Assembly: GCF_010681825.2 (NCBI RefSeq)
Contig: NZ_CP066776.1
Coordinates: 2,356,001 to 2,420,000, forward strand
DNA length: 64,000 bases
Direction of reading: 5' to 3'
Origin: Sulfuriroseicoccus oceanibius
GTDB lineage: Bacteria > Verrucomicrobiota > Verrucomicrobiia > Verrucomicrobiales > SLCJ01
Shown: positions 1-64,000 of the stretch, one piece after another
Layout: each line of letters begins with the position of its first letter
How positions within the stretch are numbered: the first letter of the stretch is position 1
Position numbers and translations under genes: made by a program
The notes under the pieces: model-generated
Seen by the model: the letters and a program-made list of their open reading frames with translations, nothing else
Told to the model about the DNA's origin: nothing
The model's database searches: none

Positions 1-732
1 CACCAGCACACCATTCTTCATCGTGCGGATCACGCGGCAGCGCAGCCGATCGAGAATGCTCAGCTCATCGATCCGACGCCCGACAAACTTCGGGTTCGTC
101 ATCTTGACCAAGACCGGCAGGATCTTATGAGCCTGCTCTTGTTCTTCATCCAGCTTTCTCCCGATCTCCGCCAGGTCCGCCTTCCTCAATCGCGGCCACA
201 GCTGGACAAACAGAACCACCCCAATCACCCCAAACGGATAGGCAATCGCATACCCTGCCGAAACCAACCCCTGATCAACCCCAGACGAGAAATGCTCCTG
301 AGCCGCCGCCAAGCCCGGCGTACTGGTCAACGCACCCGCAAACACACCCGCCGCCACACTTGGCGACACCCCGAACGCTCCGGCCACCAAGGCCGTCGCC
401 ACACCACCAACGGCCACCACCGCCAGCGCGATCACCGCAAACTGAACACCTCTTTCTTTCAAGGCCCCAAAGAAACGCGAGCCCGCACCAATCCCCACGC
501 AATAAACGAACAACACCAACCCAAAGCTGGTCAGACTCTGGTTCAACGTCACCCCGTAGTGCCCGTACACCAACGCCACGAACATCACCGCCGCACTCCC
601 CAAGCTCACTCCATACACGGAAAAGCGCCCGACAATCAGCCCGATCGCAATCACGCTGAACACCACAAACACCGGGTGGTGCATCAACGGCAAATCAAAC
701 AGCCGGGTCATGAACGAGGCAAATATATCCAT
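1..732 (-). CDS. AspT/YidE-type membrane transporter, N-terminal part
   Basis: The gene runs off the left edge; 244 N-terminal residues are visible. Five or six strongly hydrophobic segments are followed by GALTSTPGLAAAQ, close to the duplicated GxLTSTPxLA signature of the aspartate:alanine exchanger (AspT/YidE/YbjL) family. After about residue 200 comes PKFVGRRIDELSILDRL, which looks like the start of a TrkA-C (RCK_C) domain, as expected in the middle of these roughly 550-residue proteins. It would be an inner-membrane transporter or exchanger; the substrate cannot be told. The ATG at 732 begins MDIFASFMTRL; an in-frame ATG at 744 is an alternative, and neither has a good ribosome binding site. 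The gene diverges from cydA across about 230 bp. Confidence 0.75.
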   Translation of the reverse strand, partial: MDIFASFMTRLFDLPLMHHPVFVVFSVIAIGLIVGRFSVYGVSLGSAAVMFVALVYGHYGVTLNQSLTSFGLVLFVYCVGIGAGSRFFGALKERGVQFAVIALAVVAVGGVATALVAGAFGVSPSVAAGVFAGALTSTPGLAAAQEHFSSGVDQGLVSAGYAIAYPFGVIGVVLFVQLWPRLRKADLAEIGRKLDEEQEQAHKILPVLVKMTNPKFVGRRIDELSILDRLRCRVIRTMKNGVLV

Positions 733-966
733 AGCCGGCAACATCCTACATGCTACGAGCGAAAAAACTGAAAAGTCACGTCCTGCCGAATCCGTAGAGG
801 CCACCGCCTCATCCTGCACGGCAGGCGAAAATCTTTGGCGCATCCCCCCGGCCGCACCTACAGCTCCCAGCTTCACCGCGAAGCCAGCCCGGACGCACCA
901 CTGCCTATCGCCCCTGTCATAAAGGATGTATAGCACCCACGGTCAGAAATTAGAGAGAAGGACACC

Positions 967-2286
967 ATGGACGAATTCCTCTTATCCCGCATTCAGTTCG
1001 CGGCAAACATTACGTTCCACATCCTCTTTCCGACGATCACCATCTCGTTGGGCTGGATCCTGCTTTTCTTCAAGCTCCGCTACCGCAAAACGCGCGACTA
1101 CAAGTGGATGGAGCTCTACTTCTTCTTCACCAAGGTCTTCGCCCTCACCTTCAGCCTGGGCGTGGTCACCGGCGTCACCATGTCGTTCCAGTTCGGCACC
1201 AACTGGCCCGGCTACATGAACACAGTCGGTAATATCGCCGGACCACTGCTCGCCTATGAAGTGCTCACTGCCTTCTTCCTCGAGGCCACATTCCTCGGCG
1301 TCATGCTCTACGGCTTCCGCCGCGTCCCCAGCTGGCTTCACACGCTCGCCACATTCCTTGTCGCCGCGGGCACCACACTCTCCGCATTCTGGATCATCAC
1401 ACTCGACAGCTGGATGCAAACGCCCACCGGTCACGTCATGATCGACGGCGTGGCCCACGCGGAGAACTGGTTGCGCATCATCTTCAACCCATCGATGCCC
1501 TACCGCGTCACCCACACGCTCATCGGCTCAGGACTCACTGCCGCATTCCTCGTCGCCGGTCTGCTCGCCTATCGCGCGCTCAAGGGCGACACCCGGCCGG
1601 CCGTGAAAGCCGGCATCGCCGCCAGCATCCTCATCGCCGCTGCCCTCGGACCACTCCAAGGTCTCGTGGGCGACCTCCACGGAGTCAACACACGCGACCA
1701 CCAACCCGCGAAGCTCGCCGCCATGGAAGCCCTGTGGGAAAGCGGCGACGGCGTGCACCTTTTGCTCTTTGCCGTGCCCGATGAGGAAAACCGCACCAAC
1801 AAGTTCGAGGTCGGCATCCCGAAACTCGGCAGCCTGATCATCACCCGCGATCCCGATGGCCACGTCCAAGGCCTCAATGAGTTCGAAGGCCTTCACCCGC
1901 GCGTCGGCCCGGTCTTCTGGAGTTTCCGCATCATGCTGGGAGTTGGCATGACGATGATCGCCGTTGCGCTTTTCGGCACATTCCTCCTCTGGCGCCGCAA
2001 GCAGTTCCCGCGCTGGTTCCTGAAAGTCCTGATCGCCATGACGTTCTCGGGCTGGGTGGGATCGGTTGCCGGATGGTATGTCACGGAAATTGGCCGTCAA
2101 CCGTGGCTGGTCCAAGGCATCCTGCTCACCAAAGACGCCGTGGCGGACATTCCACCGTCCCACGTCGCGCTCACGCTCACCGCATATCTCGTCACCTATA
2201 CCGTGCTTGGTGCCGCCTACATCGGAGCGCTCTTCTACCTGGCCCGCAAGGAAATGACCACCCAACGCAAGGAGACCCAACCATGA
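967..2286 (+). CDS. cydA: Cytochrome bd ubiquinol oxidase subunit I, short Q-loop (CIO) type
   Basis: Quinol-oxidising subunit of a bd-type terminal oxidase in the inner membrane. The 439 residues carry His18 (high-spin heme b595 ligand), Glu98 and Glu106 (proton path and heme region), His183 and Met323 in FRIM (heme b558 ligands), the Q-loop stretch from GDLHGV to KLAAMEALWE (residues 235-257) and the GRQPW motif. At 439 residues it is much shorter than E. coli CydA (about 520), because the C-terminal half of the Q-loop is reduced, as in the cyanide-insensitive CioA branch. An AGAAGG ribosome binding site precedes the ATG. The stop overlaps the cydB start by 4 bp (ATGA), so the two are translationally coupled. 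No cydX or cydDC genes are adjacent. Confidence 0.95.
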   Translation: MDEFLLSRIQFAANITFHILFPTITISLGWILLFFKLRYRKTRDYKWMELYFFFTKVFALTFSLGVVTGVTMSFQFGTNWPGYMNTVGNIAGPLLAYEVLTAFFLEATFLGVMLYGFRRVPSWLHTLATFLVAAGTTLSAFWIITLDSWMQTPTGHVMIDGVAHAENWLRIIFNPSMPYRVTHTLIGSGLTAAFLVAGLLAYRALKGDTRPAVKAGIAASILIAAALGPLQGLVGDLHGVNTRDHQPAKLAAMEALWESGDGVHLLLFAVPDEENRTNKFEVGIPKLGSLIITRDPDGHVQGLNEFEGLHPRVGPVFWSFRIMLGVGMTMIAVALFGTFLLWRRKQFPRWFLKVLIAMTFSGWVGSVAGWYVTEIGRQPWLVQGILLTKDAVADIPPSHVALTLTAYLVTYTVLGAAYIGALFYLARKEMTTQRKETQP

Positions 2287-3296
2287 ACCTGGAAATCTTT
2301 CAAAACGGCGACTGGCTCCCATACGCCTTCGCTTTCCTCATTGGTGTCTCCATGCTCCTTTACGCGGTGCTCGACGGCTATGACCTCGGCGTCGGCATGC
2401 TCTCGCGCTCGGTGAAACCGGAAGAACGCGACCGCATGATCGCATCCATCGGGCCATTCTGGGACGCCAACGAGACCTGGCTCGTGCTCGGAGTTGGTCT
2501 GCTCCTCGTTGCCTTCCCCACCGCCCACGGCGTCGTACTCGGCCACCTCTACCTCCCGGTCGGACTCATGATGATCGCTCTGATCTTCCGCGGCGTCTCG
2601 TTCGACTTCCGCAAGAAAGTCCCGATCGAACAACAAGGACGCTGGAACCTCGGATTCTTCCTTGGCTCGCTGACCGTCGCACTCACTCAGGGCTACATGG
2701 TCGGACGCTTCGTCATTGGCTTCCAGGAAGGCATCAGCGCCCAACTCTTCGCCTGCTTTTTCGGCCTGCTTGTCGTGGTCGGCTACGTTTTGATGGGCGC
2801 CTGCTGGCTGATCTTGAAAACCGAAGGTGACCTGCAAAAGAAAGCCATCCGCTGGGCCCGACGCGCGATCTGGGCGATGGTGCTTTGCGCGCTACTCAGC
2901 AGCCTCACGGCACCGTTCGTTGCCACGCGCGTCTATGACCGCATGTTCTCGTTCCCCGAGGTCACATTGCTCATCGCGATGCCCCTGCTCTCGATCGTGA
3001 TCACCCTGGTCATGCACGCCATCCTTGGGGTACTCCCACTGGAGAAAGACCGCCTCGCATGGCTCCCGCTGGTGCTCTCGATCAACATCTTCGTCCTCGG
3101 AGGAATCGGACTCGTCTACAGCTTCTACCCATACATCATTCCGGGCCACCTCCTCATCGTCGATGCCGCAGCCGCCCCCGAGTCGCTCATGATCATGCTC
3201 GTCGGCACGCTCATCGTGGTTCCGTTCCTCGTTGGCTACACCGCGCTCGCCTATTGGATCTTCCGCGGCAAAGCCTCCGACCTGCGCTACGACTGA
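2283..3296 (+). CDS. cydB: Cytochrome bd ubiquinol oxidase subunit II
   Basis: Second integral-membrane subunit of the bd oxidase, 337 residues. It opens with MNLEIFQNGDWLPYAFAF and the family hallmark of an early helix followed by LDGYDLGVGML, then the GPFWDANETWLVLG motif and repeated hydrophobic helices. The open frame continues upstream inside cydA, but the ATG at 2283 is preceded by AAGGAG and overlaps the cydA stop as ATGA, which fixes the start. Together with cydA it forms a two-gene operon for quinol oxidation and oxygen reduction, probably at low oxygen or under cyanide or sulfide stress (inferred from the CIO type). A triple octamer repeat lies just after the stop codon. Confidence 0.93.
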   Translation: MNLEIFQNGDWLPYAFAFLIGVSMLLYAVLDGYDLGVGMLSRSVKPEERDRMIASIGPFWDANETWLVLGVGLLLVAFPTAHGVVLGHLYLPVGLMMIALIFRGVSFDFRKKVPIEQQGRWNLGFFLGSLTVALTQGYMVGRFVIGFQEGISAQLFACFFGLLVVVGYVLMGACWLILKTEGDLQKKAIRWARRAIWAMVLCALLSSLTAPFVATRVYDRMFSFPEVTLLIAMPLLSIVITLVMHAILGVLPLEKDRLAWLPLVLSINIFVLGGIGLVYSFYPYIIPGHLLIVDAAAAPESLMIMLVGTLIVVPFLVGYTALAYWIFRGKASDLRYD

Positions 3297-3328
3297 GGCA
3301 GTTCGGCGGTGCTGCAGTGCGGCCCGGC

Positions 3329-3352
3329 TTCAAGACTTCAAGACTTCAAGAC
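3329..3352. repeat. Three tandem copies of an 8-bp unit (TTCAAGAC)
   Basis: Three exact head-to-tail copies of TTCAAGAC lie in the 61-bp convergent spacer between cydB and mpl, followed by a partial TTC. The unit matches the 8-bp unit TGCACGAC of the array at 47369-47416 in six of eight positions. It is not an inverted repeat and no run of T follows, so it is not an obvious terminator. Confidence 0.9.
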
Positions 3353-3357
3353 TTCCC

Positions 3358-4776
3358 CTAGGCCAGCGCATCCAGCAACTTCTGGTGAATTCCACCAAAC
3401 CCGCCGTTGCTCAACACCAACACCACATCGTTCGGTTGCGAATCCTCGGCAATATACGCCACGATCGAATCCACGTCTGGCAACAACGCAGCATCGGTCC
3501 CCGCTGCCGCGATATCATCCACCAACTGGGCCGCATCCAAGCGATCGTTCACCGGGATCTTCGTCGCATCCTCAATCTCCGACACCACCACCTGATCCGC
3601 CCCTTGCAACGCGGCACATAACGGTTGCTGGAAAACCTTACGGCGAGTGGAATTGGAACGCGGCTCGAACACTGCCCAAATCCGGCCGTCCGGATACCGC
3701 TGGCGCATGCTCTTGATCGCCAACGCCACCGCGGTCGGGTGGTGCGCAAAATCATCAATCACCGTCACCCCGTTGACCACGCCACGCACCTCCTGGCGAC
3801 GCGCAATCCCACGGAACGACGCCAAGCCCGCATGCACCTCGTCAGGCGACAACCCACCAAACCGCGCCAATACCACCGCCACCGCCGCATTGCGCACATT
3901 GAACTCACCATCCATCGGCACCTCGTAGCGCTCGCCGTCCAGCGTGAACGCACTGCTACCCGAGCGATAATCGACATCGACAATCCGATGGTCACAAGAT
4001 TCGGCAAAGCCCACGGTTTCCACCGGAGCCGGCGCGCCACTGGCCACGTCGAGACAGTTCGCATCGTCGCCATTGATCACAGCGATTCCATTGCGCGGCA
4101 CCAAGTTGAGCAAACGCCGAAAGCTCAGCTTGATCTCGTCGAGCGAGTTGTAAATATCCGCGTGATCGAACTCGATGTTATTAATCGCCACCGCCTCAGG
4201 CAGGTAGTGATGGAACTTGGAGCGCTTGTCGAAGAACGCAGTGTCGTATTCATCGCCCTCAAGCACCACGAAATCGCCGCCGTTGAAACGAGCACCTGTC
4301 GACAAATTGCGCGGAATCCCGCCAATCATGTACGACGGATCACGTCCCGCGTTCTCAAACAACCACGTCACCATCGATGTTGTGGTCGTCTTGCCATGGG
4401 TGCCGGTCACCACAAAGTTGCGCTTTCCTCGCAGGAAGAACTCTTTGAGTGTCTCAGGCAGCGAAAGGTAGCGCAGCTTGCGCTCGAGCACGCTTTCCAC
4501 CTCCGGATTCCCACGGCTCATCGCATTACCGACTACCACGTAATCCGTGTCGGCCGGAATGTTCTCCGGACTGAAACCTGCAATCAATTCGACCCCCTCG
4601 GACTCCAGGAAAGTCGACATCGGCGGGTACACTTTCTGATCGGATCCAGTCACCCGGTACCCCCGCCTCTTCATCGCAGCGGCCACCGCGCCCATTGCGG
4701 TGCCACAGATCCCGATGAAATGGAAACTTGGCGGAGTAGTGACAGGTTCGTGACCGGCGGATTCGAGCATGGGCAC
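3358..4776 (-). CDS. mpl: UDP-MurNAc:tripeptide ligase (Mpl), peptidoglycan recycling
   Basis: Cytoplasmic Mur-ligase-family enzyme that joins recycled L-Ala-gamma-D-Glu-meso-diaminopimelate to UDP-N-acetylmuramate with ATP. The 472 residues show the FIGICGTAMGAVA N-terminal Rossmann motif (about 21-33), the ATP P-loop VTGTHGKTTTTSM (about 122-134), the NNIEFDHADIY segment typical of Mpl, and the HHPTAVALAIKSMRQRYP plus FEPRSNSTRR motifs of the C-terminal ligase domain. IEFDHADIY and FEPRSNS favour Mpl over MurC. The ATG at 4776 gives MPMLESAG; the ATG two codons later is equally possible. It lies downstream of the HtrA gene on the same strand, 147 bp away. Muropeptide recycling fits the amidase gene at 15296-16072, though the two are not linked. 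Confidence 0.92.
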   Translation of the reverse strand: MPMLESAGHEPVTTPPSFHFIGICGTAMGAVAAAMKRRGYRVTGSDQKVYPPMSTFLESEGVELIAGFSPENIPADTDYVVVGNAMSRGNPEVESVLERKLRYLSLPETLKEFFLRGKRNFVVTGTHGKTTTTSMVTWLFENAGRDPSYMIGGIPRNLSTGARFNGGDFVVLEGDEYDTAFFDKRSKFHHYLPEAVAINNIEFDHADIYNSLDEIKLSFRRLLNLVPRNGIAVINGDDANCLDVASGAPAPVETVGFAESCDHRIVDVDYRSGSSAFTLDGERYEVPMDGEFNVRNAAVAVVLARFGGLSPDEVHAGLASFRGIARRQEVRGVVNGVTVIDDFAHHPTAVALAIKSMRQRYPDGRIWAVFEPRSNSTRRKVFQQPLCAALQGADQVVVSEIEDATKIPVNDRLDAAQLVDDIAAAGTDAALLPDVDSIVAYIAEDSQPNDVVLVLSNGGFGGIHQKLLDALA

Positions 4777-4923
4777 TTTTCTACCCGCGAATCGCCCGCT
4801 TGCAAGACAAACACCGAGGGATTTGCCCCCGGTGCGCCAGAATCACTACTTCTCACTCACCACCGCCCTGCAAATCACAGGCTACCGATCTCCCATTTCT
4901 GATCTCCATTTCAAATTTCAGTG

Positions 4924-6072
4924 CTACCTCCAACGCAGTCGCTGTTGCCCCATCACCGGACGCTGCCCTGCCTTCACGTCGACGTCGCCAATCTCACCTG
5001 CACGCCAGATGGAAAACTTCATCACATCGCCCGGTCGCACTTTGGCAATCTCCAAGCGCAATCGGTTCACTTCATCCACCGGCTCTTCGTTGATGGACAA
5101 AATCACGTCCCCCGCGCGGATCCCTGCCACAAATGCCGGCGAATCCATCACCACCTGACGCACCACCACCCCAGCGTCGTCCAAACCGACCCGCCTCGCG
5201 GCCTCCAAATCGAGCTCGTTCATCACCACGCCCAGGTACCCGCGGCGGATCTCGCCAAACTTCACAATCTGCTCAACCACATCGAGCACCATGTCAGTTG
5301 GGATCGCCAAGCCAATCCCGACATTCCCGCCACTGCGCGACAGAATAGCGGTGTTGATCCCAATCACCCGACCGCGGTTGTCGATCAACGCGCCGCCAGA
5401 ATTCCCGGGATTGATCGACGCGTCGGTCTGAATGAAGTCCTCGTACCCCTGACCACGCGCCACAATCCCCAAGTCGGATCGCCCCGTCGCACTCACAATC
5501 CCCGAAGTCACACTCTGCTCGAGCCCGAACGGCGAACCGATCGCCAAAACCAAATCCCCGGGCTTTACAGTGTCGCTGTCGGCAAACACCGCAGCAGGCA
5601 AATCATCGCCCTCCACCTTCAGCACCGCCAGGTCCGTCGATGGATCCACACCCAACACGCGCGCATGCACCGGCTCCTTCCGCCCCTGGATCTGCACATT
5701 CACTACCGTCGCCCCCTCGATCACATGGTTGTTGGTCACCACAATCCCGGATCGGTTCACCAGCACACCTGAGCCAAGCCCCTGCGGCACAGGCGTTTCG
5801 ATCATATTAATACGCCCGGTGCGTAAGTCGCGCTGGTACTGCCGCGCCATCCGGGAGGTAGCGATACTCACCACCGAGGGCGACACCTTCTCCACAATCG
5901 CTGAATACCCCCCCAGCGGCCCAGTCCGGATCGGCGCCTCGGCCGACACCTGAATCTCATCCATCGCTTGAGGCTCGCGGGCACGGGCGCTGGTCAGACA
6001 AACCACCGCCAGTCCCATTGCCACCACTCCCGCGCCCAACGCGCGCACGCTCGTCCAATGCGTCTTGCTCAT
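4924..6072 (-). CDS. HtrA/DegQ-type periplasmic serine protease with one PDZ domain
   Basis: An exported trypsin-fold protease for damaged or misfolded envelope proteins. Residues 1-31 form a signal peptide or membrane anchor ending near TSARA. The protease domain has the triad His116 (VTNNHVIEG), Asp147 (PSTDLAVLK) and Ser225 (NPGNSGGAL). A single PDZ domain occupies about residues 275-370 (RRGYLGV, GVVVRQVVMDSPAFVAGIRAGDVIL). At 382 residues with one PDZ it resembles DegS/HhoA-like proteins rather than two-PDZ DegP. There is no RseP or sigma-E gene beside it. It diverges from the secreted hydrolase gene at 6449 across a 376-bp spacer. Confidence 0.93.
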   Translation of the reverse strand: MSKTHWTSVRALGAGVVAMGLAVVCLTSARAREPQAMDEIQVSAEAPIRTGPLGGYSAIVEKVSPSVVSIATSRMARQYQRDLRTGRINMIETPVPQGLGSGVLVNRSGIVVTNNHVIEGATVVNVQIQGRKEPVHARVLGVDPSTDLAVLKVEGDDLPAAVFADSDTVKPGDLVLAIGSPFGLEQSVTSGIVSATGRSDLGIVARGQGYEDFIQTDASINPGNSGGALIDNRGRVIGINTAILSRSGGNVGIGLAIPTDMVLDVVEQIVKFGEIRRGYLGVVMNELDLEAARRVGLDDAGVVVRQVVMDSPAFVAGIRAGDVILSINEEPVDEVNRLRLEIAKVRPGDVMKFSIWRAGEIGDVDVKAGQRPVMGQQRLRWR

Positions 6073-6448
6073 GATTTCGGATCTCTACTGATTCTTTAGC
6101 TCAATTCACAGCCAACCTCCGTCGGCAGCCATTACTCCGTCATCCACCAGCCAATTTGTTTATCTCACTGCATGCGACAGAGATCAAACGCCCCCCTTTC
6201 CCCAGCCACAGATGATCACGGATGTTCATAGATCCCCTTTTTCAGCCCCTCAACAACCAACTCAGGCAGGAACGCCAACCATCGCGTTGGCAACGCCCCC
6301 GCCAATCAGCCGCCAGCCTCACTCCGAGACGCCCGCAGTGATGAAGTTTAGCTAGACCTTCAAATTCCGCCTCATCGGCTCCGCCGCGCATCCCCTCATT
6401 GACCTCCAGCCACCACCCATACTAACCATTAACCTCAACACACACCCC
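6073..6448. other. 376-bp divergent intergenic region with a decamer repeat
   Basis: I see no gene here: all frames are broken and no tRNA-like structure is evident. It must hold the promoters of the HtrA gene (leftward) and the hydrolase gene (rightward), but I could not assign -35/-10 boxes with confidence. It contains the degenerate decamer repeat at 6204-6233 and a short GCCAAC/GTTGGC hairpin near 6270-6290. Confidence 0.6.
6204..6233. repeat. Three degenerate 10-bp repeats (NNNCANNGAT)
   Basis: Consecutive decamers AGCCACAGAT, GATCACGGAT and GTTCATAGAT share the pattern NNNCANNGAT; read on the minus strand they run ATCTATGAAC, ATCCGTGATC, ATCTGTGGCT. Similar ATCTGTG-type decamer stretches are, from memory, scattered between genes in several environmental bacterial genomes; their function is not known to me. 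Confidence 0.6.
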
Positions 6449-7348
6449 ATGAAATTCGCAGCACTGACACTCACAACCCTCGCACTAGGCACCAGTATTC
6501 TCTCCGCCGACACCTGGACCCGCGCCAGCGATGGGCGCACCATCACAGCCGACCTACTCGCCTTCAACGCTGAGACAAACCGCGTCACTTTGAAACTCTC
6601 ATCCGGCAAGGAAAGCACGTTCGACGCCAGCATTCTCTCACCTGACGACCAACAACGCCTCGCTCAGTTCGCCGAAGAAGAAGCCAAGCGCATAGAAGCC
6701 TCAAAGCACGGTCGGATGGAATCCCTCACTCCTGAAAATGGAGGCGGCCATAAAATTCACATCTACCGCCCACCCGGCTACATCGACAACTCAGCCGACA
6801 GCAAGACCAGACCTGTCGTGTTTGTCTACCACTATCGGGGCAAATCCCAGGACATTGTCGAACACATGAAACTCACCGCCGACGAACTCGGCTGGGTCGT
6901 GGTCGGAGTCGACGCCTACACCAACACAAAATCCCTGGAAGATCGTTACGACGAACGCCTCGCACAAACCAAGGCCGCATTCGCCTGCGCCCAGCAAGCC
7001 GTCAACTTCGACCCAAACAAGATCGTATTCACCGGCATGTCCGGTGGGTCATGGTGGTCCTTCCAGTCCACCGCCGAAATCGCACCGGAAGCCGCTGGTG
7101 TGATCTCCCATGGCGGCTGGATGGGCAATATGTACGACCAATCCTACCCGCGCAAAATGGCGGTCGCTATCATCAATGGCGACAAGGACAAGAACGCCAT
7201 CTCCTACGAAACCAAGGATACCAACTTCCTGGAGAAGAAAACGCGCGCGAAAGTTCGCGCATGGCACTTCCCCGGCGGGCACGTCATGCCCACACCCGAA
7301 CTCACCCTCGAGGCCGCCCGATGGATTCATGAAACCAAAGGGTTCTAG
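6449..7348 (+). CDS. Secreted alpha/beta hydrolase with SHD1-like N-terminus
   Basis: A 299-residue exported protein. A signal peptide covers residues 1-20 (ending ILSA). Residues 21-72 (DTWTRASDGRTI to LSPDDQQRL) resemble the SHD1-like module (W..SDGR.i.A.l through LS.eDq) found before catalytic domains in many planctomycete and verrucomicrobial exported proteins. The rest is an alpha/beta hydrolase fold with VFVYHYRG as the oxyanion region, nucleophile elbow GMSGG (GxSxG) and a terminal GGH as probable catalytic histidine. It could be a polysaccharide or lipid esterase; the substrate cannot be told. It stands alone, divergent from the HtrA gene and convergent with the gene at 7406-7981. Confidence 0.75.
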   Translation: MKFAALTLTTLALGTSILSADTWTRASDGRTITADLLAFNAETNRVTLKLSSGKESTFDASILSPDDQQRLAQFAEEEAKRIEASKHGRMESLTPENGGGHKIHIYRPPGYIDNSADSKTRPVVFVYHYRGKSQDIVEHMKLTADELGWVVVGVDAYTNTKSLEDRYDERLAQTKAAFACAQQAVNFDPNKIVFTGMSGGSWWSFQSTAEIAPEAAGVISHGGWMGNMYDQSYPRKMAVAIINGDKDKNAISYETKDTNFLEKKTRAKVRAWHFPGGHVMPTPELTLEAARWIHETKGF

Positions 7349-7405
7349 CCCAAACAGATCCCCGATCTACGCGTTGGCGCCCCCTCTCCCCCGGCGCCAA
7401 CCGTA

Positions 7406-7981
7406 TTAGCCCGGCTTTTGCTCAGCCGCCAATTGGCTCATAAACTTCGCAAACCTCCTTTGCCGGGTCTCCGGACGCTTGGCGCTCGTCAATCCGTAGG
7501 CAATCGCATACCGACTGGATTTCGTCAGCGTCTCATAGAAACGCCTCGCCACCGGCTCATTCTCCAGCGCTGCGAGGAAATCCTCCGCCACTTCCATTTC
7601 GCTCGCCACATAGGCATTCTCCCACCGGCCATCCGCTTGGGCCGCACGCACATGCACCAGACCAGGCTCCTTCATCCGCCCCTCAGCAATTAACCGCTCA
7701 ACGTGCTCACGGTTCCGCTTCGACCAGTTGCTCTTGGCTTTCCTCGGCGTGATCCGCTGGAGATACGACATCTCATCCAGCGACTTCTTCACCCCGTCGA
7801 TCCACCCCCAGCACAACGACTCGACGACCACCTCATCCCACGTCACGCTGGCAACCCCAGCCCCCTTCTTGAACATCTTCACCCACAACTCACTCTCACT
7901 AGCGTGGTTCACCTCAAGCCACCGCCCGAGATGGTAAGGGGAAGCAAAGGACAGAACTTTCGCAGGATCGGGAACAGGCAT
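7406..7981 (-). CDS. YdeI/OmpD-associated family protein
   Basis: A 191-residue cytosolic protein. The central part has the family pattern ESLCWGWIDGVKK followed by QRITPRKAKSNWSKRN, and a C-terminal helical region ending ETRQRRFAKFMSQL. Members are called YdeI/OmpD-associated or bacteriocin-protection proteins, but their biochemical role is poorly defined. The frame stays open upstream to a TTG at 8008; I prefer the ATG at 7981, where the protein starts MPVPDPAKVLSF. An AGGAGG sits about 16 nt before this ATG, which is further than usual. Its end faces the secreted hydrolase gene, about 57 bp away. Confidence 0.8.
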   Translation of the reverse strand: MPVPDPAKVLSFASPYHLGRWLEVNHASESELWVKMFKKGAGVASVTWDEVVVESLCWGWIDGVKKSLDEMSYLQRITPRKAKSNWSKRNREHVERLIAEGRMKEPGLVHVRAAQADGRWENAYVASEMEVAEDFLAALENEPVARRFYETLTKSSRYAIAYGLTSAKRPETRQRRFAKFMSQLAAEQKPG

Positions 7982-8070
7982 GGTTTGGAACCTACAGCCT
8001 CCTCGCAATCGGGCAAGGCGCGAACCCCGGCCCCATTGCTCAATGGCAGCACTGGTAAAATAATGACACC

Positions 8071-8733
8071 CTACCTGCGCCTGCGACGAAGCAACACACT
8101 TCCAGCCAGAGCTAACAAGCTCATCGACATAGGCTCAGGAACACTTGCGATAGTGACAGGACCGTTAGACACCCCGCCGCCGCCGGTACCGAACGACAGT
8201 CTGAGCGAGACAAAGTCAGCGGACTGCAGAAATGCGATGGGATCCGTAGAGAGAGCCGTGCTATCAGTTGCCGAAAGGTCGGATACCGACTGCATGGTGA
8301 AGCTGATACTATTGAGCAGATTCTTGTCCCCGCCCAATCCGCCCGACAAATCGGAGAGAAATGGCGTTGGTGTCTGTGGGTCAGCGTACAAGGAATAACC
8401 ATCCCTAGTTCCACTCTCGTCTGTGAAATCGTTCCTCACCTGAAGGTTAAGTCGGTTATAGGTGCGGCCATCACCGTCAAAAAACGAAACCGTCTCACCT
8501 CCGGCCGTAAGCTCAACTTTGATCGGTTCATACTGACCTAGCGACGACAGCCCGCTCTGATCCAACAATCCGTCATCAAAGGAATAAACCACCCTGACTG
8601 CCTCAGTCGCACTCAAGCCCTGGCCGCTAAGATCAACCGTTGTGTCGATTCGGTAACTAATCGTTGCTGCCTGTGCTGCACTAGCAAGTGCGCCTGCGGT
8701 AACGATACTGGTGATGAGACGCTTGGATTTCAT
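8071..8733 (-). CDS. PEP-CTERM exported protein
   Basis: A 220-residue secreted protein with a signal peptide (residues 1-22, ending AAQA) and the sorting tail VPEPMSMSLLALAGSVLL followed by RRRRR, i.e. PEP motif, one transmembrane helix and a basic end. Such tails are processed by an exosortase (EpsH/XrtA type), and the proteins usually belong to the exopolysaccharide or outer-surface layer. The middle, rich in Ser, Thr, Asp and Gly, looks beta-stranded and I do not recognise a specific domain. No exosortase gene is in the window. It lies downstream of lepB on the same strand, 188 bp away, with a hairpin in between. Confidence 0.88.
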   Translation of the reverse strand: MKSKRLITSIVTAGALASAAQAATISYRIDTTVDLSGQGLSATEAVRVVYSFDDGLLDQSGLSSLGQYEPIKVELTAGGETVSFFDGDGRTYNRLNLQVRNDFTDESGTRDGYSLYADPQTPTPFLSDLSGGLGGDKNLLNSISFTMQSVSDLSATDSTALSTDPIAFLQSADFVSLRLSFGTGGGGVSNGPVTIASVPEPMSMSLLALAGSVLLRRRRR

Positions 8734-8822
8734 AGGGAATATCAGGGGCTTTCGCTACAGATTCACTACCTCCGCCCAGCCTAGTCAGCGACGCGGAGTG
8801 GCCCACTTTAGGACCATGGCAC

Positions 8823-8844
8823 CGAGTTTCAATCAACAAACTCG
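8823..8844. other. Hairpin between lepB and the PEP-CTERM gene
   Basis: A perfect 7-bp inverted repeat CGAGTTT/AAACTCG with an 8-nt loop lies in the 188-bp spacer downstream of lepB (minus strand). There is no T-run after it in either direction, so it may be a weak terminator, an RNA stability element or an operator. Confidence 0.5.
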
Positions 8845-8921
8845 ACACCCTCATGTCGAGCCACCAGAGCCCCCTTTAAAGCTCGGCTCCTGCTTGAGGC
8901 GAGTTATGCTCGATTACGCCC

Positions 8922-10100
8922 CTATTTCACCCCACCGAAGTGGTTGCCGAATGGGAAATAAACAGCAAAAGCCGGGCCGACGAGGTTCATCTCCGGCACA
9001 TAGCCCCAGGCGCGACTGTCGAGACTGTTGTTCGAGTTGTCACCCATTGCCACGAAAGCTTTGTTAGGCACTTTGCCGCGATAGTGTGGGTACGGGCGCC
9101 CCTCGTGCGGTGAATATTTCACGTAACCTTTGTACTCGCCCTCAGCACCATTGACCCGTGCGATACCCTCTTCTTCAGCAGGCTTGCCATTGATCTCCAG
9201 AATATTGTCATCCGTGACTTCAAATTGGTCGCCAGGCACCGCGACGAGGCGCTTGATGTAATGTTGCATGTCCACTTTCGGATCGGACGACTGCAATTCA
9301 GGAATGCGCTTGGTTGTGAACACAAACACCTCACCACGCTTTGGCTTGCGGAAGTGATAGGAAATCTTATCGACCAGCAGCTGGTCCCCGGCCTGCGAGT
9401 AACCTCGGGCAATCACTTCACCTTCGCGCACCTGCACCGCATGCGCCGGTTTACCATTCGGCCCTTCAACTTTGAAAACTCGAGGCGCGAGTCCAAATCC
9501 GGGATCACTCAAAATGGCGCCCGCCGATGTATTGACGGTCATTTTTTCCTCCTGCTTGGTGACAGGATTCACGAAGTGGAGGCTCGCCAGCGAGATCAAT
9601 GGGAGCGATGTCTTGTCGCTCACCATCATCACCGAATCAAACGGCGCCTTGATTTCGACGTAATTGCGCCCATTCCACAACCGCTCCCACGTACGGGTGG
9701 CAAAATTCGGCACCTCTGCCGGGTCGTCCACCGACTTTGCGATCATCCCATTCAACGTGGGATACATCGAATTGGTAGGGATCTTGAATGGCTGGGCAAT
9801 GTACGCACGGATCCCGACCATGATCGCGATCACCACAAACAACATCTCCACGTTCTCGTAGAGGAAGCCACTGCGCCTCTCCGTGGGTGGCGTCAGTTTG
9901 TCAGAAACCTGCTCGACTTCCTTCATCAGTTCCCGCGCCTTATCATCGTCGCGCTCACGTCGGGCGGCCTTCAGATCGGCCTCCAACTGCTCAAGCTGGT
10001 CGATTTGCTCGGGCTTGAGCAGGTCGCGCTTGTAGTGAATGAACTTGCGCAACCCTTTGATAGTCAGCTCCGCTTCTTTCTGGGTTTTGGTCTTGAGCAT
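8922..10100 (-). CDS. lepB: Signal peptidase I with N-terminal extension and large insertion
   Basis: Membrane-bound S26 peptidase that removes Sec/Tat signal peptides. Catalytic dyad: Ser111 in PTNSMYPTL and Lys283 in YIKRLVAVPGD; box E is GDNSNNSLDSRAWG near the C-terminus. One transmembrane helix spans about residues 83-98. Before it are about 80 mostly charged, helix-forming residues (probably a coiled coil). The Ser-Lys distance is 172 residues against 55 in E. coli LepB, so a large extra periplasmic segment (about residues 120-240) is inserted. Total length is 392 residues. It sits 54 bp after lepA, the classical lepA-lepB order. Confidence 0.93.
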   Translation of the reverse strand: MLKTKTQKEAELTIKGLRKFIHYKRDLLKPEQIDQLEQLEADLKAARRERDDDKARELMKEVEQVSDKLTPPTERRSGFLYENVEMLFVVIAIMVGIRAYIAQPFKIPTNSMYPTLNGMIAKSVDDPAEVPNFATRTWERLWNGRNYVEIKAPFDSVMMVSDKTSLPLISLASLHFVNPVTKQEEKMTVNTSAGAILSDPGFGLAPRVFKVEGPNGKPAHAVQVREGEVIARGYSQAGDQLLVDKISYHFRKPKRGEVFVFTTKRIPELQSSDPKVDMQHYIKRLVAVPGDQFEVTDDNILEINGKPAEEEGIARVNGAEGEYKGYVKYSPHEGRPYPHYRGKVPNKAFVAMGDNSNNSLDSRAWGYVPEMNLVGPAFAVYFPFGNHFGGVK

Positions 10101-10154
10101 CGGACGGTCTGGGGGATGGAGGAAAATGTCGTGTACGGATGGAGGATGCGCCGA

Positions 10155-11954
10155 TTAGTCGGTCGACTTCAACACTTGAATGAACGCTTCCTGCGGAATG
10201 TTCACCCGTCCGATGGATTTCATCTTCTTCTTACCCTCTTTCTGCTTCTCAAGCAGCTTGCGCTTACGGCTGATGTCACCACCGTAACATTTGGCGGTCA
10301 CGTTCTTACGCATCGCGCTGATCGATTCACGCGCCACGATCTTGCCACCAACCGATGCCTGGATCGCCACGACGAACAACTGACGCGGAATCACCTCGCG
10401 CAACTTTTTGGCGAGCTGACGTCCGTAGCTCTCGGCTTTTTCGCGGTGCACGATGGTGCTGAACGCATCCACCGGCTCGCCGGAGATGTTCATGTCCATC
10501 TTGACGAGGTTGGCGGCGCGGTAACCGTCGTGCTCGTAGTCCATCGAGCCATATCCACGCGTCATGCTCTTGAGACGATCGTTGAAGTCGATAAGGATTT
10601 CGTTGAGCGGCAGCACCGCGGTGAGCATCACTCGCGTGTCGTCGAGAGTTTCGGTATTCACCACCTCGCCACGCTTCTCCATCACCAGCTGCATCACATC
10701 GCCGATATTATCGTTCGGGATAAGAATGAAGACCTTCACCACCGGCTCACGGATCTCTTCAATTTCCTGCGGCTCCGGCATCTGGGTCGGGTTGTCGATG
10801 GTGATGCTGGTCTTGTTGGTGAGATCCACCTCGTAGATCACGCCCGGGTGGGTCGAGATCACGTCCATGTCGAACTCGCGGCGCAGACGCTCAAGCACGA
10901 TTTCCATGTGGAGCAGTCCGAGGAAGCCACAGCGGAAGCCGAAGCCGAGGGCGGCCGAGCTTTCCGCCTGATACGAGAGCGCCGCATCGTTGATCTGCAA
11001 CTTACCCATGGCGAGCTTGAGTTGCTCGAAGTCGTCGGTGGTCACCGGGTAAATACCAGCAAAAACCATCGGCTGGATTTCCTTGAAGCCTGGCAGCGGC
11101 TCGGAAGCCGGCTTAATCGAATCGGTGATGGTGTCGCCGATCTTCACGTCGGAGGTCGACTTCACGTTGGCGATGATGTAGCCCACGTCGCCTTCGTTGA
11201 GAGCATCCTGCTTGAGCATCTTCGGAGTGAAAACACCCACCTCTTTGACTTCGTATGTCTTGTTGGTGGCAAGCATCTTGATGCGCTGGCCACGGGCAAT
11301 GCTACCAGACATCACACGGACGTAGGAAATCACGCCACGGTAGGTGTCGAACACAGAGTCAAACACGGAAGCACGCAGGATATCGTCGTCCCACTCCTTC
11401 GGTGGCGGCACGCGCTCGACCACCGCTTCCAGCAAATCTTCGATACCAATCCCCGTCTTACCAGAGGTGAGCAGCGCTTCTTCGGCAGGGATGGCAAGAA
11501 TGTCCTCAAGCTGCTGCTTGCACTTGTCCACATCGGCGCTCGGCAGGTCGATCTTATTGATCACCGGCAGCACGGTCAGGTTTTGATTCAACGCCAACTG
11601 CACGTTGGCCACGGTCTGGGCTTCCACGCCCTGAGCGGCGTCGATCAACAACAGCGCACCTTCACATGCCGCAAGGCTTCGCGACACCTCATAAGAGAAG
11701 TCCACGTGGCCCGGAGTATCGAGCAGGTTCATGCGGTAGGTTTTCCCGTCCTTGGATGGGAACGCCATGGTCACAGGGTGGGACTTGATGGTGATACCTC
11801 GTTCACGCTCCAAGTCCATCGAGTCGAGCAACTGATCCTGCTTCTCGCGCTCGGAAATCGTTTGGGTCAACTCGAGCAAGCGGTCGGAAAGGGTCGTCTT
11901 CCCGTGGTCGATGTGTGCAATGATCGAAAAGTTACGTGTCAGCTCTGTGCCCAT
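10155..11954 (-). CDS. lepA: Elongation factor 4 (back-translocating GTPase LepA)
   Basis: A 599-residue translational GTPase, the usual length for LepA. G1 is AHIDHGKTTLSDRLLE (about 13-28), G2 lies in RERGITIKSHPVTM, G3 is DTPGHVDFSYEVSRSL and G4 is NKIDLPSAD. The carboxy-terminal domain unique to LepA is present: GYGSMDYEHDGYRAANLVK, then VGGKIVARESISAMRKNV and the basic CYGGDISRKRKLLEKQKEGK. The ATG at 11954 starts MGTELTRNFSIIAHIDHGK. It is transcribed toward lepB and is probably cotranscribed with it. Confidence 0.97.
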   Translation of the reverse strand: MGTELTRNFSIIAHIDHGKTTLSDRLLELTQTISEREKQDQLLDSMDLERERGITIKSHPVTMAFPSKDGKTYRMNLLDTPGHVDFSYEVSRSLAACEGALLLIDAAQGVEAQTVANVQLALNQNLTVLPVINKIDLPSADVDKCKQQLEDILAIPAEEALLTSGKTGIGIEDLLEAVVERVPPPKEWDDDILRASVFDSVFDTYRGVISYVRVMSGSIARGQRIKMLATNKTYEVKEVGVFTPKMLKQDALNEGDVGYIIANVKSTSDVKIGDTITDSIKPASEPLPGFKEIQPMVFAGIYPVTTDDFEQLKLAMGKLQINDAALSYQAESSAALGFGFRCGFLGLLHMEIVLERLRREFDMDVISTHPGVIYEVDLTNKTSITIDNPTQMPEPQEIEEIREPVVKVFILIPNDNIGDVMQLVMEKRGEVVNTETLDDTRVMLTAVLPLNEILIDFNDRLKSMTRGYGSMDYEHDGYRAANLVKMDMNISGEPVDAFSTIVHREKAESYGRQLAKKLREVIPRQLFVVAIQASVGGKIVARESISAMRKNVTAKCYGGDISRKRKLLEKQKEGKKKMKSIGRVNIPQEAFIQVLKSTD

Positions 11955-12068
11955 AATGAATCAAGTTCGTGTCCCGAATGGTTCGGGAGGCTGAAACCTA
12001 CCCGCGCCGCGCCGAAAGTAAAGGGCTCAAAGACGCCATCTCATTGCCACATTGCCACCGCGTATTCG

Positions 12069-13439
12069 TCAGCTCCGCTGGTATTCCGCGCCCGCTCGGT
12101 CCTTGCGCGCCCTACCTGTCAGAAACCACGTGCGAATTGCCCCCACGCCCTTGAGCTCGATCTCCCCACGCTCATCCAATGAGAATCCATCGCCAAGCCG
12201 CTCACGCACCTCGGCACTGACTTGGATCCGGCCCGGCACCGACGACGACTCCAGCCTGCTGGCCGTGTTCACCGCAGCGCCCCACAGATCGTAGATAAAC
12301 TTACGCTTGCCGATCACTCCGGCCACCACCTCTCCGCTGTGGATTCCAACCCTCAATTCCAGATTCAGATCGTGGCGACGGTTGACCGCGTCGATCACCG
12401 GAAACATGTCCAACGCCATGCTCGCAATCTTCCGCGCGCCCTCGGGATCGGCAGTCGGCAGCCCGCCACAAGCCATGTACGCATCCCCGATCGTTTTGAT
12501 TTTCTCCACCCCATGCGCGTCGGCCAATTCGTCGAAGCCGCTGAAGATCTCATTCAAAACCGGAACCAAGCGGGCTGCGTTCATCTGCCCCGCCAGATCG
12601 GTAAACCCCACCAAGTCTGCAAACAAAATCGCCACGTCCTCGTGACGTTCGGCAATCACGGAGTCCCCCGCCTTCAGCCGATCCGCCACCTTCTCGGGCA
12701 AGATGTTGCGCAACAACGCATCCGACTTGGCGCGTTCCTCGCGGATCTTGCGCTCCCTGGCCTCAATTCTCCGCTCATACCGCGCGCTCACCCGCCGCGC
12801 CGCCACCGATGCCGGAATTGCGATGACGAATGCCAACACAGCACCAACCCCGAAAAACATCGCCCGCGTCGCGTCCATGTTCGCCTGAATCCGGTCCGTG
12901 TCCGACGCCGACACCACAACCCACGGCTGCCCGATGACGAATTGGACCATGATCACGTCATTCACATCGTCGGAGACCAAGGCTCCAAAACCAGTCGAAT
13001 CGACAATATCGTCCCACGTTTCAATCTCCTTCATCGGCATCGGCTTGCCCTTCCGATCCTGCAAGGCATAGCGTGAAATATCCCCCTGCAGCACAAACCC
13101 GACAAAGCTCTCGTCTGGATGACACACCACCGTCGATGTGTTGCGGTCAACCACCGCACTGAACCCATTGGCGTCCTTGGCAGCTGTGACAATCCACTGC
13201 AATTCCACCAACACGTCCTTCGGGTCGCGTCCATCACTCAACTGCCTCTCGGCAAACCGGGAAAGCGCCCGCGCCCGATGCTCAAGCCGCTGGTGCACCA
13301 ACGCATGGTATTGCCGCTCATAGCGCTTGAGCATCATCGGGATCACCACCAGCGCCACACCGCCAATCACCACCACGATGGCCACAAACGTCCAGATCGC
13401 GAGCGCATACTTGGAGTAGATGGCCCGCGCTTTGGTCAT
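12069..13439 (-). CDS. Membrane-bound class III adenylate cyclase
   Basis: A 456-residue sensor-type cyclase making cAMP from ATP. Helix 1 spans about residues 12-37, an extracytoplasmic sensor region of Cache/CHASE type about 40-190 (VCHPDESFVGF, MVQFVIGQPWVVVSASD), helix 2 about 193-215, then a short coiled coil and the cyclase domain from about 265. Catalytic residues are all visible: metal-binding Asp275 (FADLVGFTD) and Asp319 (KTIGDAYM), adenine-selecting Lys315 and Asp384 (YDLWGAAVN), Asn391 and Arg395. The Lys/Asp pair indicates adenylate rather than guanylate specificity. It is the last gene of a minus-strand run starting at 16072. The ligand is unknown. Confidence 0.92.
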   Translation of the reverse strand: MTKARAIYSKYALAIWTFVAIVVVIGGVALVVIPMMLKRYERQYHALVHQRLEHRARALSRFAERQLSDGRDPKDVLVELQWIVTAAKDANGFSAVVDRNTSTVVCHPDESFVGFVLQGDISRYALQDRKGKPMPMKEIETWDDIVDSTGFGALVSDDVNDVIMVQFVIGQPWVVVSASDTDRIQANMDATRAMFFGVGAVLAFVIAIPASVAARRVSARYERRIEARERKIREERAKSDALLRNILPEKVADRLKAGDSVIAERHEDVAILFADLVGFTDLAGQMNAARLVPVLNEIFSGFDELADAHGVEKIKTIGDAYMACGGLPTADPEGARKIASMALDMFPVIDAVNRRHDLNLELRVGIHSGEVVAGVIGKRKFIYDLWGAAVNTASRLESSSVPGRIQVSAEVRERLGDGFSLDERGEIELKGVGAIRTWFLTGRARKDRAGAEYQRS

Positions 13440-13457
13440 AGTTGCATCAGCTATCGG

Positions 13458-14333
13458 TTAATCATTTCCGTTCTCTACACGCGGCCCTCGTAAAAGCTCG
13501 GCCAACCATCGATCCGCAGTCTCTGCGGCCTCGGCACTCATGAACAAATCATTGTGTCCTACACCCTCTACGATCACGTGGGTCACATTGGTCAGCGATT
13601 CTGCCAAGACCTTGGAGTGCGCCACAGGGATAATGGTATCCTCCGCGCCGTGTAGAATACGCACCTCCCCTTGGTAGTCCTCAAGGGCCTTCATGTTGTT
13701 GATTTTGTTGCGGATCAAAAATCCTGGAACCCCCATGCGTTTTGCTACCGCCGCCACCGAGTCGAAGGGCGCACAAAGCACCAACGCGTCGACCTCCCGT
13801 TCATCCGCGACCAAACACACCATCCCCGAACCGATTGAGAATCCAAATCCAACCACCCGCGGAGGTTGTCCACCCACCTGAGCCTGCGCCCAGTCATACG
13901 CCTTGCTCCCTGCATCCCGCATCCCGGCGGCAGTCGGCTTCCCCTCGCCCGCTGCATAGCCCGGCAAGCCGACAATCAACACATCCGCGCCATCACGAGC
14001 CAGCGTGCGCGCCGCAGGCAAATGGTCATCCAAAATCTCTCCATTCCCGTGACTGATGACCAATAACGGTGGCTGCGGATCACGCACCCGATGACGTATC
14101 AGCCACGCCTCGGCGGTCGCGCCATTGGCCACTTCGTGCAACACACGGGTCTCGTTGGCCGCGATGTTTTCCCGATTCGCGGTTGTTGGCCGCGACGCCC
14201 CGGGAAACAACATGGATGTTTCACAAGAACTCAGGATCATCAGATAAACTCCGTACAATAGTGAAAGCCTGAACAACTGGATCATTACTTTTCTCCACCA
14301 AGGTCCTTTCCATTTCGCACCAAACAGATTCAT
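13458..14333 (-). CDS. Alpha/beta hydrolase, probable lipoprotein
   Basis: A 291-residue hydrolase. The N-terminus is basic then hydrophobic and ends in LMILSSC, compatible with a lipobox, so it is probably a lipoprotein. The fold is recognisable from LLVISHGNGEILDDH (oxyanion loop), nucleophile elbow GFSIGSG, acid in LHGAEDTIIPVAHS and base in GVGHNDLF. This resembles the BEM46/ABHD13-type serine hydrolases, whose substrates are mostly unknown. The start may be the ATG at 14333 or an internal ATG at 14285. It begins 7 bp after the HAD gene and ends 18 bp before the cyclase gene, so the genes are probably one operon. Confidence 0.78.
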   Translation of the reverse strand: MNLFGAKWKGPWWRKVMIQLFRLSLLYGVYLMILSSCETSMLFPGASRPTTANRENIAANETRVLHEVANGATAEAWLIRHRVRDPQPPLLVISHGNGEILDDHLPAARTLARDGADVLIVGLPGYAAGEGKPTAAGMRDAGSKAYDWAQAQVGGQPPRVVGFGFSIGSGMVCLVADEREVDALVLCAPFDSVAAVAKRMGVPGFLIRNKINNMKALEDYQGEVRILHGAEDTIIPVAHSKVLAESLTNVTHVIVEGVGHNDLFMSAEAAETADRWLAELLRGPRVENGND

Positions 14334-14340
14334 AGCCCCA

Positions 14341-15222
14341 TCAATATCCTGGTGCTCTCACCCGACCATCCTCACGGTCATCACGCATCCTGCGCGTGAT
14401 CCGGTCAGCAACCTCGGTCACCATTTCATCCAATAACATGCGCAGATGACTCCCCCCCCGGAAGTCGGACGGCGCGATGTGCTTGACCCGCTCGGCATGA
14501 GCCGCCAGCTGGAAGCACTTGCGGAAGCTCTTTCCACTGCCGTCGTTCGGGTTGTAGACCGCAATCGCATGCCCGCCATAGCGCTTCATCAGCGTAAAAC
14601 ACGGTACATCGGTCGGGCCGTCGCCCACGTAGATCATGTTCTCGAACGGAACCGGCCGCTGCTCCGCGGGCATGTGATCATTCACATCGTCCCGGTGGTC
14701 GAGCATTCCCTTGTTAATCCGGAACAAATACTGGGTCTTGGTGGTGTGGCTGATCACACGGCGGGGAAAAGCAATGGCTCCATTGCTGCCCTCGGCAAAC
14801 TCACATCCGAAAATTGCCTTCACTTGAGGCGCCAGACGACTGCCATCGAGCAACGCCTTCAGCCCACTGGAAACGATATAGTGCTCGACCTCCACACCGG
14901 CAATCCGATGCTGATCGGTGAGCACACCGTTGAGCTCGTCGAAAAAGCCAGGCACACCAGGCGAGAAGTGCAGCTTCGCACCAAGCTCCTCCAGATCCCG
15001 GTTGGTCGGCCGGTCGATGTCCAGATAATCGAGGATCACCTTCAGGTACGCCAGCTCGTTGTCGTACCCTTCCTCCTCAACCAAAGCATTGCACTGGAGC
15101 CAGAATTGCTTCGGATCGATCCCAAAGTGGGGAAACAACACATCGTCCTGCATGTAAAGCGGACTCAGCGTCAGGTCGTAATCGTAGACGATCGCGATTT
15201 TGTTTTGCGGTGCGGATGCCAT
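14341..15222 (-). CDS. HAD-superfamily phosphatase, phosphoserine phosphatase-like
   Basis: A 293-residue soluble HAD hydrolase. Motif I is VYDYDLTLSP (nucleophile and acid aspartates), motif II is HYIVSSGLKALLDG, and motif III/IV is MIYVGDGPTDVPCFTLMKRYGGHAIAVY. The long helical cap between motifs I and II (residues 20-110) is of the phosphoserine-phosphatase type. It is longer than SerB and lacks an ACT domain, so the substrate is open. It is tightly linked to the downstream hydrolase gene (7 bp). Confidence 0.78.
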   Translation of the reverse strand: MASAPQNKIAIVYDYDLTLSPLYMQDDVLFPHFGIDPKQFWLQCNALVEEEGYDNELAYLKVILDYLDIDRPTNRDLEELGAKLHFSPGVPGFFDELNGVLTDQHRIAGVEVEHYIVSSGLKALLDGSRLAPQVKAIFGCEFAEGSNGAIAFPRRVISHTTKTQYLFRINKGMLDHRDDVNDHMPAEQRPVPFENMIYVGDGPTDVPCFTLMKRYGGHAIAVYNPNDGSGKSFRKCFQLAAHAERVKHIAPSDFRGGSHLRMLLDEMVTEVADRITRRMRDDREDGRVRAPGY

Positions 15223-15295
15223 TCACCCGCCACCATGACCAATGCGCCACAAGCGGTGCAAGCGGATAATCCCGCAGTCGCCCATATCCACCAAT

Positions 15296-16072
15296 CTAGC
15301 GAACCGGCACCGCCTTGCGATGCGCCCGCACACTTTCAATCGGGAAATGCGGCCCCGGACATGGCCTGCGGTTATATTCCACATGGTCGTGACCGCGCAC
15401 CTGATCGAGAGCAAACTCACCCAGACGACTCTCAAGCACCGCCAGCAACTCCCGCAATGCGAGCATCTGTGCCTTGGTCGGAGGGTCTTCCGAAAAATCC
15501 CCCACCAGGCAGATGTCGATCCGCGGCACCGAAGACTCACGCACTGCTCCGCCTTCCTTCCCCTCGAGCCAGCGACTGCCCACCGCAACACTACCGTCCG
15601 CCGCGCCCCGGCCATTGCCGATCACAAAGTGGTAGCCCATTCCCTCGTCAAAACCCAACACCCGCTCGTGATAGTACCTGAATGCAGCCGCACTGCCCGC
15701 GGGCTCACCCGATGAATGAATCACCACACCCCGCCAGTCAGGACGCCCATTCAATTCGATTCCCTGATCAATGAGCGTGCGCACCTCAGCCCCCAACATC
15801 TCAAAGCCGGTCACCGGCTCGCTCATATCCACCGTCGATTCAACTTGGATGGCATTCTTTTCACGCCCACCCAAGCCGGCGTCTCCATTAACCTTCACCA
15901 CTTCCGGATACACGGGTGCCACCGTTGCACCACCCTGCGCCTTCTTCCCCGCATCGCCGCAAGACACAACGCCAAACAACACCAGCCCACTCCACACGGA
16001 CCACCGGAGGCCGGATGCCGCTCGTTTTGCCAATGGAGTCTGTAGAAGGGAAATTTCGCTCGCTTTGATCAC
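15296..16072 (-). CDS. Lipoprotein N-acetylmuramoyl-L-alanine amidase (amidase_2 fold)
   Basis: A 258-residue exported protein. A hydrophobic stretch ends in LFGVVSCG, a good lipobox. The catalytic region from about residue 110 has the zinc-site pattern of amidase_2/PGRP domains: VVIHSSGEPAG (first His), GYHFVIGNGRG, DICLVGDF and GHDHVEYNRRPCPGPHFP (second His and the cysteine). It would cleave the lactyl-peptide bond in peptidoglycan or in anhydro-muropeptides and could provide peptides for Mpl. The only start that includes the signal peptide is GTG at 16072, with no good ribosome binding site. It heads the minus-strand group that continues through the HAD, hydrolase and cyclase genes. Confidence 0.8.
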   Translation of the reverse strand: MIKASEISLLQTPLAKRAASGLRWSVWSGLVLFGVVSCGDAGKKAQGGATVAPVYPEVVKVNGDAGLGGREKNAIQVESTVDMSEPVTGFEMLGAEVRTLIDQGIELNGRPDWRGVVIHSSGEPAGSAAAFRYYHERVLGFDEGMGYHFVIGNGRGAADGSVAVGSRWLEGKEGGAVRESSVPRIDICLVGDFSEDPPTKAQMLALRELLAVLESRLGEFALDQVRGHDHVEYNRRPCPGPHFPIESVRAHRKAVPVR

Positions 16073-16230
16073 AATGAAGACAAACTACGCACGTTCCGGC
16101 CACGGATCAATCGCGCGCTCACACCGCTCCCAACAATGCACGAATTCAACGCAGCCGATGATTGCATTGAGCGGATTATCAGTCACACTCCCGTCGGCCT
16201 GACTCACCCCTTCCAGTCATTCTGCTGCCC

Positions 16231-17406
16231 ATGCAAACCTCCGCAACCCCATGTCCCAGCCCAGCCCCTGCGGGATCCGGACGCCGTATCCTGGTATTAA
16301 CCGCAGGTTTCGGCGAAGGGCATAATGCGGCTGCCCGTGCAATCGTTGCTGCCCTGGAAGCCGAAGCCCCGGGCTGCAAGGTCCAAATGCTCGACCCTCT
16401 CCATGAAGGACGCCCGCGCATCAACAAGCTGGTAAAAAAGCTCTACCTGCTGACCATTCACCGCACGCCGAAGCTGTGGAAGCAGATGTACACATTGTCG
16501 GATAGAACCAGCGACGTCAGTCGCGACCCATTGATGGTTTTGCGCCGACCGAAAAAGATGATCGAGCAAGCCATCCGCGACTTCCATCCGGACACCATCA
16601 TCTCGACCTACCCACTTTACCCATTCATGTTGCGGCGCGCCGGCCTCTACCGCGAACACGCTGACAACCGGTTCAAACTCATCACCGTCGTCACAGATTC
16701 GGTAACCATCAACTCCGTCTGGACCAAGGGACCCGCCGACAGCTTCGTGGTGACCGACCCGCTAACCGCCAAGCACGTCGAGACGGCAGGCGTAGATCCT
16801 GCGCGGATCCATCCCTTTGGCTTCCCGGTCCATCCCAGCATTGCCGAGGCAGTGGCCACGCAATCGCCGGAACATGATGCCGCGCCGTCGCCATTCAAGA
16901 TCGCACTTTTCCCTACGGGTTCGCGCACCCAGGCCTGCGCTTTGGTCGAACAACTCGCCGCCATCCCAGCCTCCATCAATTGGCGCGCCACTCTGGTCAT
17001 GGGCAAACATGAACCCACGTTGCGCGAGCCTATCGAGGAGCAAATGAGGCTCTCGGGCATCTCGAACCGTGTTGACCTCCTCGGCTGGACCAACCAAGTC
17101 CCCGAAATCCTAGCCTCCCACCACCTGCTCTGTGGCAAGGCGGGCGGCGCCACCGTCCACGAAGCCCGCGCTGCAGCATGCCCTATGCTGATCCACTACG
17201 TGGTACCTGGTCAGGAAGAAGGAAACGCAATCCTTCTTGAGTCGGAAGGGGGCGGATCCTGCCTCAATGAATCAACCAAACTCAGCGACGCTATCGTTAG
17301 CCTCGCGGCAAACGACTTTGAGCTGTGGCACAAACAAAGAGCCGCATTGAAAAAAGTCGCCAAGCCGGATGCCGCGCGCAACATTGCCCGCTGGCTGGTA
17401 CAATGA
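16231..17406 (+). CDS. MGDG synthase/UgtP-like glycosyltransferase (GT28)
   Basis: A 391-residue GT-B glycosyltransferase. The N-terminal motif ILVLTAGFGEGHNAAARAI and the segment DTIISTYPLYPFML match the MGDG-synthase N-terminal domain; the C-terminal half has SHHLLCGKAGGATVHEARAAACPMLIHY, the nucleotide-sugar-binding region of the MurG/UgtP group. Such enzymes transfer glucose or galactose from UDP-sugars onto diacylglycerol at the membrane face, so it probably makes glycolipids. There is no transmembrane helix, which fits peripheral binding. Its stop overlaps the downstream HAD gene start by 4 bp (ATGA). Confidence 0.82.
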   Translation: MQTSATPCPSPAPAGSGRRILVLTAGFGEGHNAAARAIVAALEAEAPGCKVQMLDPLHEGRPRINKLVKKLYLLTIHRTPKLWKQMYTLSDRTSDVSRDPLMVLRRPKKMIEQAIRDFHPDTIISTYPLYPFMLRRAGLYREHADNRFKLITVVTDSVTINSVWTKGPADSFVVTDPLTAKHVETAGVDPARIHPFGFPVHPSIAEAVATQSPEHDAAPSPFKIALFPTGSRTQACALVEQLAAIPASINWRATLVMGKHEPTLREPIEEQMRLSGISNRVDLLGWTNQVPEILASHHLLCGKAGGATVHEARAAACPMLIHYVVPGQEEGNAILLESEGGGSCLNESTKLSDAIVSLAANDFELWHKQRAALKKVAKPDAARNIARWLVQ

Positions 17407-18026
17407 TCAACCCACCCCATTGCTTTATGGAAAAGACCATCCTCTTTGATATCGGTAACGTTTTGCTCTTCTTCGATTTCCACCGTGCGCTCACCCGCCT
17501 GGGAATTCCGGATCCGAACAAAGACCAAGAGCTGATGGAAAAGTTCTACACCTTGCGCGACCAGGTGGAAATGGGTGGAATCGCCCCCGCTATCTTCATC
17601 GAAAAGCTCGCCGAGCTGCTCGACTTCAAAGGCACCGCAACCGAGCTCGTCGATGCCTATAGCGATATCTTCATGCCAAATGACGCGATGTGGAAAATCG
17701 TGCGTGAAACCAAGGGCAAGTGCCGCCGCATTTTGTTCTCAAACACCAGCGCGATCCACATCGACTACATCTTCGAACGCTATCCGGAATTCTCGCTCTT
17801 CGACGATGCGGTCTTCTCTTTCAAAGTCGGCGGTTCAAAGCCTGCTCCCCCAATGTACGTCGACGCCGTCGAACGTCTCAACGTCGATCCCGCCAACACA
17901 TTCTACATCGACGATGTGTTGGAGAACATCGCGGAAGGCGAACGCCATGGGTTCACCACCCACCACTACCAGCCGTCCACCCACGCCGAGCTGGAATCCG
18001 AACTCGCCGAGTTCCTCGCCAAATAA
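17403..18026 (+). CDS. HAD-family hydrolase (YihX-like)
   Basis: A 207-residue HAD phosphatase. Motif I is LFDIGNVLLFFD, motif II is RILFSNTSAIH, motif III is KVGGSKPAPPMY and motif IV is TFYIDDVLENIAEGE. The small helical cap resembles YihX (alpha-D-glucose-1-phosphatase) and related enzymes, but that function is only a guess. I chose the ATG at 17403 because it overlaps the glycosyltransferase stop as ATGA; the ATG at 17427 (MEKTILFDIGN) is a realistic alternative and would give the usual HAD N-terminus. Neither has a clear ribosome binding site. Confidence 0.85.
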   Translation: MINPPHCFMEKTILFDIGNVLLFFDFHRALTRLGIPDPNKDQELMEKFYTLRDQVEMGGIAPAIFIEKLAELLDFKGTATELVDAYSDIFMPNDAMWKIVRETKGKCRRILFSNTSAIHIDYIFERYPEFSLFDDAVFSFKVGGSKPAPPMYVDAVERLNVDPANTFYIDDVLENIAEGERHGFTTHHYQPSTHAELESELAEFLAK

Positions 18027-18044
18027 TCGAGAGCCAACCAGCCC

Positions 18045-18503
18045 TCAGCGGGTCAGGTCCCCTTGGAACAACACCTTGTAACCATTGCGTTGCAGCACGT
18101 TGATCCCAAACGGGGTGTCCTCAACATGCATCACGATGACCGTGCCCAGCCCGGGACGGTTCATCAGCGGGTAGGAGAAGAGTAGGTTCACTTCCCCTTC
18201 CAACAAGGCGGACAAACATCGCCCCAGACCGGCTGCGCCATCTGCCAACTCCACCGCTATCATTTCCAAGCTGCTGAACGGAATCCCCCGCTCGTAAAAG
18301 AGCTGCTCGACAATGTCAGGGTCGCTGACCACCACCCGCACCACTGTCGCATCCGTGGAGTCATGGAGGCTCATCCCCAACACCTGCACGTGAGCTCCTT
18401 CCAAAAGCTTCACCAAGCGCATCAACGTCCCAAGCTTGCTCGGCAAAAAGACAGAAAACTGCATCACAGGATCACCGGGCTGCTTTACAATGGGCGAACT
18501 CAT
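18045..18503 (-). CDS. ACT-domain regulatory protein
   Basis: A 152-residue protein apparently made of two ACT-like modules: residues 12-75 (MQFSVFLPSKLGTLMRLVKLL, then VVRVVVSDPDIVEQLF) and 82-150 (MIAVELADGAAGLGRCLSALL, INVLQRNGYKVL). ACT domains bind amino acids or other small ligands and control enzymes or transcription. No catalytic or DNA-binding domain is attached, so it probably acts through a partner. The ATG at 18503 is preferred over a TTG at 18530. It faces the HAD gene tail to tail and diverges from the dihydrouridine synthase gene. Confidence 0.72.
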   Translation of the reverse strand: MSSPIVKQPGDPVMQFSVFLPSKLGTLMRLVKLLEGAHVQVLGMSLHDSTDATVVRVVVSDPDIVEQLFYERGIPFSSLEMIAVELADGAAGLGRCLSALLEGEVNLLFSYPLMNRPGLGTVIVMHVEDTPFGINVLQRNGYKVLFQGDLTR

Positions 18504-18622
18504 AGCGAATTGATGGAGAATTCCTGACAATCTCGACCCGCCCCCACATCAGGTACGGACCAACAACGGACACACCGTACTCAAATTAGCACGATCGCGC
18601 AACCATCGAACTCACAGCCCGC

Positions 18623-19663
18623 ATGATCCCAGATTTCCCATCGGACCGCCCGGTTTTAGCCCTCGCTCCCATGCAAGACATCACGGACCGTGCCTTCATG
18701 CGCGTGATCTCACGGCTCGGCGGGCCGGACTACTACGTCACGGAGTATTTCCGCGTGCACCGCGACTCCCATTTGGAAAAGCATATCCTCGCGGCGGTCA
18801 CCGACAATCAAACGGGTCGACCACTCTTTGCTCAAATGATCGGGATGGATATCCCTGAAATGGTGCGCACCGCCCGCCAGCTCTTGGAGCTCCCTGTCGC
18901 CGGCATCGACCTCAACCTGGGCTGCCCCGCTCCTGTCGTTTGCCGCAAAGACGCCGGCGGCGGACTCCTGCGTCTGCCCGAACATACCGACCGACTCATC
19001 GGCACACTGCGCGAATCAATCAACGGTAAGTTCACCGTAAAAACCCGGATCGGGTACCATTCGGAAGAGGAATTCCCAGCCCTGCTGGAAATCTTTCGCA
19101 AACACGGTATCGACGCCCTCACCATCCACGGGCGCACCGTAACCGAACGCTATCAGTCCCCCGTTCACACCGACTGCGTGAAAGCCGCGGTAGACGCACT
19201 CGACTGCCCGGTGATCGCCAATGGCAACGTCGTCAATGCCTGCAGCGGACTGGAATACATCCAACGCACAGGGGCCGCCGGCTTGATGATAGGGCGCGGC
19301 GGGATCCGCAACCCGTGGCTTTTCGACCAACTGCGCGCCGCATTCGCAGGACGCCCGATCCCCAAACCAACCCACCGCGACCTGCGCGAGTACATCCTCG
19401 CGCTCCACGCGGAACTCGAAGCCGTCGGCCGCCCACCAACACCGGAACGCATCATCCACCGACTCAAGAAATTCCTCGTCTTCATCGCCCAAGGCCTGGA
19501 TCCCGACTTCGATTACCGCATTCGACGTGTCTCCACCAAGGAGGAATTGCTGGCATGCTGTGACCTGCACCTTGATCACGACACCCCACTGCCAGACCTC
19601 CCCCCGGAGAACTCCAAGCTCTTCTGCGGATTCTCGGACCTCCTCCCGCCCAACCGAGGCTAA
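18623..19663 (+). CDS. tRNA-dihydrouridine synthase
   Basis: A 346-residue FMN-dependent enzyme reducing uridines in tRNA D-loops. Visible family features are LALAPMQDITDRAFMRVI (FMN-binding start), LDLNLGCP-type motif with active-site Cys101 (IDLNLGCPAPVVC), the VKTRIGYHSEEE loop, LTIHGRTVTERYQ, VIANGNVVN and LMIGRGGIRNPWLF. The substrate position (DusA, DusB or DusC type) cannot be assigned safely; DAGGGLLR after the Cys is nearer the DusB group. It stands alone. Confidence 0.9.
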   Translation: MIPDFPSDRPVLALAPMQDITDRAFMRVISRLGGPDYYVTEYFRVHRDSHLEKHILAAVTDNQTGRPLFAQMIGMDIPEMVRTARQLLELPVAGIDLNLGCPAPVVCRKDAGGGLLRLPEHTDRLIGTLRESINGKFTVKTRIGYHSEEEFPALLEIFRKHGIDALTIHGRTVTERYQSPVHTDCVKAAVDALDCPVIANGNVVNACSGLEYIQRTGAAGLMIGRGGIRNPWLFDQLRAAFAGRPIPKPTHRDLREYILALHAELEAVGRPPTPERIIHRLKKFLVFIAQGLDPDFDYRIRRVSTKEELLACCDLHLDHDTPLPDLPPENSKLFCGFSDLLPPNRG

Positions 19664-19913
19664 AGCGCTGCACGGCGATTGCGATACCGATCACGTATGC
19701 CATCGCCCACAGTCAGCTTTGCGATGATTCCACAGGGACCGCGCATGAGGTGCGCCCGTCACTCAATCGCACACCCTATGAACGGCTGGCTCGCGCCCCC
19801 GAACGAGACCTAGCAATCACACGCCACTAACGTTGCGAGAATATGTTTTAATTTCGAAACAGAGAGCACAATCCGCGTGACAATCCGAGGGGATTGCACC
19901 AAAAATCCCTCCG

Positions 19914-21221
19914 ATGACAAACAATGATCTCGAACATCAAGTTCACGTCGCTCTCGATCAGACGCTCGCCATCGTCATGGGCGGCGGTGCTGGCACCCGA
20001 CTTTTCCCTCTGACCAAAGACCGCTCGAAACCTGCGGTGCCACTCGCCGGCAAGTACCGCTTGGTGGACATTCCAATTTCCAACTGCATCAACTCGAGCG
20101 TCCGCAGCATTTACGTGCTCACCCAGTTCAACAGCGCCTCGCTGCACCGCCACATCAGCTCGGCCTATAAGTTCGACCGCTTTTCCGATTCATTCGTCGA
20201 GATCCTCGCAGCCCAGCAAACCCCGGGCAGCCAGGCCTGGTACCAGGGCACCGCGGATGCCGTGCGCCAGAACCTGCGCTATTTCACCAGCGGGCGCTAC
20301 AAGTACTACCTGATCCTCAGTGGTGACCAGCTCTACAGCATGGACTTCCGCAAGATCATGCGCGAACACCTCAAGAGCCAGGCTGAACTGACAATCGCCA
20401 CCCTGCCGGTCGAGCGCGAGCCGGCCAAGTCGTTCGGCATCATGCTCACCACCGACGACGGAGACATCACCCGCTTCGAGGAGAAGCCATCGGATCCAGC
20501 AATTCTCGATGAACTCAAAATGTCACCCCAGCGTTTGAAAGAGAACAACCTCCCAGAAGACAGCGAGCATTACCTCGCATCGATGGGCATCTATCTCTTC
20601 AACCGCGACGCCATGCTCGACGCGCTGGACAACGACAAGATCGACTTTGGCAAGGACGTCATTCCAACCACCATCACGCGCAAGAAAGTCTTCAGTTATA
20701 TCTTCCAAGGCTACTGGGAAGACATTGGTACCATTCGTTCGTTCTTCGATGCCAACTTGGACCTCACCGAGAACGTCCCTGCCTACAACTTCTTCGATTA
20801 CCTCCACCCGATCTACACCCACGCACGCTTCCTGCCGGCATCAAAGATCAACAACGCCGAAATCAACAAAGCCGTTATTTCTGATGGCTGCATCGTGACC
20901 AAAGCGAAGATCAGCCGCTGCGTGATCGGCATTCGCTCGTTCATCGACGAAGGTTCGGAAATCTCCAACACCATCATCATGGGTGCCGACCACTTCGACG
21001 ATCGAGCCAAGGCCACAGAGAACAACGTGCCGGCACTCGGCATCGGCCGCGATTGTAAGATCGATCACACCATTATCGATAAGAACGCCCGCATCGGCGA
21101 CCGCGTTCATATCTCACCGGAAGGCAAGCCCGAGACATTCGACGGCGAGAACTTCTTCATCCGCGACGGCATTGTCGTGATTCCAAAAGGTGCGGTGATC
21201 CCATCCGACACCTGGATCTAG
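19914..21221 (+). CDS. glgC: Glucose-1-phosphate adenylyltransferase (ADP-glucose synthase)
   Basis: A 435-residue enzyme that commits glucose-1-phosphate to glycogen. The nucleotidyltransferase domain opens with IVMGGGAGTRLFPLTKDRSKPAVPL, and continues with KYRLVDIPISNCINS, YQGTADAVRQN and YYLILSGDQLYSMD. The C-terminal left-handed beta-helix bearing the allosteric sites runs from about residue 300. No glgA, glgB or glgP gene is adjacent. The upstream 250 bp contain no gene I can see; an AT-rich patch (ATGTTTTAATTTC near 19840) could be part of its promoter. No Shine-Dalgarno is visible at the ATG. A strong terminator follows. Confidence 0.95.
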   Translation: MTNNDLEHQVHVALDQTLAIVMGGGAGTRLFPLTKDRSKPAVPLAGKYRLVDIPISNCINSSVRSIYVLTQFNSASLHRHISSAYKFDRFSDSFVEILAAQQTPGSQAWYQGTADAVRQNLRYFTSGRYKYYLILSGDQLYSMDFRKIMREHLKSQAELTIATLPVEREPAKSFGIMLTTDDGDITRFEEKPSDPAILDELKMSPQRLKENNLPEDSEHYLASMGIYLFNRDAMLDALDNDKIDFGKDVIPTTITRKKVFSYIFQGYWEDIGTIRSFFDANLDLTENVPAYNFFDYLHPIYTHARFLPASKINNAEINKAVISDGCIVTKAKISRCVIGIRSFIDEGSEISNTIIMGADHFDDRAKATENNVPALGIGRDCKIDHTIIDKNARIGDRVHISPEGKPETFDGENFFIRDGIVVIPKGAVIPSDTWI

Positions 21222-21263
21222 GATTATTTGTCATCATCTGCGGGAGACCATCCCCACAGACAC

Positions 21264-21305
21264 AAAAAACGCTCCCGTCGCCACATGCGCCGGGAGCGTT
21301 TTTTT
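21264..21305 (+). terminator. Intrinsic terminator, probably bidirectional
   Basis: A 14-bp perfect stem (AAAAAACGCTCCCG paired with CGGGAGCGTTTTTT) with a 13-nt loop and a seven-T tail. Because the stem is flanked by A on one side and T on the other, it can end glgC transcription rightward and the small gene at 21346-21822 leftward. Confidence 0.92.
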
Positions 21306-21345
21306 ATTTCAATCCATCTAGGATCTGCTTCCGAGAAGCAAATGC

Positions 21346-21822
21346 CTACATTCCCTTGCGCTTCAAAAGATCGGAAAGCTCGGCTTGGAACATACGCAAG
21401 TCGTCCTGCGATGGCTGATAGCCTTCGGTCTTCGGTACCAACGAAAAGCGCCCCATTTGATCGATCATCCAGGATGCCTGCTCACCGTCACTGAAGCTTA
21501 CCTTACCACTGACCACAGCCCCTGGGATCACGAGTTCATCCAGGGACACCTGCACGCCTTGAGGCGCGATCACCTCGGGCTCGAGCTCCTCCTCGACCAC
21601 CTCAGGCTGCGGCTCAGCCGCTTTTTTCGCCGCCTCAATATCCGCAGGTTCCAAGACCTTCAACCCAAGGTCCAATGCGAGAAAACGCGTGTCCATGTAC
21701 GTCATGCGCACGCCGAACTCGGCTTCAATCCGCTTCTGCATCCCGGAGAGCCCGATACCCTCGGACGCCCAATCGGCGAGTGTCTGCTTCTGTTCGGTTG
21801 TAAGAGATTTTGAAAAGCTCAT
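21346..21822 (-). CDS. Conserved-looking hypothetical protein with HTH-like N-terminus
   Basis: A 158-residue protein I do not recognise. Residues 8-50 (LTTEQKQTLADWASEGIG, then MQKRIEAEFGVRMTYMDTRFL) read like a helix-turn-helix, resembling resolvase-type HTH segments. Residues 60-85 are an acidic, proline-rich linker (AAEPQPEVVEEELEPEV). Residues 90-158 look beta-rich then helical (VSLDELVIPGAVVSGKVSF, a WMIDQMGRFSLVP strand pair, and a C-terminal helix ending LKRKGM). It could be a small DNA-binding regulator, but this is inference. It ends at the bidirectional terminator. Confidence 0.6.
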   Translation of the reverse strand: MSFSKSLTTEQKQTLADWASEGIGLSGMQKRIEAEFGVRMTYMDTRFLALDLGLKVLEPADIEAAKKAAEPQPEVVEEELEPEVIAPQGVQVSLDELVIPGAVVSGKVSFSDGEQASWMIDQMGRFSLVPKTEGYQPSQDDLRMFQAELSDLLKRKGM

Positions 21823-21933
21823 GGCGATGACGGTGGGTCACGGATCACAGTGCGTCAAGAGCGATGAACACGCGTGTCGATCGCCGTCCCTCCAATCTGT
21901 AACAGCCTCCTCGCAGTCACCATCTCCTAAGAT

Positions 21934-23793
21934 CTACCTCAAAAAATCATACCCTTCCGGATGATCCAATAAATCCTTGGTCAACCGATAACCCACTCCA
22001 TCTCCAGGCGCAGACAACTCGGAAAACAACCGCGAAACCCGACGCTTCGCATCCGCCTCCAGGAATCCTACGATACGCTGCAACTCCTCGCGCTCTCTGG
22101 ACTCGATTCCGCTGCCAATCTGAGCAGCCGCACGCGAAGCAGCACAGCCGAGCACAAACAACTCGGTCGCTATGTCAACGATCCGCCCGAGCATCAACTG
22201 CTGGTCCGCAAGCTTCGGCCCGTAACGCGCCATGCCATGAAACAACGAGCGCGACAGCCTACGCGAGCTGCGGCAAATGAACCGATCCACACTGCCAAAT
22301 GTCGCCCCTACCGACCCCTCGCGCGGGAGCGGCAACCACCGCGACGGGTACCACCACGCATAGTGCGCCGCTGCCTTGGCTCCGGCCATCGCACGCTGGG
22401 CCATCGGCAACTGCGAGTTCACCACCGCAGCACCAATTTTCAGATGCGGATCCAAGGCCTCACGCGCGATAAACAAACGCATGATCTCCGACGAGCCCTC
22501 AAAGATTGTGTTGATCCGAGAATCCCGGAAGAAGCGCTCAACCGCAAAGCCCGGCTCACCCCGCGCTTTCAACGAATCCGCAGTCTCATACCCTCGGCCG
22601 CCACGGATCTGCATCGTCTCATCGACAATCTCCCACGCCACTTCCGTCCCCCACATCTTCGCCATCGCAGCCTCAATTCGAATGTCCGCCTTCTTATCGC
22701 GGTCGACCAGCGCACAAACATACGAAGTCATCGCTTCGAGCGCATAAACCCGCGCCGCAATCCTTGCCACCTTATCGGCTATCGCCGCGTGTCCGCCGAT
22801 CCTGCGCCCCCACTGCTCGCGCTCGCCGGTCCATCGCCGAACCTCTTTCAGACAGGCCTTCCCCATCCCGAGACAAGCCGCAGGAAGCGTCAGCCGCCCG
22901 GTGTTCAGCGTGGTCAACGCCACCCGTAACCCTTTGCCTTCCTCGTGCAGAATCGCATCACGGTGCACCTTCACATCGGTGAAGCGAACCACACCGTTGT
23001 ACAATGCGCGCAGCCCCATGAAATGGCAGCGGTGCGTTACCTCCACCCCCGGAGCATCCATCTCCACGATGAATGCGGTGATCGGCCGCCTTCCCGACTT
23101 GCTTCCCTCGGGCGCCGGCGTGCATGCCATCACTACGATCACACCGGCCTTCACGCCATTAGTGCACCACAGCTTCTCGCCGTTGATGATAAAATGTTCA
23201 CCATCCGGATCAGGCTCGGCCATGGTCTTCATTCCGGCGGGATCAGATCCCACTCCAGGCTCGGTCAGGGCGAATGCGGAGATTTCGCCCTCTCCGAAGC
23301 GCGGCAGATATTTCTTCTTCTGCGCTTCGGTACCAAAGGTAAGCACCGGTTGAGGGACCCCAATCGACTGATGAGCAGAAAGCAGCGCTGTCAGGTTTCC
23401 GCACCACCCGCCCAATAGCTCGGCAGCCCGCGCGTAGTTGGTCTGGCTCAGCCCGAGTCCGCCATACTCCTGCGGTACTTTGATCGCAAACGCCTTGAGC
23501 TCTGCCAATCCAGACAACACGTCATCCGGAATCTCGCCCTCACGGTCGATTGCATCCGGGTCCGTCGTCTCCAAGAACTGCTCCAACCGACGTAGAAATG
23601 CATCGCCTTCCTCCTTGTCCGCCGCATGCTGGGTCGGATAAGGCGCTACTTGCGAGAACCGCGGCGACCCGAGAAACAAAGACGCCGCAAATCCGCCGCC
23701 GCCAGCCGCCACTTCCTCCCGGGCGGCCTCCGCCGTTTCCAAAGCGGCGCGCTCGCCGGCGTTCATTTTCGATGTATCAATTACGGATCCCAT
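21934..23793 (-). CDS. Acyl-CoA dehydrogenase, very-long-chain type with C-terminal extension
   Basis: A 619-residue FAD enzyme for the first oxidation step of beta-oxidation. The core spans about residues 65-450: ALTEPGVGSDPAGM (FAD-binding), FIINGEKLWCTNG, MQIRGGRGYETADS and the catalytic base Glu432 in TIFEGSSEIMRLF. The extra 170 C-terminal residues match the VLCAD/ACAD9 layout and suggest long-chain substrates and membrane association. The ATG at 23793 has AGGAG 8 nt upstream; a GTG at 23811 is in frame but lacks this. It begins 14 nt after the FadJ-like gene and is the last gene of the five-gene lipid operon. Confidence 0.9.
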   Translation of the reverse strand: MGSVIDTSKMNAGERAALETAEAAREEVAAGGGGFAASLFLGSPRFSQVAPYPTQHAADKEEGDAFLRRLEQFLETTDPDAIDREGEIPDDVLSGLAELKAFAIKVPQEYGGLGLSQTNYARAAELLGGWCGNLTALLSAHQSIGVPQPVLTFGTEAQKKKYLPRFGEGEISAFALTEPGVGSDPAGMKTMAEPDPDGEHFIINGEKLWCTNGVKAGVIVVMACTPAPEGSKSGRRPITAFIVEMDAPGVEVTHRCHFMGLRALYNGVVRFTDVKVHRDAILHEEGKGLRVALTTLNTGRLTLPAACLGMGKACLKEVRRWTGEREQWGRRIGGHAAIADKVARIAARVYALEAMTSYVCALVDRDKKADIRIEAAMAKMWGTEVAWEIVDETMQIRGGRGYETADSLKARGEPGFAVERFFRDSRINTIFEGSSEIMRLFIAREALDPHLKIGAAVVNSQLPMAQRAMAGAKAAAHYAWWYPSRWLPLPREGSVGATFGSVDRFICRSSRRLSRSLFHGMARYGPKLADQQLMLGRIVDIATELFVLGCAASRAAAQIGSGIESREREELQRIVGFLEADAKRRVSRLFSELSAPGDGVGYRLTKDLLDHPEGYDFLR

Positions 23794-23807
23794 AAGCCTC
23801 TCCTGGT

Positions 23808-25958
23808 TCACGATTTAAAGATGCACGATGTGTTCGCCATCAGTGCACAAGGTTTGAAAATCTCGCGTTCGGTGGACTCGTAAAGTTCCTGCAATTGTTC
23901 GGCTGTTTTCGCGACTCCGCGAGTGTCGCAGTGGCGCAGTGGCCCACCTAAAAATGGAGCAAACCCAGTCCCCAGCACCATCGCCAGATCGATTGACTCC
24001 GGATCCGCCACCACCTTCTCCTCAAGGCAGTACATCGCTTCGTTGCACATCAGCAACGAGAGCCGGCGCCTCAAAGCCACGTCATCGCTCATCCCACCTT
24101 CATCGGGCATCGCACGACACTGCAGAGCCTCCGGATTTACTTCCGGCGGCCGTTTGCCTCGACTCTTGCCATAAAGATAAAAGCCCGCACCGGACTTGCG
24201 CCCGAGCGCACCACGGTCCACCAGGCATTGTAAAACACGCGGCACCGAAAACCGTCCAGGCATCGCTTCCGACAAAGTCGCCGCCACATGCAGCGCCACG
24301 TCGAGCCCGACTTCATCGAGCAAGCGTAACGGCCCCATCGGCATTCCAAAATCGAGCATCGTCTCGTCGATCAAACGCGCCTCGGTGCCACGCGAGAACA
24401 AATGCCCCGCCTCGATCAGGTACGGCATCAGGATACGGTTCACCACGAACCCCGGCCGATCGGCGCACACCACCGCCACTTTTCCAATGCCCTTGATCCA
24501 ATGGAACGCATCGTTCAACAAATCCGGGTCGGTATGCTCGGTATGCACCAACTCCACTAACGACATGCGGTGAACCGGGTTGAAGAAATGAATCCCGAGC
24601 ACCGCATTCGGCCGTGACGTCGCCTCGGCGATCTTGGTCACGGGGAGCGCCGATGTGTTGGTCGCCAGAATGGTACCCGGCTCTGTCACGTCCGCCAATT
24701 CTTTGAAAATCGCGCACTTGAGATCCAAGCTCTCAACCGCCGCTTCGATCACCAAGTCGGCCGTGCGCATCGACTCGATCCGCAACGATGGCGTGACCCG
24801 CGCCAGCGCCGCCTCGCGCTCGGCCCGCGACAAGAGCCTGCGGTTGAATGCCTCATCCACCCGCGCATTCACAGTCCGCATTCCTGCCGCCAACGCCTCG
24901 GGTTTGACGTCGCGCATCACCGTGGGATGACCGCGCGTCGCACTCCATTGGGCAATCCCGGCACCCATGATCCCCGCACCAATCACTCCCACCCGCTCCA
25001 GCGTCTTCGCATCACGAGTAGGCTCACTGGGCATCTTCGCCTGCTTCGCCCCCTCGCGCAGGAAGAACAAATGCAACAAATTGCGGCAGGCATTGGTAGA
25101 GGCGAGATCACACAATGCCTCGCATTCAGCGGCGAGCACTTGTTCGTGGGTCATCGTCAAGCCACCAACCATCACCTCGATCACCCGCTCCACCGCGGGA
25201 TAGTTGCCCCGCGTCTTCGCCTTCGTTTTGTTGGTCGCAATATTTCCTATCAACGTGCGCACACCAGGCAGGTTGGCCCGCTTGGTTCCAGACCTCTCCC
25301 GCTTCCCTCTCGCTACCAGCTTCATCGCCGCCGCATCGAGGTGCTCGCGTTCCACCGCCAGATCGACAATCCCCAGCTTGCGCGCCAGCTTCGCCGGATA
25401 TTGCTTGCCTGTAGTCGCGGCTGCCAGCGCCCGGTCAATTCCAATCAACCGAGGCAAACGCATGCAACCACCCCACGCAGGTAAGATGCCCAGCTGAGTC
25501 TCAGGTAGGCCGAGCTTGGTCACCTTCGCCACCGACGCCACACGCCAATCGCACGCCAATGCCAGCTCAAGCCCTCCGCCCAAACACGCACCGTGCACCA
25601 TCGCCACCGTCGGCACAGGCAGCTCCATCACGCGGTCAAACAATGCCTGACCGCGCCGGATGAACTGCTTCAAATCATCGCGATCCGTCGCCGGACCATG
25701 CACCGACTCCGCCAAGCGCTTGATGTCAGCTCCCGCCACGAAAATGCGCTCGTGCTCAGATCGGATCAATACCGCCGACAACTCACCGCGACCTTCCACC
25801 GCTGCGAGCAACTCCTCCAACTCATGGATTGTTTCCTCGTCCAGCCGGTTGGCTCCGCCGTCATCTCGCTTGAACGTGATCGTCACCACGCCATGCGCAT
25901 CGATCGCGTAATGAACCGTCCGGCGTGTTGCCGCTACATCTTTGCTTTGTTCACTCAT
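23808..25958 (-). CDS. Bifunctional enoyl-CoA hydratase/3-hydroxyacyl-CoA dehydrogenase (FadJ/FadB type)
   Basis: A 716-residue multifunctional enzyme for steps two and three of beta-oxidation. The hydratase half (1-280) has both catalytic glutamates, in GGGLELALACDWRVAS and LGLPETQLGILPAWGG, with oxyanion segment FVAGADIKRLAES. The NAD-dependent half starts at VGVIGAGIMGAGIAQW (about residue 320), contains the catalytic histidine in HFFNPVHRMSLVELV, and ends in two 3-hydroxyacyl-CoA dehydrogenase C-terminal domains (RPGFVVNRILMPYL and, weaker, a second near residue 640). Its start overlaps the thiolase stop by 8 bp, so the pair is translationally coupled and probably forms a trifunctional complex. 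Confidence 0.93.
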   Translation of the reverse strand: MSEQSKDVAATRRTVHYAIDAHGVVTITFKRDDGGANRLDEETIHELEELLAAVEGRGELSAVLIRSEHERIFVAGADIKRLAESVHGPATDRDDLKQFIRRGQALFDRVMELPVPTVAMVHGACLGGGLELALACDWRVASVAKVTKLGLPETQLGILPAWGGCMRLPRLIGIDRALAAATTGKQYPAKLARKLGIVDLAVEREHLDAAAMKLVARGKRERSGTKRANLPGVRTLIGNIATNKTKAKTRGNYPAVERVIEVMVGGLTMTHEQVLAAECEALCDLASTNACRNLLHLFFLREGAKQAKMPSEPTRDAKTLERVGVIGAGIMGAGIAQWSATRGHPTVMRDVKPEALAAGMRTVNARVDEAFNRRLLSRAEREAALARVTPSLRIESMRTADLVIEAAVESLDLKCAIFKELADVTEPGTILATNTSALPVTKIAEATSRPNAVLGIHFFNPVHRMSLVELVHTEHTDPDLLNDAFHWIKGIGKVAVVCADRPGFVVNRILMPYLIEAGHLFSRGTEARLIDETMLDFGMPMGPLRLLDEVGLDVALHVAATLSEAMPGRFSVPRVLQCLVDRGALGRKSGAGFYLYGKSRGKRPPEVNPEALQCRAMPDEGGMSDDVALRRRLSLLMCNEAMYCLEEKVVADPESIDLAMVLGTGFAPFLGGPLRHCDTRGVAKTAEQLQELYESTEREIFKPCALMANTSCIFKS

Positions 25959-27216
25959 TCGCCCCCCCTTTCTCTGCCGACATCAAAACCGCCACGCCCT
26001 GGCCACCTCCGACACACAACGATGCCAGAGCCCGCTTGCCCCCTCCACGCCGCAAGGTTTGCAGCGAGGTTAAAAGAAGTCGCGCTCCCGAGGCTCCAAC
26101 CGGATGACCTAACGCGATCGCCCCACCATTTGGGTTGAGTTGATCCGCCCGCACCGCCAGCCCGTCATTTTCAAGCTCTTTGAGCACCGCAAGCACCTGC
26201 ACCGCAAACGCCTCGTTGATCTCCACCACATCACAGGCGTCAGGTTTCACCCCTGTCTCTTTGGCAATCTTCCGGATCGCATGCACAGGACCAAGCCCCA
26301 TCCGCGCCGGATCACAGCCCGTCACCGCAAATGCATCCACCCGCCCGAGCACCGGCCAACCTTCACTCCGCGCCCTTTCCTCGGATGCCACTAACATGAC
26401 CGCAGCTCCATCGGAGATCTGTGAACTATTACCTGCTGTCACTGAGCCAAAACTCCGGTCAAACACGGGACGCAACCGCCCCAGCCCTTCGACACTCGAA
26501 TCCGATCTCACCCCGTTGTCCGTCGTCACCGCCTTTCCCTTCGCGGTATAAATCGGCGCAATCTCCGCGGCGAATTGTTCCGCTCCCGCAGCCGCCTTGT
26601 GATGTGACTGGTTGGCGAACTCATCCTGAGCTTCGCGGCTGATCCCATACTCTCTTGCCAACAACTCGGCAGTCTGCCCCATCCCCAATCCAGAAACCGG
26701 ATCGGTCAAGCCCAACTGCAATCCGATCACCGGCGCAAAGTCCGACGGTCGGAACGCAGCCATCCGCTTCAACTTGCCCAACGCTCCCCGCTCCCGCGCC
26801 AGCGCCGCGAACTTCTTCGCCGCTTGCGCCCGGAACAACAAAGGCACGGTACTCATTGATTCCACACCACCCACCAAAAACACATCACCACAGCACGCTT
26901 GCATCCGCACCGCCGCGGAAATCACCGACTCCATACCCGAGGCACAGTTGCGCTGCACCGTGACCGCCGGACGATCCATCGGCACACCCGCACGCAGCGC
27001 CACCACTCTGGCTATGTTCGCCGCGTCAAAGGGCTGGCACACACACCCCAGAATCACTTCGTCCACCACGTCCATCCGGATTCCGGCATCCGCCATCATC
27101 GAGCGCATTGCACCCGCTGCCAGGTCCACCGCCGACACAGCAGCCAGATCGCTCCCCATCTTGCAAAATGGCGTGCGCACACCAGCCACCACCACCAATT
27201 TCTTACTCTCGTTCAT
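25951..27216 (-). CDS. Acetyl-CoA acyltransferase (thiolase)
   Basis: A 421-residue degradative thiolase releasing acetyl-CoA in the last beta-oxidation step. Nucleophile Cys91 lies in VQRNCASGMES; the catalytic histidine is in IALGHPVGASGARLL and the second cysteine in ASLCVGGGQG near the C-terminus; NEAFAVQVLA is the conserved helix. The length is slightly over typical FadA (about 390), closer to FadI. It overlaps the upstream ligase gene by 4 bp (27213-27216) and the downstream FadJ-like gene by 8 bp. Confidence 0.94.
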   Translation of the reverse strand: MNESKKLVVVAGVRTPFCKMGSDLAAVSAVDLAAGAMRSMMADAGIRMDVVDEVILGCVCQPFDAANIARVVALRAGVPMDRPAVTVQRNCASGMESVISAAVRMQACCGDVFLVGGVESMSTVPLLFRAQAAKKFAALARERGALGKLKRMAAFRPSDFAPVIGLQLGLTDPVSGLGMGQTAELLAREYGISREAQDEFANQSHHKAAAGAEQFAAEIAPIYTAKGKAVTTDNGVRSDSSVEGLGRLRPVFDRSFGSVTAGNSSQISDGAAVMLVASEERARSEGWPVLGRVDAFAVTGCDPARMGLGPVHAIRKIAKETGVKPDACDVVEINEAFAVQVLAVLKELENDGLAVRADQLNPNGGAIALGHPVGASGARLLLTSLQTLRRGGGKRALASLCVGGGQGVAVLMSAEKGGANE

Positions 27217-28727
27217 GCCTCCTCCTGTTCTTCGTTGTTCTCACTTCCACCACTTGCGTCATCAAACTGGGGCCGCCGGTCAACCACCCGCTCCTCTTTC
27301 AACGCAACCCCTACGCCAAGCCGCTCGCTCAGCTCATCCATTGTCACAAAGCGCACCTCGTTCGGATGAATCTCGGTATCCTTGTCAAAGCGATCATAGA
27401 CAGCCCGCTCAACAGCCGCCGATTCCTTGCCACCAGCAGTCACGCAATACACAACAATCTCATCCGTCTCCAACGGATCATCGCGATGTTTGCGTAACTC
27501 GATCTGCCACGAAGCCAGGCCACTGACATCGTCAAGCAGCACCTCCAGCGCATCGAAGTCTACCAGCGTGCCTTTCACCTTCCCGATTTGCAGGCGTTTG
27601 CGGTTGGATACACGCGAAATTGAGCCCATCAAGCGAGGGCAATTGCGTCCGCAATGCGGGCACATCGTGTACTCAATCCCGCCACTGATCAGATCGCCGG
27701 TACGATAGCGCACCACCACACTGCCGCGCGCTTGAAGCGGCGTGACCACGATCTCTCCGGGATGTCCTTCCGGCACCGGTACTCCTGACTCCGGATCCAC
27801 CACCTCAACCAGAACCAAATCCGGTGACAAATGATATCCGGTACCCTCGCTCCCGGGCGCAGCCGGGCACTCGGGCCAAGCCATCTTCGCCTCGGTCATC
27901 CCGTAGGTTCCCATGATCCGTACGTCTTCAGCACCCATCGCCTCAAGCATTTCATGCAGCTTGCGGCGCATCCCCAGCGGCACCTTTTCTCCACCTAACA
28001 CCACCCGCTTAATGTTGGACCAGCGCAGCCCGTTCTCAGACGCCTGGTGCAACAGATGATAAAAGAACGTCGGCATCGAGATCACCGCGTCCGGGTTCAC
28101 CCGGTCCACCATCTGCAGGTTCTTATCCAATCCGATCGCTTTGCCCCCACCTGTCGATAACATGAACGTGCGAAACCCGGTGCCGGCATAGTGCGCCTGC
28201 CAAAACGCCAAATGGGGAGCATAAGGAAACAAATTTACGTGGCGGAACTCCGGGCTCGACTCGCAGATCTCCATCATCCGCGTCCCCGTCACCGACAACA
28301 GATCCAAATCCCGTCCGCTGTAGACAAATGGAACCGGCGCTCCCGAGCGGCCCGTGGTCGAAGTCATCATCACCGGACGGAACTCATGTTCCAGATGCGC
28401 CTTCGCATTGCGAGGTCCCCGCACCAAGCCACGCGCGATGGTCATGGGACGACGCGCCAGCTCGGCTGGCTCGGGTTGAAGTACAATGTCCCGTGGGTTT
28501 TCCAAATCACGCTTGCGGGTAAATGGCAGGCGTTGGAGATCCGCAAAACTCTTCAAGTTGTTGATCGTTCTCGCCGTGATCCGCTCGCGGTAATACGGGG
28601 AAAATGGCACCACCGCCTCGCGCAGATGTTTGCGTAACATCGCCATCTGGCGCTCTTCCAGCCCGATCCCGCCTAGGTTCGCCCAATCGCGGAACAACCG
28701 CAGCCCATTACCAAAAATCCGACTCAT
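27213..28727 (-). CDS. PaaK-like AMP-forming acyl-CoA ligase
   Basis: A 504-residue adenylate-forming enzyme of the phenylacetate-CoA-ligase group. Signs are a P-loop-like TSTTGRSGAPVPF (about 123-135), GTYGMTEAKMAWPE (A5 motif), RYRTGDLISGG (A7 motif), and the cysteine set CPHCGRNCPR, which may bind zinc as in other PaaK-like proteins. In this operon it presumably activates a fatty or aryl-alkyl acid for beta-oxidation; substrate choice is inferred from neighbours only. It overlaps the patatin gene by 4 bp (28724-28727) and the thiolase gene by 4 bp. Confidence 0.85.
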   Translation of the reverse strand: MSRIFGNGLRLFRDWANLGGIGLEERQMAMLRKHLREAVVPFSPYYRERITARTINNLKSFADLQRLPFTRKRDLENPRDIVLQPEPAELARRPMTIARGLVRGPRNAKAHLEHEFRPVMMTSTTGRSGAPVPFVYSGRDLDLLSVTGTRMMEICESSPEFRHVNLFPYAPHLAFWQAHYAGTGFRTFMLSTGGGKAIGLDKNLQMVDRVNPDAVISMPTFFYHLLHQASENGLRWSNIKRVVLGGEKVPLGMRRKLHEMLEAMGAEDVRIMGTYGMTEAKMAWPECPAAPGSEGTGYHLSPDLVLVEVVDPESGVPVPEGHPGEIVVTPLQARGSVVVRYRTGDLISGGIEYTMCPHCGRNCPRLMGSISRVSNRKRLQIGKVKGTLVDFDALEVLLDDVSGLASWQIELRKHRDDPLETDEIVVYCVTAGGKESAAVERAVYDRFDKDTEIHPNEVRFVTMDELSERLGVGVALKEERVVDRRPQFDDASGGSENNEEQEEA

Positions 28728-29731
28728 AATTCGTCCCTCTCATCGTCTTGTTTCCGAGCCGTAGCGGCAGGCTGCCACTCGGCGATCACGCGCTTTACTT
28801 CATCGATTTTGGCCTCCGCGATAGCGCGTCCATGTTCGATGTAATGCTGGTGGTTGTGGTAGTCGTGCCAATGGTTACCGGTCTCCTTCAGATGCATGCA
28901 GACATCCGCCTTTCGCGATGCCTTGTCCGCCAAGCGGATCTGCAACGCCAGCACCGAACGCGACAAGGTGTCCCCAATGTTACCGGGAGCCGCCAGGTTG
29001 GCCCACTGCCCCAGCCAACGTCCCAATTGCTCGATCCGCGACTGCTTCGCATCTGGATCACGGTCGACCATTGCCGAGGCACCCAGATCACCCACCGTTG
29101 GGATTGTGTTCACAGCCAACACGATGTCACACCCCTCGGTATGGCGCAGAATCGATACCGGCAGCGGATCCACCACCGCACCATCCACATAACGCACACC
29201 TCCATACTCGTATGGGCACATGACTCCCGGGATGGAACAACTCGCCCGCACCGCTTGCAACACCGGCCCCTGGGAAAAGACAACCCGCTCCAAGGTCTCT
29301 AGGTTCGCCGCCACCACGTACAAGGGCAGCCGCAGATCCTCAAAATGCAATGACTTCAACTCGCGCCTGAAAACATCCTCCACCTTCTGCCCCTTGAGCA
29401 GCCCCTTCACCGGAGGCAACTCCACATCCAACACCCCAAGCACTACGTCAATGGTCTTGATCCGGCGCGCCATCAACTCCATTTGCTCACTCCGATACCC
29501 TGCTGCAAACAAGGCTCCGATATAAGCCCCCATACTCGTTCCCGCCACCGCATCGATCTTCACCCCCGCCTGCTCAAGCACCGCTATCACGCCCACGTCG
29601 GCTAACCCACGCGCGCAGCCGGAAGACAAAGCCAACCCGACCTTGGGCCGGGTGCCCTCGCCACGCCCGCCACCGGATTCCCCTCCGGTACCTTCGCGCC
29701 GCATCAACCAACTGGATCCATTCGCTTGCAT
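28724..29731 (-). CDS. Patatin-like phospholipase
   Basis: A 335-residue lipid acyl hydrolase, first gene of the five-gene lipid operon. The patatin fold shows the oxyanion loop LALSSGCARGLADVGVI (residues 33-49; usually GGGxRG, here SSGCARG), nucleophile Ser66 in GTSMG and catalytic Asp183 in VDGAVVDPL. There is no signal peptide or outer-membrane barrel, so it probably acts inside the cell, releasing acyl chains from membrane lipids or storage material. The start is uncertain: ATG 29731 (MQANGSSW) or ATG 29704 (MRREGTGG); the frame also runs on to a GTG at 29767. The preceding 286 bp (29732-30017) hold no gene I can support. Confidence 0.88.
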   Translation of the reverse strand: MQANGSSWLMRREGTGGESGGGRGEGTRPKVGLALSSGCARGLADVGVIAVLEQAGVKIDAVAGTSMGAYIGALFAAGYRSEQMELMARRIKTIDVVLGVLDVELPPVKGLLKGQKVEDVFRRELKSLHFEDLRLPLYVVAANLETLERVVFSQGPVLQAVRASCSIPGVMCPYEYGGVRYVDGAVVDPLPVSILRHTEGCDIVLAVNTIPTVGDLGASAMVDRDPDAKQSRIEQLGRWLGQWANLAAPGNIGDTLSRSVLALQIRLADKASRKADVCMHLKETGNHWHDYHNHQHYIEHGRAIAEAKIDEVKRVIAEWQPAATARKQDDERDEL

Positions 29732-30017
29732 CGTAATAGCTCGAATACCGGGCGGCCGGAATCTCACGCGCCAACCGCCTCATAACGCACCGCCGCCTCC
29801 AGAGACCACGGCACGTCATATCCAATACGCCACCACGTCCAATCCAAGACGCACACCACACTAACACGAATGGGTTCAGCCCTCGCACCGGGACCATTTC
29901 CCACGCCCCGGCAATGCGTGGCTGCGCCGCGGGAGTCCTGCCTATCCGCTCCATTCTCCCGGCATCGTCGATGCGAGCCGCCGCATGACTCCGCCGCCCA
30001 CCGGCGCTCAGTAGAGA

Positions 30018-30677
30018 TTACTCTTCGCCGTCGACCATCAAGGTCTGCACTTCAAGCCGCCGTTGCTCAAACAAATCGGCGTCTTTGGTATTTTCCACAG
30101 GCTGCAATGGCCCGATCACCACCTCGACTTTGCTGAACGGCTTGGGGATACGGAACGCATCCCAAGTCTTGAGTTCCCAGCAATTGTCGTAACGCACGCG
30201 GAAAGGTAAAAGCGGCGCACCTGTCATCGCCGCCACCTGCACCGCACCCGGATTCAGTCGGTATTTCGGCCCACGCGGACCATCCGGCGTGACGCACAAA
30301 TCGCACCCACTACGCACCAACTTCACCATCTCACGGAGCGCTGCAGCGCCGCGCTTGTTACTCGACCCACGGATTGCTCCGACACCGAACTTCCCAATCA
30401 CTTGGGCCAGCACTTCACCATCGCCGCTCGGACTGGTAAGAACCGAGCCTTGCCGCGAACGCAGGTGCTTTTTGTAAACCACCGGCATCACCAGCAAGCG
30501 ATTGTGCCAGAAAAGCCAGATCATAGGTCCGTGCTCGCCACCCGCCACATTGTCGGGATCCTCTACCCGGATCCTCAACGTGCTGCCGAGCAATTTGATC
30601 ATGCCGGCAATCAGCGCAGGCATGGCCTTGGCGGCGACCGCGCGGCGCGCTCTTCGGATGGATTTCTTCAAACTCAC
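30018..30677 (-). CDS. DUF374 lysophospholipid/lipid A acyltransferase-like protein
   Basis: A 219-residue membrane-associated acyltransferase relative. Motifs of the DUF374 group are all present: LFWHNRLLVMPVVYKK (catalytic His-x-Asn variant), TSPSGDGEVLAQVI, AIRGSSNKRGAAALREM and CVTPDGPRGPKYRLNPG. Members are thought to acylate lipid A precursors or lysophospholipids. An N-terminal basic segment precedes a hydrophobic stretch (18-35). It follows the ankyrin lipoprotein gene by 26 bp on the same strand, so they are probably cotranscribed. Confidence 0.83.
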   Translation of the reverse strand: MSLKKSIRRARRAVAAKAMPALIAGMIKLLGSTLRIRVEDPDNVAGGEHGPMIWLFWHNRLLVMPVVYKKHLRSRQGSVLTSPSGDGEVLAQVIGKFGVGAIRGSSNKRGAAALREMVKLVRSGCDLCVTPDGPRGPKYRLNPGAVQVAAMTGAPLLPFRVRYDNCWELKTWDAFRIPKPFSKVEVVIGPLQPVENTKDADLFEQRRLEVQTLMVDGEE

Positions 30678-30703
30678 GGGATGAAAGGAATGGATCGGCT
30701 GGC

Positions 30704-32284
30704 CTATCGTTTTTCGCGCTCGAGTACGACCACATCAGTCGTCCGAGCATCCTCGACCAACACCCGGTTCGGCTCAATGTCAATCACGCGGTAGCGCTTA
30801 GGCTCATCTGGGGTCGAGCCAAAGGTATCGCCACGCATCACCTTGAACAATGCCCCGCCCGTGCGCTCGAGGACCGCGTAAGGTTCACCGGCCGTCCCCT
30901 CCTCCCCGGCGGTGAGGTGATAGCGCTCACCTGTTTCGATGTTCTCAAAAGTCACCACTGAGGCATCGACCATCCCGCCCCCTTGGCTTGCTTCGCGTTG
31001 CACATACTTGCGCTTCACTCCGTAAACCAACAACGGCAGCCTGTCGATACAGTCTCCCTGGGCCGCCACCACCTCCCGCTGGTCGCCGTATAGCAGACGC
31101 ACTGCCACCGCCCCATCCCGCGTCACGCCCGTGACCATCACCGGCATTGGCTTTTCCCGGTATTCTATCATCTGCAATGCCTCACCCAGCGCAGCATCCT
31201 CACTACTCTCCGTAACCTCGGCCACCGCCGACAGCTCACCGCTTCCCTCGGAAGTCACGACCACGCTCGAACTGCCGCCGATCACCGCACCGTCGAGCCG
31301 CTCGCCAATGCGCACGCGGTCGTGAAGCTCTGGCGTCTCTTCATAAGGCAAACGACCATCCGGTCCCACGGTCACCACTTCCCGGTGATCAACCAATGTT
31401 CCGGCCACCTCGAACCCCACGCCCTCCGGCATTCCATTCAACAATTCAGCCAGTGTCGCCAAATCCGCTACCCGCCTTGCAGCCACCTCTTGCTCGACGG
31501 CGTCCCTATGCACGTCCACCGCATAAGCTCCTGCGGTACGCCCAGTCTCAAGCTCCACTGCATAACGGTTGGCTCCATTGTCCATCAACAAACGGGCCAT
31601 CTCCAAGTGCCCACGCCGTGCCGCATGCATCAAGGCGGTGCGCCCACGAGCATCGCGCGCGAGCACTGATGCCCCCCGTGCCAACAACAAATCTGCGGTC
31701 TTAACGTCGCCCAACACAGCAGAAAACAACAAAGCGTCATCCAGCATGTCGCGACTGGCCCGACGCGACAGCAGCTCGACCACCTCGCCATGTCCAGCAA
31801 CCGTTGCCAATCCCAGCGCGTGGTACCCCTCCTCATCCCGTTCGTTCGGGTCACACACATCACGGGCAAGCAACACCTGCACCACATCATCCTCACCAAT
31901 GGCGGCAGCCATCATCAACAGATTGCGCCCTCCATTGTCGACCAGCGACGCCCCGTCCGCCCCATGATCGATGAGAAAGGTCACCGCTCCGGCATTTCCG
32001 GCCAAGGCCGCGCTAAGCAGCGCTGTGTTCCCCTCCACATTCGTGACGTCCACCGCCATGCCAGCGTCCAAGAATGTCTGCAACGCAGCCACATCCCCAG
32101 CGGCTGCCGCACGGTGATACTCTCCCACGGAAAACGCGTAACCACGCGAAGTCAGATCGCCGATCCTCGAGTTCTCACGGTCGCCACAGCCCACAACCAT
32201 CAGGCAACAACACGCGACAACCACAACTCGCCACCACGAAAAATCTAGAAAATAGGAGGTGGAAAATCGGTCGTCTCGGGGCAT
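30704..32284 (-). CDS. Ankyrin-repeat lipoprotein
   Basis: A 526-residue protein. The signal sequence ends in CCLMVVGCGD, a lipobox with several preceding cysteines, so the mature protein is probably anchored to a membrane facing the periplasm. About six ankyrin repeats fill residues 45-265 (for example GNTALLSAALAGNAGAVTFL and GRTALMHAARRGHLEMARLL). The second half (about 265-526) has no domain I know and appears beta-rich, with several similar stretches around GTLVDHREVVTVGPDGRLP and GERYHLTAGEEGTAGEPY. The ATG at 32284 has AGGGG about 10 nt upstream; a TTG at 32305 is less likely. It is the first gene of a pair with the DUF374 acyltransferase. Confidence 0.82.
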   Translation of the reverse strand: MPRDDRFSTSYFLDFSWWRVVVVACCCLMVVGCGDRENSRIGDLTSRGYAFSVGEYHRAAAAGDVAALQTFLDAGMAVDVTNVEGNTALLSAALAGNAGAVTFLIDHGADGASLVDNGGRNLLMMAAAIGEDDVVQVLLARDVCDPNERDEEGYHALGLATVAGHGEVVELLSRRASRDMLDDALLFSAVLGDVKTADLLLARGASVLARDARGRTALMHAARRGHLEMARLLMDNGANRYAVELETGRTAGAYAVDVHRDAVEQEVAARRVADLATLAELLNGMPEGVGFEVAGTLVDHREVVTVGPDGRLPYEETPELHDRVRIGERLDGAVIGGSSSVVVTSEGSGELSAVAEVTESSEDAALGEALQMIEYREKPMPVMVTGVTRDGAVAVRLLYGDQREVVAAQGDCIDRLPLLVYGVKRKYVQREASQGGGMVDASVVTFENIETGERYHLTAGEEGTAGEPYAVLERTGGALFKVMRGDTFGSTPDEPKRYRVIDIEPNRVLVEDARTTDVVVLEREKR

Positions 32285-32499
32285 CGCCAAAACCCCTACC
32301 ACCAATCACACCAAGAACGCAACGCCAACCCACAGCGAATCATGCCAATTGAGCCAATCTCAGGCCTCACCACCGCCCCGAATCCCACACCCCGCACAGA
32401 GCCACGCCGCCGTGACAGATCCCGCACATTCCCGCTCGTCCGTTGCATCCCGCCCCAATCAACAGTACCCGTAGCCCACTCCCACCCCACGGACCCATC

Positions 32500-33138
32500 A
32501 TGACTGACCTCGACCACCTGATCGACCACGACCTCATCGACGCTGTGATTTTCGACTGCGATGGCACATTGGTCGATACCATGCGTGCCCATTTCGCCGC
32601 TTGGAACCACGCCCTCGCCGTCAACGGCGCCGAGTTTTCCATCGATTGGGAAACCTTCCGCCAATGGGGAGGCATCGCCGCCACCCAAGTCGTGCGCATG
32701 TTGAATGATCAACACGGCGTGATGCTCGATGCCGAATACGTCCGCGTGGCCAAGCAGTCCCACCTGGAGCACGCCCTCGTCAACACAGAGGAAATCGAAG
32801 TCATCGCCACGTTCGCTCGCAAGCTCTTCGGCAACACCCCCATCGCCGTCGCTTCCGGTGGGCATCCAGCCAACGTCAGCGCGTCACTCACCGCAGCCGG
32901 CCTGCGCCCGCTTTTCCCCGATGAACTAATCATCACTCCATTTGATGTCGAACACGGCAAGCCGGCTCCGGACATGTTCCTGCTCGCTGCCGAGCGTCTG
33001 GGCATTGCTCCGGAACGTTGCCTGGTAGTGGAAGACGGCCCTCCGGGAATCGAGGGCGCGAAAGCCGCTGGCATGCATTGGCTCTTCCTCGACGAGCACG
33101 GCACCCCGGTGGAAATGAGCGCCGGCCTCCACGCCTAG
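32500..33138 (+). CDS. HAD hydrolase, beta-phosphoglucomutase-like
   Basis: A 212-residue HAD protein. Motif I is VIFDCDGTLVDTM, motif II IAVASGGHPANVS, motif III VEHGKPAPDMFLLAAERL and motif IV LVVEDGPPGIEGAKAAGM. The helical cap (about 20-85) is of the phosphoglucomutase/phosphatase class, as in YqaB and YfbT. Sugar-phosphate phosphatase or mutase activity is likely; no specific substrate can be assigned. The frame is open from 32443, but the ATG at 32500 (MTDLDHLI) gives the normal start. It ends facing the symporter gene across a terminator. Confidence 0.85.
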   Translation: MTDLDHLIDHDLIDAVIFDCDGTLVDTMRAHFAAWNHALAVNGAEFSIDWETFRQWGGIAATQVVRMLNDQHGVMLDAEYVRVAKQSHLEHALVNTEEIEVIATFARKLFGNTPIAVASGGHPANVSASLTAAGLRPLFPDELIITPFDVEHGKPAPDMFLLAAERLGIAPERCLVVEDGPPGIEGAKAAGMHWLFLDEHGTPVEMSAGLHA

Positions 33139-33173
33139 CTCGACGGGACATTGATCCCCTTTCACCTCACCAC

Positions 33174-33211
33174 AAAAATGCGCCGGAAGGACTGACTCCT
33201 GCCGGCGCATT
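33174..33211 (-). terminator. Intrinsic terminator of the symporter gene
   Basis: A 10-bp perfect stem, AATGCGCCGG with CCGGCGCATT, and a 15-nt loop. On the minus strand it is followed by five T, so it ends leftward transcription from the symporter gene. On the plus strand no T-run follows. Confidence 0.82.
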
Positions 33212-33249
33212 GCTCACATCTGTGATGAATTCACTGTGATGCGCTCGAC

Positions 33250-34749
33250 CTAGCGCGTTGCCTCAGACGGGCATCGGTATTCGTTGGTGCTAGGTGCGAT
33301 GCGGCTCACTACCACGATCGCCAGCCAGGCGAGCACAAAGCCGGGAATGATCTCGTACACCCCCGGACCACCGAGGAACGAGTCTCCCCAGCCCAGGTTG
33401 ATCCAGGCAATCACAGTCACCGCTCCAGTGACCATCCCGGCCACAGCTCCAGCGCCAGACATCTTCTTCCAAGTCAGCGCCAGAATGATCATCGGACCAA
33501 AGGCCGCGCCAAACCCGGCCCATGCATTGGAAACCAGTCCGAGCACTTTCGAGTTCGGATCGCCTGCCATCAACGCGGCAACAATGCCCACCAGCAAAAC
33601 GCAGATGCGACCAATCAGCACCAGCTGTTTCTGGCTCGCATCTTTGTTCATAAACAGACGGTAGAAATCCTCGGTCAGCGACGAGGACGAAACTAACAAC
33701 TGACTCGAAATCGTCGACATGATCGCCGCCAACAACGCAGCGTAAAGGAAGCCTGTCACCAGCGGGTGGAACAAGAATTCCGCCAGCATGATGAAAATGG
33801 TCTCCGGATCCTCAATCGACATCCCATTGCGCTCGATGTAGGCACGACCGAAAACCCCAAGACCAACCGCTCCGAGCACTGACACCGCCATCCAGCTCAT
33901 GCCAATGTTGCGCGCTGTAGCCACCGCTTTGATGGAACGCACCGCCATGAATCGCACAATGATGTGTGGCTGGCCGAAATAGCCCAATCCCCAACAGACC
34001 GCCGAAAGAAATCCTACAAAAGTCAGCCCCTCGAACATCGAAAAGAAAGTAGGATCAATCTCACTCAAACGATCGGTCGCAGCTCCCACTCCCTCTCCTT
34101 TGCCTGTGGTCAAGATGACAATCGGCATAATAATCAATGCCAACATCATAATACAACCCTGAACAAAGTCGGTGAGACTCACTGCAAGAAACCCACCCAC
34201 CACTGTATAAGTTAAAACAATCGCCAGCGTAAACCACACACCAAATGCATAGTCACTCATAAAGCTCAAATTGATCAAATCCCCGAAGGCGCTGGAGAAC
34301 AATTTACCACCTGCAACCAAACCTGACGCGGTGTAAACAATGAAGAATACCACCACAATCACCGCCGAGGTCATCCGCAGCGCCATCGCCTTTGTCGGGA
34401 AGCGGTTCGCTAAAAACTCAGGAATCGTTAACGCGTTGTCATAGCGCTCGGTCTGTTCGCGCAACCGCGGCGCCACCAGAATCCAGTTCACCAGAGCGCC
34501 AATGAATAGACCAATACCAATCCAGGCCTCCACCATCCCCGTCGCGTACAGCGCACCGGGTAATCCCATCAACAGCCAACCAGACATATCCGAGGCCCCG
34601 GCTGAAAGGGCCGCCACCGCCGGATGCAATCTCCGGCCACCTAACATGTATTCCTCTGAGTTCGAAGTAGACTTCTTTGCCGCGTAAAAACCAATCGCGA
34701 CCATCAATCCAAAATATGCTATTAAACTAATCCAAATCCCTATATCCAT
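33250..34749 (-). CDS. putP: Sodium/proline-type symporter (PutP family)
   Basis: A 499-residue sodium:solute symporter with about 13 transmembrane helices. Features are SAGASDMSGWLLMGLPGALYATG (sodium-site helix, as in PutP), LGYFGQPHIIVRFMAVRS, and TISSQLLVSSSSLTEDFYR in the late-helix sodium site. These favour proline uptake, though PutP-like transporters may carry other amino acids. No putA gene is nearby, so proline may serve as an osmolyte. The upstream 201 bp (34750-34950) are AT-richer than the surroundings, with a run of nine T at 34852-34860, and hold no gene. Confidence 0.9.
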   Translation of the reverse strand: MDIGIWISLIAYFGLMVAIGFYAAKKSTSNSEEYMLGGRRLHPAVAALSAGASDMSGWLLMGLPGALYATGMVEAWIGIGLFIGALVNWILVAPRLREQTERYDNALTIPEFLANRFPTKAMALRMTSAVIVVVFFIVYTASGLVAGGKLFSSAFGDLINLSFMSDYAFGVWFTLAIVLTYTVVGGFLAVSLTDFVQGCIMMLALIIMPIVILTTGKGEGVGAATDRLSEIDPTFFSMFEGLTFVGFLSAVCWGLGYFGQPHIIVRFMAVRSIKAVATARNIGMSWMAVSVLGAVGLGVFGRAYIERNGMSIEDPETIFIMLAEFLFHPLVTGFLYAALLAAIMSTISSQLLVSSSSLTEDFYRLFMNKDASQKQLVLIGRICVLLVGIVAALMAGDPNSKVLGLVSNAWAGFGAAFGPMIILALTWKKMSGAGAVAGMVTGAVTVIAWINLGWGDSFLGGPGVYEIIPGFVLAWLAIVVVSRIAPSTNEYRCPSEATR

Positions 34750-34950
34750 GTGTGCTCTTTCTATGTTCTATGTGTTAATTATCGTCAATGAGAGGTGAGC
34801 GCCGGCACACTGACACGCGACCCATTGACAAATCAAGTGACAATTTGATCTTTTTTTTTCAGAACACAGAAGTCCACACACACAACAAAGCACACAATCG
34901 AAACCGCCAAACAACCTTAAAACAACAACACCAAACTAGAATACACAGAA

Positions 34951-35934
34951 TTAGCCTATCGGCATCAACACATCACCCGATTCAAATACAAGTCGCGCAT
35001 CTTCCCAAACCATCACTTGGTAATCACCTCCCTGCCCCAGGGCTTCCACCAAGGCATCAAAGTGCGCTCCCCCGCCCACCGCGAAAGCCGTGGCAAAAGC
35101 ATCGGCTACCGCAGCTCCCTCGCGGCTGACCACGGCCACCACGCGGTTCCCATCGACCATCCGTCCTGTTAATGGATGCAACCAGGGCGCCCCCGGACGT
35201 ACAGCCGACACCGCCATCCCGGCATCGGCAAACTCCACCAAACCGACCAGCCCGGGTTCGCCAGCGCCGTCCTCACCGCTCACGCCCAGCATCCACGGGC
35301 GCCCATCAGGATGCTCACCGATCGCCCGGTTTTCGCCCAACTGCAACAGCGCGGAGCGCACCCCATTACGCTGCATACTCTCAGCCACTCGGTCGGCAAG
35401 CAAACCTTGAACCAGCGCGTTGAAGCTCAGCTCGGTGTCCGGGTTGGTCACGCGCACGCTCCGCCCATCGGTTTCCACAAAACGCATATCCGCCGCACGC
35501 AAAAGCCCCGCCCGGAGGCTTCGATCGTCGCGTTGCTCCCACGCCTTGCGCAATGCCGGCTGGAACAACCCTCCCGTGCGCTCGACCAACTGCCGACTTT
35601 GCGCCAGAACACTCAAGAAGACCGGCGAGGCCGATTCCAATACCCTCGACTGATTGAGCCGACTCAGCTCGGATTGGTCGCTGTACAAACTAAAAGCCGC
35701 CTCCAACTGCTGGATCGTACGCTCTATGGTATTACCAACATCCGCAGCCCCGGAGCTGCCCGACCACTGGGCCTGCATCTCGATGCCAAACCCAATCCCG
35801 CTCCACTGCCCCCCATCGGAAGCTGCCGCCGCCCGCTCCCGCCTCCCGTGCCGGCAACCGACACCGCCCATCCCCGCAACCAACGCCAGTGCGCCCGTGC
35901 GCAGGAAGTGCCTTCGGTTCACAGCTTGAGTCAT
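34951..35934 (-). CDS. apbE: FAD:protein FMN transferase (ApbE)
   Basis: A 327-residue exported enzyme that attaches FMN from FAD to threonine in FMN-binding domains. The start has a twin-arginine-like sequence NRRHFLRTGALALVAG followed by GGVGC, a possible lipobox. The ApbE domain shows SLYSDQSELSRLN, GGLFQPALRKAWE, the pattern SALLQLGENRAIGEHPDGRPW (usual dGGn replaced by LGEN) and AAVADAFATAFAVGG. The frame extends upstream to 36015, but the ATG at 35934 overlaps the stop of the preceding gene as ATGA. Its likely target is the FMN-binding protein encoded at 36783-37325 in the same cluster. Confidence 0.88.
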   Translation of the reverse strand: MTQAVNRRHFLRTGALALVAGMGGVGCRHGRRERAAAASDGGQWSGIGFGIEMQAQWSGSSGAADVGNTIERTIQQLEAAFSLYSDQSELSRLNQSRVLESASPVFLSVLAQSRQLVERTGGLFQPALRKAWEQRDDRSLRAGLLRAADMRFVETDGRSVRVTNPDTELSFNALVQGLLADRVAESMQRNGVRSALLQLGENRAIGEHPDGRPWMLGVSGEDGAGEPGLVGLVEFADAGMAVSAVRPGAPWLHPLTGRMVDGNRVVAVVSREGAAVADAFATAFAVGGGAHFDALVEALGQGGDYQVMVWEDARLVFESGDVLMPIG

Positions 35935-36770
35935 GCCTTTTGCCCATGTGCTTTGGCGCGGCGCATCGTGCGCACCTGCAACACAAGCCCCGAGCCAATC
36001 AGGCACAGCGTACACAACGCCACAAAATCATAAAAGTACGCAGACCACGGACCTAGAAAATGTCCCGCATGCAAGTCGCGCACCAACCGGGCCACCGGGA
36101 TCCCACCGCCCGACCAGTTTCGGCGTAACTCATCCACTTGATCAGAGTTGCTCAACGCAGCCAACCCGACTTCGTTCGCGGGCTCGTCCATCGCGGTGAA
36201 CTCAATCCAATCCTCATCGATCACAGACCATCCCTCGGCCGTCGCAACTGCCAACCGCTCGTCCGCCACACCGGCAGCCATCAACGGCGTGCCCGGCAAA
36301 CTCAACTCATCCAGCCGCTCGACCACCTCGCCATCCAGGCCCACCCGCACGACCGCATCATCATAGACCAACGCAAAAGATCCACTCAATGGCACCGCTG
36401 TCACCAGATCGCCATCCCAGGGCATCGCCTGCGAATCCCAAAACACCACGCCATCCCAGACACTTAACCGATGGCCATTACCCGCAACCTCGCGCGGCTC
36501 ACCCGCCGGACTCATGCCATACATCGAAAGTACCCAGGAAGCACTGACCTTGCGCTCGTTGAGCCCCCAATCCTCACTGTGGTTCAACACCACGCCAGTC
36601 AGCAACACCCACACCAACGGCAAGGCCACAATCAGCCCGAAAAACCGGTGCCCCGGCCGAGCCTTGCGCTTTTTGCGCATCGCCGGCTTGCGCCTCACCA
36701 CATCACACACGGGCGAACACCCGGCTTGAAAGGAAATTTTTGGATCCTGTTCGTTGTTTGTTTCTGACAT
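35931..36770 (-). CDS. PepSY-associated-type two-helix membrane protein
   Basis: A 279-residue inner-membrane protein with one helix near residues 42-62 (FFGLIVALPLVWVLLTGVVL, then NHSEDWGLN) and a second near 245-265 (ALCTLCLIGSGLVLQV), with an extracytoplasmic domain between. The layout and the motif VRDLHAGHFLGPWSAYFYD resemble PepSY-associated membrane proteins, which carry histidines able to bind heme or act in transmembrane electron transfer. The middle domain has beta-propeller-like strands. In the cluster it sits between the FMN-binding protein (12 bp upstream) and ApbE (4-bp overlap), so it is a good candidate for passing electrons between membrane quinol and the flavinylated protein. 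Confidence 0.72.
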   Translation of the reverse strand: MSETNNEQDPKISFQAGCSPVCDVVRRKPAMRKKRKARPGHRFFGLIVALPLVWVLLTGVVLNHSEDWGLNERKVSASWVLSMYGMSPAGEPREVAGNGHRLSVWDGVVFWDSQAMPWDGDLVTAVPLSGSFALVYDDAVVRVGLDGEVVERLDELSLPGTPLMAAGVADERLAVATAEGWSVIDEDWIEFTAMDEPANEVGLAALSNSDQVDELRRNWSGGGIPVARLVRDLHAGHFLGPWSAYFYDFVALCTLCLIGSGLVLQVRTMRRAKAHGQKA

Positions 36771-36782
36771 TCCGGCTCGGCT

Positions 36783-37325
36783 CTAGTTCCCAACTTGCTG
36801 CGTCAGGTACAAGGCCGCGGCCCCCACCTTCTTCAATGCATTGACCGACAACGTCGCGCCGACAATACCATCCACTCGCGTGCTCAATCGGTCGCCCTTC
36901 AGCGAGGCTCCCACAAATTGCTTGGTAAAAAACGGCCGGGTCACCTCCCAGCCATGGCTCTCCCGGTAAATCAGCACCTTAAGCTCGCTGATCTTCCCAT
37001 TGCGCACCACCACACCGGTTGTAATCGGCTCGCTCTTGCCGATCTCCTGCAGGATCCACGCCGTGCGCCCGTTGCCCTGCCAATACCGGATCTTCTTCTC
37101 CGGATACTTGTGCCCGAAAATCTTCTTCAACCCCGCCGACTGCTTGGCATTGAGCTTCAACACCTGGGTCTTGGGCACCCCACCGAAATGACGCTTCATG
37201 AACGCCGACGGCTTCTCGTACACCTTCTCCTGCGCACCCGCCACGCCCACCGACATCACACACCAACACAAAACAAACGCCCTACCCAAAAGCGGTAGAA
37301 CGGATCGGCTCAGACGATGGCGCAT
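36783..37325 (-). CDS. Exported FMN-binding-domain protein, flavinylation substrate
   Basis: A 180-residue exported protein with a signal peptide ending near VGVAGA (residues 25-31). Near the C-terminus DGIVGATLSVNAL (152-164) matches the ApbE recognition motif [D]GxxGAT, so Thr158 is the predicted FMN attachment site. The domain (about 85-165) resembles the NqrC/RnfG FMN-binding fold, but here it is a small soluble version. I chose the ATG at 37325, with GGGAG 5 nt upstream; the longer open frame starts inside the hairpin at 37347-37380 and is unlikely. The residues AFMKRHFGGVPKTQVLKL (41-58) resemble the start of other quinol-linked FMN-binding proteins. Confidence 0.83.
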   Translation of the reverse strand: MRHRLSRSVLPLLGRAFVLCWCVMSVGVAGAQEKVYEKPSAFMKRHFGGVPKTQVLKLNAKQSAGLKKIFGHKYPEKKIRYWQGNGRTAWILQEIGKSEPITTGVVVRNGKISELKVLIYRESHGWEVTRPFFTKQFVGASLKGDRLSTRVDGIVGATLSVNALKKVGAAALYLTQQVGN

Positions 37326-37346
37326 GCTCACTCCCATACAAAACAA

Positions 37347-37380
37347 CATGGACTGGCTGCCCTGCGACAGCCAGTCCATG
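37347..37380 (-). terminator. 13-bp hairpin between porin and flavoprotein genes
   Basis: A perfect 13-bp stem CATGGACTGGCTG/CAGCCAGTCCATG with an 8-nt loop, followed on the minus strand by TTGTTTTG. It lies 12 nt after the porin stop and 22 nt before the flavoprotein start. It may terminate part of the porin transcripts, so expression of the electron-transfer genes would be lower than that of the porin, or it may protect the porin mRNA from exonucleases. Confidence 0.7.
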
Positions 37381-37391
37381 AAAGGATTTTT

Positions 37392-38480
37392 TTAGAAATA
37401 CCAGCCGAAGCCCACATTGTAGGTCTCGGTGGTACCAGGCTTGCCGGCCTGATCAGCGTTGAGATAGTCGGCCTTGAGGACGATGTTCTCTGTCAGCCAG
37501 TAGTTCACACCTGCGTTCAGCTCGGTCACTTCCTTGAGCGCACCGCCGGTGAAGTACTCGTACTGAGATGCACGGCCGAACACACCGATCTTACCCACTG
37601 GGGTTTCCCAAGTGTAGGACGGCTCGAGGTATCCCCCCCACTGCTCGTCGGCGGCACCTTCCACGTCCAGGTTCCAGTAAGCGGCAAGACCGACAAACTG
37701 GAAGCCGCCCTTGCGGTAGATGCCGTGGGTGGAAAGCAGCAGACCATCTTGGTCGCCGTCCACACTTCCATCGACGTCCGACTGGTACTGAGCCGAGCCA
37801 GCCAACTCAACACCGGCGATTCCGGTGTACTTCACACGGGTCGTTGCAGCCCAGCGGTCGCCATTGATCGCGAACTCCTCAAACTCGTAACCGGAACGAC
37901 CACCGCGGATGCTGTCGCCTTCCATATCCAACCCCGAGTGCACCAAGGCATCAATCTGCCAGCCGGTGTCGTAGGTCTTCACCACGCCACCACCAAGCTC
38001 GGTCCAAGTGGTCGGCAAAATGTATTTCTCCACGTTCGGGCGCTCCACACCGAAGAAGGTTGTCGGCTCGTGCACCTCGTTGATCACGCCCACAGGCAGG
38101 ATGATCAAACCAGCCTTGGCAGCGAGCTGGTCGGTCAGCGCGTAGTTGAAGTACGCTTGCTCGATCTTGAATTCCACGCCATCGGCAGTCCAGCTGGAGC
38201 CTTCCTTCTTGCGCACCAGGTGCTCGATCTCGGTCTCGGTGACCAATTCAAGCTTATCGGTGAAGTGGACGTCGGCAAAAAGCACTGCGCGATGCAGGTC
38301 GAGCGTCTCGGTTCCGTCGCCAAAGTTGGCGTGAAACTCACCATAAGATCCAAACGAAAAATGATCCCAGAACGACTTCTCCTTGGTGAAGGAGGCGTCG
38401 AGATCTTCGCTCGCCGTGCCGGCAACCGCCGATCCAGCGATCCCCATTCCTGCTGCCACTACTAGTGCCTTGTTCATCAT
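37392..38480 (-). CDS. Outer-membrane porin, phosphate-selective porin O/P-like
   Basis: A 362-residue beta-barrel protein. A signal peptide covers about residues 1-21 (ending GSAVAG). The start SFWDHFSFGSYGEFHANFGDG, then TLDLHRAVLFADVHFTDKLELVTE, and the C-terminal NVGFGWYF with a terminal aromatic residue are barrel signatures. It resembles the OprO/OprP-type porins common in Verrucomicrobiota, although ion selectivity cannot be told. The open frame extends to 38855 but the paired ATGs at 38480 and 38477 give the proper signal peptide. It heads the porin, FMN-binding protein, membrane protein, ApbE cluster. Confidence 0.85.
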   Translation of the reverse strand: MMNKALVVAAGMGIAGSAVAGTASEDLDASFTKEKSFWDHFSFGSYGEFHANFGDGTETLDLHRAVLFADVHFTDKLELVTETEIEHLVRKKEGSSWTADGVEFKIEQAYFNYALTDQLAAKAGLIILPVGVINEVHEPTTFFGVERPNVEKYILPTTWTELGGGVVKTYDTGWQIDALVHSGLDMEGDSIRGGRSGYEFEEFAINGDRWAATTRVKYTGIAGVELAGSAQYQSDVDGSVDGDQDGLLLSTHGIYRKGGFQFVGLAAYWNLDVEGAADEQWGGYLEPSYTWETPVGKIGVFGRASQYEYFTGGALKEVTELNAGVNYWLTENIVLKADYLNADQAGKPGTTETYNVGFGWYF

Positions 38481-38778
38481 ATCGTGTGCTTGATTTGCCC
38501 CGCTCAAATTGGGGAGCGGACAGATAGCGAGACTGAATCTCAATAGCAAGGTGTTTTTTGTCCGTTTTGCCACATTGCCCCCGTCTCCAATTCCTCCCTG
38601 CCAAATCGCCCCAAACCAATCCCAATGCACCCGCCGCCGATCACCGCCCCCGAACTCAAGAACGCAATCGACCTCATCGTACCAGCCGAAGCACCCCACA
38701 GTCGGACCTCCTGCGCGTTCTGTGCTCATCCCTCTCTTGTATCCGCGGTCATCAACTGCCATGATCCGCATCCCGTAG
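38481..38778. other. 298-bp divergent intergenic region
   Basis: Separates the porin gene (leftward) from the DUF4838 gene (rightward). No gene or clear regulatory element is visible. It should contain both promoters. Frames crossing it are low-complexity shadows. Confidence 0.5.
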
Positions 38779-41073
38779 ATGAAGCATCTGATTTCCTTAC
38801 TTCTCACCGCCCTTGTGGCATGCACAATCGCGCCCGCGCAAATTACTATCGCCACTCGCGGCGAGCCGGCCGACTATACCATCGTTCTTCCCGCTCAGGC
38901 CTCCCCAGCACAACATCACGCGGGACGCGAACTACAACGCTTCACCGAAGAGATGACCGGAGTGCGGCTCCCCATCATCTCCGACGCACACCCCCTCCCG
39001 GAGCATGCCATCGTACTTGGCTCAACCCGCCACACGGAAACCATCCTCGAAAGTTCCTCCGATCTGGCATCACTCGGCCCCGATGGATTTCGCATCACCA
39101 CCAAGCCTCCCCATCTCTTGATCATCGGAGGTCCTGAACGAGGCACGCTTTACGGAGTATACGAAACACTCGAACAATTTGCCGGATGCCGTTGGTACAG
39201 CAGCTGGCATCATGTCATCCCGCAGCTGGAATCCTGGACTCTGCCCGAGATTGATCAAACCCAACGCCCGGCATTCTCCGTGCGCGAGCCTTTGTGGTTC
39301 GATTGTTTTCATGGTGACTGGGCGGCCCGTAACAAAATCAACGGCAGTAGAATGGAGCTGGGTGCCCATCACGGCGGCAAAGTCCGCTTTGGCCGAGGAC
39401 TATTCGTTCACACTTTCAACACACTGTGCCCACCATCCGAGTTCTTCGACCACCATCCGGAGTATTTCAGCGAGGTCGACGGCAAACGTATTCATCACCG
39501 TACCCAACTCTGCCTCACCAACCCGGCCGTCGTACGCATCGTTACGCAGCGTCTATTAGAACACATCCGCGAGGATCCCGAGGCCAAGCTCTTCAGTGTC
39601 AGCCAAAACGACTGGGGCAACCCATGCACCTGCAGCTACTGCAAGGCGATCGACGACCGAGAGGGCTCGCACGCGGGGTCGCTGATCCACTTCGTCAATC
39701 AAGTGGCAACCGCGGTGGAAAAGGAATTCCCCGACGTATGGATAGAAACCCTAGCTTACCAGTACACCCGCACGCCCCCAAAGACGGTCCGCCCACGCCA
39801 CAACGTCGTGCCCCGGCTGTGTTCTATCGAGTGCGACTTTTCCCAACCGCTGGCAGTCAGCAACTACCCGCAGAATGAGAGTTTCGTCTCCGATCTTCGA
39901 GGCTGGAGCAAAATCTCCCACCAGCTCTTCATCTGGGATTACACCACCAACTACCGCCACTATCTGGCACCATTTCCCAACGTCCTCAGCCTCCAGAAGA
40001 ACATCCAACTCTTCCGCGATCAAGGCGTCGTTGGATTGTTGGAACAGGGAGCCTACCAAGGTAGGCATGCCGACTTCGCAGAGCTCAAAGGCTGGCTGCT
40101 CTCAAAGTGGATGTGGAATCCTGACCTCCCCGCAGAACCGTTGATCGACGACTTCTTCAGTGGCTACTACGGCGCTGCAGCCCCATTTGTTCGCCGCTAC
40201 TTCGACGAACTCCATAGCTTCTATGACAATCCAAAATCCGCACCTCTTCGCATTTACTATCACATCTCCGACCGCGTGATCCCTGATGCTTTCTACGCCC
40301 GCGCCGCGAAACTCTGGCAACAAGCCGAAGCTGCTGTCCATGATTCACCGGCGCATCTCTACAACGTGCGGATGGGTGCCTTGCCTGTGCTCTATACCCA
40401 GCTCATGCGGATGCCCAACCCCGACCAGATCAAAATTTGGGTGACAGAGGCACCTCAGCTCTACCAAGCACCAGCCACCCGCCACGCCCTCGCCACAGAA
40501 GTACTCAAGCGCATGGACGAAGCCGGTGACATCCGCCTCTCGGAAGCCTGGCACTTGGAACAAAAATCCCTGAATCAGTGGCGACACTGGGCCGCCACAC
40601 CGAAAGCGCCGTCGGTCCCAGCCCCTCAAACCAAAGCCCTCGTGGAAGACACCGTCCTGGACCTCACAAACCGCGGCGTCTGGGGAGACACCATATCCGA
40701 CAACCGCACCAACGACGGCTACGCCCTAAAACTCTTCAACTCATACGGCAAGCGCCCCGCCACCCTCGACTTCCATCACGTCGCATTCGATCACGGCAAA
40801 ACCTACCGTCTCCGGATCCGGCTGCGGGGGAAAAATCACTCGCAACAAAACGCGCCGGCATTCACAGCTGGGATCTATGACCCAAGGTCCAAAAGCGCGA
40901 TTGTCGAACTAAAGCCCGAGTCTTCAAGCACCGACTACGCGTGGTACCAACTCGAAGACTGGATACCAGAGGACCACCACATATTCTGGATCGCCCCCGC
41001 TCGTGATCCCGCCGACACGACAGCCAGGCCTGCCGTGTATCTCGACAAAATTGAGATCCTCAGGGTCGATTAG
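38779..41073 (+). CDS. DUF4838 exported glycoside hydrolase-like protein
   Basis: A 764-residue secreted protein with a signal peptide ending at TIAPA (residues 1-20). Residues 25-120 are an alpha-glucuronidase-N-terminal-like domain (AGRELQRFTEEMTGVRLPII, then LGSTRHTE, GGPERGTLYGVYETLEQFAGCRW). DUF4838 follows (about 190-480): FSVSQNDWGNPCTCSYCKAID with a Cys-x-Cys-x2-Cys set, and FIWDYTTNYRHYLAPFPN. The C-terminal 150 residues look like a beta-sandwich carbohydrate-binding module. Such proteins are frequent in polysaccharide-degrading marine and gut bacteria, but the substrate is unknown. The sulfatase at 56297-57679 suggests use of sulfated or acidic glycans, without direct linkage. Confidence 0.83.
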   Translation: MKHLISLLLTALVACTIAPAQITIATRGEPADYTIVLPAQASPAQHHAGRELQRFTEEMTGVRLPIISDAHPLPEHAIVLGSTRHTETILESSSDLASLGPDGFRITTKPPHLLIIGGPERGTLYGVYETLEQFAGCRWYSSWHHVIPQLESWTLPEIDQTQRPAFSVREPLWFDCFHGDWAARNKINGSRMELGAHHGGKVRFGRGLFVHTFNTLCPPSEFFDHHPEYFSEVDGKRIHHRTQLCLTNPAVVRIVTQRLLEHIREDPEAKLFSVSQNDWGNPCTCSYCKAIDDREGSHAGSLIHFVNQVATAVEKEFPDVWIETLAYQYTRTPPKTVRPRHNVVPRLCSIECDFSQPLAVSNYPQNESFVSDLRGWSKISHQLFIWDYTTNYRHYLAPFPNVLSLQKNIQLFRDQGVVGLLEQGAYQGRHADFAELKGWLLSKWMWNPDLPAEPLIDDFFSGYYGAAAPFVRRYFDELHSFYDNPKSAPLRIYYHISDRVIPDAFYARAAKLWQQAEAAVHDSPAHLYNVRMGALPVLYTQLMRMPNPDQIKIWVTEAPQLYQAPATRHALATEVLKRMDEAGDIRLSEAWHLEQKSLNQWRHWAATPKAPSVPAPQTKALVEDTVLDLTNRGVWGDTISDNRTNDGYALKLFNSYGKRPATLDFHHVAFDHGKTYRLRIRLRGKNHSQQNAPAFTAGIYDPRSKSAIVELKPESSSTDYAWYQLEDWIPEDHHIFWIAPARDPADTTARPAVYLDKIEILRVD

Positions 41074-41146
41074 CACGAACCTCCGACAACTCATTACAAA
41101 GCGGCAACAAGCCTTTGCTTTTCCGCTCATGGCACATTAGAACGGA

Positions 41147-41162
41147 TCAGACCACAGTCTGA
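41147..41162. promoter_or_regulatory. Short inverted repeat upstream of the giant gene
   Basis: TCAGAC-CACA-GTCTGA, a perfect 6-bp inverted repeat with a 4-nt loop, centred about 25 nt before the ATG at 41180. It could be an operator or an mRNA hairpin near the start. Role unproven. Confidence 0.4.
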
Positions 41163-41179
41163 CAGCCCTAAGATTTATC

Positions 41180-44100
41180 ATGCGCACGTTTCCGTCCTTC
41201 TTCCGCGCCCACTGGTTGCTCACCCTTTTGTTGAGTCTCATTTGTGTTGGAGGGCTCAGGGCGCAGACTCCGGTGTCGCGTGATGTGCCTGACGTTTACC
41301 GGGAGCTAATTGACCAGCGCCTCACCAAGCTGGACGATCTGCTGGAAGGCGGTCATCCCGAGAGCAAGGAGTCCATCGATGGCGAGGTGCTCCTACGCGA
41401 ATACCTTTATTGGGTGGACGAGGACGGCAAGTCCCACCGCATTTTCCACACTGTTTACCACGCCCACACCCAGGACGGCGTCGAGGCCATGGCTCAGGAC
41501 CGCTTCGCCTTCGATGCCAAATTAACCCGGGTGCATCTGGCGGCCGCGCGCACCATCGGCGCCGACGGCACAGTCAAAGAAGTCGCGGATAACGCAGCCT
41601 TCATCGAACGAGGACGTCAGGAAAATGCCACCCAACTCTACAACTCCGACCACTCGGTGGTCGTGATCTACCCGGATGTGAAAATGGGGAGTCTGGTCGA
41701 AACCATTCTCGTCTATGAAGAGGTCGAACAACAAATCCCCGGTGAATTCACCACCGTCCTCGGCTTTTCCACCGGCTGGCCCGTAACCCACGACCGCCGC
41801 GAGATCGATCTCCCGACCCCGCTCTTCGAGAAGCTCAATCAGGACCAGCTAGGCGACGACGTCCCTCAGATGGAAATCGTCAGCCAAATGGCCGGCCGCA
41901 CACGTCTGCGTTGGAGCGCCGACCACCTCGATCGCGGGTTCAGTGAGCGCTCGGAAGCTCCCAGCTCGCAGACCGGGCCTTGTGTGTTCCTTTCCACCCT
42001 CCCCGACTGGGATGCCTTCACTACGTGGTACAGCGGCGTGCTGGCGGAGCGCTCGACACTCTCGGATGAGCTCAAACAACAAGTCGACAGCTGGACCGAA
42101 GGCCTCGACTCCGACGAGCAGATCCTACGGGCACTCTTTGAAAAGGCCGCCAACGATGTGCGCTACACCGGACTCGAATTCGGCTTCTCAGGCCTTCGTC
42201 CCTATGCCTGCAACACGGTGTGGGACAACCAATATGGCGACTGCAAAGACAAGTCCAACCTCCTGCGTGCCATGCTCGCCCACAAGGGGATCAACGCCTA
42301 CCTGACGCTCGTGCAAACCAGCCACGCCGGCCTGGTGCCAAAAGGAGTAGCGGACTTCCGCCGCTTCGATCACGCGATTCTCGCCGTTGAGCTCAAACCG
42401 GGGAAATGGATCTTCTGTGACCCAACCATCGAGCACGGCCGCCCGGGCACGCTCAGCCCGTCGAGCTCGGACCGCGAGGTGCTGGTAGTGGTGGGCGAAC
42501 GTGCCCAGTGGATGCGCACGCCACCAGCCACCGGGTTGAAGTACCACTACGCGCTCAGCTTGGACTTGAGCGACAGCTACCAAATCACCGGCACACTCGA
42601 AAGCACCGGCTCAGGCTACTACTCGATCAGCGAACTCAGACGCCACAGCGGCGCCGGCCGCGACGCAGCTTTGGGCAATCTGCACGACCTCGTTGGTGCC
42701 TTCTTCCCCAGTGCGTGGGCCATCGATTACCAAGAGCCGGAAACCGACGTCATCACCGCGCCTGACACGTTCACCAACCGCAGCTATCTGATCACCCCGT
42801 CGCTGCAAACCGATTCGGAGAACCGCATCCACCTTCCGTTCCCGATGCCGCGTGGACTACTCTACGATTACGGCCACACGGAAAAGCGCCACACTAACTA
42901 CTTCCAATGGCCGGAAACCACCGAGATCACGGTCACTTTGCGCCTTCCAAACCACCTCACCCCGGCCTCGCTCCCGGCACCTCTGGAATCGATCAACCCA
43001 TACTATGCTGCCCGGGGACAGTGGACATTCGATAAAGCCACCCATACTCTGGCGGCCACATTGACCAACACCACCGGCCGCTCGGTGATCCCGAAAAACC
43101 AGGTCGCCACGGCATTGGAAACCACACGCGCATTGACCACCTGGGTACAGGCACCGGTTATTCTGGAACCGAAAGAACCAGCGGACACTGCCGCCGACCA
43201 GCGCCAGACGCTGAAACTTCCAACCGCCAAGGGACAGCTCGCCTACATCGACGCGCGCTTCCCCATCCACGGCGATCGCCACGCACGCCGCGACCAACTC
43301 ACCGCCGTGCGTGCCGCCTACCCTGACGATACAGCCACCCAGTATCAGGTGCGTCACGAACTCGCGATGCTTGATTTCTACGCCAATCGGTTTGACCAAG
43401 CCATCACGACATGGAGCGAACTGGTCGCAAACCGCCCCGCCGACATCCCTGACTCAAGCGCGCATTTCTCCCGCTACATGCTGGCGCAAGCCCACGCCGA
43501 CAACGGTTCCCATGACGAGGCCTTCGCCGCGCTGCGCCCGTTGCTGGAGACCAAAGGAGTCAGCGACTACCGCCTGGGCTGGAGCCTCACGTGTGCCGGT
43601 GAGTTCGCGATCCATGGAGCCACCGTTGAGAACGCCGATGAGTACCTGCGCCGCGCCTTGGAGATCGACGGAGCGCACCGCGACCAAGCGAACGCCCTGT
43701 TGTTTGTGCTGCATTGCTTCGAAGCGAACGAGGAAGCGGCAACACAATGGCTGACGAATGCTCTGCGCCGTCCACTGGCCGAGTTCGAGCCGGTCATGCG
43801 TGCGGCCTACACTGTTTTTGACGAGTTCCGCCCCGAGGAAGATGCGCAGGACGCGCTGCTGCTGGCGGCCCGCGTGATCGACTCGGTCTGTGCAGCCCCC
43901 GCAGGTGATGAAATCGAGGAATCGCAGAACTTCGCCACCGCCTACCCCGCGTTCTTCAAATCAATGCACGCCGCGCGCCACGCAAACCTGGTGCTTGGAC
44001 CACAATTCCAGAAGTTCGTCGCATCAAACCGTGAACGCCTCGTCGCCTACGCTCCGGATTTGGACCCACTGGCCAACGCCAGCGCCGATGAGCACAAAGC

Positions 44101-47100
44101 CCGCATCGAGAAGCTGATGACTGCCGACGACAAACAGATCGTCGCCGCGATCGCCCACTACGTGAGCCAACACCCATGCACCGACCTGCCTGAGCAACTC
44201 TGGCGCATGGCAGCATTTGTGAGCTCGGAAGAACTCAAACAATCGCCTGCAACCCCGCTGACACCACAGCTGATTGCTCTCGGCGAGCAGATCCCGTTCA
44301 GCAACAGCAATCGTTGGGAGTTCGACTTCATTCGCGCCAAGTGGCTGTTCCACGACAAGAATTGGCAGCAAGCCATTGAGATGTTCCAAGCCCAGCGCGC
44401 CCATCCGGAGTTCAACACCGACTTCCGCTCCTCCTCCATCTACCAGGAAGGCCAATGCCACGAATTTCTCGGAGCCTGGGATAAGGCGATCGACTGTTAT
44501 CTCCAGCTCAAAGGCTCCCACACCACGCTGCCAACCGCAGCCACCGCGGTGATGCGCGCCGGTGTGTTGCAAGCGCGCGAGGGACGCCACGACGAGGCGT
44601 TGGCGACGTGGACATTGTTGCACGACGTACCGGAATCAGTGATCACCCGCTCCAGCGCTGAAGTGGACTTGAAGGAGGCGATCAAGCTGAGCAAACGCCC
44701 GGAGGCGCTGCTCAACTACTGGAAGGCAGCAGAACAATGGTGGCAGAAAGTAGCGCGCCGCCATCTCGGGGCCTGTGGAGTTTCAGTCAAAGATCACCGC
44801 ATCGAGCCTTATCTGAGCGCTACCGCACCTGCCCTTGAGTCCGCGATCATGAGAAGCGCGCAAGGCAACGACGGAGAGGCCTACCTGACCGCTTTGCTGC
44901 CGCTCATCGACTACCTGCGTTGGTCGCCAAATGGGCTTGAGCTGATCTACAATCAGTTCCAGATCGCAGCGATCGACAACAACCCGAGGCTCAAAAAACA
45001 CACCAACGTAATCGCTCAATCGATCGCTGGCGCAGTGGTTGACTTCGGCGATCCGGAGCTGATCCCCTACGCCCAGCGCCTGAACGTCGCGCTTCTCATT
45101 GATGGGGGGCAATCGGATCAGGCGCTGCCATTGGCTCGCACTTACGTCGAGCAAATGCAACGCTACGACAGAAACCACATCGAACGTCTGATCTGGCTCT
45201 ACATGATGGCATCCGTCCAGTCGGGAGAGAACTTGGAGGAGTCCTCCGCCGAGGGCCTGAAGGTGTGGCAAAACGGGATCAGCCAGATGGATCCCCACCA
45301 GTTTGGCAATTCGCTGGGCTGGGCATTGAGGGAAGCCGGACGCAACGACGACGCTCTCGCCGTGGCACAAGCAGCTCTCCAATTACAGACGAACACACCG
45401 GCATACACCAACCTCTTGAGAAAACTGGTGACCACCATCCAGGCGGAAGCCAAATCATCGGGCGAGCTGAACACCGCATTGCTCGATTGGGCACAGCAGA
45501 ACCGCCCGGTCTGGTACGACTTGGTGGAGGCCCCGACTCCAGACTCGTTGGAGTTCGCCCCAACCGCAGCGAGTCTCAAGTTCCACCTCCAGTTGGTCGC
45601 AGACGAATCTGCTCCTGCCGCACAGCGACTCAAAGCGTGGCAGGACGCCGTGCTCACCATTGCCGAGCAGGAGCCTCAGTGGGCAGGTTTTGTCGACGTC
45701 GTCAGCCAGGCCGCTCGACTTGAAGCCATCCCCGCCACAACGAAAGCCCAGGCCATTTGGCGCGCATACACCTACGCTTGCTATCAAGGGCACCCCCGCG
45801 CCGCACGCAAATTGCGCAACCTGCCCGCCTTCCAACAGCTCAACGCTCACATCCTGACCGATCTCTCGCCACGGCTGATGGACCACGCCGCCGCCGTGCG
45901 CTACCGCGACGCTGACCAGCACCTAGCCAATATCGACAGCCTCACGCAAGTGGATGAAATCGATGATGCGCTGCGTGAACTCATCAGTACCGAGTTGCGC
46001 GGGCTGTGGATCCTTGGAGAAGTGGAAGCTGCCGAGGAAGTCATCAAGTCGGTGAAGTCATGGAAGCTCAGCGATGACTCGTTTACCTTCAAACTAGGTC
46101 TCCAGATGGGGCTGCGCAAAGCGAGTCATCAACTCCAGCACGAAATGGCGCTGGCAGATGAATGGACTACGCTGCTCCAGCCTCAACTGGAGCTCGCTGC
46201 CACCAAGGCACCGCGTGACTGGCGGGAATGGCGCTCAAGGACCACCATGCACAGTGGTCTCCCCTTCACCGGTCTGGATGAAGCCGCTATCGACGGCATC
46301 CTGGCAAAGCGGATCCTCGAACGCTCGATGATTCACTCAACCCCGCATCTCTCGCAATTCCTCATGTCCCCAAGGCTGTGGCCCGCCGCCAGCGACGAAG
46401 GTGCAGCGGAAACCTACGGAGCCGCAGTGAAGGCAATGATGGAATCAAAACTCGAATCCGACCTTAAAGCCGACTGCCTGATCCGATTCTACAGTCTCGT
46501 GCCGCGCGACCGTGCGATGCGGAAGCACATCGCCGATGTGCTTGAGCCGCACACCGAATCACCACACAAGCACCTGCGCGCCATGGTGACTTGCATTCGG
46601 ACCGGTTTCCTGGCATCCGCTGGAGAAAAGCCCGCGCCTGGATCTCTTGATGCACAAGAACTCAATGCGTTCAGGGAAGCCATCGCCCACTTCTTCCAGC
46701 CGACTCTGGCTTTGGCTTACGGAGACGAGGCCACCCGCTCAGCCACGCTTGAGACGGTACGCAATACGGAGGCAACATCCACAGAGCCGGAACTCGGAAA
46801 ACTCATGGCGTTGGCTCTTCTCACCGACTCCCCGGTCGCTGACGTTGCGAAGGAACTGAAATTATCCGTGCTGGATCAGAACATCGACCGCTGGTGGTAC
46901 GAAGCCCCTGGAGCGATCAGATCACAGATCGCCTCGCTTATTCTCACCGGCCGCAGCGAAGAGATCCCCGCCGAGCTTCTACCCTGGCTGATCTCCCGCA
47001 CCAACGCCACGACTGCCCACACGCTTCACGCGCTCGACGCTTGGCGCCGCGGTGATTTCAAGACCATGCTCAAGCACACTGCCAAGGCCCAACTCCACGA

Positions 47101-47275
47101 CCAGGAAACCGCTACCTTGCTCCACGCCATCGCGCTGGCAGGCACCGGCCAAAAGCAAGACTCCCGTGTACTTTTGCAACACCTCACCTCCGACCTCTAC
47201 CTCGACAACGACGTCTGGATGGCCGCCAAACTCGTGCTGCGATCACTGAGCACACAGGAAACCGCCGCAGAATAA
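41180..47275 (+). CDS. Giant exported DUF3857/transglutaminase-like protein with helical repeats
   Basis: A 2031-residue protein without frameshift. A signal peptide covers residues 1-28 (ending GGLRA). Residues about 50-290 match the DUF3857 N-terminal domain. A transglutaminase-like core follows with a Cys-His-Asp triad: Cys near 355 (NQYGDCKDKSNLL), His near 398 (RFDHAILAVEL) and Asp near 413 (IFCDPTIEHG). A beta-sandwich DUF3858-like part runs to about 640. The remaining 1400 residues are alpha-helical TPR/solenoid-like repeats rich in alanine, tryptophan and leucine, with recurrent patterns such as YQVRHELAMLDFYANRFDQAITTW. DUF3857 proteins are usually 600-1200 residues; this is far longer. 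It could modify or cross-link envelope proteins. It stands alone, followed by tandem repeats. Confidence 0.85.
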   Translation: MRTFPSFFRAHWLLTLLLSLICVGGLRAQTPVSRDVPDVYRELIDQRLTKLDDLLEGGHPESKESIDGEVLLREYLYWVDEDGKSHRIFHTVYHAHTQDGVEAMAQDRFAFDAKLTRVHLAAARTIGADGTVKEVADNAAFIERGRQENATQLYNSDHSVVVIYPDVKMGSLVETILVYEEVEQQIPGEFTTVLGFSTGWPVTHDRREIDLPTPLFEKLNQDQLGDDVPQMEIVSQMAGRTRLRWSADHLDRGFSERSEAPSSQTGPCVFLSTLPDWDAFTTWYSGVLAERSTLSDELKQQVDSWTEGLDSDEQILRALFEKAANDVRYTGLEFGFSGLRPYACNTVWDNQYGDCKDKSNLLRAMLAHKGINAYLTLVQTSHAGLVPKGVADFRRFDHAILAVELKPGKWIFCDPTIEHGRPGTLSPSSSDREVLVVVGERAQWMRTPPATGLKYHYALSLDLSDSYQITGTLESTGSGYYSISELRRHSGAGRDAALGNLHDLVGAFFPSAWAIDYQEPETDVITAPDTFTNRSYLITPSLQTDSENRIHLPFPMPRGLLYDYGHTEKRHTNYFQWPETTEITVTLRLPNHLTPASLPAPLESINPYYAARGQWTFDKATHTLAATLTNTTGRSVIPKNQVATALETTRALTTWVQAPVILEPKEPADTAADQRQTLKLPTAKGQLAYIDARFPIHGDRHARRDQLTAVRAAYPDDTATQYQVRHELAMLDFYANRFDQAITTWSELVANRPADIPDSSAHFSRYMLAQAHADNGSHDEAFAALRPLLETKGVSDYRLGWSLTCAGEFAIHGATVENADEYLRRALEIDGAHRDQANALLFVLHCFEANEEAATQWLTNALRRPLAEFEPVMRAAYTVFDEFRPEEDAQDALLLAARVIDSVCAAPAGDEIEESQNFATAYPAFFKSMHAARHANLVLGPQFQKFVASNRERLVAYAPDLDPLANASADEHKARIEKLMTADDKQIVAAIAHYVSQHPCTDLPEQLWRMAAFVSSEELKQSPATPLTPQLIALGEQIPFSNSNRWEFDFIRAKWLFHDKNWQQAIEMFQAQRAHPEFNTDFRSSSIYQEGQCHEFLGAWDKAIDCYLQLKGSHTTLPTAATAVMRAGVLQAREGRHDEALATWTLLHDVPESVITRSSAEVDLKEAIKLSKRPEALLNYWKAAEQWWQKVARRHLGACGVSVKDHRIEPYLSATAPALESAIMRSAQGNDGEAYLTALLPLIDYLRWSPNGLELIYNQFQIAAIDNNPRLKKHTNVIAQSIAGAVVDFGDPELIPYAQRLNVALLIDGGQSDQALPLARTYVEQMQRYDRNHIERLIWLYMMASVQSGENLEESSAEGLKVWQNGISQMDPHQFGNSLGWALREAGRNDDALAVAQAALQLQTNTPAYTNLLRKLVTTIQAEAKSSGELNTALLDWAQQNRPVWYDLVEAPTPDSLEFAPTAASLKFHLQLVADESAPAAQRLKAWQDAVLTIAEQEPQWAGFVDVVSQAARLEAIPATTKAQAIWRAYTYACYQGHPRAARKLRNLPAFQQLNAHILTDLSPRLMDHAAAVRYRDADQHLANIDSLTQVDEIDDALRELISTELRGLWILGEVEAAEEVIKSVKSWKLSDDSFTFKLGLQMGLRKASHQLQHEMALADEWTTLLQPQLELAATKAPRDWREWRSRTTMHSGLPFTGLDEAAIDGILAKRILERSMIHSTPHLSQFLMSPRLWPAASDEGAAETYGAAVKAMMESKLESDLKADCLIRFYSLVPRDRAMRKHIADVLEPHTESPHKHLRAMVTCIRTGFLASAGEKPAPGSLDAQELNAFREAIAHFFQPTLALAYGDEATRSATLETVRNTEATSTEPELGKLMALALLTDSPVADVAKELKLSVLDQNIDRWWYEAPGAIRSQIASLILTGRSEEIPAELLPWLISRTNATTAHTLHALDAWRRGDFKTMLKHTAKAQLHDQETATLLHAIALAGTGQKQDSRVLLQHLTSDLYLDNDVWMAAKLVLRSLSTQETAAE

Positions 47276-47283
47276 TCCAGCGT

Positions 47284-47328
47284 CGATCCGTCCGATCCGT
47301 CCGAGCCGTCCGAGCCGTCCGAGCCGTC
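47284..47328. repeat. Five tandem copies of a 9-bp unit (CGAKCCGTC)
   Basis: Two copies of CGATCCGTC followed by three of CGAGCCGTC begin 8 nt after the stop codon of the giant gene. The unit length is 9 bp, unlike the two 8-bp arrays that follow without a gap. Confidence 0.92.
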
Positions 47329-47368
47329 CGCCCATCCGCCCATCCGCCCATCCGCCCATCCGCCCATC
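47329..47368. repeat. Five tandem copies of an 8-bp unit (CGCCCATC)
   Basis: Five exact copies directly abutting the nonamer array on the left and the TGCACGAC array on the right. Frames through it (for example the reversed GRMGGWAD pattern) are repeat translation, not a gene. Confidence 0.92.
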
Positions 47369-47416
47369 TGCACGACTGCACGACTGCACGACTGCACGAC
47401 TGCACGACTGCACGAC
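47369..47416. repeat. Six tandem copies of an 8-bp unit (TGCACGAC)
   Basis: Six exact copies; the unit differs from the TTCAAGAC unit at 3329-3352 at two positions. It is directly followed by the palindrome cluster at 47418-47497. Confidence 0.92.
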
Positions 47417-47417
47417 C

Positions 47418-47497
47418 GCGCCGGAGGCGCTCCCCAACGCAGCCCATGGCAACGCCATGGGGTCCGCCGCAACAATCTCACAGAGCCCTGCAAGGGC
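47418..47497. repeat. REP-like cluster of three palindromes with 3-nt loops
   Basis: Three short inverted repeats in a row: GCGCC-GGA-GGCGC (47418-47430), CCCATGGC-AAC-GCCATGGG (47443-47461) and GCCCT-GCA-AGGGC (47485-47497). Each has a 3-nt loop. It lies between two convergent genes and probably serves as a bidirectional transcription end or is a copy of a dispersed REP-like element. Confidence 0.75.
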
Positions 47498-47505
47498 GGT
47501 CCAAC

Positions 47506-48123
47506 CTACCGCAAGTACGGGTTGCTCGTCTTTTCGGTCCCAACTGATGTCTCCGGCCCGTGCCCTGGAAGAAAGCGGAAATTGTCCGCAAGCGTCAGCA
47601 GATGCGTCTGGATCCCGTGAATAAGCAACGGATGCGATCCCCCCGGAAGGTCAGTACGCCCAATCGACCCGGCAAACACGGTATCCCCCGAGAACACGAC
47701 CTGGCGCCCCTCGCTGACGAAACACATGCTGTCGGCCGAATGCCCCGGCACAAACTTGAGCACAAATCGCTCACCGGCGACCTCCACCGCAGATTGCCCG
47801 GCCAAAACATTCTCCACCTCAAATGGCTCCACCTCCACCGGCATGCCCGCCGCGCGCAGCATCGGCTCAAGCGTCAGTGTGCTGTGGTAATCCGAATGCG
47901 CATACACCGGGCACCCGTGCGCCTCGGCCACCTTTGCCGCATCCATCACGTGATCATAGTGCTGGTGGGTCAGCACCAATGCCTGCAGCTTGATCCCTTT
48001 CTGCTCGAGCCACGCGGCGACGCCCTCCGGCGCGTCAAAAAGCACCCAGCCATCGGGAGCTTCAATCAAATAACCATTGGTCTGGGCAATGCCGCCGGTG
48101 AATACGTCGATCGCTTGTGTCAT
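47506..48123 (-). CDS. MBL-fold metallohydrolase, glyoxalase II-like
   Basis: A 205-residue metallo-beta-lactamase-fold hydrolase. The metal site is visible: LTHQHYDHVMDAAK (HxHxDH), VPGHSADSMCFV (third-motif His), VFSGDTVFAGSIGRTD (bridging Asp) and LPGHGPETSVGTEK (last His). The compact size and GRTD after the Asp are typical of hydroxyacylglutathione hydrolase-like proteins; the exact thioester substrate is unknown. The open frame reaches 48222; I chose the ATG at 48123 (MTQAIDVFTGG), with 48141 as an alternative. It diverges from the MBL gene at 48379. Confidence 0.85.
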   Translation of the reverse strand: MTQAIDVFTGGIAQTNGYLIEAPDGWVLFDAPEGVAAWLEQKGIKLQALVLTHQHYDHVMDAAKVAEAHGCPVYAHSDYHSTLTLEPMLRAAGMPVEVEPFEVENVLAGQSAVEVAGERFVLKFVPGHSADSMCFVSEGRQVVFSGDTVFAGSIGRTDLPGGSHPLLIHGIQTHLLTLADNFRFLPGHGPETSVGTEKTSNPYLR

Positions 48124-48378
48124 GCTGGCAACATGCACCATCGCATTCAAAGCTGCAACGCCTGGCTGGACACGACATGGCCTCGTTAAACCCAGCAAAG
48201 ATTCCGATGATCCGCGCAGCATCGCGTGTCCTATCCCCCGTTGGGCGACGTACTAAATGCCCGCGAGCGTAACATTTTTCCTTTTTACAACCGAAGGCCT
48301 TGCCCGTCTCGCTTGAATTTGCACATCATTCCCATTAGCACGGACATTCTCTCCCCCCTGCCCGACTTGCATCAGCCC

Positions 48379-49305
48379 ATGGCGGAAAGCACCACACCAC
48401 CCAGCAACTCATCCTCAGGCATGAAGAACTCGGGATTGCTCCCGAAGAAAGGCTGGCCTGAACGCAACTATCGCTTCCTGCGCCACCAGATCGTTCCCGG
48501 TATCTTCCGCAAACGCAGCGGCAACACGGTCCGCCCCGACTTCCATCCCGTGGCGGGAGAATCCGTGAGCATCACTTGGATCGGCCACGCCTCGTTCCTC
48601 ATTCAGTTCGAGGGCATGAACATCTTGATCGACCCCAACTGGGCGCTGTGGCACGGTATCGTCAAACGCACCCGCATGCCAGGCATCCCGATCGACCACC
48701 TGCCGCCGATCGACCTGATTCTCGTCAGCCACGCGCATTACGACCACTTGCACAAGAAGTCACTGCGCATGATCGACTCGCGCTACGGCATCATCGTACC
48801 CAATGGACTGCGCCCGCTGGTCAACCGCCTTGGGTTCCCTGCGGTCTTTGAAATGGACTTGTGGGAGGAACTGCAGCTCGGTGGTGTGACCATCACCCAC
48901 ACCCCATCCCACCACTGGGGCGCACGCATGATTCACGACACCCACCGCAACTTCGGTGGGTTCATCCTCAACGCAGGCGGAAAGATCGTCTACCACGCCG
49001 GAGACTCCGCCTATTTCGACGACTTCAAGACCATCGGTGCCCGACACAATATCGACATCGCGATTCTCCCCATCGGCGCGTACGACGCCCCAAGCGGCCG
49101 CGACGTGCACATGAACCCGGAAGAAGCACTCCAAGCTTTCCAAGATCTCGGTGGCGAAACCATGATCCCGATGCACTACGGCACCTTCCCTCTGGGCAAC
49201 GAAAGCGCCCTCGAGCCCGAGCAACGCCTGATCGCCAACGCCCACCACAGGGGCATTCACGAACGGGTAGTGGTGATGGAAGAAGGGACTCCCATGGTTT
49301 TTTAG
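48379..49305 (+). CDS. MBL-fold hydrolase, NAPE-PLD/UlaG-like
   Basis: A 308-residue metallohydrolase. TWIGHASFLIQFEGMNILIDPNW is the start of the NAPE-PLD/UlaG-type fold, followed by LVSHAHYDHLHKKSL (HxHxDH), TPSHHWGARM, VYHAGDSAYFDDF (bridging Asp) and IPMHYGTFPL (last His). NAPE-PLD relatives hydrolyse phospholipid headgroups, but bacterial members have varied roles. The frame is open from 48226; the ATG at 48379 gives a soluble protein starting MAESTTPP, and an ATG 14 codons further is possible. Confidence 0.85.
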   Translation: MAESTTPPSNSSSGMKNSGLLPKKGWPERNYRFLRHQIVPGIFRKRSGNTVRPDFHPVAGESVSITWIGHASFLIQFEGMNILIDPNWALWHGIVKRTRMPGIPIDHLPPIDLILVSHAHYDHLHKKSLRMIDSRYGIIVPNGLRPLVNRLGFPAVFEMDLWEELQLGGVTITHTPSHHWGARMIHDTHRNFGGFILNAGGKIVYHAGDSAYFDDFKTIGARHNIDIAILPIGAYDAPSGRDVHMNPEEALQAFQDLGGETMIPMHYGTFPLGNESALEPEQRLIANAHHRGIHERVVVMEEGTPMVF

Positions 49306-49471
49306 CCCGAGCCCACACCCGACGCACAGCATCCCTCCTCAGCGACGCTATGCAGTCATCCAATTTCCCAAAATTTACATGTAAATCATCGACTTGAGCC
49401 GGGGATTCCGGCATAAGTCCCAACCCAGCGGCTGCAGGCCCAGCGCCTCTGCCCATAATTCCCAACCATTC

Positions 49472-51772
49472 ATGAGATTGAGATTTCCTAGGATCCGCAC
49501 CGCCATCGCCTGCGCCTTGGTGGCGATCACCAGCCTGACCGCGCCAAGCAAAGCGGTCGCGGCAACCAACTACAACGAAGTGGGCCGGCAGCTGCTCATC
49601 ATGCTGCGTAACATGCACTTCGAGAAGCGGCAGTTCACCGCCGATTTCCAGCGCGAGCTGCTGACCTCGTATCTTGAGTTTGTCGATATGAACAAGCTCT
49701 ACTTCCTTCAGAGCGACGTCGATGAGTTCCAGCGCAAATACGGCGGGCAGATCCTCGTCAGCCTGCTCAAGTCCGAAGGCGTTGACGCCGCGGCCGAAAT
49801 CCACGAACGCTTCGTCAAACGCGTCACCGAGCGCAACGACAAGATAACCGAATTGATCAAGAATGGTGAGTTCAACTTCGATGGCAACGAAACCATCGAA
49901 CTCTCGCGCGAAGACGCCGATTGGCCGGCGGATGCTGCAGAAGCCGACGCCATCTGGCACAAGCGCATCGAGGAAAGCATGCTCGAAGAGGTACTGCGCC
50001 AGCTCGACCAATCCGTCGGTAAGGAGAGCGATGACCCAATTGACCCGGCCATCGCTGAGTCGGGCGAATGGAAGGAACACGTCGATCTCGCCGATGCTCG
50101 CGAAAAACTCCTCAACCGCTACCGCCGCATTCTCGAGAACGTCCAAGACACCAACCTCGAGGACGTCGCTGATATGTTCTTCTCATCCATCGCGGGCATG
50201 TACGATCCGCATTCGGACTACTTCTCGTTCTCTGAGGAGGAGCAGTTCCGCACCAGCATGGAGAACAAATTGACCGGTATCGGTGCGCTGCTCCAGTCCA
50301 ATGACGACGGCAGCACCCAGATCAAGGGCATCGTCGTTGGCGGCCCGACCGACAAGGCAGGCGCTCTCGAACTCGATGACAAGATCATCGGCGTCGACCA
50401 CAACAATACCGGCGAAATGGTCGACATCACCTACATGAAGATCGACAAAGTGGTCGAACTCATCCGTGGCGACCAGGGAACCACCGTCCGCCTCAAGGTC
50501 ATCCCTGCCGCAGACGAAACCACCATCAAGGAAGTCACCATCGTGCGTGACACCGTCGAACTGAAAGACAACCTCGCCACCGGTGAACTCATCCATTGGC
50601 AAGGTAGCGACGACAAACCAATCAACGTCGGTTGGATCACCGTCCCATCGTTCTACCGCGATTTCGACAACGGCACCACCAGCCTCACCCGCGACGTCCA
50701 TCAGATCCTCAAACGCCAGATGGCCGAAGGGATCGACGGATTGGTCATCGACCTGCGCGGCAATGGCGGCGGCTCCCTCGACGAAGCTGTGGAGATGACC
50801 GGTTTGTTCATCCCATCGGGCCCGGTGGTCCAGGCCAAGAACACATTCGGCCACGTCGAAGTGCGTCGCTCAAGCAACCGCTTCCCCGTCTACGATGGTC
50901 CACTCATCGTGCTCACGGACAAAACCAGTGCCTCGGCATCCGAAATCTTCGCAGCCGCCCTGCAGGACTACAACCGCGCACTCATCGTGGGTGACAAGTC
51001 CACATTCGGTAAGGGCACCGTGCAAACCGTAGCGCCGATCAAGCGCGCCATGCCGCTTTTGGCCCACGGCGACCGTGCCGGCACGCTGAAAGTCACGATC
51101 CAGAAGTTCTACCGCATCGCCGGTGGATCGACCCAGCTCAAAGGCGTGGAGCCGGACATCGTCCTGCCATCCCGACTCGACGCACTGGAGATCGGGGAAG
51201 ACGCACTGACCAAGCCGCTGCCTCACGACAGCATCAAGCCACAAACCTACAAGGCCTACGACCCGAGCTCCCTCGCCCGCGACCTGCTCGCCAAGCGCAG
51301 CGCCGAGCGCATCGCAGCCAGCCAGGAATTCCAGTACATCGTCTCGGACATCGACCGCCTGAAATCGAAGGTCGAGGAAAACGAACTGGTCATCAACCTG
51401 CGCGAGCGCCTCGAAGAAAAGGCCGAAATGAAGGAGCTGCGTGACGCCCGACGGGCCGAGCAAAAAGCACGCTTCGCACAACTTCGCGCCCACCTCGAGA
51501 AGTCGATGGTCATCAAGGAAGTCTCGCTCGACACCCTCAAGGAAGACGAGCTCCCGGTCGTCACCGACTTCACCACCGGCACCCAGACCATGCGTCAATC
51601 GCCCACAGAGGATGCCGACGACGCCGAGAAGCTCGAGTATCCGTTCGGACTCAGCCCTGCCAAGCGCGAGGCGCTCTTCATTCTTTCCGACATCCTCAAG
51701 CTCGGTCAGAAACAAGAACTGCCACCGGTCACGGCACAGCTGACCGCTCACATCGTCGACAAGGCCAACTAG
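49472..51772 (+). CDS. prc: Carboxy-terminal processing protease (Tsp/Prc)
   Basis: A 766-residue periplasmic S41 protease. A signal peptide spans residues 1-31 (ending SKAVA). The N-terminal helical domain (35-250) includes AGMYDPHSDYFSFSEEEQF; the PDZ domain covers about 262-350 (GIGALLQSNDDG, IVVGGPTDKAG); the protease domain has DLRGNGGGSLDEAVEM (428-443), catalytic Ser488 in TSASASEIF and Lys514 in FGKGTVQT. The Ser-Lys distance is 26 residues, one more than I count in E. coli Prc. The C-terminal part from about 610 is the helical DUF3340-like region. It trims or degrades periplasmic proteins, including peptidoglycan enzymes. The ATG at 49472 begins MRLRFPRI; an earlier frame extension is not signal-peptide-like. 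Confidence 0.93.
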   Translation: MRLRFPRIRTAIACALVAITSLTAPSKAVAATNYNEVGRQLLIMLRNMHFEKRQFTADFQRELLTSYLEFVDMNKLYFLQSDVDEFQRKYGGQILVSLLKSEGVDAAAEIHERFVKRVTERNDKITELIKNGEFNFDGNETIELSREDADWPADAAEADAIWHKRIEESMLEEVLRQLDQSVGKESDDPIDPAIAESGEWKEHVDLADAREKLLNRYRRILENVQDTNLEDVADMFFSSIAGMYDPHSDYFSFSEEEQFRTSMENKLTGIGALLQSNDDGSTQIKGIVVGGPTDKAGALELDDKIIGVDHNNTGEMVDITYMKIDKVVELIRGDQGTTVRLKVIPAADETTIKEVTIVRDTVELKDNLATGELIHWQGSDDKPINVGWITVPSFYRDFDNGTTSLTRDVHQILKRQMAEGIDGLVIDLRGNGGGSLDEAVEMTGLFIPSGPVVQAKNTFGHVEVRRSSNRFPVYDGPLIVLTDKTSASASEIFAAALQDYNRALIVGDKSTFGKGTVQTVAPIKRAMPLLAHGDRAGTLKVTIQKFYRIAGGSTQLKGVEPDIVLPSRLDALEIGEDALTKPLPHDSIKPQTYKAYDPSSLARDLLAKRSAERIAASQEFQYIVSDIDRLKSKVEENELVINLRERLEEKAEMKELRDARRAEQKARFAQLRAHLEKSMVIKEVSLDTLKEDELPVVTDFTTGTQTMRQSPTEDADDAEKLEYPFGLSPAKREALFILSDILKLGQKQELPPVTAQLTAHIVDKAN

Positions 51773-51804
51773 GCCACACCGGCCCGCTATCTGAAAATTA
51801 TCGA

Positions 51805-51841
51805 CAACCCGCGCAACCGGACACCGGTTCGCGGGTTGTTT
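51805..51841 (+). terminator. Long hairpin terminator after prc
   Basis: A 15-bp stem with one bulged C: CAACCCGCG then AACCGG, 3-nt loop ACA, CCGGTT then CGCGGGTTG, followed by TTTG. It ends 6 nt before the ATG proposed for the sigma factor gene, so it may also affect translation of that gene. Confidence 0.85.
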
Positions 51842-51846
51842 GCTGC

Positions 51847-52590
51847 ATGACTTCGACGGCCGCCGCGCAGCCTGCCTCCCATTCCCCGGCGATCAGGCAT
51901 TGCCACGCAACGTCGCCATCCAGTACCCTCGCGACCAACGTGGCCCCCAAACAAGACGCAATTCCTTCGCACCGCAGCGGCGAGCTCACAGACGATGAGC
52001 TCGCAGCCCGCGAGAATGCGATCGACCTTGCCTTGATGCAGCGGATTGCCAACGGCGACCACGGAGCCTTCGCTGAACTCATGGCGCGCCACCAACGCGC
52101 GGTCATCGGCACCATCGCCAAGATGCAGGGCGACTCGGCGCTGGCCGAGGACCTCGCACAGCAGGTCTTCCTTCGTGTCTGGAAGTCCGCGCCTCGCTAC
52201 CAGCCTACCGCCAAGTTCACAACCTGGCTCTACACCATCGTCAGAAACCTCGTCTTCAACGAGTCCCGCCGCGCTTGGCGACGCAATGAGTTCTCCGTAG
52301 TAGACGACGACGGCTCGACACCCGATTTTCACGACACCCGCCAAGCATCACCACAGGACGACGCCCTACTCCACGAGCTTGAAGGGAAAGTCGACGCCGC
52401 ACTCGAGTCGCTGCCGGAAAAACAACGCCTCGCCGTGATTCTCCGCTGGCGCGAACATCTCGCCTACGAGGAGATCGCCGACATCCTCGAAGCCTCGGTC
52501 TCATCAGTAAAAAGCCTCCTCTTCCGCGCCCGCACCCACCTCCGCAACCACCTCGACGGCTATCTAGCCGATGAACCGGAGGGCAACTAG
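51847..52590 (+). CDS. ECF-like RNA polymerase sigma factor
   Basis: A 247-residue sigma-70-family factor with regions 2 and 4 only. Region 2 runs about 62-140 (MQRIANGDHGAFAELMARHQ, SALAEDLAQQVFLRVWK, KFTTWLYTIVRNLVFNESRR); region 4 about 185-240 (ALESLPEKQRLAVILRWREHL, YEEIADILEASVSSVKSLLFRARTHL). The first 55 residues are a low-complexity Ser/Thr/Ala-rich extension; a GTG in frame near 51940 or another start could be real instead. No anti-sigma gene follows; the next gene is Nudix-like and 71 bp away. The signal it answers to is unknown. Confidence 0.85.
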   Translation: MTSTAAAQPASHSPAIRHCHATSPSSTLATNVAPKQDAIPSHRSGELTDDELAARENAIDLALMQRIANGDHGAFAELMARHQRAVIGTIAKMQGDSALAEDLAQQVFLRVWKSAPRYQPTAKFTTWLYTIVRNLVFNESRRAWRRNEFSVVDDDGSTPDFHDTRQASPQDDALLHELEGKVDAALESLPEKQRLAVILRWREHLAYEEIADILEASVSSVKSLLFRARTHLRNHLDGYLADEPEGN

Positions 52591-52661
52591 ACCGCCGATC
52601 ACCCCGGGCCGGCTAGTGAATAATGCTTGCATGATCGCCCCACCCGCAGTCTCCTCCTCGC

Positions 52662-53303
52662 ATGTCGAAATCATCCCGATACGGAGGCGAAAAGGTGCTG
52701 GTGGTCAAACGCGCGCTCTTTGACGAGCTCGGCGCATTCAACGGCTTCGAGCCCGACAGCGGCCGATACTTCCACACGCTGCTCTCCGCAGAAAACAACT
52801 TCTTCCTCGACCGCGACGACGCCGAAGAGGACCCAAGCCACAAGCAGCTCATCCCATACTGCATCTTCACCCATAAAGGGAAGATCCTCCACTACACCCG
52901 CGGCGGCTCCGGCGGCGAAGCCCGCCTGCATGCCAAGGGCTCGATCGGAGTCGGCGGCCACGTCAACCTCTCCGATGTCGATGCCGAAGACGGCCACCTC
53001 GGTGAAGCCACTTACAACGCCGGAGTCGACCGCGAGATCCGCGAAGAACTCGCATTCGACGGCGACTTCACCCACAAGGTCATCGGACTGATCAACGACG
53101 ACACCAATGACGTCGGCAAAGTCCACCTCGGCATCGTTCACCTGGTCGAATTCACCGCCGACTCACCAAACGTCAAAGCCAACGAAGATTCGATCGCCAA
53201 CCTCGCATTCCACGACCCAGCGGACCTGGCCGGCGACGACTTCCCTCTCGAAACCTGGTCACAGCTCTGCATCGAAGCCCGCGACCAGTGGCTGGCAAAC
53301 TAA
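52662..53303 (+). CDS. Nudix-like phosphoesterase (COG4112 type)
   Basis: A 213-residue soluble protein. GSIGVGGHVNLSDVDAEDGH leads into an imperfect Nudix box with EATYNAGVDREIREELAF: the core REIREELAF fits REUxEExGU except Ala for Gly, while the spacing to the preceding Glu is one residue longer than normal. The rest resembles the predicted MutT-family phosphoesterases of COG4112, some of which also appear beside amino-acid or nucleotide genes. The natural substrate is unknown. It is followed by a good terminator. Confidence 0.78.
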   Translation: MSKSSRYGGEKVLVVKRALFDELGAFNGFEPDSGRYFHTLLSAENNFFLDRDDAEEDPSHKQLIPYCIFTHKGKILHYTRGGSGGEARLHAKGSIGVGGHVNLSDVDAEDGHLGEATYNAGVDREIREELAFDGDFTHKVIGLINDDTNDVGKVHLGIVHLVEFTADSPNVKANEDSIANLAFHDPADLAGDDFPLETWSQLCIEARDQWLAN

Positions 53304-53327
53304 CACCCAGCCCAGAACAATCATCCC

Positions 53328-53364
53328 AACGCCCGCAGCATCACCGGCTCGCGGGCGTTTTTTT
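53328..53364 (+). terminator. Intrinsic terminator after the Nudix gene
   Basis: A 9-bp perfect stem AACGCCCGC/GCGGGCGTT with a 14-nt loop and a seven-T tail. The following 245 bp up to the PP2C gene contain no gene I can see. Confidence 0.92.
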
Positions 53365-53609
53365 GTATCCTCCTGACACCCCAACCATGCGGAGCGATCC
53401 ACACGATCGCCACCACTCGCCGTGGCTTTGAGCGATCCGCAGATTGTTGTGACTTTTACGCAAGCACGCTCGGGCGGATGCGTGAGATGCCTACCGATCT
53501 GCAGGACGGCTTGATGTTTAAATTGAGATCTCCCACCGCCCGAGACACTCAGCACGTCCGACGGCTGACCGACATTCTATTCCAATCCAGCTCTCTGAGC
53601 ACCGGGGCG

Positions 53610-54455
53610 CTAGAGGATCTCCACCACCACCGCCGTTGTGTTGTCTTTGCCATCGGTCTGGACCGCTTCTGCCACCAGTCGCTCGGCTGGGTTTCCCTTG
53701 TGGAATGGTGACGGCTTGCGCGCCAAGCGCTCGATGCCGCTGTCCCACAGCCCCTCGACCAAGCCGTCCGAACAGATGACAAACTTATCCCCGGCCTCGT
53801 AGGCCACGGCTCCGACTTGTGCGTTCAAGTGCTGGTTCTTGCCACCGATGGCTTGTTGCAATCCATTCCGCCCCGGATGACTGCGGGCTTCCCGTTCATT
53901 GATCTTCCCCTCGCGGAACATCCAGCCCACGTGCGTGTGATCGTGGGTCAACTGCTCGATCCCACCATCCTTCGGCAGATAGTAAATCCGGCTGTCACCG
54001 ACATGCGCGAAGTACATCCAGCCCGGACGCAACCAACACAGGCTCAAGGTGGCACCCATGCCCGACAACTCGGGGTAGCACTTGCCCAAATACGTGACCT
54101 CCTCGTGGATCTCGTCGAACAACTGGGGCAGAATATCCTGGAAACCCACTTCCATCCCCATCGCCGATGCCTGAAAGCTCTTTGGAAACAACTTGGTAAT
54201 CCGGTCCACCGCGATCTTGCTGGCAAACTCACCAGCGTTGGCACCGCCCATGCCGTCGCTCACCGCGAAGACAAAGTCATTCGAATCCAGACTCCCCTCA
54301 CCGTACTTGCCGAGGTAGCGCACCTCGTGGGCATCCACGGTCAGCGCCAGGAATGCGTCTTCGTTGTTTTTGCGGTAGCGGCCCACATCCGTGATGCCCG
54401 ACCACTCCACGCCCTTTGGCCTGTTCGTCGATTCCGATCCTTCGTTTGAGCTCAT
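53610..54455 (-). CDS. PP2C-family serine/threonine phosphatase
   Basis: A 281-residue soluble phosphatase of the PPM/PP2C family. Metal-site and fold motifs in order: VGRYRKNNEDAFLAL (first Asp near 34), FVFAVSDGMGGANAGEFAS, MGATLSLCWL, FAHVGDSRIYYL, VICSDGLVEGLWD and KDNTTAVVVEIL (last Asp-Asn). All acidic residues needed for the bimetal centre are there. The target is unknown. The gene lies 59 bp downstream of the kinase-like gene at 54515-54946, suggesting a reversible phosphorylation pair. Confidence 0.92.
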   Translation of the reverse strand: MSSNEGSESTNRPKGVEWSGITDVGRYRKNNEDAFLALTVDAHEVRYLGKYGEGSLDSNDFVFAVSDGMGGANAGEFASKIAVDRITKLFPKSFQASAMGMEVGFQDILPQLFDEIHEEVTYLGKCYPELSGMGATLSLCWLRPGWMYFAHVGDSRIYYLPKDGGIEQLTHDHTHVGWMFREGKINEREARSHPGRNGLQQAIGGKNQHLNAQVGAVAYEAGDKFVICSDGLVEGLWDSGIERLARKPSPFHKGNPAERLVAEAVQTDGKDNTTAVVVEIL

Positions 54456-54514
54456 GAATTGTAGCGGTTACTGCGGTTGGCGTGCCGGAACATCATCCTC
54501 CGGCACTGCACGCA

Positions 54515-54946
54515 TTACATGAACTCACTCCGGTCCGGATGCGAGAGCATTTTTGGCGACGGCGGGTAACCCGGCTCAAGAATTGTGGCGAACTCAAAAT
54601 CGATCACATAAAAGCGTCCGTCACGGTGATTGTAGGTGATGTTGCGCACCTCTGCGTCGTCATGCCGTACGCCGAAGCTCTCAAGTTCGGCGAAGATCTG
54701 CTGCTTTTTCTCGCCGCTCATCTTGTCCACCCGTGCACCACAGTTTGAGGTCACCAGATAGAGCGTTTCATCATCCGAATCGAGGATCTTTGGCACGAAC
54801 TGACACCCCTTCTCCTCCAAATAGCGAAGCACCCGCACTTCATTCTCGTAGCGCTCCTTGGCTTGCGGACCTTTGAACGTCTTGTGTACGCGGCCGTCGT
54901 AGCCAATCTTAACCGTCGCCCTTACTGTGTTCTTCGCTTCCTGCAT
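54515..54946 (-). CDS. Minimal kinase-like protein (143 residues)
   Basis: A very small protein with the catalytic skeleton of protein kinase-like enzymes: Lys22 (VHKTFKG, ATP lysine), Glu34/Glu36 (ENEVRVLRYLEE, C-helix), an HxD box at His95-Asp96-Asp97 with Asn102 five residues later (HDDAEVRN), and IDFEFA with Asp116 in place of DFG. The N-lobe is short, and there is nothing after residue 143, so the usual large C-lobe helices are missing. It could be an active mini-kinase, a pseudokinase or an aminoglycoside/lipopolysaccharide-kinase relative. It precedes the PP2C gene on the same strand by 59 bp. It is not a truncation by frameshift as far as I can see. Confidence 0.75.
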   Translation of the reverse strand: MQEAKNTVRATVKIGYDGRVHKTFKGPQAKERYENEVRVLRYLEEKGCQFVPKILDSDDETLYLVTSNCGARVDKMSGEKKQQIFAELESFGVRHDDAEVRNITYNHRDGRFYVIDFEFATILEPGYPPSPKMLSHPDRSEFM

Positions 54947-55049
54947 CGCCTCGCATCATCCCTCGATGCGGCCCCAAATTGCAAGACGACATCACCCGAT
55001 GATGGGCGATTCCCGAGATCTTTTCAAAACCCTCTTGTATCGATCAATC

Positions 55050-55065
55050 TGGCATGCATCTTGCT
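55050..55065 (+). promoter_or_regulatory. Sigma-54 promoter upstream of glutamine synthetase
   Basis: TGGCATGCATCTTGCT fits the sigma-54 consensus TGGCACG-N4-TTGCW with one mismatch (C to T at the sixth position); GG and GC are exactly 10 nt apart as required. The expected transcription start is about 12 nt downstream, near 55077, giving a leader of about 85 nt before the glnII ATG at 55162. Nitrogen control by NtrC and sigma-54 is the usual logic for this enzyme. Confidence 0.7.
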
Positions 55066-55161
55066 TTCACCGGAATTGTCTTGTGCTTTCCTAAGCCTCG
55101 CTCTAGGTAAGCGCCTCAGACATTGCTTAACTCAGCGAATACCTGAACACCCGAACCAATT

Positions 55162-56187
<1,026 letters not shown>

Positions 56188-56218
56188 GCTTCCCTCGCGA
56201 TAGCGCGAACCAATTAAG

Positions 56219-56257
56219 AAGCCGCCGTCCGGATCCCTGGGCGGCGGCTTTCTTTTT
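56219..56257 (+). terminator. Intrinsic terminator of glnII
   Basis: A 12-bp stem (AAGCCGCCGTCC with GGGCGGCGGCTT, one G-T pair), 8-nt loop and TTTCTTTTT tail. It lies 31 nt after the glnII stop. Confidence 0.92.
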
Positions 56258-56296
56258 ATACCGGCAGCGACACAAAGATGGACCGCTCCACCACCA

Positions 56297-57679
56297 TCAT
56301 TCGCGCCCACGATAGGGATCAGCAACCCGAACCTGCCAATCACGCAGATACCGCTTGAACGCAGCGATCCGCTCTTGATGCTCCCCTTCATCAACAAGAT
56401 TGCGCAACTCGTTGGGATCCTCCTTCAAATCGAAGAACACATAGCGGTCACTACCGATCCCCCGAGCCTCATCACGATAATAGCGCACCAACTTGTAGCG
56501 AGCATCCCTTACCATTCGCTGCAAGTTCGCATTCGCCCCGTAGATAAACTCACGCGCATCAGCCTTTTCACCACGAATCACTTCACTGAAGTCCACACCC
56601 TCCACCGACTCGGGAACTTCCACGCCAACCATCGCCGCAGTGGTAGGAAACAGATCGTAGAGATACACCAACGCATCACGCACACCACCTTGCGGAACGC
56701 CCGGCCCCGCAATGATCAGCGGAGTGCGCACGCTGTGGGAGTACATCGACATTTTGCCGAGCAGCCCGTGATTTCCTACCGCCAGCCCATGATCCCCCAA
56801 GTAGATCACGATGGTGTTGTCCGTCTTTCCCGCATCGCGCAACGCTTGGAGGATCCGGCCAATCTGCGCGTCCATTTGAGTGATCATTCCATAGTAAGCC
56901 GCAATCTCACCACGCACGGCTCCCTTCGTCCTCGGACGTGGAAGCAGCTTTTCATCACGGATCCCAAAGTAGCCGTCGTCAAACGGATGCTCCGCAAGGT
57001 ACGCAGGCGGCAATGAAACCTCACCATCCGGGTACAAAGCCCGGTATTCAGCAGGAGGTGTCCGCGGATCATGCGGAGCGGTAAAGGCAACGGTGGCAAA
57101 AAACGGCCGGTCATCGCCGGATGTGGACCGCAGGAAGCGAATCGCAGCATCCGCAAACAAAGTGGAGCTGAATCCACGAACAACCTCACCTCCCTCATCA
57201 AAGCTCAGCTGGTGCGAGCCCATCCCCCCTTTGAAAACACGGGACGTCTCCGAGACACCAAAGTCGGACGGACTGCCCCACGTGTTCCACTTACCAGTCC
57301 AAAACGTCCGGTAGCCGGCCTGACGAAAAACCTCGGTCCAGCTGTTCGGGGCCAACGGCCGCCGGAACGACTCCGTGTACCGCGGGTGCATCACCCCATG
57401 GGTAAAGGCACTGCATCCGGTCAAAATCGATGCGCGACTCGGCTGACACGTCGGAATCTCAGCATGCGCATTGCGAAAGACAACCCCTTGCTTCGCCAAC
57501 TGGTCGAGGTGAGGCGTGATGATCTCGTCACACCCCATCGCCCGCACCGCGGCATCCTGGTGATCATCGGAAAACAAGACGAGCACATTAGGGCGCGTTG
57601 CGCCATCTGCATGACCGTTGGCCGACAGAAGCGCCGACAGCGCGGCGACACACACAGGAAGAAATATCTTTGCAATCAT
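56297..57679 (-). CDS. Exported formylglycine-dependent sulfatase
   Basis: A 460-residue type I sulfatase. A signal peptide covers residues 1-24. LFSDDHQDAAVRAMG supplies metal aspartates (38-39), Cys78 in PTCQPSRASILTG is the residue converted to formylglycine (CxPSR), GKWNTWG supplies the lysine, and IVIYLGDHGLAVGNHGLLGK the later Asp-His metal ligands. The C-terminal part (RYVFFDLKEDPNELRNLVDEG) is the usual substrate-binding subdomain. The substrate is likely a sulfated polysaccharide or sugar. The 211 bp upstream contain a terminator for the truB side and no other gene. Confidence 0.92.
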   Translation of the reverse strand: MIAKIFLPVCVAALSALLSANGHADGATRPNVLVLFSDDHQDAAVRAMGCDEIITPHLDQLAKQGVVFRNAHAEIPTCQPSRASILTGCSAFTHGVMHPRYTESFRRPLAPNSWTEVFRQAGYRTFWTGKWNTWGSPSDFGVSETSRVFKGGMGSHQLSFDEGGEVVRGFSSTLFADAAIRFLRSTSGDDRPFFATVAFTAPHDPRTPPAEYRALYPDGEVSLPPAYLAEHPFDDGYFGIRDEKLLPRPRTKGAVRGEIAAYYGMITQMDAQIGRILQALRDAGKTDNTIVIYLGDHGLAVGNHGLLGKMSMYSHSVRTPLIIAGPGVPQGGVRDALVYLYDLFPTTAAMVGVEVPESVEGVDFSEVIRGEKADAREFIYGANANLQRMVRDARYKLVRYYRDEARGIGSDRYVFFDLKEDPNELRNLVDEGEHQERIAAFKRYLRDWQVRVADPYRGRE

Positions 57680-57814
57680 ACGGATTCACCAATTGGAGCC
57701 CCTACCTCAGAAATCAACACCACTGCACAGAATGTTGCAGCAGATAGACAACAATCTACGGCACCGGATCCTTAAGCATTTCGACAAAGTCGAACCAATT
57801 CTCGATCCCACTGC

Positions 57815-57858
57815 AAAAAAAATTGGCCGCTGCCCGGACATTCCGAGCAGCGGCCAAT
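57815..57858 (-). terminator. Terminator of the nusA-truB operon
   Basis: A 12-bp perfect stem ATTGGCCGCTGC/GCAGCGGCCAAT with a 13-nt loop; on the minus strand it is followed by a run of eight T. It lies about 33 nt after the truB stop, ending the translation-factor operon. Confidence 0.92.
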
Positions 57859-57890
57859 GAATGAGACTCTATCGAAGCAATCCCCCCCCC

Positions 57891-58661
57891 CTAGGCACCG
57901 CGCATCAGCGACACCTCAGCCAAGCTGAGAATACGGCCTGCAAGGCTTTCACGGTTGGCAGTCTTAAGCTCTTCAGCGGTCACCACTTTCTCGTGGTCCA
58001 CGGAGAACTTACCGCTGCGTGTACGGCGCAACGCAGAGAGGTGCGCCCCGCACTCCAACTCCTGACCAATGTCGTGAGCATAGGTGCGAACATAGAACCC
58101 CTTGCTGCAAGCAACTGCAAAATCGATCTCAGGCGACTCAAAACGACGGATGGCATACTTCAGCACGCGCACAAAGCGAGGCTCACGCTCAACCGTCTTG
58201 CCCTTACGCGCCAACTTGTACAACGGAACACCGTCTTTCTTGATCGCTGAGACCATCGGCGGCGTCTGATAGAAGTCGCCATTGTACTTGTCAAAAGCAG
58301 CCGTCACGTCATCCAGAGTCAATGGAGGAACCGGCCGCTCTTCCACGATCTCGCCCTCTTTGTCCTGCGAATCAGTCGTCGCACCGAGCGTCATCGTTGC
58401 CTCGTAGACCTTGTGCTCCGCCATCAGCAGATCCTGGAGCTTGGTCGCCTTGCCGAGCAACAAAATCAGCAAACCGGTCGCCATCGGATCCAATGTCCCG
58501 CAATGACCGATCTTCTTCTGGTTGAGCGCTCGACGAGCGATCGCCACCACGTCATGCGATGTCATATCAGGGCCTTTGTCGATTAACAAAACCCCGTCCA
58601 CATTCGGAAGCTGCGGGCGCTTCTTGCCCTTAGGAATTGGATGCCGCTGCGAGTTCATCAT
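57891..58661 (-). CDS. truB: tRNA pseudouridine-55 synthase
   Basis: A 256-residue enzyme forming pseudouridine 55 in tRNA. The catalytic Asp58 lies in KIGHCGTLDPMATGLLIL; other motifs are DGVLLIDKGPDMTSHDVV, YQTPPMVSAIKKDGVPLYKLARKG and CSKGFYVRTYAHDIGQEL. Its start lies inside the 3' end of nrnA (31-bp overlap), so it is translated by coupling. Starts at 58661 or 58658 are possible; a TTG at 58664 is less likely. It is the last gene of the operon. Confidence 0.96.
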   Translation of the reverse strand: MMNSQRHPIPKGKKRPQLPNVDGVLLIDKGPDMTSHDVVAIARRALNQKKIGHCGTLDPMATGLLILLLGKATKLQDLLMAEHKVYEATMTLGATTDSQDKEGEIVEERPVPPLTLDDVTAAFDKYNGDFYQTPPMVSAIKKDGVPLYKLARKGKTVEREPRFVRVLKYAIRRFESPEIDFAVACSKGFYVRTYAHDIGQELECGAHLSALRRTRSGKFSVDHEKVVTAEELKTANRESLAGRILSLAEVSLMRGA

Positions 58662-59643
58662 CAACTGCTGCTAAAAACTTGGTTCGAGCTTCTTCGATCG
58701 GCCCAGCCATGCGGGCACCGGCAGCCATGGCATGGCCACCACCACCGAACTTCAAACACACATTGCACACGTTCACCTTCGGATCCTTCGAACGACTGCT
58801 GACACGGATCTTTCCATCCGGCAACTCTTCGAAGAACACAGCCACCACCACTGAATCAATGGAGCGGATGTGATCGATCAGATCTTCAGAATCATCAGGA
58901 AGCAACTCGAGTCGCTCTTTGGTTGAATTGAGCAACGACCACGAGGCAACGCGGTCACCGGAGCTCAATTCGAGACAGTTGAGCAAATCCTGCAACAAAC
59001 GCACCTTGCGCAATGGCTGGCGATGATAGGTCAACGATGAGATCTCCCCGATGTTCAATCCATCGCGAGTCATCGCCGCGACGACTTCGAACGTGCGCGC
59101 CGTGGTCGATGGAAACTGGAACGATCCCGTGTCGGTGGAGATTGCCACGAACAACGCATCACGCGACCCGGCCGGCACTCCAAGCCCCTGGCTCTTCAGC
59201 AAGTCATAGACAATCTGCCCTGTCGCCGGAGAGTGGGAATCAATCAGATTGATGTCGCCGTACGCCGGATTGCTGATGTGGTGGTCGATGTTGATCACCT
59301 GCATCCCCTTGTCGACAAACAACGCATTCACACCCTCGCCAAGGCGCGGTTGGGTTGCGGTGTCCAATGCAACCATCACCTCAAGGCCCTCAAGCATCTC
59401 GGGCGTGACGTCTGGGACGTGCACCACTTTGTCAGAGCCCTTAAGGAACTCCAAACTCGCAGGCACACCGTCCTCACTGACCATCAACACGCGCTTGCCC
59501 ATCGCTTCGAGGGCGAGCCCAAGCCCCAGCACCGAACCAATCGCATCGCCGTCCGGTCGCACATGAGCCGACAGCAAGAAGCCATCGCGCTCCTTCAGAA
59601 CATCTCCAATCTGCTTGTACAGCAGTTCAACAGAATCACTCAT
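58630..59643 (-). CDS. nrnA: DHH-family bifunctional nanoRNase/pAp phosphatase
   Basis: A 337-residue DHH/DHHA1 enzyme that degrades short RNAs and dephosphorylates 3'-phosphoadenosine 5'-phosphate. Motifs: AHVRPDGDAIGSVLGLGLAL (metal sites, 26-45), VALDTATQPRLGE, the DHH triad at 120-122 (VINIDHHISN), and the C-terminal GGGGHAMAAGARM substrate loop. Its position between rbfA and truB is common in other phyla as well. It overlaps truB by 31 bp and follows rbfA by 26 bp. Confidence 0.93.
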   Translation of the reverse strand: MSDSVELLYKQIGDVLKERDGFLLSAHVRPDGDAIGSVLGLGLALEAMGKRVLMVSEDGVPASLEFLKGSDKVVHVPDVTPEMLEGLEVMVALDTATQPRLGEGVNALFVDKGMQVINIDHHISNPAYGDINLIDSHSPATGQIVYDLLKSQGLGVPAGSRDALFVAISTDTGSFQFPSTTARTFEVVAAMTRDGLNIGEISSLTYHRQPLRKVRLLQDLLNCLELSSGDRVASWSLLNSTKERLELLPDDSEDLIDHIRSIDSVVVAVFFEELPDGKIRVSSRSKDPKVNVCNVCLKFGGGGHAMAAGARMAGPIEEARTKFLAAVDDELAAASNS

Positions 59644-59669
59644 AACAAATCTACACCCCGCGGAACCGG

Positions 59670-60062
59670 TTACTTCTCCTGTTCACCCTTTTCTTCGTCC
59701 TCGGCATCTTCAAGCGGCGCGGTCGGCAGCTCATCGACAGCTTGCAGCGCGTTCAAAGTTTGCACCCCGCGCTCGATCGAGTGGTCGATCTTGAAATGCA
59801 AAATCGGCGTGTAACGCAACACGACACGCTTGCTCAGACGGCTCTGCAACAAACGTCGCTTCTTCTCGAAGATTTCGAGGACTTTGGCCTCGTCCCGAGG
59901 GGAACCAATCACCCCAATGAACACGTGGCACTGCTTCAAATCCGGCGTGATATCCACCCCTTGGATCGAAACAAAGACCCCGTGGAAATCGATCTCCTTC
60001 TGGACAATCTGGCCGAGCTCACGGTGGATCAGCTCACAAACTCTTTTGACGCGCTTACTCAT
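59670..60062 (-). CDS. rbfA: Ribosome-binding factor A
   Basis: A 130-residue 30S maturation factor with the KH-like fold. It begins MSKRVKRVCELIHRELGQI and contains ITPDLKQCHVFIGVIGSP and VLRYTPILHFKIDHSIERG, the conserved strand and helix pattern of RbfA. The C-terminus is an acidic tail (EDAEDEEKGEQEK). The frame extends upstream to 60101, but the ATG at 60062 gives the normal length. Confidence 0.94.
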   Translation of the reverse strand: MSKRVKRVCELIHRELGQIVQKEIDFHGVFVSIQGVDITPDLKQCHVFIGVIGSPRDEAKVLEIFEKKRRLLQSRLSKRVVLRYTPILHFKIDHSIERGVQTLNALQAVDELPTAPLEDAEDEEKGEQEK

Positions 60063-60165
60063 AACTAGTGAACGAAAATCATCTCCGGGGGCCGGAATCA
60101 CCAGTCACTGATGACACCCCGACCACCCGGAGATCTAAATTATCAAACGGTTGGGAAATCCCGAC

Positions 60166-62403
60166 TTAGAGCGACTGCTTGAGCTTCTCCAAGTGGTAGC
60201 ACTCGATGATATCGCCGACCTCGTAGTCGTTGTAGTCACCAAGACGGATACCACATTCGACACCAGTCTTGACTTCCTTGACGTCGTCCTGGAAGCGACG
60301 CAGCGTTCCGAGATCGCCATCGTACACGACCATGCCATCACGCAGCAATCGAGCGTGACCGGTGCGGTCCATCTTGCCGTCGATGACCAAGCAGCCTGCT
60401 GCTTTGCCCTTCTTCGACTTGAAGACCTGCTTGACCTCGGCGTGCCCCACCACATTCTCGCGGGTCTCCTGGTCGAGCATTCCAAGCATCGCGTCCTTCA
60501 CCTGATCGATGAGTTCGTAAACGATCGAGAAGATCTTCACCTGAACGCCTTCGCGCTTGGCAACACGCACCGCGCTGCTCTCGAGCTTGGTGCTAAATCC
60601 GAGCACAATCGCGTCGGAGGCACTGGCGAGGAGCACGTCGTTTTCCGAAATCGGGCCGGCACCACTGTGGATGATGTCCAGATCGATCTTGTCACTCTTG
60701 ATGTCGCCGAGGGCGTTGCAGATCGCTTCCACCGACCCCTGAACATCACCCTTGAGGAGCACCTTGAGGCGCTTCTTCTGGCTAGTGTCCTGAATGTTGG
60801 AGAAAATATCTTCGAGGCGCGTACGCTTCGGCGATTCGAGCTTCTGACGGCGAGCTTCTTCCAAGCGCTCGGCGGATAGCTTCTTCGCATCGCGGTCGCT
60901 CTTCATTTCGACCAGCTCGTCACCCACGTGTGGCGTCTCGCTGAAGCCGAGCACTTCGACAGGCATCGCAGGTCCTGCCTCTTTGACCTTCTCGCCGCGA
61001 TCGTTAATCAACGACTTGATCTTACCGTTGTAAGGTCCGCAGATGAATGGCATGCCCGGACGCAAGGTACCGGAATCCACAATCACGGTCGCAGTTGCAC
61101 CACGCCCCTGCTCAAGACGTGCTTCAATCACAGTGGCACGAGCATTGGCCTTCGGATTGGCCTGGAGTTCAAGCACCTCGGCCTGAAGCGCCATCATGTC
61201 GAGCAACTCGTCGATCCCCTCACCAGTCTGGGCGGAAACCGGCACACAGATGGTGGTTCCACCCCAATCTTCCGGCGACAAGTCGCGCTCTTGCAGCTGC
61301 GCCTTGATACGGTCCGGGTTGGCTGCCGGCAGGTCCATCTTGTTGATCGCCACAATGATCTCAACCCCAGCCGCCTTGGCGTGGTTGATAGCCTCTTCGG
61401 TTTGCGGCATGATGCCGTCATCCGCAGCCACCACGAGCACCACGATATCGGTCACACCAGCACCGCGTGCACGCATTTCGGTGAAGATGGCGTGACCCGG
61501 AGTATCCAGGAATGTGATCTTCGAACCGTTGTGATCCACGCTGTAGGCGCCGATGTGCTGGGTAATTCCACCAGCCTCACCAGCCACCACCTTGGCATCG
61601 CGGATGCGGTCGATCAGCGAGGTCTTGCCGTGGTCGACGTGACCCATGAAAGTAATAATTGGCGCACGCAGGTGAAGCTGCTCCTTCGGCTCTTCTTTTG
61701 GAGCTTCCGGTTCTTCGATCACCTCTTCCACCTTGTGCACACCGCCGCCCTTCTCACGCTTCTCGCGCTCAAAGGCAAATCCGTGCTTTTCGCACAGCTT
61801 CGCTGCCACGTCCGGCTCAATGCTCTGATCCGGGTTGGCAAACACATCCATCTCCATCAAGTCCTTGATCAGATAGAGCGGCTTCAAGCCCATCGCAGCC
61901 GCCAAATCTTTAATCACCACCGGCGGTTTCAGGCTGATCAATTTCTCATCACCCGCTGCAGCGGACTCCTCAACTGGAGCGACCTCGGCTGCCTTCTCTG
62001 CAGCTGGTGCTGGAGCATCCTTTTCAGCTGGCTCATCAGTCTTCTTCTCAGCACCAGGTGCGATACCGGCGCTAGCCAACACAGCAGCAAGTGTGTCGCT
62101 CGACGACGCTGCTTCAGCCTTCTTGGCTTCCTCTTCTTTCAGCTTCGAAATCGGAGGCAGCACATTGGCCTTGCGTGCCGCACCACCGCGCTTCTTCTTC
62201 GGCTTGTCATCGCTGAACAAATCCAACGCGTTCTTTTTCTGTTCCTCAACCGAGTTACGCTTACGCTCCTCCTCTGCAGCTTCCTCCTGCTCAAGCTGAG
62301 CACGACGACGCTGGCGGCGGGACGCAATCTTAGACTTGTCCTCGAGCAGGTCGAGCACTTCCTTCTTCTTCGGCTTTTCGCTTCCGTTGGATTCTTCAGG
62401 CAT
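60166..62403 (-). CDS. infB: Translation initiation factor IF-2
   Basis: A 745-residue GTPase that brings initiator tRNA to the ribosome. The G domain starts at [20 protein letters not shown], then [17 protein letters not shown] and [12 protein letters not shown]; domain II-IV follow, with [17 protein letters not shown] and [20 protein letters not shown]. The N-terminus has a highly charged Lys/Glu/Ala region (1-90 and 120-160), an IF2_N domain near 165-215 ([18 protein letters not shown]). It lies 103 bp upstream of rbfA; the ylxR gene usual between nusA and infB is not in the 177-bp gap. Confidence 0.97.
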
Positions 62404-62580
62404 GAATTATTCGATGGGACAACCGTCAGGCGGTCTTTAGAGATTGCCGCTCCCCCGGGGATCATTCTCCCTCGGTAGGATCGACATGGTGGTAGTGATG
62501 AAAATTTCTAGAATGGGATTTCTGTCGTGCAGTGTCGGTCATTCCCGCCAGTAATCAAGTGACACCAGCGAGGATCACGA

Positions 62581-63852
62581 TCACTCGTCCGAAGCCGCAT
62601 CATTCGCCGCCTTGGCAGCCAATGTTTCGAGGATGCTCTGGGCTTCCTCTTCTCCGAGCGAGGTCATCATCGTGATGTCCTCGGCATCGGCGGTGGCGAT
62701 CACACCGATGGAGTTCAATCCACCGCGGACGAGCTCCACTGCCCACTCAAGTTTGATACCGAGCTCGTCAGCAATTGCCTGGGCCGCCTCGAGCACTTTG
62801 CGCTCGAACTCCTCGTGCTGGCTCTCATCCTTGAGCACCTGCACATCCCAGCCAAGCAGACGCGAGGTCAGACGCGCGTTCTGTCCGCGACGCCCCACAG
62901 CTTTCGGCAACTCTTCCTCGTCGACACGCACTTCGATTTTGCGCTCGTCTTCGAGGATTGTAACTTTGTCGTCCTGAATCTGAGCCGGCTTGAGTGACTC
63001 CTTGACGAATTCACGCAGATTGTCACTCCAGTGGATGATGTCGACTTTCTCGTTGTTCAGCTCGCGCACAATATTCTTCACGCGGGCACCGCGCAAACCA
63101 ACGCAGGCACCAACTGGGTCGATCTTCTCATCGGCACTGAACACAGCGATCTTGGTGCGGTAACCCGCTTCACGCGCCACACCGCGGATCTCCACGGTAC
63201 GGTCCGCCAGCTCGCTGACTTCAAATTCAAACAAACGGCGCACGAAGTTCGGATGCGAACGCGACAACACGATCTCTGGTCCGCGCTGTGTGTTCTCAAC
63301 CGCCACAACGTAAAAACGAAGAATGTCGCCAATGTTGTAAGTCTCGGTCGGAACCTTCTCACGCGAGGTCATCACACCCTCGAACTTACCGAGGCTGACA
63401 ACCACATCGCCACGGTCCAAGCGACGCACTTCGCCCTGAACGATGTCACCGGCGCGGTCCTTGAACTCTTCGTAAATCATCTCCTTCTCCGCCTGACGCA
63501 AACGCTGCATGATCGCCTGACGTGCTGTCTGCGCGGCAATACGACCGAAATCCTTCGGCGTCACCTCAACGTCGATCTCGTCGCCGATCTCAGCATCTTC
63601 CTTGATGCGGCGGGCCACTGGCAGCGCGATCTCCTCGTAGGGCTTGGTCACCTTCTCAGCCACGACCAATGTCGCCAGGGCTTTGATCTTCCCTTTAGCC
63701 GAATCGATATCGACACGCAGCTCACGGGCTGGCCCCACGCTCTTGCGGGACGCGGTAAGCAATGCGCCTTCAATGGCCTCCACCATGGTTTCACGGTCGA
63801 TTCCTTTTTCTCTTTCGAAGTATTCGATGACGGCTAAGAGGTCGCTGGTCAT
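62581..63852 (-). CDS. nusA: Transcription termination/antitermination factor NusA
   Basis: A 423-residue RNA polymerase-binding protein. It begins MTSDLLAVIEYFEREKGIDRE (NusA N-terminal domain) and contains S1 domain residues (GDIVQGEVRRLDRGDVVVSLGKFEG) and two KH domains (GACVGLRGARVKNIVRELNNEKVDIIHW and VGRRGQNARLTSRLLGWDVQV). The C-terminal acidic helical end is short (ITMMTSLGEEEAQSILETLAAKA). The open frame continues through the terminator at 63901-63932, so the ATG at 63852 marks the likely start. Confidence 0.96.
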   Translation of the reverse strand: MTSDLLAVIEYFEREKGIDRETMVEAIEGALLTASRKSVGPARELRVDIDSAKGKIKALATLVVAEKVTKPYEEIALPVARRIKEDAEIGDEIDVEVTPKDFGRIAAQTARQAIMQRLRQAEKEMIYEEFKDRAGDIVQGEVRRLDRGDVVVSLGKFEGVMTSREKVPTETYNIGDILRFYVVAVENTQRGPEIVLSRSHPNFVRRLFEFEVSELADRTVEIRGVAREAGYRTKIAVFSADEKIDPVGACVGLRGARVKNIVRELNNEKVDIIHWSDNLREFVKESLKPAQIQDDKVTILEDERKIEVRVDEEELPKAVGRRGQNARLTSRLLGWDVQVLKDESQHEEFERKVLEAAQAIADELGIKLEWAVELVRGGLNSIGVIATADAEDITMMTSLGEEEAQSILETLAAKAANDAASDE

Positions 63853-63900
63853 GGTGGTGGGTATAAGTCTGAGGAAATTGGGATAATGCCGAGTAGCGCC

Positions 63901-63932
63901 AAAAAAAGGAGTGGGCACTAGCGTCCCACTCC
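63901..63932 (-). terminator. Terminator-like hairpin between the rimP candidate and nusA
   Basis: An 8-bp perfect stem GGAGTGGG/CCCACTCC with a 9-nt loop, followed on the minus strand by seven T. It ends 48 nt before the nusA start and 10 nt after the stop of the partial upstream gene. It may stop most transcription or serve as an attenuator of nusA. Confidence 0.85.
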
Positions 63933-63942
63933 CCAATCCAGT

Positions 63943-64000
63943 TTACGGCTTGGAGTAATCTGCGGCAAAGTAGTCTCCCAAGGCCGCCCTATCAAGCGAA
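63943..64000 (-). CDS. rimP: C-terminal end of a gene upstream of nusA, probable rimP
   Basis: Only 18 residues are visible before the TAA, reading SLDRAALGDYFAADYSKP. By position, directly upstream of nusA, rimP (ribosome maturation factor) is expected; the sequence itself is too short to prove it. The gene runs beyond the right edge. Confidence 0.45.
   Translation of the reverse strand, partial: SLDRAALGDYFAADYSKP

Follow-up and report, generated by a model that had tools for sequence, protein, structure and literature searches.

Gene organization of the locus

What would a porin be doing at the head of an operon for a putatively flavinylated redox protein? This question is raised by a four-gene cluster on the minus strand of the window, by which we mean the whole stretch of 64,000 nucleotides analysed here (positions 2,356,001 to 2,420,000 of contig NZ_CP066776.1 of Sulfuriroseicoccus oceanibius). 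From 5' to 3', the open reading frames of the cluster encode a 362-amino-acid porin (37392..38480), predicted to form a 16-stranded, OprP-like outer-membrane barrel; an exported FMN_bind protein of 180 amino acids (36783..37325); a PepSY_TM protein of 279 amino acids with two helices, equivalent to half of FoxB (35931..36770); and a divergent member, 327 amino acids long, of the FAD:protein FMN transferase family, ApbE (34951..35934). The Pfam matches agree with this reading for FMN_bind (27.7 bits, cut-off 22, E-value 4.2e-6), PepSY_TM (46.7 bits, cut-off 28.8, E-value 4.8e-12) and ApbE (102.7 bits, cut-off 25.6, E-value 3.2e-29), the window porin itself having no Pfam match, and an Rfam scan of the window returned nothing. 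Gene positions and order are thus those given by the initial annotation, which was also right about the 4-bp overlap, an ATGA common to the PepSY_TM stop and the ApbE start, and about the ApbE motif with Thr158, the GAT threonine being residue 158 when translation starts at the ATG at 37325. At the search thresholds used, the 3.5-Mb single-contig genome holds one copy each of the FMN_bind, porin and PepSY_TM families, and two copies of ApbE.

The cluster is flanked by a divergent gene for a DUF4838 protein whose N-terminal domain is of the GH67 type (38779-41073), which is followed on the plus strand by a gene for a 2031-amino-acid protein (41180-47275), and, downstream of ApbE, by a gene for a PutP-type sodium/proline symporter (33250-34749). 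The adjacency of neither the DUF4838 gene nor the symporter gene is conserved.

Conservation of the cluster in other genomes

When 388 genomes of the phylum were searched with a small profile of the FMN_bind protein, 31 contained a match, about 13 of these matches being strong. At E <= 1e-15, the profile also matched in 77 of the 369 sampled genomes of the Gammaproteobacteria, the class to which a Moraxellaceae MAG belongs. In all, 57 homologous loci, that of the window included, were then read in Verrucomicrobiota and Gammaproteobacteria. The loci were picked by FMN_bind similarity, so that linkage to a porin was not selected for, although those of Gammaproteobacteria came mostly from the better matches. 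The initial annotation had named in advance, as the observation that would speak against its proposal, a porin gene not conserved in the neighbourhood; the porin gene was found on the same strand upstream of the FMN_bind gene in 55 of the 57 loci, directly so in 54, which bears out the claim that it is part of the unit. Other genes separate the two in L120; L052 stops at a contig edge, and L054 has no porin. The PepSY_TM gene follows the FMN_bind gene in 48 of the loci, and ApbE is adjacent in seven, including the window, all of them from the class Verrucomicrobiae.

The most constant partner of the FMN_bind protein is therefore the porin, ahead of PepSY_TM and then of ApbE. These counts, together with some Verrucomicrobiota loci consisting of porin and FMN_bind alone, indicate that porin and flavoprotein make up the core of the system and that ApbE is a lineage-specific addition, which reverses the earlier view that a porin as first gene was the less usual feature. 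Since the same order recurs in dozens of genomes, the arrangement is not due to chance. In a tree of the FMN_bind proteins, the ApbE-linked Verrucomicrobiae form one group together with L044 (support 91/77), whose contig ends near the FMN_bind gene. A recent horizontal import of the window copy is disfavoured by this grouping of the class. A tblastn search with a family member against plasmids gave no match.

Some loci contain further genes. In L120, a 643-amino-acid protein that has two CXXCH motifs but matches no Pfam family is encoded between the porin and FMN_bind genes (L120:5928-7859). In L011, the genes for a second porin of the same family and for a di-haem CCP_MauG peroxidase form a pair that is divergent to the operon of porin, FMN_bind and PepSY (L011:4108-6454).

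The flavoprotein and its flavin transferase

The flavinylation motif of the window protein is DGIVGAT (D152 to T158). With respect to the published consensus for ApbE substrates, D-x-x-[S/T]-G-A-[S/T] (PMC12052999), the D, G, A and T are kept and Val replaces Ser/Thr. The GAT motif with its threonine is invariant in all 57 loci. All 41 Gammaproteobacteria loci have Ser or Thr directly before it, but the window protein and that of Rubritalea have Val, and three other Verrucomicrobiota have Ala. A Val at this position does not exclude flavinylation, since RnfG of the solved structure 8rb9 has an Ala before GAT (DQFAGAT). The exported protein is predicted to carry FMN covalently bound to Thr158. 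An origin of the protein in an Nqr or Rnf complex was considered and rejected, because it is the only FMN_bind protein detected in the genome.

It had been assumed that the neighbouring ApbE is the flavinylating enzyme, which is not necessarily the case. In ApbE of V. cholerae the catalytic set comprises Ser241, His257 and Asp285, and an H257G mutant has decreased activity (PMC12052999). The cluster ApbE keeps S243 and D278 of this set, but its His loop is shortened, reading PWLHPLTG instead of HxxDPxTG, so that the equivalent of His257 is displaced or lost, the alignment of the window His being ambiguous. In the cluster ApbE of Rubritalea the loop reads RKLVNPLTG and the His is lost, and it is kept in the five other cluster ApbEs. 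The second ApbE of the genome (C1, about 511006; L002:1411-2412) has a canonical HILDPKTG. Given a degenerate loop in the one and a canonical copy elsewhere in the genome, the second enzyme, rather than that of the cluster, may flavinylate Thr158. It adjoins a gene read from its translation as SUMF1/formylglycine-type, and no FMN_bind gene lies nearby.

The two-helix membrane protein

The membrane helices of the PepSY_TM protein lie at residues 39-63 and 237-276 of its model, and three histidines are conserved across the loci (H41 in 93%, H64 in 89% and H234 in 97%). Its only significant relative of solved structure is FoxB (7abw), the four helices of which align to the window protein as two repeats, H41 and H234 falling on the repeat histidines at heme positions on both membrane faces. 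The window protein therefore corresponds to one FoxB repeat, and a homodimer of it would rebuild two bis-His heme sites. Judging from this alignment, the protein probably forms such a homodimer and would bind heme b. FoxB-type proteins are recognized by at least four helices together with periplasmic PepSY domains, whereas here there are two helices and a periplasmic part that is modelled, at moderate confidence (pLDDT 64), as beta-rich. In a fold search, nothing matched the two-helix model significantly (best E 0.04, matches to beta-propellers being discounted). The heme-type membrane partner that the initial annotation placed in an ApbE-type extracytosolic flavin system is supported in outline, with heme as the putative cofactor.

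The porin and the hairpin behind its gene

The porin model has 16 strands at modest confidence (pLDDT 62), and its top fold match is OprP (2o4v; E 1.4e-11), with 12% identity over the match. Porin_O_P (PF07396) is matched by 18 of 24 family members, the window porin not being among them. When the porin sequence was compared with solved structures, the matches obtained were all chance ones, to repetitive designed proteins. Conserved positions include E48, H50, E82, E84, E86, H87, E107, H137 and E138, with E82, E84 and E86 on one strand.

A 15-bp hairpin followed by a T-rich tail is located 3' of the porin stop, between the porin and FMN_bind genes (37347..37380, minus strand). A strong hairpin, in many cases with a T-run, is present in 24 of 31 homologous gaps of at least 25 nt, a count made without a shuffle control. 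The hairpin is probably a partial terminator, and partial termination after the porin gene suggests that more porin than redox protein would be made.

Iron control

Many of the porin upstream regions carry sites resembling a Fur box, such as TAAATGATAATGATTTGCATTTA. When a generic Fur box was scored over 14 positions, 26 of 55 porin upstream regions scored at least 12/14, in comparison with 13 out of 530 control promoters taken from these loci (Fisher p 1e-20); once the porin starts had been re-set, 25 of 55 did so, in comparison with 0.8% of dinucleotide shuffles. A strong box is absent from about half of the porin upstream regions, and none was found upstream in the Verrucomicrobiota loci without a PepSY_TM gene.

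Sites of the class Verrucomicrobiae follow the pattern TTGAGAYTSADTCTC. In the window, the palindrome TTGAGATTCAGTCTC (38529..38543, minus strand), located upstream of the porin start and contained in the extended Fur-box-like site CTATTGAGATTCAGTCTCGCTAT (38525-38547, minus strand), is the only exact match in the genome to the pattern derived from the orthologs, and it scores 11/14 against the generic Fur box. Five sites in the genome match with one mismatch, and none matches the reversed pattern used as a control. One of the five precedes a TonB/ExbB/ExbD operon, and another an operon for ferritin and an Fe(III)-type ABC transporter. Of the other three, according to names read from translations, one adjoins a transposase-like gene, one is located in front of a gene resembling that of an acyl-CoA transferase, and one is close to a LysR-type gene. 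The genome encodes three FUR-family proteins and FeoB. With a predicted Fur site and a fur gene, the two features by which a Fur regulon is recognized, the operon is apparently iron-controlled.

FeoB is encoded directly upstream of the operon in L110 and L115, which count as one event since they are two close relatives within the Gammaproteobacteria. Both FeoB and the Fur-like boxes are in keeping with the earlier hint of a metal-ligand complex entering through the porin. In L105 the operon has genes for imelysin, for the di-haem oxidoreductase DHOR and for ferritin as neighbours (L105:10843-13921), in L050 it has a flavodoxin gene beside it, and in L046 a DtxR-type repressor with a FeoA domain is encoded about 3 kb away.

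Proposed function and alternatives

In our judgement the cluster is likely to be a Fur-controlled operon for reductive iron assimilation. When iron is short, Fur would leave the promoter at 38529-38543, and small Fe(III) complexes would reach the periplasm through the porin, which the hairpin behind its gene would probably keep in excess over the redox proteins. The two-helix homodimer would rebuild the pseudo-twofold core of FoxB, with b hemes held by the H41 pair and the H234 pair, and would conduct electrons to the periplasmic side from the quinol pool as putative donor, the operon itself encoding no electron donor. The covalent FMN on Thr158, attached by an ApbE that here could be the canonical copy at C1:511006, would take up these electrons so that the FMN_bind protein could turn Fe(III) into Fe(II), which FeoB would then bring into the cell.

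The same components could instead serve respiration, the flavoprotein and heme protein passing quinol electrons to an extracytosolic acceptor, whether a metal oxide or a humic or organic compound, which enters, or is reached, through the porin. The pairing of a porin with a redox protein recalls porin-cytochrome conduits, and heme-motif proteins occur beside some loci (L011, L120), but most neighbourhoods lack multiheme cytochromes and the Fur-type boxes indicate iron starvation. The window porin does match ExtI, a porin of selenite/tellurite operons, but weakly (E 0.044) and far below the ExtI cut-off, and we regard a respiratory role as unlikely. It could also be the case that another metal, such as copper, is reduced for oxidase assembly, as proposed for CrpH, a PepSY_TM protein linked to copper whose His sites are of the same kind (PMC13038864). 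The conserved Glu and His residues of the porin could bind several metals; nevertheless, the Fur-type sites and the FeoB and ferritin neighbours point to iron, and in the loci examined no copper genes were noticed next to the operon, which makes this role decidedly improbable. A role of the flavoprotein in keeping proteins of the periplasm or outer membrane in a reduced state, for repair or under stress, with the porin as a co-regulated passenger, is very improbable, since a passenger would not be the most constant partner, even if a path for electrons from the membrane to the periplasm is generic and L110 and L115 have a peroxiredoxin-like gene near the operon.

One aspect of reductive iron assimilation through this cluster calls for comment. 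Porins have no energised concentration step, so that the capture of scarce Fe(III) is hard to explain. A speculative reading, which we put forward as a possibility rather than an expectation, is a TonB-independent uptake of iron, widespread in both Gammaproteobacteria and Verrucomicrobiota. A dedicated porin would bind Fe(III) in a lumen lined by Glu and His and pass it to a docked covalent flavoprotein, which would reduce it, the reduction driving the uptake.

Relation to known systems

Meheust et al. (2021, PMC8238504) linked PepSY-like flavin clusters to Fur and to the reduction of iron, and known PepSY_TM proteins include ferrisiderophore reductases (PMC13038864, PMC13001220). The definition of such clusters in PMC8238504, a PF03929 or PF16357 protein clustered with FMN_bind or ApbE, includes the window cluster, which shares with them a PF03929 membrane protein, a flavinylated protein (predicted as such in the window) and, as is often found, ApbE. 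In contrast, the usual substrate in those clusters is DUF2271 and the outer-membrane partner a TonB receptor, in place of which FMN_bind and a porin are found here; the membrane protein of the window is half-size, and the text of PMC8238504 does not mention the word "porin". PepSY-like flavinylation is thus known, and what is new is the FMN_bind substrate, the half-size membrane protein and the porin partner. The ferrisiderophore reductases FoxB, HiuB and FsrB share the PepSY_TM helices and the membrane His positions (FoxB 7abw), but they are twice the size, have PepSY domains where the window protein is predicted to be beta-rich, and differ from the window operon in its additional flavoprotein and its lack of a TonB receptor. 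The porin resembles OprP and OprO (PF07396) in predicted fold and through its family members, and departs from them in its low identity, its lack of a Pfam match and its conserved charged positions, with many Glu and His. RnfG and NqrC have in common with the flavoprotein the FMN_bind domain and the GAT threonine, RnfG 8rb9 likewise being without Ser/Thr before GAT; the window protein, however, is exported and encoded in a porin operon, outside an Rnf or Nqr complex.

For bacteria that have two membranes, iron uptake has mostly been described as proceeding through TonB receptors and siderophores. No description of a porin/FMN_bind/PepSY iron system was found in the open-access literature, and the cluster is probably a widespread, undescribed route by which iron is reduced and taken up in the absence of a dedicated receptor for siderophores. 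If this is true, about one fifth of the sampled Gammaproteobacteria genomes would have a testable route for the uptake of weakly bound iron, FMN_bind proteins and half-size PepSY_TM proteins of unknown function would be assigned a role, and the operon would be a Fur-controlled one whose fixed outer-membrane partner is a porin.
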